Positions 1-64,000 of a DNA stretch of 64,000 nt are shown piece by piece (the stretch's first letter is position 1; the number at the start of each line of letters is the position of its first letter). The position numbers were made by a program, and so were the translations under genes. This stretch comes from Gordius sp. MW1. Taxonomy: Eukaryota; Nematomorpha; Gordioida; Gordea; Gordiidae. A model generated the notes under the pieces. It saw only the letters and a program-made list of their open reading frames with translations, did not search any database and was not told where the DNA came from. The stretch covers positions 10,664,001-10,728,000 of the forward strand of contig OZ038526.1 of NCBI GenBank assembly GCA_964036665.1, given 5' to 3'.

Positions 1-399
1 CCAAATTGATTTGTATGATTTATTATAGAGATGTATAAAAATATGATAGCATTTACAATATCGGGACACATTTAAGTTGAAATATATAGTTTTGCAAACG
101 AACCATTTTATAAATTTAAACTTAGTTTTATTTTTTATGATTACATATTTATGTAGTTTAAATTAAATGAACTACCACTTTGCATTTTTAAATACTATTT
201 AAATATATTATTTTGTTGATATATTTGACCATTCACGTTTCAAATTTGTCCAAATTAAAACAATCAGATTTAAAAAAACAAAAGGAATTTAATTAAGTGA
301 ATGAATATTCTTCAATTATACATTATGATGTTAATTAAAAAGTATTATACATAATAACATTAATTTAAAAGATATGTCCCGTGTATTTAGCATTGTAAG
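1..399. other. AT-rich sequence without a recognised feature
   Basis: Strongly AT-biased with short A and T runs. No open frame with protein-like composition and no repeat structure was recognised. Confidence 0.5.
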
Positions 400-563
400 A
401 TTCAAAACCTTTGACCTGATACTGACCCGACCCGATAGCTTATTAAAATTTTTAACCCGAACCCGACCCGCCCAAAAGCATTTTAAAATTTTCAACCCGA
501 ACCCGACTCGACCCGAAGACATTTCAAAATTTTTGGGTTAACGGTCACCCGGCAGTTCTCTAG
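400..563. repeat. ACCCGA-rich, hAT-like element end
   Basis: Tandem degenerate ACCCGACCCG blocks alternate with ATTTTAAAATTTT spacers and finish at CTCTA. On the reverse strand the edge reads TAGAGAACTGCCGGGTGACC, which looks like a hAT terminus. The hAT-family copies at 4758-8055 and 35755-37394 have similar GGGC-rich subterminal blocks, as do isolated pieces near 38560-38690, 44750-44830 and 59480-59580. The other end was not found, so this is probably a truncated relic. Confidence 0.35.
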
Positions 564-799
564 GTTTGACTTATTAGCTTTATACATAAATTCTGTTTGC
601 AACTTGTCTAGGTTGTTGATCGGATGTTTGCAAAACTGCCTAAATAATTCTGGCCAAATTAATGATGACCGTTGTTTACTTCAACTATCTGACCCCGGCC
701 AAAGGCTAAAATTATTATTAATTTGGTTAATTGCAATTATCTTAATTGTATGTTTGCTGCTTTGTGAATTATTATACTTTTTGTTATTAACCTAAATTC

Positions 800-1825
800 T
801 GCATAGACGTTTTTGACCTGCTGACTACTGACCAATAAAAAAATGACAACTGGCCAAAGTATCACTGCGACAGCTTGGAATTCGATTAAGCCATCCTGAG
901 TACGATACCCTGTGCCCCCCCCATTCAAGGGCCTATGCCTCTACTAATATGGGTTCGAATCTCGGCGAGGGCAATTTTTGCTATGCAATTTATGGGCTCG
1001 CTTTTTGTTGTCCGTTGTCCGTCCGTTGTCCGTCCGTCAGTCCGTTCAACGTTCTTAATTGCTGGTTCGATACCCGGAGAGGGCAATTTTTTTTTCAAAT
1101 TAATATATTGTTCTTGTTAATACCATTGATAATATGACTTTTTGACCGTGTCCTGGCTACTGACAAATGAAAAAAATGACCATTGGCCAAATTGTGATTC
1201 GAAATTTTTTTTTTCGTTTTTGAATTGGTATATTAGGTTAACATTGATAATTACCCTTTGACCTCCCCTAGAAGGGCCTATGCCTCTACTGATATGGGTC
1301 CCTGTGCCCCCCCTCCTACAAAAGCCTCCCCCTCTACTGATGTGGGTTCGAATCCCGGCGAGGGCAAATTCTCAATTGCTTGTTCGATACCCGGAGAGGG
1401 CATAAATTTATTTTTTTTAATTAAAAAAATATATTGTTCTTGTTAATACCTTTGATAATATGACTTTTTGACCGTGTCCTGGCTACTGACCATTGAAAAA
1501 CCAAATTGTGATTCGAAATTTTTTTTTTCGTTTTTGAATTGATTAGGTTCACATTGATAATTACCTAAGCCCCCACCCCCCCCCCCCCTACAAGGGCCTA
1601 TGCCTCTTCTGATATGGGTCCCTGTGCCCCCCCCCAGTCCGTCCGTCCAACGTTCTTAATTGCTGGTTCGATACCAGGAAAGGGCAATTTTTTTTTTTAA
1701 TTAAATTAATATATTGTTTTTGCTAATACCATTGATAATATGACTTTTTGACCGTGTCCTGGCTACTGACCAATAAAAAAAATTGCCATTGGCTAATTTT
1801 TTAAATTGCTATATTTGGTTAACAT
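800..1825 (+). repeat. tRNA-like (B-box) SINE-type repeat, about three degenerate tandem units
   Basis: Units contain GGTTCGAATCCCGGCGAGGGC and a second box GTTCGATACCCGGAGAGGGC. Both resemble the T-arm/B-box and 3' acceptor strand of a tRNA. Each is followed by an AT-rich tail, TATATTGTTCTTGTTAATAC, and then TTTTTGACCGTGTCCTGGCT. The first unit also carries GCTATGCAATTTATGGGCTC and a GTCCGTCCGTC tract. The same units recur at 8102-8610, 13070-13260, 14493-15490, 42155-42245 and 48935-50150. The third unit is interrupted by the hAT element at 1826-3568 and continues at 3577-3630. No complete tRNA cloverleaf or clear A box could be drawn, so the SINE assignment is inference. Confidence 0.55.
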
Positions 1826-3568
1826 TAGAGCTGTAAAATGAGAAACTGGAACTGGAACGAGTTCCTTTCTCAAATTATCGCAAAAGGAACTACTTACAAG
1901 TTCCTTTTAAGTTCGTTTTGCCAATTTCTATTTGCATTAATTTTTTTAAAAATTTATAATTTAAATATTATTTTATTTAGTATTTTATTCACGGTAGTGT
2001 TTGTTAAATAAAATTTCGACTTATGGTAATTTATATAAAGTTTATTTGTTTTTAATTTTTATCATATTCCTAGTAATAGTAAGTTTATGAATACTAAATT
2101 ATAATCTTTTGATTTTGATATGAGTGAGAGTGACATTACCATAATTAAACCAGAAAATCTACCCTGGTATTTATTTGAGGATATTTTTACGCTTGTTCAA
2201 AAGAAGGCAAAATCAATAACTCTTGGATGCAAATTATGCTCTCCAAAAAATAATGAAGGTCTGGTTGGTCATAATCCCTTGGATTATGACTTTCTTCCTA
2301 AACATAGAAGGTGTGCTTGCCACACGTTGAATTTGATTGCTACAACTGATGTGACGAAATACATAAATACCAATGAAAAGTATAAAAAAATATGCTCATT
2401 GGTAGTGCACAAATGCCAGCAGTTGTGGAACTTGCAAGGTAGATTAACTCATGCTGCTGAGTTGATTAAAAAACAACTTGGTTGTTATTTTATATGTCCT
2501 GTTAATACAAGATGGATTTCTTATATAATTCTATGAGGCACATAACTTCCATTACAAAGGGACAATTTGATGGGTTACAAAGTGTATGTGACAAGCTGAA
2601 TCTTCAAAAGTTCACATCAGATGAATGTGATTTTATTGCAGAATATTGCGATGTAAAATTTTATTTTAATTAAAACATTAGCACTATTTTAAAATGGTTT
2701 TTAAAGGTCATGGAACCAATTGCAAAGGCAATTGAGTTTTTGGAAGGGCAAAACTATATGTATCTTGCATATTATACCCCGACAATCACTCAAATATTGA
2801 TGAAAATTGAATCTATGGGCTCCCTGAAATGGTGTAAGCCATTAAAAGATGCTATTACTTGAGGCAATAATACCATGTTTAATATTATTTATAACGTCTA
2901 GTTTAGCTAATTAATAGATTTTTGGATCTTTAGCAAAGAAAATCTGTCGGCGGCTATTCTCCATCCTGCTTTTAAAACAGATTGGAATTGGATTCGCAAA
3001 GAATGCGCTGCGAACATGAAAGCAAATATTTTAGAGGATATCAATTTGTTTGTTCCTAAATCTCAACAGGCTGGACCTAGTTTATTAGAAATGGATTTTT
3101 TTGAATTAAAAAATGATGAAAAGAATGAATCATTTAAACGTTCTTGCTTTCTAATAACCGAAATTTAAGTCTTTTAGACAGTTTTCCACATTTAAAAAAA
3201 CTATTTATTAAATATAATACGCCATTACCATCAAGTGCCCCTGTAGAAAGATTATTTAGCTTGGGCAAAATTTTATTTGGAGACAAGCGAACATGTCTTT
3301 TAGATGACAACTTTGTAAATAATATTTTGTTAAAATCAAATAAACATTTATTACCTGATGATTTTTATAAATTGTAATATATAATATATTGGTTTCATGA
3401 ATTTATAAAAGATGTTTGTACATTTAAAAAATAAAAATAAAAAAGGAACTGGAACTGGAACTAGTTCCTTTTTAAAATGAGGAACTAGGAACTGGAACTA
3501 GTTCCATTTTAGGCAAAGGAACTGGAACTTGACAAGTTCCTTTTTAAAAGGAACTTTTAAAAGCTCTA
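1826..3568 (+). mobile_element. hAT DNA transposon with exact 8-bp target duplication
   Basis: The ends are TAGAGCTGTAAAATGAG on the left and AGCTCTA on the right. An exact 8-bp direct repeat, GTTAACAT, lies at 1818-1825 and 3569-3576. Both ends carry subterminal GGAACTGGAACTGGAAC blocks. Removing the element plus one GTTAACAT restores the GGTTAACATTGATAATTACC string found intact in the other tRNA-like repeat copies, which fixes the boundaries. The body holds a decayed transposase gene. An 8-bp duplication with TAGAGCTG ends is diagnostic of the hAT superfamily. Confidence 0.93.
2120..3377 (+). pseudogene. hAT transposase pseudogene
   Basis: A degenerate transposase lies inside the hAT element at 1826-3568. 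The first open segment (2120-2536) contains ACHTLNLIATTDV, a histidine/leucine block of the RNase H-like fold, and ends in NTRWIS. A frame change near 2518 leads to DFLYNSMRHITSITKG. A possible short intron (about 2653-2706) separates this from VMEPIAKAIEFLEGQNY, then LSAAILHPAFKTDWNW near 2944-3000. The last open segment (3144-3377) is the hATC dimerisation region, with SSAPVERLFSLGKILF. Stops and frame changes make it inactive, but the domain order is complete enough to call a recently decayed full-length transposase. Confidence 0.85.
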
Positions 3569-3576
3569 GTTAACAT

Positions 3577-4129
3577 TGATAATTACCCTGTGTCCCCCCT
3601 ACAGGGCCTATGCCTCTACTAATATTTTACAACATTTTGATAGTGATTTCTTTTAAAGTTACATTCGTCCTGGACAGAGCTTGTATGACTTGCGTAACAT
3701 TTATAGTAATTTAATTTAATACTATCAATCTTTTGATAGTTTTTTTTTCTAAAGCTGATAGTAAATAGGGGGCAAGGCTAGTATATTCACGATCAGCACA
3801 TGTGACCTTAAGCTATTATTATAGGCCTTGGTAAACTATATTTTGGAAATTACTCTTATCATCCCTAATATGTCTATGATTGAAAAGGGCAAGTTTCATT
3901 AAAAATTCTAATGCGGCCCTAGAGAGAGGATTACATTTTTATGATTTATTCTAGTTTTTTGATGTTTTTATAGAACTACCTTATTATACACAATGGGGGC
4001 ACGCTCTAAACTCGATGGTAAATGGCGGACTTCCCATTTTCAATTTTATAGCGAGATGTCGGTGTCTATCGTTATAAAATTTAAAAAGAGATAAAAAAAA
4101 TAGAATTTGATCTAAGTCCTTTGTCCCCT
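3577..4129. other. Repeat remnant and unassigned AT-rich sequence
   Basis: 3577-3630 is the continuation of the tRNA-like repeat that the hAT element interrupts. The remainder to about 4130 shows no convincing coding sequence. It could be the 5' non-coding part of the piggyBac relic that follows. Confidence 0.4.
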
Positions 4130-4757
4130 ATGAATAATATTAATATTGTAAATTTATTTATTTTGCAATAATTCTTTAATTTATACGCAAAGCAACACCA
4201 CCATAATTTAAATTTAGCGCACAACGAATTTCACATTTATATTTTTATTGGTTATTTGACCCCCAATAATGTCACGATTTGGGAATTTTAAGCTAATTTG
4301 TGTAACAATATGGTATACAACAGTATGCGAAATCTTTTTTAAGAAATTTTTCCTCTATTAGACAACTAAATTGGTCCAGATAAATTTTCCGAGGTTTGTC
4401 TTCCCGGGATATTTTACAAGAGGTTTAATAACAATTTAAAATATCGCATTTCATGGATGTATCCATGTCCCTTTTATAGAAACCGCACTGCAAAGCAATT
4501 CCAAAGGTGTAAGTGTCTTAAACTTTGTTTTGCGTTCCTTGGAACCCTACCAAGGGGCTAGGTTGTTCGTCTAGCATAATAAAATAATTATACTATACTT
4601 AGTTAAAAGATTGCCATTAGATTATGTCATTTATAATTTATTTTAATAATGACTTAGTTGTAGGATTGCCATTAGATTATGTTTTTATAATTTATATTTT
4701 GATAATAGCTTTACAAGCGCCAAATTAGTAAATTTGACTTAGAAATGATATAGGAGT
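4130..4757 (+). pseudogene. piggyBac-type transposase pseudogene, first part
   Basis: Translation in shifting frames gives NLYAKQHHHNLNL, then HIYIFIGYLTPNNV, MVYNSMRN, DKFSEV, and NRTAKQFQR. These match in order the intact piggyBac transposase ORF at 31925-33469 ([52 protein letters not shown]). A segment encoding LPLDYV(I/F)YNL is duplicated in tandem near 4610-4700. The frame has many stops. The sequence is cut at 4757 by the hAT element at 4758-8055 and resumes at 8056. Confidence 0.8.
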
Positions 4758-5777
4758 CAGAGACTAGATTGCCCGCAACTTTCCTAAATTTTATTTTCGA
4801 GCGGGCCCGGGCGGGCACGAAGATAGGATTCAGGCAATTCGAGCTTAATTAAATTTTTTAGATAATTTTTATTTGATTGTATAAGATAATGCCAAAAGAG
4901 TTAAGAAACTACATTTTGCCATCCGTCCCTAAGATATTTCTATAATTTTTGCCCGCACCACTCTATTTCCATCAAGCCCTATCCCTAGCTACATTCATGG
5001 AAAGGATTGAAATTTAAAATATATACATTTATGTAGCCCTTTACTTGTTGGTAATTTGGTAATTCACACGTGCCGTCTATACATAATACAAAAGGGTCAT
5101 GCCCAAATTGACACAATGCGTTCAAGTGTTAAATTCCAATCTAATATGATTTAATTTTTTTAACAAATCTTTTTTGGTTTAACAAAGTTTCCCAATTCGC
5201 CTTTATTCCCTTATCACTCGTTGCTATCGATAAGCTATTACTTGTTTTTAAAATAATATATTTCTATACCTTTCTTTTTATGATTTAAATTAAAAAAAAT
5301 TTCCATAAATTAAATTTAAATTCTATTGATAATTATTGTTTTTTTTATCAAATGAGTAAGTTCTACGAGCGATTGACAAATCGAACTAATTTTATTCATT
5401 AAGAAGTTTATTTATAGGGTAGGGGCTTAAACGGGTTAAACCAAAAGGGGAGTATAATTTCGTTTATTGTAAGATTATTCATAAAATATGTATACTTTAA
5501 ACTTAATTAAAAAATTACCTAGATATTTTCATGGACATCCTGGCGCGTAGCCATTTTCTCCGTGGAGGAGGGGGGAAATATACAAAAAAATTTTATAACA
5601 TTTTTATTTCAACATCAAAATTATAAATCTGGTATAAAACATAAAGAAAGTCATTATAAAATAATTTCATATTTCTTTTTTCCAGCGTCATCTGGAGTAG
5701 GAGCTAATTCCCCATGAATCGCTAATAAAAGTGTCAATCCATTTAATCTATTCAAACGTCATGAAGTTTTAATTAAA

Positions 5778-7038
5778 ATGTTGTCAGAAATGGAAGAGAA
5801 ACCAAATAAGGAGAAATTGAAACAAGCTGGTTTGATCACGATGTTGCAACAGAAGCTGCAACTTTGCTCATATAGTATTATCGTCATGATTTGAATATCA
5901 CTTTATTTACACTCCTTCTTACTCTATTTGAATACACACTATTCATATTCTTCCTTATTTTATTCACACTCATTATAATTTGAATAGCCCCCAACTATCT
6001 TACGAGTTATTCATATTAACCCCTGAAAAAGGCTATATAAGCCAATATGTAACGATAGATGGGCATCTTGTGGTTGTTTATTAATAAACTTACTTTATTG
6101 GAGGCTGAAACCCCTACATTTGGTGACCCCGCTTTCTCCGGGGGAACTAAATATTTTTTTTAATTCCTCCCCCTACTTATAACTCCAGGTCAACATTTAT
6201 TTTTTTTAATTTCCTCCCCCTAAACACTTCTGTAGTACCAACGTCAAGGTTATAACGCAATTGGATAAATTTGGCACTATATTCGTCACCAAACGACACT
6301 AATGAAAGGATCGAGACACATCAAGCAACCTTTCAACCTCTCCACAATCTCGATCTACACATGTCTTAACGCTGTGAGGAAAGAAAGCCTACCGATGGTT
6401 AAAATGATGAAACCTAGACCCTTACTACACTCCTTTCAATCATCTTCTGCAACGTCACCCGAAGATTGAATTGTCCCCTACTCATCATGGCCTTCACAAA
6501 TAATTCAACACAAATCTTTACGGCTTTTGATTTATGAGCAAGGACTACAATTTCGGCGAAACAATGCATATCTACACCATCACTTACATATTTTTTTGTG
6601 CACTCCATGCAATCAGGAGGAAGGTACTATAGTATTATCGTCATGATTTGAATATCACTTTATTTACACTCCTTCTTACTCTATTTGAATACTCACTATT
6701 CATATTCTTCCTTATTTTATTCACACTCATTATAATTTGAATAGCCCCCAACTATCTTACGAGTTATTCATATTAACCCCTGAAAAAGGCTATATAAGCC
6801 AATATGTAACGATAGATGGGCATCTTGTGGTTGTTTATTAATAAACATACTTTATTGTAGGCTGAAACCCCTACACTCACTTCTCTACGACAATCTGAAT
6901 ATATTATGCAAGCAATTGCAAAAAAAGGACCTAGATCTTCGGCAAGTCAGACAGTTAGCAGAAACTTTAGTAATAGTAGTCGAAAGGCTAAGTTGTATGA
7001 TTTTGAACGTAAGAAACCTCGACATGCAAAGAAAATGA
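5778..7038 (+). pseudogene. Unrecognised 83-codon open frame split by a TRIM
   Basis: An open frame from ATG 5778 runs to 5870, is interrupted by the TRIM at 5871-6875, and resumes in the same frame at 6880, ending at TGA 7036-7038. When the TRIM and one 4-bp duplication are ignored, 31 + 52 codons are continuous. The peptide is helical and charged (KLKQAGLITMLQQKL before the gap, NILCKQLQKKDLDLRQVRQL after it). It faintly resembles helical segments of TTF/DUF4371-type hAT transposases, but that is a guess. It is probably part of the transposase of the element at 5540-7529. Confidence 0.45.
5871..6875 (+). mobile_element. TRIM: terminal-repeat retrotransposon in miniature
   Basis: Two 248-bp direct repeats at 5871-6118 and 6628-6875 differ at only a few positions. 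They begin TATAGTATTATCGTC and end GAAACCCCTACA. A 4-bp direct repeat CTCA flanks the element (5867-5870, 6876-6879). Directly after the 5' repeat is TTTGGTGACCCCG, a primer-binding-site-like sequence seen in many Gypsy-class elements. Directly before the 3' repeat is the purine tract AGGAGGAAGG. Each repeat contains GGCTATATAAGCC (TATA-like) and TTAATAAAC (polyadenylation-like). The 509-bp interior has no protein-coding signal. The nearly identical repeats suggest a young insertion. Confidence 0.9.
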
Positions 7039-8055
7039 ACGGTTTTTGGACAAGAAACAAGTTTTGGCAAATTTCCAAATAATATTTCATCCGAATTCTT
7101 TAATTGTTTTGCCAGAAACGCGAATGAAAATAAATTATAGAAAGATTTCGTCCAAAAATCCCTTAGACGCCCTATCATTATAAAATATTGTAATCTTTGC
7201 CCAACATCACAACTCTTCTTTACCTATTAGCTTTTATATTAGAAATACTATGTCAAAAAATAGATTAAATGGATTGGCCCTTTTTTATAGCATTTTTATT
7301 TCAATTAAAAAAGAAAGTCATTATAAAATAATTTTATATTTTCTTTTTTCCAGCGATAATAACTCAAGAACTTCATCTGGTGTGGGAGCTAATTCAAATA
7401 AATTGCATAGCAATTAATACGTTACTTACTTGTACAGTTACGTTGCACAGCTATAAATTATAAACTTTAAATCTAAAATAATATTTTTTTTATAAAAAAT
7501 CGCCCCCCCCCCCCGCATTTACGCCACTGTGGACATCGGCTGCATTTAATTAATATTTTGCTGTTATATGATTTGTAAAGGTTCTAACATGTTTGTACCT
7601 AAATGCATTAGCAATTAATATATTAAAATATTGTGACCTAGAGCGGTTTTGCCAGTGATAACAATAATTTAAAGAAACTTTGGCCGAATTTTTTAGAAAG
7701 ACCAAATAATACGTTTTTTTGACCTATTAGGATTTAAATTAAAGAACAAAAGTCTCATTTGGAAAAATCATTCGACTTTTAAATAATCTAGGAAATTAGA
7801 TTTTGTCCGGGATAATAAAACATTGCTATATTTGTTTTATTCAATATGCCAGAAATTTAATGCTTATTTTTTAATAGTGGTTGAAAGAAATTGAGACCGC
7901 AAAATTTTGGGCTTAACAAACAAATTTCATATTTCGGGCAGGGCATTTAGGGCAGCTCTAATGTTTCAAGCGGGGGCGGGCTCGGGCGGTCAATGAGGTT
8001 AAAAATGGAACCGAGCCGGGTTCGGGCATAAAATTCTAAACAAATCTCACCTGTG

Positions 8056-8100
8056 ATAGGAGTTACTGGTACAGTGCGTTTATATAGTCTTAGGAGCCCA
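8056..8100 (+). pseudogene. piggyBac transposase pseudogene, continuation after hAT copy A
   Basis: The first codons after the insertion give IGVTGTVR, corresponding to [11 protein letters not shown] of the intact piggyBac ORF. This is the second part of the relic at 4130-4757. Homology fades just before the GGGCGTAGCC motif at 8102. Confidence 0.75.
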
Positions 8101-8101
8101 T

Positions 8102-8610
8102 CATGGGCGTAGCCAGTTTTTGGATTGGGGAGGATCAATGGTATTAATAAGAACAATATATTAATTTAACACAAAACAAAATAAACAAAAAGTTGCCCTC
8201 TCCGGAATTCGAACCAGCAATTAAGAATTTGCCCTCGTCGAGATTCGAACCCACATCAGTAGAGGCATAGGCCTTTGTAGGGGGGGGGCACAGGGACCCA
8301 TATCAGTAGAGGCATAGGCCCTTGTAGGAAGAGGGCAAAGGGTAATTATCATTGTTAATCAATTATAGCAATTGAAAAAAAAATTCGATTCACGCTTTGG
8401 CCAATGGTCATTTTATTCATTGGTCAGCAGCCAGCGGACGGCCAAAAAGCCATATTATCAATGGCATTAACAAGAACAATATATTAATTTAAAAAAAAAT
8501 TGCCCTCTCCGGGATTCGAGCCAGCAATAAGATGCATGTTGAACGGACGGACGGACGGACAACGGACAACGAAAAGCGAGCCCATAAATTGCATAGCAAT
8601 TAATACCATT
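8102..8610 (-). repeat. tRNA-like SINE-type repeat cluster, reverse orientation
   Basis: It begins with CATGGGCGTAGCCAG. It contains reverse-strand B-box-like sequences (CTCTCCGGAATTCGAACC and CTCGTCGAGATTCGAACC) and the GGACGGACGGACGGAC tract. It ends with CCCATAAATTGCATAGCAAT. Components and order match the cluster at 800-1825 on the other strand. Confidence 0.6.
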
Positions 8611-8680
8611 ATAACAATAGTTGGTTTATTTATATTCTTTCATCATGACGGTCAAAACTGGCATCACTTTTTTAAAGGGA

Positions 8681-8702
8681 ATGAGCAGTCTATTTAGTCT
8701 AT
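8681..8702. repeat. Terminal fragment of the GAGCAGTCTATCTAG MITE
   Basis: ATGAGCAGTCTATTTAGTCT matches the terminal repeat of the roughly 420-bp MITE copies at 45287-45706 and 58749-59190. Only the end remains here. Confidence 0.6.
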
Positions 8703-9881
8703 GCATATTTCATTGCCTAGTAGCTCTAATGTCTTAACAAAGGAAACTATTAATTATGCAGTTTTTAAAATTTGTCCAAATTATTTTAATAAACACAACC
8801 GACTGTCAAATTGAACTTTAAATAATAGATTTACCAAAATCAGAGACATGGGCCTAGCCAGGTTTTGATTAGGGGGGGGGGCGAAAGGTTCAAAAGTTAA
8901 TTAGGGGGGGGGCAAAACATAAAATGTTTTAATTAAGGCTTTTTGCATGGGAAAAATTTCTTTTTGTCATTTAGGGGGGGGGGGGGGGATTTGATAACAT
9001 TTTCAAATTAACGTATTTTAATGTCTCCCAGTGTAACCTGTAAGATGACACCCCATTATTTCTAGAAATAGGCCAATTTTAAAAATTGTCAGAATTGTTT
9101 GGTAGAACATATGGAGATGTTAAATTATTAAAATTGATTAGTGTATTTATGCAATTTGCCTAAATCCAATGTTATATATGCATCTAAAAGATGGCAAAAC
9201 ATTTTTTACCTTCCTTATATATTTCAGGGTTTTAAAAGAGGCTTTTAATAATGAAAACAATTTGAGAAGAATTAAACAATTAATTACATACTTGAATTAA
9301 GATCATTAAATTGTTTACAAATTTAATTAATTAATCATAACTTTTTATGCCAAAATTTATTTCATAATTTCAAATAATTTTAAAGAAATCAAATAATAAA
9401 GACACACACTACCTCAAGAGGTGGCTACAAACTCTTACTCAATGTTCTAACGGGAAAGAAGATTTTTAGCCACAACCCTTTATTATAATCCACACCCCGT
9501 AATTTGCAAGTGGATAAGAATATTGCCTGCATCAAGATAAATTTTTTGATTCAATCGACTTATAAAAAGCCGACATTCCGTCCATCCTCGAACCATCCGA
9601 TCGTTCTCTAGAAGGTAGGATGCGTCCCAACGAATAATCCCTGGGAGGATGGTTGGTAAGTTCCTAGCTTGGGACTTTACCTGCGTTCCGCACTAGCCGA
9701 TAACAATTTTAACACACTATCTTATGCGGAAGATCGTAAACACTTAAATACCGAGCTATTACTCACTCTAAAATTTTTATTCCAATAGTAGCTTCCTGTT
9801 TTGCCACTTTTGGCAAGAAAGCAATCGCGATTCCTCAAAGCCAAATACCCAGCCAGCTATATTTTATCGGCTTTATTATAT
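8703..9881. other. Intergenic repeat relics
   Basis: 8847-8990 starts CATGGGCCTAGCCAGG followed by G-runs (relic of the CATGGGCGTAGCC family). 9028-9055 contains CCCAGTGTAACCTGTA, the same string found near the ends of the piggyBac elements at 30648-35557, so it is probably a decayed piggyBac end. No gene was seen in 9100-9880. Confidence 0.45.
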
Positions 9882-10040
9882 CATGGGCTTAGCCAAAGGG
9901 TGAGGGAGGAGAGGCTGCCCCCCTCTAAATCCATTTTTTTAATTTGATATAATTATGGCTAAAATCTAAAAAAAACTTCATTTTGCCCCTCCCTAAATCG
10001 ATATTGCCCCCCTCTAATTCCAATCCTGGCTACGCCCATG
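9882..10040. mobile_element. CATGGGC(G/T)TAGCCA MITE
   Basis: A short element with inverted ends: CATGGGCTTAGCCA at the left and TGGCTACGCCCATG at the right. Inside each end are GCCCCCCTC-type pyrimidine blocks around an AT-rich centre. Related copies with the same ends are at 13303-13471 and 45101-45225, with partial copies at 8102, 8847 and 39003. Similarity of the ends to CAGTGGCGTAGCC elements suggests a hAT-derived non-autonomous family. No clear target duplication was found. Confidence 0.6.
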
Positions 10041-10146
10041 CCAAATATAATTATAAATCCTTGAGAGACACATGGCCCTTGTTGGCTCTTAACGAATCTA
10101 ATACTTATTAATTTATGCTCGTTTATTGCTTTAATTCTTACCTAAT

Positions 10147-10712
10147 TGTTGTAGTTACTTACTACAGATGCCTCACACGCGTATTTCCCCCCCCCCCCCC
10201 CCATCTATCTCCTCGATTAATTACGCGTAGTAAGACCAGCTGCGCTGGCAAGGCAGTTACTCTTGAAGGAGCGTACGGGGCATTTATTCTCTTGTTTAGA
10301 ATGTTGTACCACGTATGTACAGAATTCACGTATTCCCACACCCCCCCCCCCTCCCTCACCATCTCTCTCATTAATTTGTGCATATTAATGTAGACGCGTA
10401 GTAATACATACGCGTGTTTCCATGTTGTGGTCACGTGTCTCCACACATATATCTCCCTCCGCGTTTCTTTTGTTCTAATATATTTATCGCTTACCATCGC
10501 GCGTGATATTCTTGTGGGCAACATAGTAATTAAGTCGCTTAATAATTCGAATAAAATGAAATAAATTAAATTTCTAAAGCTGATTATAATCCTAAAATAT
10601 AAGGTAAGACTTAAAGACCGTAATAATTGAGTAACTAAGAATAAATACAAATAACGTACCATAATGTAATAATAATCTAAATAATAATCCTATCCTTATT
10701 TTATCTCTAACA
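10147..10712 (+). repeat. 5' LTR
   Basis: 566 bp, with a poly-C run near 10190-10202 and a second one near 10340, and GATTAATTACGCGTAGTAAG between them. The 3' LTR shares these landmarks in order. The internal end is TCTCTAACA. Main differences from the 3' copy are small indels in C-runs and near 10620. Confidence 0.82.
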
Positions 10713-12078
10713 AGTTAAAAGTGATATCTTGAACTTTAAATTTAGACTAAATGTTTTGTTAGTTATTGTAACGTAAATTTTGGGGTGATATTTGATCTAA
10801 TAAGATCAGTTTGGCTGTACTTTTGAAATTTAATAAATTAGTGCTTAAGTCCCAATAGAATCGCGCGAAGGTAAACATTTTTATAATGCATGTTTTATTC
10901 CTTCAATTTTTTTCGCGTAAAATTCATTTTATATTTATGAATATGATTAACGCGCATGTGACCGTCAATCGCTATCCGTCATTGTCCTTGATTGATCAAC
11001 TGGTATCTGACAGTGTGATAACAGAGCGCCGAAGGTATGTGATTCCGGTGCTTTGGGACCCTTTTGCGGTTCTGGAAAATTCTGTCGGTACATGCTGGTG
11101 GACAAGATGACGCGGTGGTACTTACGTGAGCAATACGTGTACAACGAGGTTTCGGATATTAAATTTAGTATTGCATGAGCGCACTTGTAACCCGGAAGCG
11201 AATTAATGAGATCATTTACGACGTTAATCGTCGGTACACTTTCAGGTGTGGCGCCTACGGGTGCGGCGTCTCTGACGCATTTTATTAATCCGGAGGCTTA
11301 ATGCCTGTTATGACCTGTTTTTTTGGCTTATGCCCTATCACCTTTATATTAGGTTTGATGAGGTCGAGATTCCTGGGTGGCAAATTTTTTGCCCTGTGCG
11401 CATGATTAATGTATTTTTTGAGTACCGAATCGTCGCATATAAAATGATGAGAGGTAATACCATCGTTGTCAGGTCCAAGGTTACCGTCATGGAGTTCATA
11501 GCTCCCAGGTGATTATGGTAGGCGGAGTTGCATTTTATGCGAGATACGCCTGATGACATTTTTTACACTTAATGATGCCGCTGGTGCCTATGTCGGCGCC
11601 GATAGCTGATGTGTGGTATAGCGACGTCATCTATATTTAACGGAGATATCGTACTCTTGGGTCGAGAGGCTAGCAGCTCTTATGGAGAAACGCCCTAGAC
11701 GACTTATAGTGGCGAAGATGTTTCTGTCTCGCTCTTTTGGGGGAAAATCATCAACAAACTATTTTTGGTTGCGTTAACGAAAACAATTGGGTGACGTATC
11801 CCGAACCCAACGACGCCCGGATATATTGACAAAAATTCCACTCCCCCTAGCAAGCTTGAAGGGTATGGTGCGAGTCAATTTTTTACAGTCAACGACGAAA
11901 TCAGATCGAAAAGACCAATTGGAAGGTCGAACCAGAAAAACGATCCTGGAGACGTTCAATGCAAATCGATACGTACACTCGAACAAGGGACAGGTGGAAA
12001 TTTAATGCGGACAAGAACTCAAATCCGACGACCGTCCTGAAAGAATCAACACTCGGGTCGGAGGAGGTTATCTTGAAG

Positions 12079-12623
12079 GGTATAGTTACTTACTACAGAT
12101 GCCTCACACGCGTTTCCCCCCCCCCCCCCCCCCCATCTATGTCCTCGATTAATTACGCGTAGTAAGACCAGCTGCGCTGGCAAGGCAGTTACTCTTGAAG
12201 GATACGGGGCATTTATTCTCTTTGTTTAGAATGTTGTACCATAGATGTACAGAATTCACGTATTCACACCCCCCCCCCCTCATCATCTCACTCATTAATT
12301 TGTGAGACGCATATTAATATAGACGCGTAGTAATACATAAGCGTGTTTCCATGTTGTGGTCACGTGTCTCCACACATATATCTCCCTCCGCGTTTCTTTT
12401 GTTCTAATATCAATCGCTTACCATCGCGCGTGATATTCTTGTGGGCAACTTAGTAATTAAGTCGCGTAATAATTCGAATAAAATGAAATAAATTGGATTT
12501 CTATAGATGATTATAATCCTAAAATATAAGGTAAGACTTAAAGACCGTAATATACAAATAACGTAACCATAATGTAATAATAATCTAAATAATAATCCTA
12601 TCCTTTGTTTTATCTTTCTAACA
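12079..12623 (+). repeat. 3' LTR
   Basis: About 545 bp, aligned throughout with 10147-10712. It starts TATAGTTACTTACTACAG just after a purine-rich stretch and ends TTTCTAACA before CTAAT. The first bases differ from the TGTTG start of the 5' copy. Confidence 0.82.
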
Positions 12624-12835
12624 CTAATAAAAGCATTTTAATTAAAAAAGCTATTCAAACTTGCAAGTCATACCTAAATCAGTAATCTACTATAGCAAAT
12701 ATTTGATGGTCTGCTACTTTTTAAATGCCCTGAATTAAACTAAAATAATTGTGGGTAAAACGAGAATTTTGGAAAAAATACGGGAATAAACGGTGATTTG
12801 GGGTTATAATGGGGATACGGAAATTTGATATTAAT

Positions 12836-13050
12836 AAATAAACTCGGGCCTTCGGCCCTCGTGGAAAGGGGGAGGAAGGAAGGGAAGGGGGGGAGGTGCA
12901 AGAGGGATGGGGGAACGAAACTCATCTATACTCCGTATAAACGTAGCATATTTGCTATGCAATTTATGGGCGAGAAAGGCGGGAAGGGGCGAGAAAGGCG
13001 GAAAGGGGCGAGATTGCCTATAGGGGGTTATTAAATGCAAAATGATTAGT
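12836..13050. repeat. Dispersed repeat with CGGGCCTTCGGCCC hairpin
   Basis: CTCGGGCCTTCGGCCCTCG forms a tight GC stem with a TTCG loop. It is followed by G/A-rich AAGGGGGAGGAAGG, then TTTGCTATGCAATTTATGGG and GGCGAGAAAGGCGGGAAGG blocks. A reverse-complement copy with the same order lies at about 50360-50575. Open frames here on both strands are low-complexity artefacts. Confidence 0.6.
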
Positions 13051-13069
13051 TAATTATTAATACAAATTT

Positions 13070-13260
13070 TCCATTTAATTAAAAAAAATTGGCCTCCCCG
13101 GGTTTCGAACCCACTTCCAAGCGGTCTTAGTGGTAAAACGACGAAAAGCGTGACAAGACATTCGCTGCAAGACATTCGGTGCGTGACAAGACATCGGAAA
13201 ATGGAAAGTGAGCCCATAAATTGCATAGCAATTAATAATAGCAGAATTAAACATAAGATA
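13070..13260 (-). repeat. tRNA-like SINE-type repeat, reverse orientation
   Basis: The reverse strand reads GAAGTGGGTTCGAAACCCGG followed by GGAGGCCA, a T-arm-like hairpin and acceptor-like end. The copy ends at the family signature CCCATAAATTGCATAGCAAT near 13211-13230. Confidence 0.5.
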
Positions 13261-13302
13261 TTCAGAAATTAATTGTAATTTATATAAGTCCTTAGAAGGT
13301 TT

Positions 13303-13471
13303 CATGGGCTTAGCCAGCATTTGAATTAGAAGGGGGCAATAATGATTTAGGGAGGGGCAAAATAATTATTTTTTCAAATTTCAGCCATAATTTTTATAAA
13401 TTTCAACAAATTTTTGGATTAAGGGGGGGGGGGCGGCCGCCTCTCCCTCCCTCCCCCTGCCTGCGCCTATG
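13303..13471. mobile_element. CATGGGC(G/T)TAGCCA MITE
   Basis: The left end is CATGGGCTTAGCCAGCA and the right end CTGCGCCTATG, with GGGGGCAAT and CCCTCCCTCCCCC blocks inside. It has the same layout as 9882-10040 and 45101-45225. Confidence 0.55.
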
Positions 13472-14492
13472 TAAATTTTACTTACAGTATAGGCTCAATC
13501 AATCAACATTTCAAATTTTAACCTTAAAATAGTGCAAAGTTTGGGCCTTAAATACACTAATAAAATAATAAAATTTATGATTTTTTGAATGCTGATTTTA
13601 ATTATACAATATAATCAAGATTATTTCTATGCATCCTTATCTAAAATTGATTATATAGTAACATATTAAGTGACATTAAAAAATAAGAATATAAAAGGAT
13701 TAACTTTTCTAATTTAAACTTTACTATGGTCCTAGTCATATAAATAAGAATATCTCGGCACAGCCCCTTTACACCACCTTAGAATTAAAATGGAGCCACA
13801 CCCTCGGTATATGCAGTATCGATTAATTTTGGGGTTTACTCTCCCGCGCCTATATTATAAAGGGGAGAGAGGTGGAGGGTTAGGCTTTATGATTGGTTGT
13901 TTTTTATAAATTATCAAGGTCACCACAGCAAAACCTATTATTGGGTTGCGATAAGAACTCGCGGATCCACGGCGATGAGAATATAAATATTAAAATTAGG
14001 ATGCCTTCATATAGAATCTATAGGTATAACCATGTAGGCTAATTAAAACTTAAAATATATAATTTTTAATTAAATAATATCAGATTAAAATTATAAGCCA
14101 AATAAATTCGAGTATAACTTATCATAGACTATTTACTTAAACAATAATATAATATAAAGCCATGTATTGTTTAGTTTTTAGATGTTTTAATATAAAAATA
14201 TTCAAATGCCTTTATTTGACAGCTTAGCATTAATAATATCATTTATTTAAATAATCTAAAAAAATATTATATGTCGTGGCTACAACACTACACTTTTAGC
14301 CGTGAAAAATCAAAAACTAAAAAATTTTTTTATTATTACCTCTACATTTTTATGTGAATAAATTTTAAGTAAATATATATTAGAGCTTATACACGCAAAG
14401 TTAAAATACAATATGATAATTAATGGTCATAACTTTAAAATTATTGTAATATGTTTAAATAAATATTAAATTAAAAAAGATATAAAGAATTT
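13472..14492. other. Intergenic, nothing recognised
   Basis: AT-rich sequence without protein-like frames, RNA-gene signals or matches to the other repeats in the window. Confidence 0.4.
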
Positions 14493-15490
14493 TTTCATTG
14501 GTCAGTAGCCAGGACACGGTCAAAAAGGATATAAATACATAGGAGACGAAAAAAAACAAAAAAAAAATTCAAATCACAATTTGGCCAATGGTCATTTTTT
14601 TTCATCAGTACCAAGAGACGGTCTGTAAAAACATACGGATCAAAAAAACGTAAAAAATTTTTGATTCACACTTTGGCCAATGGTAATTTTATCATTGGTC
14701 AATAGCCAGCGGACGGCCAAAAAGCCATATTATCAAGGGTATTAACAAGAATAATATATTAATTTAATTTAAAAAAAATAAAAATTTTGCCCTCTCCGGG
14801 ATTCGAACCCACATCAGTAGAGGCATAGGTTTTTGTAGGGGCACAGGGACTCATATCAGTAGAGGCATAGGCCCTTGTAGGGGAGGGCATAGGGTAATTA
14901 TCGATGTTAACCTAATATAACTATTCAAAAAAAAATTACGATTTATACTTTGGCCAATGGTCATTTTTTTCATTGGTCAGTAGCCAGCTGAAGGTCAAAA
15001 AGTCATATTATTAATGGTATTAACAAGAACAATATATTAATTTAATTTAAAAAAAAATAAAAATTTTGCCCTCTCCGGGATTCGAACCAGCAATTAAGAA
15101 TCTGCCCTCGCCGGGATTCGAACCCACATCAGTAAAGACATAGGCTTTGTAGGGGCACAGGGACCCATATCAGTAGAAGGCATAGGCTCTTGTAAGGGAG
15201 GCATAGGGTAATTATCAATGTTAACCTAATATACCAATTCAAAAACGGAAAAAAAATCGATTTATTTGGCCAATGGTCATTATTTTCATTGGTCAGGAGC
15301 CAGCGGACGGTCAAAAAGTCATATTATCAATGGTATTAACAAAAACAAAATATTAATTTAATTTTAAAAAAAATTTGTCCTCTCCTGGGCTTGAACTCGA
15401 ACTTGCTAGTCAGAAAGCAGGTGAAAATAACTTGGTGGACGGACGACGGACAACAAAAAGCGAGCCCATAAATTGCATAGCAATTAATAA
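14493..15490 (-). repeat. tRNA-like SINE-type repeat, tandem units, reverse orientation
   Basis: At least three successive units carry TTTGGCCAATGGTCATTTTT, then GGTCAGTAGCCAG, TATTAACAAGAACAATATAT and CCCTCTCCGGGATTCGAACC, with a second box CCCTCGCCGGGATTCGAACC where present. The cluster ends in a GGACGGACGACGGAC tract and CCCATAAATTGCATAGCAAT. The two B-box-like sequences per unit suggest a dimeric arrangement. Confidence 0.62.
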
Positions 15491-15559
15491 AATGTTAAGA
15501 TGAAGACTCTTATAAACTCTTGTATCTTCTTCTTAATCAAGTCTTTGGTCCCACAGTTG

Positions 15560-17045
15560 TGGGGTTTGTTGATGAGTTTCTTTTATCTTGATCGGGTAAG
15601 TGCCGTGTCTTGATTATCTTCCTAGTCTTTCTAACATTGTCTACTTGCCCTTTCCACTTGACATTAGTTCGTCCTCTTCCTCAATCTCTCGGTACCTTTA
15701 TGTCTATTACTTTTCTATTTGCATCATTCATCTCCATTCTTATATGGCCATACCACCTTAGCCGATTCGTTAATCATGTCCGCCATAGTTTTAATACCCT
15801 TTTTTGTCGTGAGAAAGTCATTTATTATATGGTCTAGCTTAGTATACCCCAAGCTCCACGGCCCCATTCTCATCTCCATGGCTTGTGGTATCCATCTGGG
15901 TCATTAGCCTTTCCTTTTTGCATCTTGTGCATTTTCATCCTAACTTCATCCTCCTGAAAGAGTTTGACCATACTTATGTTTGGCTCAATATTGGGAAGGG
16001 AATATTTGTCATTAGCAATATTCATAAATTTCTTGAAATATCCATTACATCACTTTCCTCAGCTTGAATAAGGATTGATCTCTCGTTTTTGACTATTTTA
16101 AGAACTCCGACATCGTGACCTTTCTTCTCCCTTATCTTGTCCCTTTTATACACAAGCCCATCGCCCCCTTTATGATCCAGTTTGTTTGCCATCTCGGTGT
16201 ACGCTGCATTCTTTTACAACGACCTTTTTGCGGCTCTCTTAGCGTCCCAATACTCTTGATAATCCTCCGACTTTTTTGATAAATGCCACCGTTTGTGTAG
16301 ATTTTTTTTTCTTTCAATCTATTATAGTTCCCTATTCATAGCTTTGCCACTTTTGGTCTGCCCTAGAACACAAAGCGCTGTTTCTTTTATGTCCTTGGTT
16401 ATCGTCTCCCAATTGTCTACGTCCCTTTGCAACTTCCTTGCACCCAAGAATGTGGAGGCTTTTTGATGGTTTTCTTTGTTCGTCTACATATCCTTTAGCC
16501 TTTCGTATCAAATTCGAGGTTCATAAACCTTTCTTTTTTCAGGAAATACTCTTCTGTCAAGATCTAACAAGAGGACTATGTTGCCTGACGATCTCCCGGT
16601 ATTACTTTGAAATCTTGATATTCCATAAGTCCTTTCGCCATATGAGTAGATAATCAATATGGCTTCCAACTTTTAAAAAGTCACAATATGATCCTCACGT
16701 TTTCATAAATAGGCGTTAACGATCGCCATGTCGTTTGCTTGGGATACTTGGAGAAGTTTTTCCCCTCTTTGTTCTTCAGACCATGCCCTAGCCTCCATGA
16801 TTGCGTTCATACTGGCAATCTTTCGCTAGGTGAGCGTTGAAATCCGCCTTAATTTTTAGCCTTTTTTCCTGATCGAAGAATATGTCTTTTTCTGATTCCA
16901 TACACCCAATTTGGGGGACATACGCGCACATAACGGTTAGAAGGACCCATTTATCTGCAAACTTCACCCACATTTGCCTGTATGAACAACGCTTGACTTA
17001 CCTCACCTTGTCCTTGAACGATTCGCATAGAACAATACCGACCCC
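15560..17045 (-). pseudogene. RTE-type LINE remnant (endonuclease and partial reverse transcriptase)
   Basis: Read on the - strand, several frames give LINE protein landmarks in the correct order. Near 16973-16788: VMCAYVPQIGCMESEKD, KADFNAHLAKD and ERNHGG, corresponding to the Y-P-G, DFN and RHGG blocks of the APE-type endonuclease. Near 15930-15900: KMQKGKANDPDG, the start of the reverse transcriptase. Near 15770-15600: WYGHIRMEMNDAN, the C-terminal block seen in RTE elements. Most of the reverse transcriptase core is missing and stops are frequent, so it is dead. A related fragment of the C-terminal block is at 27350-27590. Confidence 0.72.
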
Positions 17046-17479
17046 GTTTCTACGTAACTGATTAACATTTAATCAAAAATTAAAAAGCAAGCATTAAAAG
17101 TTTAGATACCTTAGCTTAAATAATTATAAAAGTGTCTATATAATGAACGGGAAATTTTTTTGTTTAGTTATAAAAAATTTTAAGTATAGTCATTGGCGTA
17201 TGAATTTGAGGGGGTTTCGGGTAATACCCCCCCCCTCGCACTTCTTATAAATTATTTTCTAAATATAAGTAAAAATTAATTGTCATTTTGATGTTGTGTA
17301 TAAATAACCATCACTAATAACTTTATCAGAATTTGATATTTATATTTTAGTTATTATTGCATAATTCTATTAATTTTACCAGAAAGCATTGAGAGATATG
17401 CTTTTTTCATACATAGTTTTTAAGACCTTTTTGTTTATTTTTATATTAACCCTTCACCGTTTAAATCCTCTTCTCTGGC

Positions 17480-18425
17480 TTGTTCAAATTGAGGCCTTGC
17501 CTACAATTTTGTCTTATAAAACCTGAGTCGCAAATTGGGATACGTTATCGAGTCCTCCCACAGGAAATTACAATTACAATTCAAAATCCTATGGAAGAAG
17601 TGCTTAAAATCCCTTTCCTTACTATCCGGGCAGGCATCATCGACCCTACAACAGAGTCGGATTTGGTAAGGTTTTATGACCTGCTTCTCAACGTAGAAAT
17701 GGGCGCCGGTGTACCATCTCTTAAGGCATATAAAAGCCCCCCTTGGTACAGCTAAAATGGACGACACCATTTTGAAACAAATCTGACAGCAAAATCACCA
17801 GCATCTTATCTATTTGTACAAATAATCATGCTATGACCAAACTTGCTGTAACAGCTGATAAAATTCCCTAAAGCCACCGCTCTCCAAAAATATTCAATTT
17901 CGATCTTACCACATCTAAAACAAGCAATAATGAGATCGACATGCTCCGTGACATGTTCAAAACATTACCATAGACACGCTGCAACCCGAATAGTTGGCAC
18001 ATACACTTAAACTCTAGGAGTTGGTTCACCGTGCGTTTTCGATCACCTATTTGACCCTGAGAAGATTTTCTTAAGAATTGGTGCTTGTATAACTAACGAT
18101 TTAAGAAAAAGGACACTAAATTTTAACAACCTTGTAGCTATGCCCCGTCAAACCCACTACCAAAATCTGCGACACCTGGTCCAGGCCAAAACAACAGTAA
18201 CATACTTTTTATTTAAAATAAATCGACGAAATTTTGTTCTTATAGATACAGCAGTAAATCAACGTTTAGCCCACCGCTCCCCCCCCCCCCCCCCCCATTT
18301 GCTTAATAACCTGCTCACCATCTCGCGGATTATCCTCCAAATAGCTAAAAATAGTTGAAATCATTCGGATTAGCTTGGCTTATTGCGAATATTTAATGGA
18401 TTTTCACAATCTCGAACGTAATGAC
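17480..18425 (+). pseudogene. Gypsy-type retrotransposon remnant, gag/protease side
   Basis: A decayed reading frame upstream of a split point. Near 18190-18290 it reads YFLFKINRRNFVLIDTA, resembling a retropepsin active-site strand (normally ..F.LVDTGA), followed by a C-run where the frame is lost. The 17480-17755 stretch is open but has no recognised motif and may be part of gag. The reverse transcriptase part resumes after the foldback element at 18426-22909, which makes this one interrupted Gypsy element. No 5' LTR was identified. Confidence 0.5.
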
Positions 18426-19325
18426 TAGTGGTGGGGAAAACCTTAGGTCAGGTGGACCTCAGGTCATCCTGAGGTGAGGTTTAGGTTTATTGACAACCTC
18501 AGGTTGTCAATCAATATAAAATCTAACCTTAAGGTGAGGTTCGAGGTTTATAAGGACCTCAAGGTTTTTCATATAAAAAAACCTTAAAACCTCAGGTCCA
18601 CCTTGAAATTACCTCGTGGTTTCAACAAGTATGCTTTATTTTTTATATTTTAATTTTACGACTAAATTATAGTCTCTAACAAAAAAAATTATTAAGTACA
18701 TATATATATTAAAAATAGTTCAAATAATTTTATTTTAATAGCAAATTACGTATATAATCTATAAATTTTTACTCTTTAATAAATTATCACTTTATTTGAA
18801 TTAATGCATGTGTTAAAAATTGCCGCCATCTACATTGTGTTATATTTTTATAACACATTTTTCAAATTCCCTGCCTATCTATGGTATTCTGTGATATACA
18901 CACCTTGTACTTTTTTAATAGTTCTTTTATAAACAAAAAGAGATAATTGTATGAATTTTATGTATTTTAAAATGTATAAATAGTAAGACGGCCGGGCGGC
19001 ACCAAAAATAAATATACTATTTTTATATCTTAATTACGATTTCCTCATTTAAGCAGCATAAACTTCATATTTAAGTCAATCGAGATAAAATTTTTAAGCA
19101 ATTTTATTTTATTTACTAAATCTATATAACGTGACGTGACCAAATCTCGATAAACGTATTAATTAAAAAAGGATGGTATTTAAATGCACAGTAATAAATT
19201 AAAAAATGTTCAGTAAAATGTGGCTCAGTATTTTATTAAAGTGCCCAGTTAAAAACTCAAAATTGATCAGTAAATTAACTTTAAAATGCTCAGCTTTAAA
19301 TTAATAATGATCAGTATTTTTGCTA

Positions 19326-20984
19326 GTGAACCCCGCATATCCCCGAAACCGCAATCCCGAAACTACGATAAGGCTATGGCTACGATTTGAAATTACCATA
19401 TGATATTTTTCAATTCATGTAATTATGTATCTTGAACCTAAAATGACCTAACTCCAACCCTAACCCTTTGCGAGACCAAAATCAAAATATGAAAACGTGA
19501 GTAAGAAATTTTGTTTTACTAATCGGCGCTTCGTTATTTTTTGGATCGAATAAGAAAATGGAATATGAGATCGCTTATACAGTACAAGAATTTGGATCGT
19601 GTAACATTGGTCTAACCTTATATAATAATCATATAAAGTGTTGTATTAAGAGAAAATTATTGACAACTTGTTAGTTCTTCAAGAAATTGATGCTAATATG
19701 TTACACATTAACTAAGGAAAATAATTATTTCAAGATTAGAAAATATGAAATCATATTTTTCAATTCATCTCACAAGTAACCTTATATAATAATCTTATAA
19801 ATTGTTGAATTAAGAGAAAATTATTGATAACTTGTTAGCCCTTCAAGATATAACTGATGCTAATATGTTACACATTAACTAAGGAAAATAAATTATTTCA
19901 AGATTAGAAAATATAAAATCATTAGTTGAAGTTGTTGGAATCGTTATTTTAAAAATGATATATATTTTCTTATCCGCATATTGTGAATTATTTACATGTT
20001 GAACATTATACAGAGCCTTGCAAAAATATATCAATTCAATTGTTGCTAGTACTAATCTTATTGCTTATATTATAAGTTTTATTGTTCATATTTTTATATA
20101 ATTACATATAGTATCTAAAAATTCATAACAATTAAGGCACTGTGATAACCTTCCAAGTGGTTGTTGGTGGTTATGCCCGGGGTTAGGGTTAGGGTTAATT
20201 TGTTTTATAATTGTATGAATTGTTTGATCTTTAATATAGTCTCTAGTAAGACCCAATTTCTTATATTTTCCAATTATTGCTCGTGAAAAATGGAAATAGC
20301 AACCTTAAAAGGTTCCAAAACATTTAGGGCATTATTGTTAGAATCTATTTACAATAAATTTAATAGTTAATAGTAACTAACAGTTAATGTCTATGATAAT
20401 AAATCATGTGACATTACTTGGTATTATATAATCCACTGAGTTTAATAAAATTGCACCTTGACTAGAATCTTAAAAAAATCTCAAAAAATTATAGACATAT
20501 CTTACTTTCTTGGTTTTGTATGGGTGTAAAGATATTTTCTATAACCATAACACTTGTTGTTTTTTCATTCAAAGCTAAATTTGTATTAAAACTTTTAAGT
20601 TTCTTAATTTGGAGATTTTGTTTTTGTATAAAATTTTGGGAATGTTCTTATGTTATCATAAAATTATTACATCTAAGGACAGCTCTTCCTGGGCATGACA
20701 TATACTGTAGTGCCTGCACTTATAGTATATTTGTCCCATCTTACCTGCTCTGATCTTGATATAGTCAAACTTTTTGAAAGTGACTATATCATTTTTTCTA
20801 TTAGATTTTTTAAAACTTATAACAATATGTGTATACTTGCATAATAAAGCTTACTTAGATTCTCTTTGTTATCTTGATTTGCAATAGTTAAAGAGTTTTC
20901 CAAATTTCCCATATGTTAAAATTGGCGGAAAAACGTAGTTTCGAAATTCGGGATTCTGCGTTTTCGGGATTATGCGGGGGAACC
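19326..20984. mobile_element. 1.66-kb element nested in the foldback arm
   Basis: The ends are an imperfect inverted pair: GTGAACCCCGCATATCCC on the left and GGGATTATGCGGGGGAACC on the right. The inner strings (CCCGAAACTACG and CGTAGTTTCGAAATTCGGG) also pair. It is flanked by an exact 9-bp direct repeat TTTTTGCTA (19317-19325, 20985-20993). The foldback's other arm carries the uninterrupted TTTAGCAAAAATACT, proving the site. A 9-bp duplication would fit a Mutator-like element, but no transposase is visible. Inside, a roughly 170-bp segment is duplicated in tandem (about 19612 and 19785). Confidence 0.82.
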
Positions 20985-20993
20985 TTTTTGCTA

Positions 20994-21590
20994 AAATGCT
21001 CAGTAATATAAATTCATAAATATTAATTTATTTTGCGCTTACATTTTATAAATAATATTTTAATTGGTATATACAATTTTTTTTAAATAAATTAAGAACT
21101 TAGCCCCCCTCCCATTTTTTTGTCCCGTTGGTTTCTCCCCCCCCCCCCCCCTTATTATTACCCTCTCTCTCACCTGGGGGGAGGAGAGTAATTTGATCCC
21201 CCCCTTTTTACCCTCTTTATCACAAGGGGGAGGTGATTTGCCCCTTCCCCCCTTTTTCCAATTTTTTTACCCTCTTTCTCACCCGGGGGGGGGGGGGTGA
21301 TTTGGGCTCCCTTATTATTTGCCCTCTTCCCCAGGTGAGAAAGAGGGTAAAAAAGAGGGGTTAAAAGGGGGGGGGGGGCAAATCACCCCCCATCCCTCCC
21401 CCCGGGTGAGAAAGTGGGTAAAAAATAAGGGGGGGGGGAGAAACCAACGGGACAAAAAAAGGGAGGGGGGCATAGTTCTTAATTTATTTAAAAAAATATT
21501 GTTTATACCAATTAAATTATTATAAAATGTAAGCGCAAAATAAATTAATATCACAAATTATGAATTTATATTACTGAGCATTTTAGCAAA
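20994..21590. repeat. Central palindrome of the foldback element
   Basis: The innermost part of the inverted repeat. ATGCTCAGTAATATAAATTC pairs with GAATTTATATTACTGAGCAT about 590 bp away. The centre (21100-21470) consists of repeated TTACCCTCTTTCTCACC blocks separated by long G and C runs, and their reverse complements. It is prone to hairpin formation, so its length may be inaccurate in any assembly. Confidence 0.8.
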
Positions 21591-22917
21591 AATACTAATC
21601 ATTATTAGTTTAAAGCTGAGCATTTTAGAGTTAATTTAATAATCAATTTTGAGTTTTTAACTGGGCATTTTAATAAAATACTGAGCCACATTTTACTGAA
21701 CATTTTTTAATTTATTACTGTGCATTTAAATACCATCCTTTTTTAATTATGATGTTTTTCGAGATTTGGTTTTACACGTTATATAGATTTAGTAAATAAA
21801 ATAAAATTGCTTAAAAATTTTATTCGATTGACTTAAATATGAAGTTTATGCTGCCTAAATGAGGAATTCTTAATTAAGATAGAAAATAGTATATTTATTT
21901 TTGGTGCCGCCCGGCCGTCTTACTATTTAAACAATCTAAAATACATAAAATTCATACAATTATCTCTTTTTGTTTATAAAAGAACTATTAAAAAAATACA
22001 AGGTGTGTATATCACAGAATACCATAGATAGGCAGGGAATTTGAAAAATGTGTTATAAAAATATAACACAATGTAGATGTCAGCAATTTTTTACACATGC
22101 ATTAATTCTATCAAATAAAATGATAATTTATTAAAGAGTAAAAATTTATAGATTATATACATAATTTGCTATTAAATCAAATTTATTTGAATTATTTTAA
22201 TATTAATAAATCCCCAAAATCAGTTATTAACTGAAGGGATTTATCTGAATGTTTTAGAAGGTTATTATTAATTTACTTTATTCTGTAATTACGCGACAGG
22301 TCCTCCTCCCAAAAGGAAGGACTATATATTTTCTACCTTATTTTCTAACCAAACTTTATTTTCTACGCGAGAAGAAAATATAATAATTATAATTTTTTTA
22401 ATATCGAGCGATCGGGTATTTAATATTAATTATCGCTCGATCACGGTGATGCCATAATATTTCTAAACGAGATGGTATAATAATAAACAATAGTGCAGGG
22501 TAATTAAATTCGAAAAGGCAAGGTAATTAAATTCGATGACACTGGGTAATCATAATCATATCTCTTTATAGCGATACTGACAAACATGAAAATGAATCAT
22601 CATAAACGGAACGCGTACAAGAAGTGTATGACGGGGGGGGGGGAGATAAAAAGGGGTAATAAAAAAAACTTTGAGTACCTTACAAACACCACAAATATAT
22701 ATATATACTTAATAAATTTTTTTTGTTAGAGACTATAATTTAGTCGTAAAATTAAGATATAAAAAATGAAGCATACTTGTTGAAACCTCGAGGTAACCTC
22801 AAGGTGGACCTGAGGTTTTAAGGTTTTTTTTATATGAAAAACCTTGAGGTCCTTATAAACCTCGAACCTCACCTTAGGGTTTATAAAACCTCAGGTATCT
22901 TCACCACTAGTAATGAC

Positions 22918-23560
22918 ACCAAGCAGATTTTTTAAACCATTTTTAATAACCTCGTATACATCCGTCTTATTATTCTTTTAGATCCTTTAACTATGTTAAA
23001 ATCTTATAGGAGATATATTACTTCGATTAAAATATTTACAGCTCGCAATAAAAATCGATTTACCATATTGTATAAATGGTTGAATGAATTCTCCAATATT
23101 TATGCTTCTCTCCCCAAATTACAACTCACGGGTAAGCAACCATATAGTCCCACATACATACACAAAACATCTAAACTTTTCCAAACTAAAAATAACGAAG
23201 TTTGCCCACATGCTCGAATTCGGCATGATTCAATCTTCAGAAAGTCCTGGTGTTCTCCACATAATTCAGAAAAACTCCAGGAGATTGGCAACCGCGTGGA
23301 GAATCGAGCCCTTAACATTCTAATGATTTCGGATCATATCCTTCATGATTTCAACCCAATCTAGCGAACACAGCCATCTATACTAAAATATATTTGGTCA
23401 AAGATTACCATCAAATCCCCATAGCCATAGAAGATACAGCAAACCATACCTTTACTAATTTAGGCATGCCTTATGGGTAACATAATACCCCTAAAACCTT
23501 TCAAACATTCCATGCTTTTCGTGCCTATAGTTCGTACGAGGGAATCGACAAATGCTTTAT
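22918..23560 (+). pseudogene. Gypsy-type reverse transcriptase remnant
   Basis: Resumes the Gypsy element after the foldback insertion. Landmarks in order: LNEFSNIYASLPKLQLTG (region before the reverse transcriptase), LEFGMIQSSESP, RALNILMISD (corresponding to the DYR-LN-T-D block), LANTAIYTKIYLVKDYHQI with PIAIED (the first catalytic block, normally ..SKIDL..AYHQIPI), and HTFTNLGMPYG (normally TPFGL..F..MPFGL). Frame changes and stops occur, and the aspartate of block one reads Y. It belongs to the Ty3/Gypsy class and is inactive. Confidence 0.85.
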
Positions 23561-23582
23561 TTCGAGGTTTAAAACAATAAAG

Positions 23583-25800
23583 CTGTATTATTATTATCTG
23601 TGTATGAATTTTACAAAAAAAAGAATGAATATATATATATAAGTACAACTCCGTACATGTATACAATTCAATGTAATATACAACGTATGCATGTCATTCT
23701 AATTAGCTGGCTGGTTACGAATCACCACACCTCATATTTTCCAATTGCAAAAACCACCCGGTCAGTGCTGTTCTCCTTGAGTATTTTCCAATAGTTGAAC
23801 CTCTTCCTCAGGGCTGACCATGACCTTGCTGCTCAGTATAGTAACCATTTTATTGTTATTGACGTTTCCGCATACGTCGACAGGCTCGTTCTTCCGCACA
23901 CCTCCGCAGAAAGCTTTCGTATGCCTAACTATCGTCTGACGTCCCGTCTTCAGAGGGCATAACGACCTTCCCCTACCAGCCATTAGCGCCTTCGAACGTT
24001 TTGGGGGGCTCACGCGGGCATTGCGTCCTTGTTCGAGCTTTGCGCGCGGCATCCTCGCTGTGTTCTTTCCAGCCACCTCTTCCGGCAAAATTTCCAGCCA
24101 CCTCGTCCTGCCAAACCCCTTAGAGGCCACGGTGTTCTTTAACTCAGTAACCATGCCTACCCGGGTTAGGCCTAGCCACAGTATGACGTGTTTCCGGAGC
24201 ACTTCCATTTGTTTGAGTGTGTCCTAGGAGAAATCGCACGCCGTGATCTTGATCACAGGTTGGGGCCTATTGACCCGTATACCAAGTCTCGCTCTCACGT
24301 ACCCCTCCACTAGGCCCGAGTCTGTCACAAAATCTATCTAGATACAAATGTAAAAACTTATCGTATCATTTTAGATCACAATTGTTAAACGTGACGTATA
24401 TGTATACCTCGAGAGGCTAGTACTTCTATCTCCTACATTTTTATGCCCTTCCGAGATAAGATTGTACCCTCTAGACACTTCTCCTTCTTTATAACGCCCC
24501 CGGATAGCATTAGCAATTTTAAATTCTTCTTCGGCGGTGATGTCATGTTCAGCTGCGCTGATTTTAACAACGTAGTACGTTGTTTTAAACTTATTTAGTG
24601 TTATCCTATTGATCTATTAATACCTCTCATATAGGTTGTTTTCAGCTTATTCACTGATTTTATTTACCTATTGCTACACATCATATATACACATTTCATT
24701 AATACCCAGTAGATCGTTTTAGTATTACACCTTCTTCCTATTGAACCGCCTTTTAAGTCCACCTTATGTGTTGAACATTCCAACTGTCAGCACCCCTGTC
24801 TTTACATCTATTTTTATTGTTTAAACAAAAAGGTATAGCATCATAACCAGTTTTTATTAGCTATATAACATGTTATTGTTCTATAACTAATATTCGCTCG
24901 GTTAACACTTTTATTAAATATTCGTTTTATATTGTAGGTAACACTTTTCCCCCATTATGCCTCTTTTCCTTAATAATGGTCACAAGTGAACCGAAATATT
25001 GGAACACCTTTCCTCCTACTTACTTTATTTATCCGATTAGAACATTAATAAAACCACCTTGCTTATATAATATTGAACATTTCTGAATATAAGGAAATAT
25101 CTCTTGATATCTAGGCTTTTAAGACGTGTCTCTCCGTCTGACCTTGAATCTAAACTATGCCCATATGACCGGCATGAAGCAATTCTAGTGAGAGCGCAGC
25201 ACCGGTGAAAATACTATATTATCGTTGTGTAATAATACATTATTGTTGACCTCTAATTCATGTGTCAAGCTCCAATAAGTAGATGGCAAGGTCTCTAGTG
25301 CACTCTTGCCCATTAACACCTAAATTAAATCCGGATCATCTTGGACTAATTTGGCAAGATCCCCATCGCCACAATTTTTGGGTGATTAGATTCACTTCCG
25401 CATTCGGACATCTATCATTTTCAAATCTCGATAATGTGTCCGGCAAATGATTTGACTTACCTGTGGGGTATTTGACGTGCGTTTAAATTTCTTAGAGCCA
25501 ATACATTTCGTAAATTTGAACTTAGCAATTCAGCGGACGTTATTAGGCAATTCAATATTTTGCTGACACCACTTGTAGTTTCCGTGCACTATATAATTCG
25601 TACATTCAAGAAACATGTGAGGGAGGATTTTCAAAGAACTATCTTTCGGGGTAATAGTACAACTAGTAATATTATTATCTGTTATGAATCTTACAAACAA
25701 AAGAATGAACATATTTATGAGTCTCTGTACATTCACACATATAGAGTATAAAACGTATGCGTGTAATTCTAATGGAGTGGCTGGTTACGGATCACCAAAC
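23583..25800. mobile_element. Unclassified insertion bounded by similar direct repeats
   Basis: About 23583-23745 and 25668-25795 share ATTATTATCTG, AAAAGAATGAA, ACGTATGC and GGCTGGTTACG in the same order, about 2.07 kb apart, like diverged LTRs. The interior is less AT-rich around 23760-24250. A 148-codon frame lies there on the - strand (24208-23762) with no recognised family. Farther along, the - strand near 24800-24680 reads roughly KTGVLTVGMFNT and NDLLGI, faintly like the start of an RTE endonuclease. The block interrupts the Gypsy element between its reverse transcriptase and its C-terminus. Class is unresolved. Confidence 0.4.
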
Positions 25801-25959
25801 TTTTCAATAGATTTTCTAGAACATTAATTTTCCCCATATAAACCTTAATACCGGAAAAGATTTGTTATTAAAAAACCTAAATTTTAAACCCAACTCACCA
25901 AAAAAGTTTACTGATCCTCTAACCAACCTACAATCTCTTTTTCTACCTTGTCAACCTTA

Positions 25960-26025
25960 ACTGACTCCACATTTATCACCAAGTCTGGTCGCCAAGTTCG
26001 TTGGCCCAAAAATTTTGTAATTACT
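25960..26025 (+). pseudogene. C-terminal codons of the Gypsy polyprotein
   Basis: The frame TFITKSGRQVRWPKNFV directly precedes an LTR-like sequence. T-S-GR-VRWP is a common C-terminal ending of Gypsy pol proteins. Its position fits the 3' end of the element that begins near 17480. Confidence 0.6.
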
Positions 26026-26339
26026 TGTAACACTCCGTTCTTACCCTGAGGATTTATCCTTGAGATTACTTTAAATGTAACTGTTCACGTCTTATTTAAA
26101 TATATCAGTTATCGTTTTATGTGAATTTAAATACTCGCTAAATGAATATATTAATCTAACTTTTGAATAATATTTATCGTCGCGATCTATTCTGATGTAT
26201 GTTAGTTACCCTTTCACCGCCAATATATATAGCTCTTAACGCATAGCAAACACATCTCTCCTCTTCACTCTTATTTAATAAACATTCACTTTTGTTAATA
26301 ACTTTATAAATTAAACTTTACTCTATTGGTTTTTTAACA
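26026..26339 (+). repeat. 3' LTR of the Gypsy element
   Basis: A 314-bp segment starting TGTAACACTCCG and ending TTTTTTAACA (TG...CA). It contains AATATATATAGC as a TATA-like sequence and TTTAATAAACATTC with AATAAA near 26276. It lies immediately after the Gypsy C-terminal codons. The matching 5' LTR was not found in the window. Confidence 0.6.
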
Positions 26340-28360
26340 ACCAAATAAATCTGTACCCATAAATAAATATTGTTAGATTTAAGACTATTAATTGAATTTG
26401 ATTTAGATCATAGTTGACATAATAATCTTCATTCTTATTGTGGTATTCCCCATTATTTTCCCATAACGCTTCAGTGATTTTTGGATACGCATGCAGACGC
26501 ATATATATATATATACTAGATGACCCGGCAAACGTTGTTTTGCTATATACATTTTTTATAGAAAATACTATAAGTGATGTGCATGCTCATCGTTATGCCT
26601 CGATCATATAATGAGCCATTAAAATATAATTGTCCTAAGGGAAATTTTAGGAAGAATTAACACGCTAAATACAAAATATAAACACATAAAGCAAAGTACT
26701 TAACATACAATTTTTTATTGCTTTGCTTTACACATTTTGCCTATATAAATATACTGTCAAATAATACATACCTAAAGAATTATTTAATTTGTAAATTGCC
26801 ACAGGTTTGTTTTTTTATTAAAGGTGCTAAAAACTTTTTTGGTCCTACCGCAAAGTCACGATCTGGCAAATGGCCGTTTTCAAACTTCAATCAAACAACC
26901 CGCCCTGAAAATCTGTTTCATTTTGCGCCTGAACATATTTTAGCGCGTCCAGTTTTTCACTTATTTGGGCAGACTACAATTCTGCTTACATCAGCTTAGA
27001 AACTTTAGGTATATCGTTGGCCGCCAACCTAGCTTTATTGCAATAGGGTCTCATTGTTATCATGTTTTGCTAATATATTATGTAGTTTAAGCCAACAGGT
27101 ACCATTTTAGACGTAGCCCGACCCTCTACCCTCAATTTGCCCTCCGTTAATTTTTACTATTGCTTAAATTGCATAGCAAATGAATGCTTCCATACGAATT
27201 TAGAAGAGCCTAATAAGGCCACACAAAGACAGCAAGTAGACAGGGGTTTAAGGGGTAAAGCCCCTTGAGTAAGGTTTGGAGGGGCAGCCCCAGCCGGGGT
27301 ACAGGGGTGAAGCCCTTAGTTTGAATCTTCTTCATCTTTATTAGTTATTTGGTGTCGTCCTCTTCCTCTCTTCTATGGTACCTCCATGTCCAGTACTTTT
27401 CGATTTAGGTCATTCATGCCCCCCTTAGTATATGTTCATACCACCTTAACCGATTTTCGTTAATCATGTCCGCCATAGGTTGAATATTCATTTTTGTCAT
27501 GAGAAAGGCATTAGTCATATGTTCGAGCTTAGGTTACGCCAAGTTCCACCGTATTCTCATCTCTGTGGCTTTTATAAGCTTTCCTTCCCTGGTGACTTGC
27601 CCCCCCAGCTTTATGTTTTTATGTGTTAACCGATTTTAGGTTTGTTATTATTAACGCGGGTAACTTAAATACACGCAAGCTTCTAGCCCATGTGCCAGTC
27701 TATCAAGAAGTAATTGGGGATTTCACAGTTAAATGCTTTAAGCATGACATAATATTACTTTGCTTGCCTAGGCTTTGTTATTAAATATTACATTCCACCA
27801 TATGATAAGCTTGTATGTGTAGTTGAAGCTATTTTAAATTATTCAGAAACTGACTCTAAAACAAATGAGCATTAGATAGAATATATATATTTTAACTATT
27901 TCTAATATAAGGAGCACGTCTAGGAGAATCTTAGCAACAAGAGTTTTAAGATATAATAAAAAATTTCCATTTAGCGACTTAAGAGGCGATTCCGGAGACT
28001 AGAGGTCTATAATTATAGAATTTAAATTAATTGATTCCCAGTTGAAGCACACGTTGCGCATTATACCTACTAGATATAATTATATAAATTTACGTTACCA
28101 ATCAGAATATTTAATATAATTGTTTTTTTATAAAACTTAATTAAACATATTTTTATGAATCAACTTTGAAAATTTGTTTACCTATTCGTTATATTAAACT
28201 GTATTTTTTATTAACGATGCCTAAAATTTGTCTCTATAAGGTCTTGTATTTAATTAGGTTATATGGTTGATTTGGAAATTTAAAAGTCCATTTTTCGATC
28301 GTCATCAAGCATCGTGTAGCATATCAGCTATATTTATCCAATTACCATTATTTAAAAGGC
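26340..28360. other. Intergenic with repeat pieces upstream of SAR1
   Basis: 26517-27000 begins CTAGATGACCCGGCAAACG and looks like a dispersed repeat; a 93-codon frame there was not accepted as a gene. 27240-27330 holds several GC stem-loops (GGGGTAAAGCCCC, GGGGCAGCCCC, GGGGTGAAGCCC). 27350-27590 is a LINE fragment. 27600-28360 has no recognised feature apart from the presumed SAR1 promoter region. Confidence 0.4.
27350..27590 (-). pseudogene. RTE-type LINE fragment (C-terminal block)
   Basis: Shares GTCGTCCTCTTCCTC, ACCACCTTA-CCGATT, GTTAATCATGTCCGCCATAG and TTTTTGTC-TGAGAAAG with 15660-15900 in the same order and strand. This is the C-terminal region of the LINE remnant there. Only this fragment is present. 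Confidence 0.65.
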
Positions 28361-31300
28361 ATGTTTGTATGGGATTGGATTGTAAATACACTAAATAGTT
28401 TGGGTAAGTTTATAGTGTCTATCATTACATATGTAAATAATATATCACTTTCGTTTTATATAATATAGTTTCTTTGTATTACATCTTTATTGTATTTGAT
28501 TCCCCTTTAATTTTTGCATTTAAAATAACCTTTTCTAACTAAGTATTAGTGAAACCTAGTATCAGTATTATACATAATGTTATGATGTAAGCTTTAAAAA
28601 TACTTTTAATTATAAATTAGGGTTGTATAAGAAAAATGGAAAACTCGTTTTTCTTGGCCTAGACAATGCGGGGAAAACCACACTTTTGCATATGCTTAAA
28701 GATGACAAAATGGGACAGCATGTGCCGACATTACATCCTAGTATTAATAATTTCTGTTTTTAAAGCATCAAATTTTACCCTGAGTTAAACTTTTTATATT
28801 TATTCTCTTGTACCTTGTTTATGTTTGTAATTTGTAAAGCTCATGATTTGATACATCCTTTTGATCAGATTATAACACCTAATTTATTACAATTTTTGGT
28901 TATTTTGCTTTATATTTTGGTTATTTTGATAATATAATTATTTTTAAGATCCTATTTAATAACTAATGAATATTACCCAAATTTTAGCATCTGAGGAATT
29001 ATCGCTAGATGGCATAAAATTTACCACATTTGACTTGGGTGGACATCAACAAGGTATAATTTGCATTTAGATTTGAAATATTTGCTGCAACATTTTTTTA
29101 TTGTTTGATTATTCTGTTATTTATTTGTACACAATTTATATTTGTTAAGTTTAAGCCTTGTAAATATGTCAAATTTTTAATATTTTACAACTTTATATAA
29201 AAATCGTTTCAACAGTTGACATTTTGTAAGTTGTTCAATTTTAATTTGTAACTAACTATAAACTCTCTTAGACAATTTTTTTATAATCAATATATTTATT
29301 TACCTAATTTGAGTTTAGCTTTTCAAAAATTACTAAAATATGTGTTATTTGTATTATTTTTAAAAGATTATGTAAGCCTTAAGCTGGCTACATAATAAAA
29401 TTGCAATTGCAAGTAATATCTAAATTACCCCAAAAAATTTGACACTAAAACAACCTTTTATTATTAGTAATTAGCAATCCTTTATATATGAAGTTTGCAT
29501 TGACAAATTGTGGGGTTGGATTGTTGAAATGAGGAGAGGGAAAAAGAATAAAAAATTTATCATTTTTCCACTTTTTATTTTGTTTGTTAATGGGCTTGCA
29601 AACTAAGATATTCTATTTTTTTTCTTGATATATTTATCAATCCTGTCCTAGCATTTCTTAAATTAATTTTTCTTATTTTTAGAAGAATTTATCACAATTT
29701 TTTTATATTAAATGGTGGTTAATTTTTGATAAAGCACCATTGAATCAATTTTATTGATTATAAAATAAATTATTGCACGACTTACACCTTTATTCTATTA
29801 ACTGCTCCTACAGCTCGCCGGGTGTGGAAAGATTATTTTCCAGCCGTAGATGCCGTCGTCTTCCTGGTAGATGTGTGTGATCGACAACGTTTTAACGAAT
29901 CAAAAGCCGAGTTGGAGGTAGGCCCAGTGCTTGCACTCACATGTTTTCTACCTTCACTTATATTTTTCCAACTCATGCTTGTTTTTTACTTATTTTGAAG
30001 TGGAATAATTTAAGGAAGTTTTAAATAATACCAAGTTTTTGTGGTAAATTATCCCAATATATGACACCATTGATAAAATAATGAGAGGAAAAAATGAAGT
30101 CAAATTAAATTACGAATTTATGTTCATTTGTATATCTTACTCATTATTATTTTATCCGTTTAAAAATATGTTTGGCCATTGTATAAAAATAATTTATATT
30201 TATAAAAGTCTCTTATACTCCTTAAGTTTTTTAAAATTATATACATTAATGTATCCTTGGCTTTGTTTAATATGGGTGATGGTTTAGAGCCTGTTGACCG
30301 ACGAACAAATTTCCAATTGTCCCATACTAATCCTTGGTAACAAAATTGATAAACCTGGTGCTGCCAGCGAAGAAGAGGTCCGTTATTGCTTCGGGCTCCA
30401 CGGCCAAACCACCGGCAAAGTAAAACAACTTAAGTCTATTCCATTTCTTGCTCCTATCATACATCAAGTTTTCTGTCTCAAATTTATGGATTTTGCGTTT
30501 TGATAGCCATATATTGAATAGCGGTCAAAGTAGCACAGAAAAAAAAGTAGCACAAATAATTAAAACAATTGGAACTTTTCATATAGTATATAGAAAACAT
30601 TAGTATAATCAAAAAACATAAATTCATAGATAATAATCTTACTTTAACCCGAGAGGTACCCGTGTAACCTGTAGGTGACACCACTTTGAACGCTTATAAT
30701 TTTTAAACTATTGGATGAATTATTAATTTTTAAATTGAATATGAACGAGCACACTTAGGCGAATCAGCTGATATGTTTTATTCCCTTTCCTCTTCCTTCT
30801 TTCATTAATAATGCGGTTTCAAATATCGCTAATTTTGAAATTTCGACTGCTTCTCATATATTCACTAAAAATGGAGACTCAACCATAAGTAATCTTATTT
30901 TAATTTATATCATTATAATCTTGGCGCTTTTACAATTATTTTGATATGAAATTTAATTGTTCTTGGTTAAAAATGGGAAGAATGTTGGTCCAAAGTTTGG
31001 TGTAACCTGTAGGTTACACTGGGCAGACGTCCATACGTAAGCTTATGTAAATGAGTAATGCTACTTTTTTATTTGCGCTAATTTAATTTTTTATAAGTAA
31101 TTTCGTATAAAAATATCCTTATTACAAAGTTAATAGCGCTTTGAGGTAAAAATTATTTAATTAAATTAACCTTTGACCCCATCCACTTGGAAAATCCTGA
31201 AGATTACTTGAAACAATTTCTCTCAAATGCTGTTATTTTGTATGGTGAATTTGAGTAATTTATATGCTTCTCAGCATAACTACAACCTCAATTTAAATGT

Positions 31301-34300
31301 TCATGAATTTCAAGTCTATATCTCAATTCTTTTTTTAACGGGCTACTTGTTTCCTAAAAATATTAAAATGTTTTGGGAGCTCAGAGCTGACTGTTTTAAC
31401 CAAATGGTATCTAATGGAATGCGTAGAATCGCTTCTAAGAAATTACTAAATATTTACATTTGGCCGACAACAGCAAATTGTTAAAGGTTGACACTTTTTT
31501 CAAAGTTCGAGATTATATGGACCTTTTAAATGAAAAGTTCCAAAGCAACTTTAACCCGACAGGTACCACTAACGGTTCGGCCGAACCAATTTCTGTGAAA
31601 ATTTTTTTGGGCCATCTCGATATGCTCTTATTAGATAAACAAAAAAAAATATAGCTTACTTTTGGAAATAAAGGGGTGTCACCTAAAAGTTACACTGGGA
31701 CACATAAATATAGGGAAATTTAACCTGATAGCTACCACTAAGGGTTCGGCCGAACCAATTTTTATGAAATTTTTTTTCGGGGCACCTCGATATGTTCTTA
31801 TTAGATAAACAAACAAAAAAATTGGAAAAATAACTTACTTCCGGAAATAAAGGTGTGTTAACGAGAGATATATAAATAGGCATAATTGAAAATTTTATTA
31901 TATAACGAAATATGCGAAAAACATTTAGTTATTATGAAACGATAACCAACAATGCATGTGAAGTCCAACATTGCAATAAGAACATAATATTCTAGTCGCT
32001 TTTTTACAAACAACGCAGCGCCGTTGAGTACAATGCTGTCGTTGATGATTGTCTACGACGTTTTTAATTTTTGTCAATCTAGGATTCAACGTTCTTTTCG
32101 GAAGTTGGCCGTATTTTTTAAAATAATTTTGGACGATTTCTCGTTTGAAGTTACAAAGTGTCATGTTTCCTTTGTTCATGCAATACAGTTGCCAAGCATT
32201 TTGACACGCTGTATCTAATCCAAACGCAAATAATGGAAAATACCATTTCCTGCCCCTGTAATATATTCTAGTCGCATCGACGTTCTGATCCAAGCGATCA
32301 ACGCCGCCCATGAATTTATTATACATTTTCACCATAAATGGGTATTGAACTGAGATTTTTTTCCTTGATTTTTGAACTGTTGCAATTCTTGCTATATTAG
32401 TTATGGGCGTGACACCATGACAATTAGAAAGCATTGTCACTATGTTATTATCGTTCCAACGTAGTGCCATGATGTTAGGTGTATTCTTCTTTGAAACAAA
32501 CCCTCTTTTCTTTTTTTTCATGGTTTTTATATCAATCAAGGGACATTTGATACGATTTACTCGTACTGTCCCAGTAGCTCCAATATTCATATGTGAAAGA
32601 CATTTCAATAACTTGGAGCTGGTAAAATAATTATCGAAATATATATTATACGGAGCATAATCGGAAGGGAGTTTTTCTACAAGGTCTAATATTACAGCTC
32701 CTCCTAATCCAAAATCCTTTTGCTTGGTCATCAAATATGAGGCTCCTTGGTAAGGCTGCATATTAATTAGGTAGCCGGTTTTAGTGGCCGCACACCACAT
32801 CTTAAAACCAAATCTAAAAGGCTTGCCTTTTATAAATTGCTTTGCAATGTGGTTTCCATAATAAGGGACCATAGATTCATCCATTGCAATGTGGGAGGAA
32901 TTGCAATATTTAAAATTGTTTTTAAACCTATCATTCAAAATATCTAGAAAACCGCGTATCTTGGAAAATTTGTCTGATGGGAACAATTTCGAGTTATCTG
33001 ACAGATGGAGATATTTAGTTATCTCTTGAAACCGATTTCTGCGCATACCATTGGATACCATTTTGTTAAATGAATCGGCCTGAAGTTCCCAAAACATTTT
33101 GATATTTTTTGGGGACAAGTAACCAGTTAAAAAAAGGATTGAAATGTAGATTTTGAATTCGCTAATCGTTAAATTTAGATCATGGTTGTGTTGTCTTGCA
33201 TATAAATTACTCATATTTACAACAAATGTAATAACATCATTTGAGATAAACTGTTCTAAATAGTCTTCAGGATGCTCTAAAACGATCGGGTTGAATATAC
33301 GATTTTCATCAGAGTCCCCACAACCCCGTGGCCTAAATATGACGTCATTATCGGTCCATTTACCGTCTATATCTTGAAAGTTATCGAGCTCATTTGACCT
33401 AACCACCTCGATAAAAGAATTAAGCATAGATCGTGGCAAATGTTGCAGATCAAAGCATTTCATCCCCACTTTCCATATCCGTGTCCCCTTCGTCTTGAGG
33501 CGGAAAAATCAGTACTTCGTCAATATTTTCATTCGGTGTGTCCAATTCCTCTATAATGTCTATCAAAGTTCTAACGCAAAATAATAAAACTAATAATAGT
33601 ACATAATATTTTAAGGCGACTTATGTCTCAAATTCTATTATAAATCACTTTTAACTTTTTAAACAACAGACAGAATCTGAATGAATAACAAAAATTGCAT
33701 GAAATTTATCAATTGAGTTCGACCTCCTTAATGGGATGTGTAAATTTATAATTGTTTTTCGCATATTTCCTACCAAAAATTTAGCAAAAATTTGAAAATG
33801 AAAATCTACCTAGACTAATTTTTATTTCCTATAGGTGCAAAATTTGCGATATTCTTGACTTTTCTAGCCCCACCCCTTATAAACCATTAAGGTTTACCAG
33901 AAAAAGACAAAAATATATGTAAAAGATCCATACTTTTAAAATGAAAACACTTAAAAAGATATGCTCGGCAAACTGGCTCTGCCCAGTGTAACCTTTAGGT
34001 TATGTTCAACTTTAAGGCAAAATTTAAAGGCTTTAAAGTACTCAAATAAATTCAAAATTACTATCAAAATGTTGGAAAAATTATAGAGATTATAAATATG
34101 CAAATTAAATTGCAAAAACTTACAGTTGAGTATCCATAAATATTGAATTTAAGAAGGGAGGTAGAAAATGCAGATTTTGCGATTTTTGAATGAGAATAAT
34201 TCACGAATGAAGGAAGAAGGAGTTATGAAATTATATCAGCTGATTTATCGCATTTCGTTCTTTCAAATTTAATTTAAAAAATGCTTTTATCTTCAGTAGT

Positions 34301-37300
34301 TTTTGAGAAATGTGGTTTTAAAGTTGAGTCACCTAAAAGTTACACTGGTACCTGTCGGGTTAAACATCGTAGCTCTTCTCACATATCGGTTCCTTATTTC
34401 GAGCACCACAATGCAAAACAATTTATAAAAGGCAAGTCTTTTCGTTTCGGCCATAATATGTGGTGTGCTGCAACAAAAAATGGCTACCTTGTCACATTTC
34501 AACCTTACCAGGGGGCTAAATTTTCCGTAACTCGACAAAACGAAATAAGTTTAGGAGGAGCGGTCATATTAGATTTAGTAAATCAACTACCACCAGAAAT
34601 TTTGATAATTTTTTTACGAGCCACAATTTAATGATATGTCTTTCGATGAATATTGGGGGCACAGGAACGGTGCGGGTCAATCGTTTAAAATGCCCGATTA
34701 TCGATGTAAATGAAGAGGGTTTCTATCAAAAAACACTTGTTTGATGGCTGTCCGATATGATAATAATATTGGCACAATGTTGTCAAATCGCCATGGGGTC
34801 AAGCCTATCACCTCTATTGGAAGAATCACGAAAGCGAAAAAAATAGAAACAAATTGTAATTCAGTATCCTCATATGATCAAAATGTCTAATTGTTTTTGG
34901 GGCGGTGTCGACCGCTTTGACTAGAATATGGATGCAACTAGAATATCATTTCGCGGCAGAAAAATGGTATTTTTCTATATATTTGGGTTGGAGACTGCAT
35001 GTTAAAATGCATGGCATCTATATTGCTACGATTGGGGAAAATTACAATATGTAATTTAAAAAGAGAGATAGTGCAAAATTATTTTAAAAAATACGGACAA
35101 CCGCGTAAACGGACTTTAAACCCTAAATTAACTAATTTTAAGGATAATATAACTATACAACAAAAGGATTCATGTACTCAGAGGCGTTGTGTCGTCTGTT
35201 ATAAAGCTACTAGAATTTATGTGCGTATTGTAAAGTAGGCCTTCTCATACATTGTTGACCAATATTTCATAATAATTAACATATTTTGTACTCATTAATT
35301 TGTTAGAATACATTTTTATGTATTTTATAAAAAAAACTCGTCATTGTTGTATACGTTATTCTGAAATTTAATAATCTCTTTACACGTGATTATATTTGTG
35401 CTGCCCAGTGTAACCTGTAGGTGACACCCCTTTTTTCTCAAAGTAAATAATTTTTTCGAAATTTTTCAATTGTTTAGTTTTATTTATCATGTATGAAAGC
35501 CCAGAAAAAAAATTTCATAAAATTTTTTCGGCCGAACTGGTTCTAATACCTGTCAAGTTAATGCTTATAATTTTATAATATCAAAAATAAATTTGTTTTA
35601 ATTATTTGTGCTACTTTTTTCTGTGCTACTATGACCGATTCCCCATATATTGGGATATCCCATAAAGATGTTTATTTTTTTATCTTGCGACAATGTAATT
35701 TTCGATCTATATATTGCGACTACATTTTTTTTATCCGGTGCCTCTTATGGCTACCAGAGACCAAATTGCCCGGCCCGCTGCCCGAACCTACCCGGCCCGG
35801 GCAGGTGGGCAATTCGGGCTTAATGAAGTTTTTTAGATAGTGTAATTTTATTTTATTTGATTGTATGTGAAATGCTAAAAGAGTTAAGAAACTTGATTTC
35901 GCCATCCATCCCCAAGTTATTTCTATAATTTTTGCCTGAACCACTCTATTTCCATCAAGTCCCCCCCCCCCTTGCTACGTTCATGAAAAGGATTGAAATA
36001 TCTATATTTATGAAGCCCTTTCATTGTTCGTATTTCACATGTGCCGTCTATACATAATACAAAAGCGTCATGCCCAAATTGACATAATGCATGCAAATGT
36101 TAAATTTCATTCGAATATCATTTAATTTTTTCAACAAATCTTATTTGATTTATCAAAGCTTCCCCAATTCGCCTTTAGTATTCCCTTATCAATCATTGCT
36201 ATCGCTAAGCTATTGCTTATTTTTAAAATAATAAATTTCTATATCTTTCTTTTTTTGCTTTGAATTTAAAATTTTTTTATAAATTACATTTATATTCTAT
36301 TGATAAATGATTGTTTTTTTATCAAAAAAGTAAGTTCTAAGAGCACAGATTGACTAATTGAACTAATTTTATTCATTAAGAAGTTTATTTACAGGGTAGG
36401 GGCTTAAACGGGTTAACCGAAGGTGAGTATTGTTTATTGTAAGATTATTTATAAAATATGTATACTTTAAACTTAATTAAAAAATGGCTAAATTCATGGA
36501 CATCGGCTGCATTTAATTAATATTTTGGGTATCATTTCAAAATACCACCGTCCAAAATACCACTGAATCTCACGTTTTCGTCAATCAAATTACTCATTGC
36601 GCAAGCGCATAATTTCCATTTTTATAATGCGCATGCGTATGCATTTAACAGACCAATCAGATAGCTGCGCATTTTAATAATGCGCATGCGTACGCATTTA
36701 ACAATTATTGCTGCACTATAAAACTTTAAGGGACAGGGTTAAGGTTCAGGGTAGTGTTGTAGGTCAGCGTTTTAGGTTAGGATTAGATGCACATCAAATT
36801 CCCTCCCCATTTGAGATTTAATTTTCGTGATATTCAGTGTGGCATTTTGGACTGTGGCATTTTGAACCCAATTCAATATTTTGCTGTTATATGATTTGTA
36901 AACATTTAACATGTTTGTACCTAAATGCATTAGCAATTCATATATTAAAATATTTTGACCTAGAGCGGTTTTGCCAGTGATAACAATAATTTTAAGAAAC
37001 TCTAGCCAAATATTATGGAAAGACCAAATACTACATTTTTTTGACCTATTAGGATTAAAATTATAGATCAAAAGTTTCATTTAGAAAAATCATTTGACTT
37101 TTAAATTATTTAGGAAATTAGATTTTGTCCGAGATAATAAAATTTTGCCAAATTTGTTTTATTCAATATGCCATTAATTTAATGCTCATTTTTTAATAGT
37201 GGTTGAAAGTATCTGAGATCGCAAAATTTTGGGCTTAACAGGCAAATTTAAAATTTCAGGCCGGGCATTTCGGGCAGCTCTAATGTTTCGGGCGGGCCCG

Positions 37301-37826
37301 GGCCGACACCTAGAAGGGTTCGGGCGGGCAATTAGGTTAAAAAATTGAACCGGGCTGGGTTCGGGCATAAAATTCCTAACAAATCTGACCTCTAGGCTAC
37401 CTCGATATTATTTAACTGGTATCTAATCTTACTGCTTTTGCAATATGACCAAAATAATGCATAAACTTAGATGTGAATTATTTTGATTTATTTATAAATA
37501 TAGTTTGGTCAATTTGTGTAATATTCCAAATGCATGTTTGTTATCGGTATCGGTTAAAAAACACTTGCGCTTTCTGAATACCAAGTTATTATAGTCACAA
37601 ATCAGTTCTTAGGTACCGTCGACAAAACATTATAATACTGATCATTCGTGTAGCCTATTGCAGATAAATCAGGTTTATTACATACTTAACGCATGCATCC
37701 TTTACGTAGGGTAAAGTTAGTCGGACCGATTTACCCGGCCGTCCGTTGGAGCTCTTCATGTGTAGTGTACTCAAGAGGCAGGGCTATGGCGAGGGCTTTC
37801 GTTGGCTTGCTCAATACATACAATAA
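28361..37826 (+). CDS. SAR1: SAR1 small GTPase (COPII coat initiator), six exons
   Basis: Exons: 28361-28403, 28621-28740, 28988-29053, 29814-29917, 30288-30419 and 37710-37826; all introns are GT-AG and the joined frame is 193 codons plus stop, the normal family length. SAR1 is the GTPase that, once activated by Sec12 at the ER, inserts its N-terminal amphipathic helix into the membrane and recruits Sec23/24. Visible motifs: [11 protein letters not shown] membrane helix (1-11), P-loop GLDNAGKT (27-34), switch I HVPTLHPT (48-55), switch II DLGGH with the catalytic-type His 74, NKID (129-132) and CSV (173-175). The protein ends YIQ where most homologues end YID. Intron 5 (30420-37709) is 7.3 kb and full of transposons; the others are 217-760 bp. 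The ATG at 28361 fits the conserved start. Confidence 0.97.
31172..31550 (+). pseudogene. piggyBac transposase pseudogene, N-terminal half
   Basis: Begins [19 protein letters not shown], shifts frame near 31225-31260, then continues [39 protein letters not shown] and MVSNGMRR, all collinear with the intact ORF at 31925-33469. It ends at the TTAA where the younger piggyBac inserted. The remaining half is at 34364-35250. Confidence 0.9.
31555..34359 (-). mobile_element. Younger piggyBac element with long transposase ORF
   Basis: TTAA duplications lie at 31551-31554 and 34360-34363. Terminal inverted repeats read CCCGACAGGTACCA at the left and TGGTACCTGTCGGG at the right. Removing the element and one TTAA rejoins the older transposase's codons (before: KFQSNF; after: KHRSSSHI), matching [12 protein letters not shown] of the intact ORF. 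The left terminal segment is present twice: 31551-31715 and again from TTAACCTGATAGC at 31720, each followed by GGTTCGGCCGAACCAATTT. The second copy may be an old nested end or a duplication. Confidence 0.9.
31925..33469 (-). CDS. piggyBac transposase, catalytic domain and C-terminal zinc domain open
   Basis: A 514-codon frame without internal stop, oriented opposite to SAR1. It shows the piggyBac catalytic triad contexts: [11 protein letters not shown] (first Asp), [11 protein letters not shown] (second) and [11 protein letters not shown] (third), a DDD transposase. The C-terminus, [17 protein letters not shown] then [14 protein letters not shown], is the cysteine-rich domain that binds the element's ends. 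The frame as tracked starts at GTG; the first in-frame ATG is at 33463. Directly upstream, another frame (about 33580-33463) encodes an acidic stretch ([19 protein letters not shown]) typical of piggyBac N-termini and preceded by an AG that could be a splice acceptor. The intact catalytic frame therefore seems separated from its N-terminus by a frameshift or unrecognised intron. Activity is uncertain. Confidence 0.93.
   Translation of the reverse strand: MGMKCFDLQHLPRSMLNSFIEVVRSNELDNFQDIDGKWTDNDVIFRPRGCGDSDENRIFNPIVLEHPEDYLEQFISNDVITFVVNMSNLYARQHNHDLNLTISEFKIYISILFLTGYLSPKNIKMFWELQADSFNKMVSNGMRRNRFQEITKYLHLSDNSKLFPSDKFSKIRGFLDILNDRFKNNFKYCNSSHIAMDESMVPYYGNHIAKQFIKGKPFRFGFKMWCAATKTGYLINMQPYQGASYLMTKQKDFGLGGAVILDLVEKLPSDYAPYNIYFDNYFTSSKLLKCLSHMNIGATGTVRVNRIKCPLIDIKTMKKKKRGFVSKKNTPNIMALRWNDNNIVTMLSNCHGVTPITNIARIATVQKSRKKISVQYPFMVKMYNKFMGGVDRLDQNVDATRIYYRGRKWYFPLFAFGLDTACQNAWQLYCMNKGNMTLCNFKREIVQNYFKKYGQLPKRTLNPRLTKIKNVVDNHQRQHCTQRRCVVCKKATRILCSYCNVGLHMHCWLSFHNN
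34364..35250 (+). pseudogene. piggyBac transposase pseudogene, C-terminal half
   Basis: Continuation of 31172-31550. Open to 34631 with [31 protein letters not shown] and [14 protein letters not shown]. Then broken frames give [23 protein letters not shown] and [12 protein letters not shown], and finally [20 protein letters not shown] and [15 protein letters not shown]. The segment carrying the first catalytic aspartate (AMDE in the intact copy) is deleted at the start, and the cysteine domain is truncated. Confidence 0.9.
35755..37394. mobile_element. hAT-type element, copy B, in SAR1 intron 5
   Basis: Same family as 4758-8055: it starts CAGAGACCAAATTGCCCGG, ends AAATCTGACCTCTA, and has GGGC-rich blocks inside both ends. 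Flanking GGCTAC repeats (35749-35754, 37395-37400) are consistent with a decayed 8-bp duplication. It aligns along most of its length with the outer parts of copy A. It lacks the 1.99-kb insertion of copy A and carries instead the 347-bp MITE at 36528-36874. No coding capacity was seen. Confidence 0.85.
36528..36874. mobile_element. 347-bp MITE inside hAT copy B
   Basis: Inverted ends: TTCAAAATACCACCGTCC near the left and GGACTGTGGCATTTTGAA near the right. An exact 9-bp direct repeat AATATTTTG lies at 36519-36527 and 36875-36883. Copy A has the unoccupied site TTAATTAATATTTTGCTG near 7547-7564. The interior has GCGCATGCGTACGCATTT-type blocks. Confidence 0.88.
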
Positions 37827-39174
37827 CTAAGATTGTATGCCCCTCCCCCTCCTACCCCCTCCACGTCATTCTCAACCTTGTTGCCGCTTTCTCCTTTACT
37901 CCCCTATAGCCAACTTCAAACTCTTACCTTCCACCAGTGATCCAGAGGAGCTGCTTTAATTAGTAGCGCGCATCGCATCATTGTTGCATCGATTTGTCGT
38001 TGTCACCGTTACACTTATCAACTACGAGCGATTTTTGAATACCTATAATATATATTTTCATTATGATTGTCCTACCACACACGACACACACATATATAAT
38101 CTATATATATATTTTATATATATATTTTATATAAATATGTATGGATAAATATATACATATCGTGTTTAAGATGTTTCGTTGAATTACCCCTTTACCCTAC
38201 CTGCCTTCGATGATTTGAGAGCGCGCATTGTAAATTAAATTATGTCTCCTCTATTCGTTGTGTTTGCATTATAGAACAGTTTGATTATTTTTCAATCAAA
38301 TGGCCATAGTAACTAAGCATGCAGGTATTTTCCTATGTGTAATGAAAAAGAATTGCGCAAATTTTATAAAGGCGATAAAATTAAGGAATAAAAACATGTT
38401 AGATTGAAATAACTTATGTTAAAAGATTCCCATATTAGACAAGCTGTCTTATTGTAAATGTTTATGCCGCTAAGTTCGACCGCTAGAAAAGTAGTTAAGG
38501 ACTATGTCTTTTTTAATATTACCAAAATTACACTTTTTATATATTGGTTAGAGATATGCACGGGCTTAAAAGCCCGGCCCGCTGGTGGGTATGAGCGGTC
38601 TTTGGAAATAAAATTTTAGCGGGCCTCGGGCGGGCCAAGCAATTATAATAACGGGCTTGGAGGGGCCTAAAATTCTGAAACGGTTTTTTTAATATGAGTT
38701 CCTATTGTTAGTAATTACAAATTTTGATTTTTGATAACAAATATGCATTAAGGAACCTTCTTACATTTTGTGTTATAATAATTCTAAACAATCTACTCAT
38801 TTTTATTCATTAAAGTATGACTTCGCTTTTAAATTACCATATATTTAAATCTAATTAATAACTTACAATTAAAATCGATGTCAAAATTTTAACCAATTTA
38901 TATAATGGCGATTTATTTCTCCATAAATAAAAGTGACGGAGGGATTGTGTAGGCAAGGATATGTTGATGTCTGAAAAATTTGATGCTAGACAAATCAGAC
39001 AGTGGCCGTAGCCAAGGGGGGGGGAGTAAATTTCTTTTGATCTAATTATTATGTTAGACAAAAAGCTTTTGATTTCTTTTAAACATCAACCCAAAATCAG
39101 AAATTAATTTAATTTATGGATGAAAAAAATGGTAAATCCCCCATTTTTTACGATTCAAGGTTATTTACGATATA
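37827..39174. other. Intergenic between SAR1 and the tyrosine-rich gene
   Basis: Holds a TA-rich microsatellite (about 38090-38165) and a GGGC-rich hAT-like end near 38555-38680 (TTAGAGATATGCACGGGCTT). There is also an isolated CAGTGGCCGTAGCCAAGG plus G-run at 38999-39027. No gene was seen. Confidence 0.45.
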
Positions 39175-39180
39175 TTTATT
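39175..39180 (-). terminator. Polyadenylation signal of the tyrosine-rich gene
   Basis: TTTATT on the + strand, so AATAAA on the - strand, about 50 nt after the stop codon at 39228-39230. Confidence 0.55.
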
Positions 39181-39227
39181 TGGACATATTTAATGATGTC
39201 AAATGTCAATAATTTATAATTTATAAT

Positions 39228-40427
39228 TTAATGCTTCTTTTGGTCATAAACATCGCCATTATCATAATCATCGGAGCTTCCGGAGTAACTAGTATAAGAT
39301 GAGGCGGGCTTGTAGGAGCTATCGCTTTGATCATCATAACTGCTGCCGCCACTAGTCTTGTAGCTGGCCGATGCAGGTGCGACATACGGTTTAGCAGCAT
39401 AAGTCGGCGCCTTATACGGTTGGGCTGCGTAAGCTGAGGGTTTGTAAGCTTGAGAAGAACCGTATCTGTCGTAATAAGTGCTGGGTGGGTTGTCATAGGA
39501 CGAATCACCGTAATTCTGACCACCACTGTAACCACCGTAACCTTGACCACCACCGTAACTCTGACCGCCACCGTACCTAGATGGCTGGGAGTAAGACGAC
39601 CGACTTCCTCCATATTGGCTTCCGTATTGGTTGCCATCCTGATATTGACTTCCATAGGCCGAATCATCGGGATTTGTATCGTAGGATTGACGATTGTAGT
39701 TACTCTGATCATAATTGTACCGGGGGCTCGAGTAACTGGGATAATTGCTAGAGTAGGATGGCCTGCTGTAAGAAGTCTCATATGACGGTCGAGCTGCATA
39801 TCGGCTGGGATAGTAAGGGGAAGAATCGTAGGATTGAGAGCTGCCACCATAATTGTTGTTAGAACGATACGAATTGTCATACGGTTGTCGACTGTAGGTG
39901 TACGATCCGTAAGGTTGACGATTGTAACTAGGGGCCGCTGGTTGGCTGTAACTGGGGTAGGATGCTGGGGCCACCGGGCTGGGTTCCGCGTAAGCTGGCT
40001 TACTGGGGTACGATGCTGGGGCCGCTGGGCTGGGTTCCGCGTAAGCTGGCTTGTATGAAGGTTCCTTGTACGGTACACTAGGAGGACTTTTGTAAGGAGC
40101 AGAATATTGAGAAGAAGGGTATGTTCTAACAAATGAACCGTAATCTTGATACCCACTTTGATCATAAGGGTCTGCTCCATCATAGACTGGCTTGCTAGGG
40201 TAGGAGGAGGGGTACTGGGCACCAGCGTAGTAACTTTGATCAGTGGGGTAACCATGCGAAGCATCGTATGCTGGTGCATCAATGGAGTTGTAAGAAGAAG
40301 GCGGGACAACGTACTTGGCCGTAGTTGCATTTTCCCTACCGCTATCATAATTGGTAGGCGGAGATTTAACATCGCCTGCTAGAACGGACATAATAGCAAT
40401 AGCCAAGAGGGATATTAGTTTTAACAT
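39228..40427 (-). CDS. Secreted tyrosine-rich, cysteine-free structural-type protein
   Basis: A single-exon frame of 399 aa. Residues 1-17 (MLKLISLLAIAIMSVLA) form a clear signal peptide, so the product is secreted. The mature part is low complexity: about 69 Tyr (17%), with Ser, Pro, Gly, Ala and Gln, and no cysteine. Blocks: PSSYPSKP-type repeats (70-125), two tandem 17-residue repeats KPAYAEPSP(A/V)APASYPS (126-159), a Tyr/Asn/Ser region (160-260), a Gly-Tyr region GGGQSYGGGQGYGG (286-299), and YKPSAYAAQPYKAPTYAAKP (328-347). Alternating Lys-Pro-Tyr-Ala motifs recall tyrosine-rich adhesive, byssal, cuticle or eggshell proteins, whose tyrosines are often oxidised to DOPA or cross-linked. 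Composition alone does not show homology. A second long frame on the same strand is a by-product of the biased codons. Confidence 0.85.
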   Translation of the reverse strand: MLKLISLLAIAIMSVLAGDVKSPPTNYDSGRENATTAKYVVPPSSYNSIDAPAYDASHGYPTDQSYYAGAQYPSSYPSKPVYDGADPYDQSGYQDYGSFVRTYPSSQYSAPYKSPPSVPYKEPSYKPAYAEPSPAAPASYPSKPAYAEPSPVAPASYPSYSQPAAPSYNRQPYGSYTYSRQPYDNSYRSNNNYGGSSQSYDSSPYYPSRYAARPSYETSYSRPSYSSNYPSYSSPRYNYDQSNYNRQSYDTNPDDSAYGSQYQDGNQYGSQYGGSRSSYSQPSRYGGGQSYGGGQGYGGYSGGQNYGDSSYDNPPSTYYDRYGSSQAYKPSAYAAQPYKAPTYAAKPYVAPASASYKTSGGSSYDDQSDSSYKPASSYTSYSGSSDDYDNGDVYDQKKH

Positions 40428-40518
40428 TTTAATTTAAGTTCGAAGCTAATTTATCTCAAAGTATTCTTTTAAGTTTTTATGAAGAGTGGATATATGAATT
40501 ATAGGGTTTAAAAAACGC

Positions 40519-40526
40519 TTTATATA
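40519..40526 (-). promoter_or_regulatory. TATA box of the tyrosine-rich gene
   Basis: The - strand reads GGTTATATAAAGC, a near-perfect TATA box about 92 nt upstream of the ATG. Transcription starting some 30 nt downstream would give a short leader of about 60 nt. A strong TATA promoter fits an abundant, tissue-restricted secreted product. Confidence 0.6.
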
Positions 40527-43500
40527 ACCAGCAAATTAATTCGAATTAAATCCATTTGCATTAACTTTTTATTCACGCCCGAGATGGCCAATTTAAGGCT
40601 GCAGCAACGTTTCAAGGTAACCCTCAATTATAATGCTGCTGTCCGTTTGTCCGTAACAGCTTAGTTTAAATTTTGAATGTCCTTCTTACTTGGAAATTTG
40701 TTAATATGGATTTCTTATTGCCTAAGAATGATTATGCAAACTAAATTTACAAATCTAACCCTGGTATATAAAATTAAATTGTAAACATTCTTACCTGACC
40801 AAATGACGTGCAAAGTAGATGTTTTGCAATGTGATTGATAACCTGTCCTGTCGCTAATAATTTTGAAAAGTTTTATAATCAATAAATGATTTTTCTCTTG
40901 ATTTTTGAAGGCCATAAACGATTATAAATTCAAATTTTTTTGCAAATTCTGATTACAAACAATTAATGTAAAAAGATTTATTATTTACTAATTTATCTGG
41001 AATATATAAACTCAGAAGAAATGAGAAATTTAGACATAATAATTTAGATTTTAATAACACACTTAGTCATATTGGTTGGTATAAAATTTTCTTAAATGAT
41101 TTCAGTTTTTGTTCCACAAGACGAACTTGATATTTATGATTAGATTTCCCACTGTTAATTAAAATTCTAACTTTATATTTTTTCGAATAGAGTTAAAAAA
41201 AAAGTTAAAATTAGTTTAAAATCATTTTTTAAAATGTATTTTCATATTTGTTACCTGTATAATTCCTCATCACAATTATTTAAATACAATGTTCATTTTA
41301 ATTCTTAAATAATATAAAAGTACTTAGTTGTCCTGTTAATTGTAGAGATAAAACTAATAAATATTTCAAGGTTATAACATTAATTAATGGTGTAACTTAA
41401 AAAAAGTCTAGGTACAGAGGGCTATCAAACATTTTCGGACTTTTTGCCAAGTTATTGCATTATCCGTATTTCGTATAAAATATTCTTTAAAAAAAGACAA
41501 ATAAATTTTTAATTGATTAATTATATAGCATATTTTAATATTTGTTAAGTCTTACATTAAATTTGACCTCGAGGCGAACAACAATTTTCACTTAATTAAA
41601 TTTAATAAGAAGTCGTTGTTAGAACATAAAAATACTACTTAATTAGAAAATGAGCAACATTTTACCATATATTTTTATTATCATGTTATTTTTAACGGGT
41701 TCTTATTGAAGTTAATTAGTGGCTACAATTTTCCATTAACGTTTATAAGTTAACACTGATTTTTCTATAATAAATAAAATAGGAGCATTAAATATTAATA
41801 ATAATATAGCTCAAGGAAAGTTTCTAACTTTTAATGGGTGTTGTTTATAGAAATGTTTATTAGGTAAATTACAATTAGTATAAAATATATTAATGTAAGT
41901 AAGTATACGAAATACGAAATGATTAAGGGGTTTGAGATGAAAATTGATGTATGTACGTATTGTGTTGTAATTCAATGATAAATTGTATTGAAAATATGTG
42001 TTCTAGAAAATATATGAATGTGTGTATATGCGCTGTTCATGTTATGAGTTAACAGGTGTTAAGTTCTTAAAGAACCTTGCAAAAAATCGTAAGGGCTATT
42101 TTGAATGCAATATATTATTTGTAAAAAATGAAAAATTTCCCACAACTAAATTTTAATTGCTATGCAATTTATGGGCTCGTTTTTAGTTGTCCGTCATTTC
42201 GTTCTGTCTTGTCCTGTCCTGTCCAACTTGTAATTTAATAATTGCTGTGGAAACCTAAACGGGTTTTTAACGTGAGGTGACCATTTAGCACAATATAAAT
42301 CCTCCCAACGAGGCCCCTTACTCCTCCCGTTTGGGCAAACGCGAACCTTTCCCCCCCCCCGCCCCTGGTTAAATGTATATACTTTTTAATTTTGATCAAT
42401 TAAAAAGCAAGTCTCACTCTTAAGTAAGCAATAAAGTTAAAGGCATTCCGTTTTTTATACGTATAATATTTAATGTTTAAACATACTTTATATTGGATTT
42501 TGACGATATTAAAAATGTTTAGGTACAAAAAATTTTATTAAAATTTTGTGATATGTTTAATGTGATCCTGACCATAATCTTGTATAACGCGAGTAAATCA
42601 ATGTGGCAAAAAATAAGATAAAATGAAAGAAAAACATAGAATTTATTAATGTACACGTCTAACATTAAGCAAGTCCTGCTCGTTTTTAACATAAAATACA
42701 AGTTTAAAATCATAATATTTTACCTTTCAACTCAATTATAATTATGGTGCGTATAGAAAATAGAAGCAATAAGATTTTTACAAATAAAAAAACATGTAAA
42801 AAATTGCCAATTTGTGTAACTTTTTTGGCCTATTATTATTTGTTATATTCTATACATATATTGGCATTTTCATTTTACTTTGTACTAAATTAAATCAATT
42901 TCGATTTTATAATGACGAAGTTTCAAGAAGTTTATTTTAATCTTTTCCCAGTTGTTGAGTTATCTGCGTGATTTAAAAGAGGGACTCGTCTTATTTAAAA
43001 TTGACATGATCATCAATAGATGAAAATGATACTATCTAAACAAATAATCTCTTGCCATGATCACGCAGGTATAAATCTAAATCAGAGTGCTAAAAAGTCC
43101 ATTTTTTATCAACACAAATTGAACCGAATCAAGTTATTCCAACATATAAACCCGACCCTAAAATTAATTTAACTTTTTAACAGAAAATTGACTTAAGTCG
43201 ACTTGGAATCTAAATTACACCCAAACGTCGGCCCTTTCTAAAAAAACTAAGTTAGTGGTTTTGCCCCTAAATCGAGATATATGATGTTAAACCCAGTAGC
43301 AGTATTAAACTCAATAACTTAATGTAAAAAAATGCATTTGTTTGAGGATGTGTTCCGCGATTTTTATGTGTGGCAAAGAAAGCAAGCACGTTAAAATATA
43401 GCTGCGACACCCTTAATTTTTAAAACCCTACCCAATTTAACCGCGATTCGTCAGATAAATATTTAATAGTTTTATTATATATATTTAAAAGTTTATTTAA

Positions 43501-45100
43501 TTATGCAAAGTTGCTTTTGAATTGTAGGATGTGATTCGCGCATTACATAAATTATGGCACGCTTTTTACTCTTCCACCCGATTTTCCCAGAGTTATTATA
43601 AATTTTAAAAAAATGTTCAGGACACCATTTAAATTATAGTTGTTACAAAAAATAATAATAAAACTAACTAAACAATTTATGTGGAGTTTTAATAGGCATC
43701 TATTTAAAGTACCCCTCTGAGTTTTAAAAATTGTATAGGTAATAATAATCTTTTGTTTTGTTATGATTGACCAACCATAACATAAAAGACATTTTCTTAA
43801 TAAGAACTAAATATTTATTCAACATATTGTAATTAGGTCAAGTTAAAGATTGTATTAAATGGCTTTTTTTGTCAAAAACAAATTAATAATAGCTTAGAGT
43901 TAGCTAAATGCGCATTTTACCGTTTTGTAGAAACTGGGTGGATAAACGATGTAGATTGTAAACAATATTTGTGCCCTTTGTGTTCAAAAATACTTTTCAA
44001 TTTACCGATCAATAAGTTTTAAAAAAGCTGGTAAAATCATGATAGACTTACAAATGATAGTTTAAAGAGAGAAATTTGTTAAAAATATTAGGGAAGGCAT
44101 GTTAACCCCAAAATTGAATGGCTTATAAATTTGGTTTAGCAATACATTGTACATGGACCTATGACTTTGAAATTATCACTAGGAAGAAAATAATTAATAA
44201 TAAATTTTTTACGAGATTAATGTGAATTAATTAAATAAAAAAACATTATATTAGAATCACTCATTTGACAACTAAGTTCAATGACTATTTCGAGTTGTCT
44301 GTTTACCATTAACTATATATTTTGTAGATGACGCGTGTGTTAAAAATAGCTTTTCTATATTAATGAAATCATTTATAAATAATTTAACCTTTAAAAGCCT
44401 ATTTCAAAACATCAATTGGACTAATAGGTAATAAGTGCTATTTACAAGTTTGTTGAGTGTTTGATTTATCTTTTTCTCTAAATTTTCTCAATAAAAAAAT
44501 AATATGACCTTTAAAAGAATAATTTCTTACTTTATAATATTTCATTCCAATTCATTTAATAGTAAAATATAAATAATTTATTGATTTTATAATAATTTAT
44601 AATGTGGTTTCACACTCTAGGTAATCTGCAATACCGAATTATTATATTGGATTTTAGAAAAATTACGTTTAAAGGCAACGAGCAAATTGATATGTAAAAA
44701 AATTTGTTTACAATATGTCTTTTGAGTATGCTATATTTTATAATTAAACTGCCCGCCCAAACCGTTTTAAGTGCCTACCCGTCCACGCCCGAATATTAGA
44801 TCTAATTGAATTGTCTGGCCCAGATATTTTTAAAATTTTTAGCAGTAGTATTGTTAAAATTTCATAACAAAATTATTTTGATTTTCGACTTTTTGGATAA
44901 GAATACGATTTACAAATATTGTACACTTAAATAAAAAGGTGACAAAATTATATACGAAAACAAACCTTCCCCAGGCTAGGCTCACGTTAAAATTTTAATT
45001 TATTTTTTGTTCAGTTTTAATAATTTTTAGATTTACTTTAACAATGAGGTTTACCCCACAAATTGTAATAATATTTTTCAATAGGGTATTATTGGAATTC

Positions 45101-45225
45101 GTGGGCGTAGCCAGGTTTTGGATTGGGGGGGGGGCGAAACGTTTTAAAGTTCAATTAGAGGGGGGCAAAACGTAAATTTTTTAATTTTTAAGGGTTTTCG
45201 CATTGAAATTTTTTTTACGCCCATG
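45101..45225. mobile_element. GTGGGCGTAGCCAGG MITE
   Basis: The left end GTGGGCGTAGCCAGG plus a G-run and the right end TTACGCCCATG form the inverted pair of the CATGGGC(G/T)TAGCC family. Confidence 0.55.
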
Positions 45226-45286
45226 TTAGAATTGCCAAAATTAGGAACCGAAATTTTACATTAAAACTAAGATATACAGACTAGAT

Positions 45287-45706
45287 AGACTGCTCATCAA
45301 CGCACAGAATGTGTACCCTTTTTTTTCACCATTTTGATGTGAACATGGTAAAGTGGTGATCAAATAGAAATGAGTAATTTTTGCAAATTAATTAATCCTT
45401 AGAAGGTAAATAAAAATATTGAATTGGGTAAATATCAAAGACAGCATTAATAAATATCATTTACACATTACATAAAAATTAAAATTGTAAAAACTGCGAT
45501 TGTTTAATAATATAGCGCCATCAATATTTTGTATAATATTAATTTGATGACGTTCGTTTTAATTTATAAACTAGTGATGAAAATAAATTGACTGTTATAG
45601 GGCAAAATTACATGGTTAAAATCAGTTGCTCTCTTCAAAATGGAGGAAAATTTGACACACAATTAACCATATGCAACACATGGCATGAGCAGTCTATCTA
45701 GTCTAT
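45287..45706. mobile_element. 420-bp MITE with GACTAGATAGACTGCTC ends
   Basis: GACTAGATAGACTGCTCAT at the left and ATGAGCAGTCTATCTAGTC at the right are complementary. A second copy at 58749-59190 is collinear throughout (shared CACCATTTTGATGTGAA, TATAGCGCCATCAATATTTT, CTCTTCAAAATGGAGG). No coding sequence. TA bases border the ends, compatible with a Tc1/mariner-like mobiliser but not proof. Confidence 0.78.
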
Positions 45707-47344
45707 GGATATATCATGACGGGATTTCATTTATAGTACCTTATATGTTTATCTATTGAATTCGCCTATTATAATCCTATAATTTTATTTAGTTTTATAA
45801 GCAGGTGCAAATAATTAGCTCATCTTCTATTAATTCAAATTTTCTTTGCCGCGTTTTATCAAAGTTCTATCCATAAAATTAATTTGACATTTATACTAGG
45901 AAAAAAGTTTGATTCAAGATAATTAATTACTGCATAAGCCTGTATTGTAACTATATTTGACTCCAACCAAAGCACTATGTGACAATTAATTACTATGCAA
46001 TTTTTTATATATATTGATTAAGTTTTTTATACAAAACACTTTATTATTATCTTGTTAGAAGTAGAAAATTATAATTGATATGTTTATAACATTAATCTCA
46101 TCACAACTGGTAGTCCTGAGACTAGCCGAAATTTTTTTTTGGCTAAGAGCCCTTGATGTGATGTGACCTAGGCTAGGGGTGTCAAGCTTAGTATTTATGC
46201 ATATGTGAATTGCAATCCAACTTTTTTGTGATCTAAAATCAATGTGAAGATAGAAATCAGTTCTTGTCAATCAGAAGCACACAAACAGGCCAGGTCGGCA
46301 GGCGATTACGGATTGGCTTTGAATCTTTTATGGACCCAAAACGGGTAGGCAAAGGAAATGCAAAACTTGCTCTAACAGGCTTGATTTAAACGGCAACTTA
46401 GCGTATTAATTAAATAAATACAATACATTTTATTCAATCATCTGCCACGGTACTTACTACAATTTATAATATTTTAATTCCTTAGCATTTGAATGTTGTT
46501 GTATAAAAACGGTAAAATAGGATTGATAATGTGAGTATAGGGAAATGGAACGCGATATTTCGGACACTTAAGAATATATTTTATGATTTTATTAACCCTT
46601 TAGCTTGTTTTTTAATTTAGGTATTGTGGCTCATCAGCACATTGCTGTTTTCTTATGTTGAAATCTTTTATTTATGCATATGTATTCTTGCTACCTAATT
46701 TTTAAAGTGTAATCTGTGCCAAAGTGTTAGTGCTTTTATCCTAGAAATTTACAAATTCCCCTAAAGAATAAAAATAAGCGAGATTGTAAAGTAACTTAAT
46801 AAAAATTGAATTAGAATAAATTACGAAATTAATAACCTAAATATACCAGCAAATTTTATTGATATTTAAATAACGAAATTTGAAAAATAAACCTTCTGTT
46901 GAGCTGTCTATCTAGTGTTTTTCTAACGTGTCCCTCAAAATATTATCAATTTAAGACTTAAATTAATCAAGATTTGAAAAGCCTAGTGTAGTTATATAAA
47001 CAGAAATCATGGTGAAACTCATTTTTAAAACCAATAGATATTATAATATAAATTTATATTTTTTTTGCCCTTATACATACATCGTATATTTAACTAAATT
47101 AACATATGTATCTTTTCTATCTCTTCTTCTTACACTGCCTGTTATAAACTACATTATCGAATCAAAAAACCAATGAGCTACGTAATTTATTGTCTCTTCT
47201 TAGCGCTCATCAATTTTAGCCACTCAGATACACACCATTTAATTATTATTAATGCGATAATCGTATAGTGCTCATTTTTCAGAATTTTGCCTCACCGTTG
47301 TGAGCAAGTACTTTTATTAAAAATACATTCATAAAATCCAGAAT

Positions 47345-48586
47345 ATGAAAAGTTGCGACGATTATGTTAACATTTGTTTAAGGTCAATTACGTACCTCGA
47401 ATCTCTTTTTTATTCCAAAATTTCGGGTTTCATCGTATCTTTGGGATTGTGCCTTAATATAACTTACCTAGTTTACATATGTAGAGTGGTGGTCCTTAGA
47501 CCACACTTTCAAATATTCATCTACTGCACTATTATCTGGAATTTTGTGGCCAATATAAAATATCTGATTTGGCCCATTCTGTATTTCACAAATGACACTT
47601 TTGGAGCCTCATCAAAACACTTCATATTTTTCATGGCACACATAGAATACCCGTTAGAACAATTATGCGTCTCTTGCGTCAATTGGGTCATGGTGGCTGT
47701 ATCAATCGACAGGATATGTTCCTTCAAATATCCATTTGTGTATCACAGAATTCGTTTAAATCGAACCAAGATTATATGTGTTTGCATCTTGATGGCCGTC
47801 TGCAATTTATCATTTTCTATACCCTATGCCTTTTATTCAAATGTATTCATAAGTGATTTGGCACTACCCCCATTAAACCGATATCCCAAACTATATTACT
47901 CTAAGCTAGTCAAACAATCTTGGGGATCAAGTTACGACATGTTTGTGTCTATTTATTTTTACCTTTTACCCGTAGTTATAACGAGTATGAATAACATTTA
48001 TTTAATGTACCAATATTACAAGAGACGAAGAAATGCCCTAGCCAAACGGTTATTGGCTGCACAAACGTTAGAGGAAAAGTCAGCAAATATATTTAGCTTA
48101 AGTGTTAAGGTGTTTACCCAAAAATTATCATTTGAAAATTACAAAATGACAAGTTTGAATAGGGAGCCCTTAGTGAACACAAATAAAGTGACATGCGATA
48201 GCAGGCCTAGAAAAAACTCGTTGAAAAAGTCTGTTCTCTATCTTTTGGCAGCGAATAATGTCACAATTATCCTAACCAATGTCCCCTATGTGATTTTTAC
48301 ATATGTTGTAAAAGGATCCTGGATCGAGAACCACGATCACATATCTTACAAACTTCAGGTGGTCATAACAACTTTCAAAATGAGTAGTCCTACTATTATG
48401 ACTCTTCTCACGTTACTTTTAGATAAAAATGTATCAGATCTCCTGTATAAGGATTTCATGATTTTCCGATCACTTATAGGAGGTGTAATCTACGGCATCA
48501 ATAGGGTTATATGCTATTTCATAATATGCTTTAAAAAAATGACAACTAAGCGGAATGACCTTAGAGCTAACAGCCAAAGTATTTAA
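47345..48586 (+). CDS. Divergent rhodopsin-type GPCR, intronless
   Basis: 413 codons from ATG 47345. Seven hydrophobic segments lie near residues 26-48, 54-80, 91-121, 141-163, 199-220, 294-320 and 333-358, with a 70-residue basic third intracellular loop. Class A signatures kept: Asn 38 in TM1 (LCLNIT), Asp-Arg at 122-123 after TM3 (SIDRICSF) and Pro 314 in TM6. Signatures altered: TM2 has Asn for the usual Asp (ANIKYL); the NPxxY of TM7 reads SPTIM; no cysteine lies at the top of TM3 or in the second extracellular loop, so the standard disulfide seems absent; TM4 lacks its Trp. Such divergence is seen among invertebrate orphan receptors, often thought to bind peptides. The ligand is unknown. 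A promoter was not identified. Confidence 0.85.
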   Translation: MKSCDDYVNICLRSITYLESLFYSKISGFIVSLGLCLNITYLVYICRVVVLRPHFQIFIYCTIIWNFVANIKYLIWPILYFTNDTFGASSKHFIFFMAHIEYPLEQLCVSCVNWVMVAVSIDRICSFKYPFVYHRIRLNRTKIICVCILMAVCNLSFSIPYAFYSNVFISDLALPPLNRYPKLYYSKLVKQSWGSSYDMFVSIYFYLLPVVITSMNNIYLMYQYYKRRRNALAKRLLAAQTLEEKSANIFSLSVKVFTQKLSFENYKMTSLNREPLVNTNKVTCDSRPRKNSLKKSVLYLLAANNVTIILTNVPYVIFTYVVKGSWIENHDHISYKLQVVITTFKMSSPTIMTLLTLLLDKNVSDLLYKDFMIFRSLIGGVIYGINRVICYFIICFKKMTTKRNDLRANSQSI

Positions 48587-48596
48587 TTGATTAAAT

Positions 48597-48602
48597 AATA
48601 AA
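48597..48602 (+). terminator. Polyadenylation signal of the GPCR gene
   Basis: AATAAA eleven bases after the stop codon TAA (48584-48586), which implies a very short 3' UTR if used. Confidence 0.5.
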
Positions 48603-48934
48603 AGCCTGTATGTTTTTGAGAATGAATTAAACTATCGTATTTGTGTTGATTTTTATTGATAATTAAATGTTGTTATTATGTGATCGAGTCATGTAAATAA
48701 ATAAGTGTTGTTAGCAAATTGGCGTTTGATAAAGCATTGATATTCGGCGCTTAGTGCATAAACAATGGTATTTACTTTACATATCCTAGTTTTAAACAAA
48801 TGCATTAAAAAGATATTAACCTTCAATCGATAGCATATAGATAGTGTCAGGCTGACTACCACTTGCATACTACTTTTACGTAAATTGGCGAATTTTTTGC
48901 TCCAATAACTTTGCCTCCATATCGCTAATTCTTT

Positions 48935-50150
48935 TTAATTGCTATGCAATTTATGGGCTCGTTTTTTGTTGTCCGTCCGTCCGTCCGTCCATCCCTATCT
49001 ATTTGCATTGGGTATATTAGGTTATCGATTTTTTAAATTAATGCATGAGAAAGAGGTGCCCCACCCCTCATCTCTATCTCCCTCGCTGTGTTATTTTTTA
49101 AATTAATGCATAAGAGGTGCCCCACCCCTCATCTCTATCTCCCTCGCTGTGTTATTTATAAGATTTGTTAAATTATCTATTATATAATAAACATAAATAA
49201 AAGTTGTTTACTTTTAATAGCTATGCATTTAACTAGTTTTTTAGGTTGTTTACTTTTAATAGCTATGCAATTTAACTAGTTTTTTAGTTAGAATCCCGGA
49301 GTTTTTTTTGACTCTTATGATTGTTCTTGTTACTAACATTGATAATAAGAATTTCTGGCCGTCCGCTGGCTCCTGACCGATGAAAAAAATGACCATTGGC
49401 CAAAATGTGAATCGAAATTATTTTTTTCGTTTTTTTTGACTATTATGATTGTTCCTGTTCCTGCCATTGCTATTATGACTTTTTGGCCGTCCGCTGGCTG
49501 CTGACCAATGTTATATAATAAACATAAATAAAAGTTGTTTACTTTTAATTGCTATGCAATTTAACTAGTTTTTGGGTTAGAATCCCGGAGTTTTTTTTTG
49601 ACTCTTATGATTGTTCTTGTTACTATCATTGATAATAAGAATTCTTGGCCGTCCGCTGGCTCCTGACCGATGGAAAAAATGACCATTGGCCAAAATGTGA
49701 TTCGAAATTTTTTTTTCGTTTTTTTTTGACTATTATGATTGTTCCTGTTCCTACCATTGCTATTATGACTTTTTGGCCGTCCGCTGGCTGCTGACCAATG
49801 GAATAAAATGACCATTGGCCAAAATGTGATTCGAAATTTTTTTATTCGTTTTTTTTGACTATTATAAATTTATATCCACTTTTACCGTGTCCTGGCTGGT
49901 GACCAATGGAAAAAAATGACCATTGGCCAAAATGTGATTCGAAAATTTTTTTTTCGTTTTTTTTACTCTTATAAATTTATATCCACTTTTACCGTGTGCT
50001 GGCTGCTGACCAATGGAAAAAAATGACCATTGGCCAAAGTGAGCATCAAAATTTTTTTTTCCGTTTTTTGGCTATCATTGACTTATAGAGTATCTGTTGG
50101 TACTGACCAATAGAGAAAAAATGACCATTGGCCAAATTTTTGATATTTTT
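48935..50150 (+). repeat. tRNA-like repeat tail and CCAATGG/CCATTGG minisatellite
   Basis: Starts with the family signature TTGCTATGCAATTTATGGGC and a GTCCGTCCGTCCGTCC tract. 49020-49150 holds a duplicated GAGGTGCCCCACCCCTCATC segment. From 49360 to 50140 about six units of 100-290 bp each contain TGACCATTGGCCAAA next to CCGTGTCCTGGCT or CCGTCCGCTGGCT. Within each unit CCAATGG and CCATTGG are inverted around an A-run and would form a short stem-loop. Confidence 0.7.
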
Positions 50151-50276
50151 AATTAAAAATTGTTCAAATTCAACAAAAAATTTCTCCCAACAATTCTGCA
50201 AATTCTTAACATTGTGATGTTTTATAATATAATGTTTGTTAGACCCATAATCACTAAAGGCCATAAAAACTAATGT

Positions 50277-50350
50277 AATACGCAACTTGATGCAAACATT
50301 AAATCTAACCCTAACCCTTGTCTATATTACATTTTGCCTATATTACATTT
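50277..50350. repeat. Fragment of the ATTACGATTTGC MITE family
   Basis: Contains AAATCTAACCCTAACCC and two TTGCCTATATTACATTT units, also present inside 51304-51531. Probably a partial copy. Confidence 0.5.
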
Positions 50351-50359
50351 TGCCTATAA

Positions 50360-50575
50360 ATGGAAAATTTGTATAAATAATTAATTAATCATCAGGCATT
50401 TAATACCCCCCTATAGGCATTCTCGCCCCTTCCCACCTTTCTCGCCCATAAATTGCATAGCAAATATGATACATTTATAGGAAGTACAGATGAGTCGTCC
50501 CCCCTTCCCTTCCCCTCTTCCCTTCCCTTCTCCCCCTTCCCACGAGGGCCGAAGGCCCGAGTTCTATTTTACAAA
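50360..50575. repeat. Reverse copy of the CGGGCCTTCGGCCC hairpin repeat
   Basis: Ends CGAGGGCCGAAGGCCCGAG and carries CTCGCCCATAAATTGCATAG and C/T-rich blocks, i.e. the complement of 12836-13050 in reverse order. Confidence 0.6.
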
Positions 50576-51169
50576 TTATATTTTTTAAAACTAAAGGTTT
50601 TAATCATACAAATTTTCTAGTCTTCCTGTAATAAAGAGAAGAAAACTTGATAAAAAATATATCCTCACAAAATAAAATTACGAATTCAATTAATGTAAAT
50701 CATTTATATTTTAAAACATATAAATTTGAATGTTTATATCAAGCTTTCATAATGGCCTAACTTTATAATCCTCTTCCTTAAACAATTTTATAATAAAGGA
50801 AGATATTAATACAACTAAATAAATTAAAAATATAATTTGCTTTAATTTTGCCCGAATCGACCCTCGACTATCCTACTCGACCCTGTCCGTTTGAATAAAA
50901 ATTATGTTCTAGATCCTATAAAGTTGGAATAAGACCATACATGATTTTTATAATAAAAAATCCTACAAATTAATTTTGTTTCGATTAGGTTAAGGCTTAA
51001 GCTCAACCCGACAAGACTCAAATATAAATTTTATTCGAACTTCCCATCTTGAAATAACCATTTATTAAGATTGATAAATATGCTGAACCCAGGAGCATTA
51101 AGATAACATTTTAACTTATTTTGAAATATCTAATATTATCAAATATGTGAAAAAAACATTCAAAGTAGC

Positions 51170-51664
51170 GATGAGGAAATAGCGTTTAGTAGGCGTTAAA
51201 GCTATAAGGCGCTATAAATGAAAAATTTTAATAATGGCGCCACGCTATAGCGCTAGCGCCTTATGTGGCTTTGGCTATAGCTCTAAGTGACTATGTGAAT
51301 CTGGTGCAAATCGTAATATAGGCAAATCGTAATAAGTAATACGTATTATCAAATAAATCACTAAATCTAACCCAAACCCTTGCCTATATTACATTTTGCC
51401 TATATTACATGAAATTTACAAAATAAACGATAATAATATTAGAAAACTTACCAAACGCGGAGGGTTATAACTGCGCATGCGCATACGCAAATATTGCCTA
51501 TATTACGATTTGCCTATATTACGATTTGCACAGAAGTGGACTATGTGCTATAGCTCTAGCGCCTCGAAGTGATTATGAGCTATATCTTATAGCGCATACA
51601 AAAGGCTATGCAATGTAGCGGGGAGGCGCCAAGCGCGCTAAAGCTAAACGTTCTACCATTACTA
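51170..51664. mobile_element. MITE-like element rich in TAGCGC motifs, with another nested inside
   Basis: The outer ends AAATAGCGTTTAG and CTAAACGTTCTACC are roughly complementary, and GCGCTATAGCGC-type motifs fill the arms. An inner element at 51304-51531 has long, near-perfect inverted ends: GTGCAAATCGTAATATAGG at the left and CCTATATTACGATTTGCAC at the right. No unambiguous target duplications were found. Confidence 0.6.
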
Positions 51665-54400
51665 ATTCTAATAAAATTTCTTTAAACTTAAACCTAAACC
51701 AACGTTAGGGTCTGAACAGATACAACATTGTAACTCACACTGATTTATTAAAATGTAGTCATTGGGGTAAACGAGTACGTCTTTTATTAAATGTATTGGA
51801 TCAAAATATCAATGGCTGCCGGGAGGGGGCAGCAGATCCCATTAAAATTCAAATAAATTTAACAATATATTGGGTAAATTATAAAATAAAATACTTTACA
51901 ACTCCTTAGATCACCACCAGCCCCCCCCCCCCCAATTAACCCTGGTATCTTTTAGTTAAATATTGTTTATTTAAACAAATGAATAACATTTAATTATATA
52001 TTTAAATACAAATATTAATTTACAAAATAAAACATATGAAATATAGTATAAAAAGGTTACTATAATATTTTAACAAATATGAACCAACAAACTTTATATC
52101 TTACTAAAATGACATATAAAGCTCATTACTCAAAAGTTTTTATAAAATCTAGAAACATGCGGCCTGACAGGGGGCCGGAATTAAACTGGCTTCTGCCTTA
52201 TGTTTTATGAATTTATAATTCTTTAATAAATTAACAATGAAAAAGCGGTTTGAAAAAAATTACTATTCTTGTTTTATATTATTCAAATGTAGTGCGGCGG
52301 TGGTTATAGGACACTACTATTTAGAATATGTGTAATGTTTACAAATATTGACTTTGTGATTTTATCGGTATATACAAATAATTATGATAAAAAACGCGGA
52401 ACAAATATATGTTTTCTTTTTTAAAACCCACAATTTTTTAGATTGATGAGACTAAAGGTGTAAAAAATTATTTTTTTTAGACTTGAGGCAAAGACCCTCT
52501 CCATTTTCCGTTTATTTTTAATAAAGATACTAGTTAACCCTGATCTAGCGTTATTTTTAATTTGAAAATATAATGTATTTTAGAGTTGATAAACCGTACT
52601 GCCTAAAAACATTATTGTTATTTGAAAGAGGAGAATTTAGTTTAAGCTTTCAATATAATATGTGAATTCAATGAACCAATGGGTTTGGAAATACATTTAT
52701 ATATTTTGTATAATGTATAGCGCGGATTTCTTTTATATCTAAACATTGCGAAGTTGTGCAAGAAAGCATACTTTTTGTGACATAAGCGTATAGGTTATAA
52801 ATACACGCATGTATTCGGATGGTAGATATTGTCAAAAATCGCAAAGCAAGCCTGGTGTTGTTATAGAATGTATTAAATACAGTGTTTGTGATGACCAAAA
52901 TGGAAATGTAATGTCACAATCTAAAAGTACATTGCTTTTAAATAAATATTAATTGGTTGAAATGCAAAATTGTTTAGTATGGCGAAGCCAAGGCTTTAAC
53001 GTTAAAAGGATAATCTGTCCCTAGAGTAGCGACATTATGACTGAAATAAAAGTTATTACTTTACCCTTCCTTAAACTGTTTCCCCCCCCCCCCCCACCTC
53101 CTCAAATTTTAATCCTAAGCCCAAGCAAATATGCGTATAATATTTCAACACAATTTTTATCCTCAATCAAGTGAATGCGGTCTAAAATCCAGCCTTGGCA
53201 TATGGATGGAAACGGGGGTATAAGAAGTGGGGAGGGAAGGAGGATAGAGGATAGAGAGAAGACTAAGTGTAGATATATATTAATATGGTATAAATCGCAT
53301 AAATAATATGTACTCCTTTGTTCTCCGTTTCCTGAACCATAGGGGAGGTTCAAGATAACACGGAAAATTTAAGTGGAGGTGATTTAAAAATAAATATTAG
53401 AATTTTAAAGATTAATCATTGGTCTATAGGATCATATACCTGTAATTAAAAATAGACTGAAAATTAAGTAATGGTATGACCTTTAAACATTTTTTCTGAC
53501 CTAATCTATCTAAGATTGCGGATGGAAAAACATAAATAAATTATTTCGGCTTTAAATTCTTGTTCATAATCACTTGTCAGATCACGGGATCCTCTGTAAT
53601 TAACCTTATTAATTATTAATAGGCCGTTTGTTGAATGCTGCCAAAATTTCTGGAAATAAAATTTTAGAGATAACATAAGTGTCCTTTGTAATAGTGCAAT
53701 ACCTCGAGGTTTCATAAATTAGAATGATAGAATTATGAGATAGATACAAGCTCAAGGCCAAAACTGAGCTAACGCGCTAATTTCCTAAAATAAGTAGTGC
53801 TTACTTTTTAAATTTTTTTATATTATATATGTATATTGTAAGCTTTCAAGTAACTAGGGATTGTACACTTAGCAATTTTTATTGTCCTATTCTCGCATTC
53901 ACCCAAGTTTTCTGGGTTTAAATGTTATTGAGCCCTTTCAATAACACAGCTCTACAAATATTGACTTTGTTATTCCATCCCGTTATCTAACCTATAATTC
54001 TGATAGAAAATTTTGCGCTGATTAATATTGTGTTGTTAGTTTTTTTTCCAAAACCTCCCGTTTTTTAGATAAACGAGGTTGAACCTGCAAAAAATGCCCA
54101 TTTTACCCTTTTTTGAGGCTCAATAGCCACGAAATTTTTAATTTATATCAAAAAATATTAATTTATTCCTGTAGATTGAAGTTTCATCTATACGTCCATT
54201 ATTTTATTTTTTTATATCACCCTTATATTTAAATTTATTTGCGTTTACCTAAACCCCTTCCCCTTATCAAAATTCGCCCCGCTATGGCTGGAAAAAGGAG
54301 TACATTAGAGTTCATACTACACACGCGTTGTTTACTAACACATCTCTCTATCCCTTTCTCCATCTCTTCCTCTCCCGCCCCCATATCTATCCAAATTAAA
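51665..54400. other. Intergenic, no recognised gene
   Basis: AT-rich with isolated poly-C runs (near 51920 and 53082-53096). Short open frames on both strands lack protein features. Confidence 0.4.
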
Positions 54401-54409
54401 ATTTTAATG

Positions 54410-54615
54410 CTGCAAAAAATATTGAACATTCTTCTGTTTAAATATTTTTTAATAACAACTGAGCATATTTTGAAAAAAGAACATTTAAAAAAACTGAATA
54501 TTTTTTGAAAAATTACGATTTTTTACGAAAAAACTGAACACTTTTTAATTAAAATCTGAGCATAAAAAAAACTGAACATTTAAAAAACTGAGCACAAACA
54601 ACTGAACATTATGGA
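54410..54615. repeat. Array of CTGA(A/G)CAT motifs
   Basis: About eight copies of CTGAACATTT / CTGAGCATAA-type motifs occur in 200 bp, spaced irregularly by A/T-rich sequence. The same motif (ATGCTCAG / CTGAGCAT) is repeated in the arms of the foldback element at 18426-22909. They may be subterminal transposase-binding repeats of a related element whose ends were not located. Confidence 0.55.
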
Positions 54616-56520
54616 ATTTTTCACTATGCCTTTAAATAACACCCGTTTAAATATCATGCAACATATTAATTATTTAAGACTTAAAAAGTTGTGGAAGCTA
54701 AAAAATATACCAATAGAATACAAACAAATAGTTTATTTATAATGGTAAAGGAACATTATTAACAAAATAAAACAATTTTTGATTATTTTGCATCGGTGAT
54801 TTACAATTATATCAAGGGATTTGGTATCTGACAAAAGAGATTTTAAAAACAACATGTACTTTCCTCATCATTTAATTTAGATTCCTCAATATCTATTTAA
54901 AACTTAGATTTCTCAATATCAAAATTAATTCAACTGATCAGAAAATTTAAAAGGTTTTTTTAATTACCTAAGGTGCTTATTGTAGATGTTTCCTCAAAAA
55001 CCTTTTCCATAAAGATTATATTATTATAAAACTGCTATTTTGTTTTTCACCTCCTCCAGATCCTCTGCTATAACACAATGTAAAATTATAAATGTTTATA
55101 AGAAAACCTACACATATAATTACAACCATAGTTAAGGTTGAGATAGTAATAGGTTTATGAGAATTTTGATAAGCTACTGCTATACCTACGCGAATAATAT
55201 AAGGTTCTCCATGATATTAAGCATTTTATTTACATGTTATAGGTATAAAATTACAATTGTTTTAATATTCAGTTTCAGTTGTTAATATATAACTATATAT
55301 ATCTAATTTAATATTTAATTCAAAAAACTAATACATATTAATTTACTTTAGGTACAATTAAATTTAAAATGACTCTTCATATGTAAAAAGTTTGAGATGC
55401 AATTGTTTAATTATAAGTTTATTTAATATAAAACTTAATACATATTCATTAATTTTTTGACCGTTAATTATTCATAGACGTGATTTGAGGAAATTCCTAG
55501 GATTTGTATTCTTTAAAGGGGATGGTGAAAAATGATGATTGGTGCATTTATAAAATTGTTTTATGCTGATCAAGTGCTCCTAATGAAATATTAACCCTTG
55601 TCAAAAAATGTTTAGGATGCTGCAGAATATATAAGAATTTTTGGAAGGGGTGTAGGATGAACCCACACTTTGGAAGCAGCGAGGCGGGTTAATTTCATTT
55701 TAATATTAGATATTGAACTTATATCATTTGAATTAATTTTATTCAATCCATTTTTTTGGCTCACAATTACCCCCCCCCCCCCCCCCCCCCCCTTATGATG
55801 AACATTTGACAAAGTAGTGTTCATTATGCGAGTTGTATTTTAAAATCCGCTATTCAAGGAGCTCCAGAGAAGAAAGTATGAAAATAGTGGCTCCTTGGAA
55901 ATCCGAGGGTACTGTTGCAAAAGTAATGGTTTATATAAACTCATATATGTTTATCTATATTTAGTTTCTTAAAATCCATTAAACTGTTCATATGCTATCG
56001 GCTTGAGAGACAACTATTTAACATCAATTTATTATTAATATGAAACCATTATTATATAGCTGATTATAATCAATATATTACATATGATGAAATTTATAGT
56101 GACTGTTCATATGTTTTAAGTTTGAGATGCAATTTAAGATAAATTGATGAAACTTAATACATTATTATAAGTTATTATAAAAAAAATATTATATAATTAT
56201 ATAACAAACTAATATATATTTACTAATTTAGATTTAGTACTATCTAATATTAAGTTAACTATTCATGTGTTATAGATTTGAGAGCCAACTATTTAATATG
56301 AAATCATTGTTGTTAAAAACCTTTTCTATATAGCTAATTATTATTTATTATAATATTAATGTTTTATGTTGTTGTATTAAATTAAATTTCATACAATTAT
56401 TATTTAATATTAATTTTATGCTTTCGATATATTTTATTTTTTTGGCTAATTTGTTAAACGATTCTACGGGTAAAATTTCCAGACGTCGCTCATGATTCGT
56501 TAATAAAAAATAAAAATAGT
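54616..56520. other. Intergenic, upstream of the cyclotransferase gene
   Basis: AT-rich. Contains a run of about 22 C at 55771-55792. No promoter element was identified with confidence. Confidence 0.4.
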
Positions 56521-62996
<6,476 letters not shown>

Positions 62997-64000
62997 GCGC
63001 AACCTTTTCACAAAATGCGAGCAGGCCCCTTATGCAAACCACCCATCATTTAACATTCCCTCAATTTTAACGCCTAAAACATTTTATATGACAAATTTTA
63101 ACTAGGGTACAGCAACAAGATGATGTAAAATGGACTCTCTTTTTCAATCTTCCTCGTGCATAATTTTGATTTTAAATTGAGGTAACACATTTTGTTGATT
63201 ATTTGTTTAGAAAGAACGTTCATGCTGTACCATACGATTTAATTAAGTTGCAATACTTTCCTGATTCCGGTGTTTCATCTTTTTAGTTGTAATAAATTTT
63301 ATGTTATTCTCCCTCTTTCCAATTATTTCGCGATTTATAGTTTATTTTTTACGATTTCCAAGGTTTTTATATTAATACGTAATTTTCGATTGCAAAAATT
63401 GTTTATTACTTCTTAATGTTTTTATTAGTAATAAATTCTTTATCGAATAAGTTATTCGTCTATTCTCAACAATTTCTGTTACCGTAAGATTTGCTCACTC
63501 AAAATCTCATATTTCCCCTAGGGCAAAGTTTGTGCATACAATATTCCTCATTTAAACACGTTAAAAAATATTTAATAAATAGCTTTTCGGAATTGTTGTT
63601 CGCTTTGCCGATATATTTAGCAATAAGATATTCACTTCTGTACTTACTAAAAATTTCAGACTAATTTTTATAATAAACTATTTTAGTTACACTTCAAAGA
63701 TTAATTTAGAATAAAGGGTGTTCAAATTGTTAAATTTTAATAAAAATTTGTTAACTCATTCTAATTATATCGATTAATAATTTAAAAAATATAGTGAAGT
63801 TATAATCTAGATTCATTAATTCTGAGTTATTGAGAATCGTAAGGAGCAAAAAAATCATAAGTGTAAGTGCTTTTGATTAACCTGGTTATATCTATCTATT
63901 GTAAAATAATATGAAGTGCGTAAAAATATATGTGTAATGAGAGAAATATACGATTAACCTATATTATATTTATATACAGAATATTATGTTACAGCAATAT
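62997..64000. other. Downstream of the cyclotransferase gene
   Basis: A candidate polyadenylation signal AATAAA is at 63291-63296, about 295 bases after the stop codon. The remainder to the window end is AT-rich with no recognised gene. Confidence 0.45.

Follow-up and report, generated by a model that had tools for sequence, protein, structure and literature searches.

REANNOTATE, as set out in the available part of its report, which has TEnest in its reference list, derives the order of transposon insertions from nesting and the age of LTR elements from LTR divergence, both automatically (PMC2672092). Among small LTR elements, animal TRIMs have been described as PbTRIM in ants (PMC3532108), ta-TRIM in cestodes (PMC4558846) and biv-TRIM in bivalves (PMC6934838), and the accessible text of the last of these reports mentions tandem TRIM forms for cestodes, bivalves and plants.

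We report four mobile elements nested in one another within the window, i.e. the whole stretch of 64,000 nucleotides that was analysed (C8:10664001-10728000). A piggyBac relic (layer 0) is interrupted by the hAT-like element A (layer 1); into A a second hAT-like element (layer 2) has inserted, which in turn carries a TRIM (layer 3). Our reading follows the same logic of nesting order and LTR age as REANNOTATE; however, whereas REANNOTATE is reported to make no check of duplications, each layer was here checked by exact target duplications and by empty sites in sibling copies (PMC2672092). The locus is an ordinary stepwise transposon nest of known element kinds for which the evidence is unusually complete. 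A literature search found, by title, no paper on a hAT and TRIM nest of such kind. Nests like this are ordinary in animal genomes and the general view of transposons is unchanged; the present one is a clean teaching example, its nesting order being matched by three independent divergence values. It also orders four element families of one genome by their past activity, and its innermost layer adds a probable animal TRIM family.

Boundaries, duplications and order of the layers

The genome containing the window (211,818,799 bases, 211.8 Mb, 12 contigs) was searched for further copies of the elements, and the sibling copies used below are the best-scoring ones and no random sample. The features are as follows (positions in the window).

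4177-4757, + strand: layer 0, piggyBac relic, left portion (matched to the ORF at 31925-33508 with tblastn and blastn)
4750-4757, + strand: left ATAGGAGT duplication of layer 1, 8 bp, identical to 8056-8063
4758-8055, + strand: layer 1, hAT-like nonautonomous element A (genome matches and shared ends)
5532-5539, + strand: left TGGACATC duplication of layer 2, 8 bp, identical to 7530-7537; site unoccupied in 26/29 siblings
5540-7529, + strand: layer 2, second hAT-like nonautonomous element (genome matches, family ends)
5867-5870, + strand: left CTCA duplication of layer 3, 4 bp, identical to 6876-6879; site unoccupied in 26/29 siblings
5871-6118, + strand: left LTR of the TRIM (248 bp), differing from the right LTR at 3 positions (98.8% identity)
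6119-6627, + strand: internal part of the TRIM, with the primer-site-like TGGTGACCCCG close to its left end and the purine tract AGGAGGAAGG close to the right one
6628-6875, + strand: right LTR of the TRIM, 248 bp, pairing with the left LTR
6876-6879, + strand: right CTCA duplication of layer 3, identical to 5867-5870
7530-7537, + strand: right TGGACATC duplication of layer 2, identical to 5532-5539
8056-8063, + strand: right ATAGGAGT duplication of layer 1, identical to 4750-4757
8064-8101, + strand: layer 0 resumes, short relic piece (alignment through the join)
8102-8577, no strand assigned: further insert in the relic, with exact 8-bp GAGCCCAT duplication at 8094-8101 and 8578-8585
8774-9080, + strand: later relic pieces at 8774-8840 and 9005-9080 (blastn)
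35755-37394, + strand: copy B of the layer-1 family, layer-2 site unoccupied, own insert at 36527-36874 (outer limits from the initial annotation)

The nest proposed in the initial annotation was borne out, its boundaries and three duplications being exact to the base, and the insertion order is indeed readable, from these duplications, from empty sites in many siblings and from independent divergence values. Since sibling copies in the same genome have empty insertion points, the order of arrival is clear, and the nest is almost certainly the product of four stepwise insertions, in the order relic, hAT-like A, second hAT-like element and TRIM. A piggyBac element inserted first and then decayed, after which a nonautonomous hAT-like element (layer 1) landed in the piggyBac transposase sequence and duplicated 8 bp of it. 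Layer 1 was later the target of another, different hAT-like element that is likewise nonautonomous (layer 2) and duplicated a further 8 bp, and the TRIM integrated last, into layer 2, with a 4-bp duplication. We infer the enzymes that moved each element; for the TRIM, reverse transcriptase and integrase would have to be supplied by an autonomous LTR element.

The ORF at 31925-33508 (minus strand) encodes a piggyBac transposase (PF13843, 265 bits; cut-off 22.4). Membership of the relic follows from this ORF and its tblastn match to 4178-4730: PF13843 is common to the piggyBac superfamily, from which the nested relic differs in being broken by stops, frameshifts and inserts. The main blastn matches to the ORF lie at 4177-4500 and 4675-4727, the latter running into the join, and further pieces of the relic are located at 3614-3649, 8774-8840 and 9005-9080. 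The relic's own termini, with a TTAA target and CCC...GGG ends, were not found by blastn, which matched only subterminal-type pieces (3614-3649 and 9005-9080). When layer 1 is removed, the piggyBac flanks close against the ORF across 4757/8064 (90 columns, 75.6%, E 1.1e-5); a second run through the join gave 101 columns at 74.3% (E 4.7e-11), and the left flank alone 49 columns (E 0.002). For layer 1, this alignment through the join upholds the earlier statement that removal rejoins coding sequence. The relic is split by layer 1 as proposed but is more interrupted than had been claimed, with pieces reaching to about 9080 and an insert at 8102-8577 that had been missed. This insert (476 bp) starts with CATGGGCGTAGCCAG, its other end is no mirror of the start, and it contains direct repeats and a 47-bp tandem pair. 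Another insert in the relic, from about 8847, is possible.

The two hAT-like layers and their siblings

Element A is 1,300 bp long without its insert. With its left 774 bp as query, the best 40 of 1,100 genome candidates were scored, all being matches (77-100% identity). The aligned siblings have the ends CAGAGACCAGATTG and GACCTCTG in common, and exact 8-bp duplications could be read by eye in at least four of 16 (L021, L022, L028 and L031). The TGGACATC site, which in A holds layer 2, is unoccupied in 26 of the 29 other layer-1 copies (best-scoring; median 4 and maximum 8 mismatches of 38), with L024, L037 and L038 falling below the threshold, while letter-shuffled loci had at least 15 mismatches to the 38-letter string. 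In blastn alignments of 22/29 siblings, the overlap between the halves is exactly 8 bp.

Copy B (L026), which is counted among the 29, had been predicted to carry this site in unoccupied form. The alignment of A with B closes on both sides of layer 2, with 4833-5539 corresponding to 35808-36504 (83.6%), 7530-7560 to 36497-36527 (100%) and 7548-8052 to 36870-37391 (86.6%); therefore the 8-bp TGGACATC site is single in B, and removal of layer 2 restores what B has. Copy B carries an insert of its own, 348 bp long (36527-36874) and with the duplication AATATTTT, which was absent from the initial annotation. This insert and an unrelated element in another layer-1 sibling (L033, approximately 1.07 kb) occupy the same 8-bp target AATATTTT. 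An 18-mer common to 25548 and 36869 was dropped since the match did not extend.

Layer 2 is 981 bp long without its insert, and its two halves were used as queries, the best 40 of 655 and the best 40 of 861 genome candidates being scored. Its siblings have the common ends CAGGCGCGTAGCCAGG and TACGCCACTG, and inspection by eye showed 8-bp duplications to be exact in at least four of the 12 aligned (L058, L062, L063 and L067). As for layer 1, the inner site was unoccupied in 26 of 29: the CTCA site is empty in that number of other layer-2 copies (best-scoring; median 2 mismatches of 34, eight identical), where L057 (8 mismatches) and L064 (6) passed narrowly and L044, L050 and L054 fell below the threshold. 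Letter-shuffled loci had at least 14 mismatches to the 34-letter string, and the halves overlap by exactly 4 bp in 23/29 siblings (blastn).

Both layers have the 8-bp target duplication and the short terminal inverted repeats beginning with CAG (imperfect in the window copies) that are known from nonautonomous hAT elements. Their assignment to the hAT superfamily is based on ends and duplication length, because no transposase is tied to either family, and they are accordingly referred to as hAT-like. Specifically, in the flanks read at five of 150 listed PF05699 places the ends of neither family were found, the best match showing 4 mismatches of 15. Genome-wide, hAT transposase ends (PF05699) are very numerous, with 3,413 candidates; all 150 that were scored were over the cut-off.

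When the TRIM is removed from layer 2, a frame of approximately 100 aa is open across the join, as is a second frame. The majority reading of the layer-2 frame has no Pfam family over the cut-off, so that the earlier claim of rejoined coding sequence is unproven for layer 3. Layer-2 siblings have a common frame of approximately 114 aa, stop-free in some copies, its Pfam leads are Not3 (18.2 bits, cut-off 25.8) and DUF745 (11.1, cut-off 33.3), both sub-threshold, and acceptor-like pyrimidine tracts ending in CAG stand twice before related stretches. These features would fit a Pack-type, gene-capturing hAT family that spreads part of a coiled-coil gene of the host together with acceptor-like sites, the TRIM having disrupted the captured frame. 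No donor gene is prominent among the genome matches listed (150 scored of 625 candidates), however, and a leftover of layer 2's own lost transposase would explain the frame equally well. With no Pfam family over the cut-off and no donor locus among those matches, the captured-gene reading was set aside as improbable.

The TRIM

The TRIM-type LTR element at 5871-6875 is, with its 1,005 bp, at the edge of the definition of less than about 1,000 bp in the available part of the bivalve report, and its direct terminal repeats of 248 bp each lie within the range of about 100-250 bp given there (PMC6934838). All stop-to-stop frames inside it are shorter than 100 aa, as expected of the noncoding internal part of a TRIM. 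The primer site beside the left LTR (TGGTGACCCCG) starts two bases past it, and the purine tract AGGAGGAAGG stands before the right LTR. The target duplication, CTCA in the window copy, has a length within the 4-6 bp expected of a TRIM. Moreover, duplications were present at all five other TRIM copies read, of which two have both LTRs and three are single LTRs; four of the duplications are 4 bp long and the fifth is 5 bp.

For the primer site, the complementary 15-mer occurs 67 times in the genome, the reversed control 0 times. At the four loci that were inspected, CCA comes next, as would be expected of a primer site. ARAGORN predicted no tRNA gene for the primer site in L070-L073 or L075-L077. 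A longer 3' stretch of tRNA-like sequence with CCA (approximately 40-45 nt) is present in L075-L077, resembling what we take to be the 3' half of tRNA-Trp, and the flank shown is common to L075 and L076. Another copy of the TRIM, L008, has a longer form of the primer site, which matches what is presumably the 3' end of tRNA-Trp. The primer site would differ in this respect from those of the ant and cestode TRIMs, for which the accessible parts of the reports give a leucine tRNA (PMC3532108, PMC4558846).

In other respects layer 3 resembles the animal TRIMs as far as the available text of their reports describes them, being a small noncoding LTR element with solo LTRs (PMC3532108, PMC4558846, PMC6934838), and its 4-bp duplications are like those of the TRIMs of ants and Echinococcus (PMC3532108, PMC4558846). 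Its LTRs run from TATAG to TACA, and the likeness to the ant, cestode and bivalve elements is one of description only. A tandem array with three TRIM LTRs and two internal parts lies at C6:9552621-9554362, a form like the cestode and bivalve tandems in the portions of the reports at hand (PMC4558846, PMC6934838). More distant relatives of the internal part, at 69-83% and with no matching TRIM LTR listed, lie for example at C8:1152414-1152901 and C3:22657403-22657809, pointing to a broader group of small LTR elements with a common internal part.

Retrozymes, which are small self-cleaving elements, have a size, LTRs and a 4-bp duplication like those of layer 3, so that on these features the innermost element could be one of them instead. 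No Rfam family reached its gathering score within the window, however, and the six Rfam matches in 5800-6950 were all far below theirs, with no hammerhead among them. The search thus disfavours a self-cleaving RNA, and we consider a retrozyme highly improbable and refer to layer 3 as a TRIM.

Divergence, place of assembly and further piggyBac copies

Divergence falls inward, in the same ranking as the nesting. The window copy has a mean K2P distance to its siblings of 0.124 in layer 1 (17 copies) and of 0.066 in layer 2 (12 copies), values that lean young because the copies are among the best-scoring; the distance between the two TRIM LTRs is 0.012 (3 of 248 positions). The copies compared are those with readable ends, which for layer 1 are copy B and 16 other loci (17/29) and for layer 2 are 12/29.

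Alternatively, the insertions might have happened at another locus, and the whole nest or its inner portion might then have been transferred to the present one in a single step. Composites may be able to move, as an identical piggyBac-in-piggyBac composite is found at two places of this genome. For the present nest, however, none of the 29 layer-1 loci has layer-2 or TRIM sequence within 1.5 kb, and none of the 29 layer-2 loci has layer-1 or TRIM sequence within this distance (best-scoring copies); moreover, piggyBac relic sequence closes on both sides of A. As neither these 58 sibling loci nor the six TRIM loci (L003-L008) gave any sign of movement as a unit, we regard such a transfer as very improbable, and stepwise building of the nest at this locus is most likely.

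The piggyBac composite consists of a 2,471-bp copy inverted at TTAA inside an identical copy (0 mismatches; L069, 155-5100), and the same composite is present on another contig (L074, from about 573) with 99.88% identity over 4,831 bp. At the one end seen, the flank of L074 differs from that of L069, and the composite may therefore have been transferred as a whole, or two insertions may have struck one and the same of 33 TTAA sites.

Within the window, the piggyBac copy at 31555-34359 is flanked by TTAA on either side, has CCCGACAGG ends and contains a frame of 527 aa. It is itself nested, in an older piggyBac relic of the opposite orientation (31176-31554 and 34388-35287). Judged by their copies, two piggyBac families look recently active. 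The protein of the window copy has 16 other stop-free copies in the genome, 97-98% identical over nearly the whole length, and a second family (59% identity) is present at 14 places with the equal score of 699.4.
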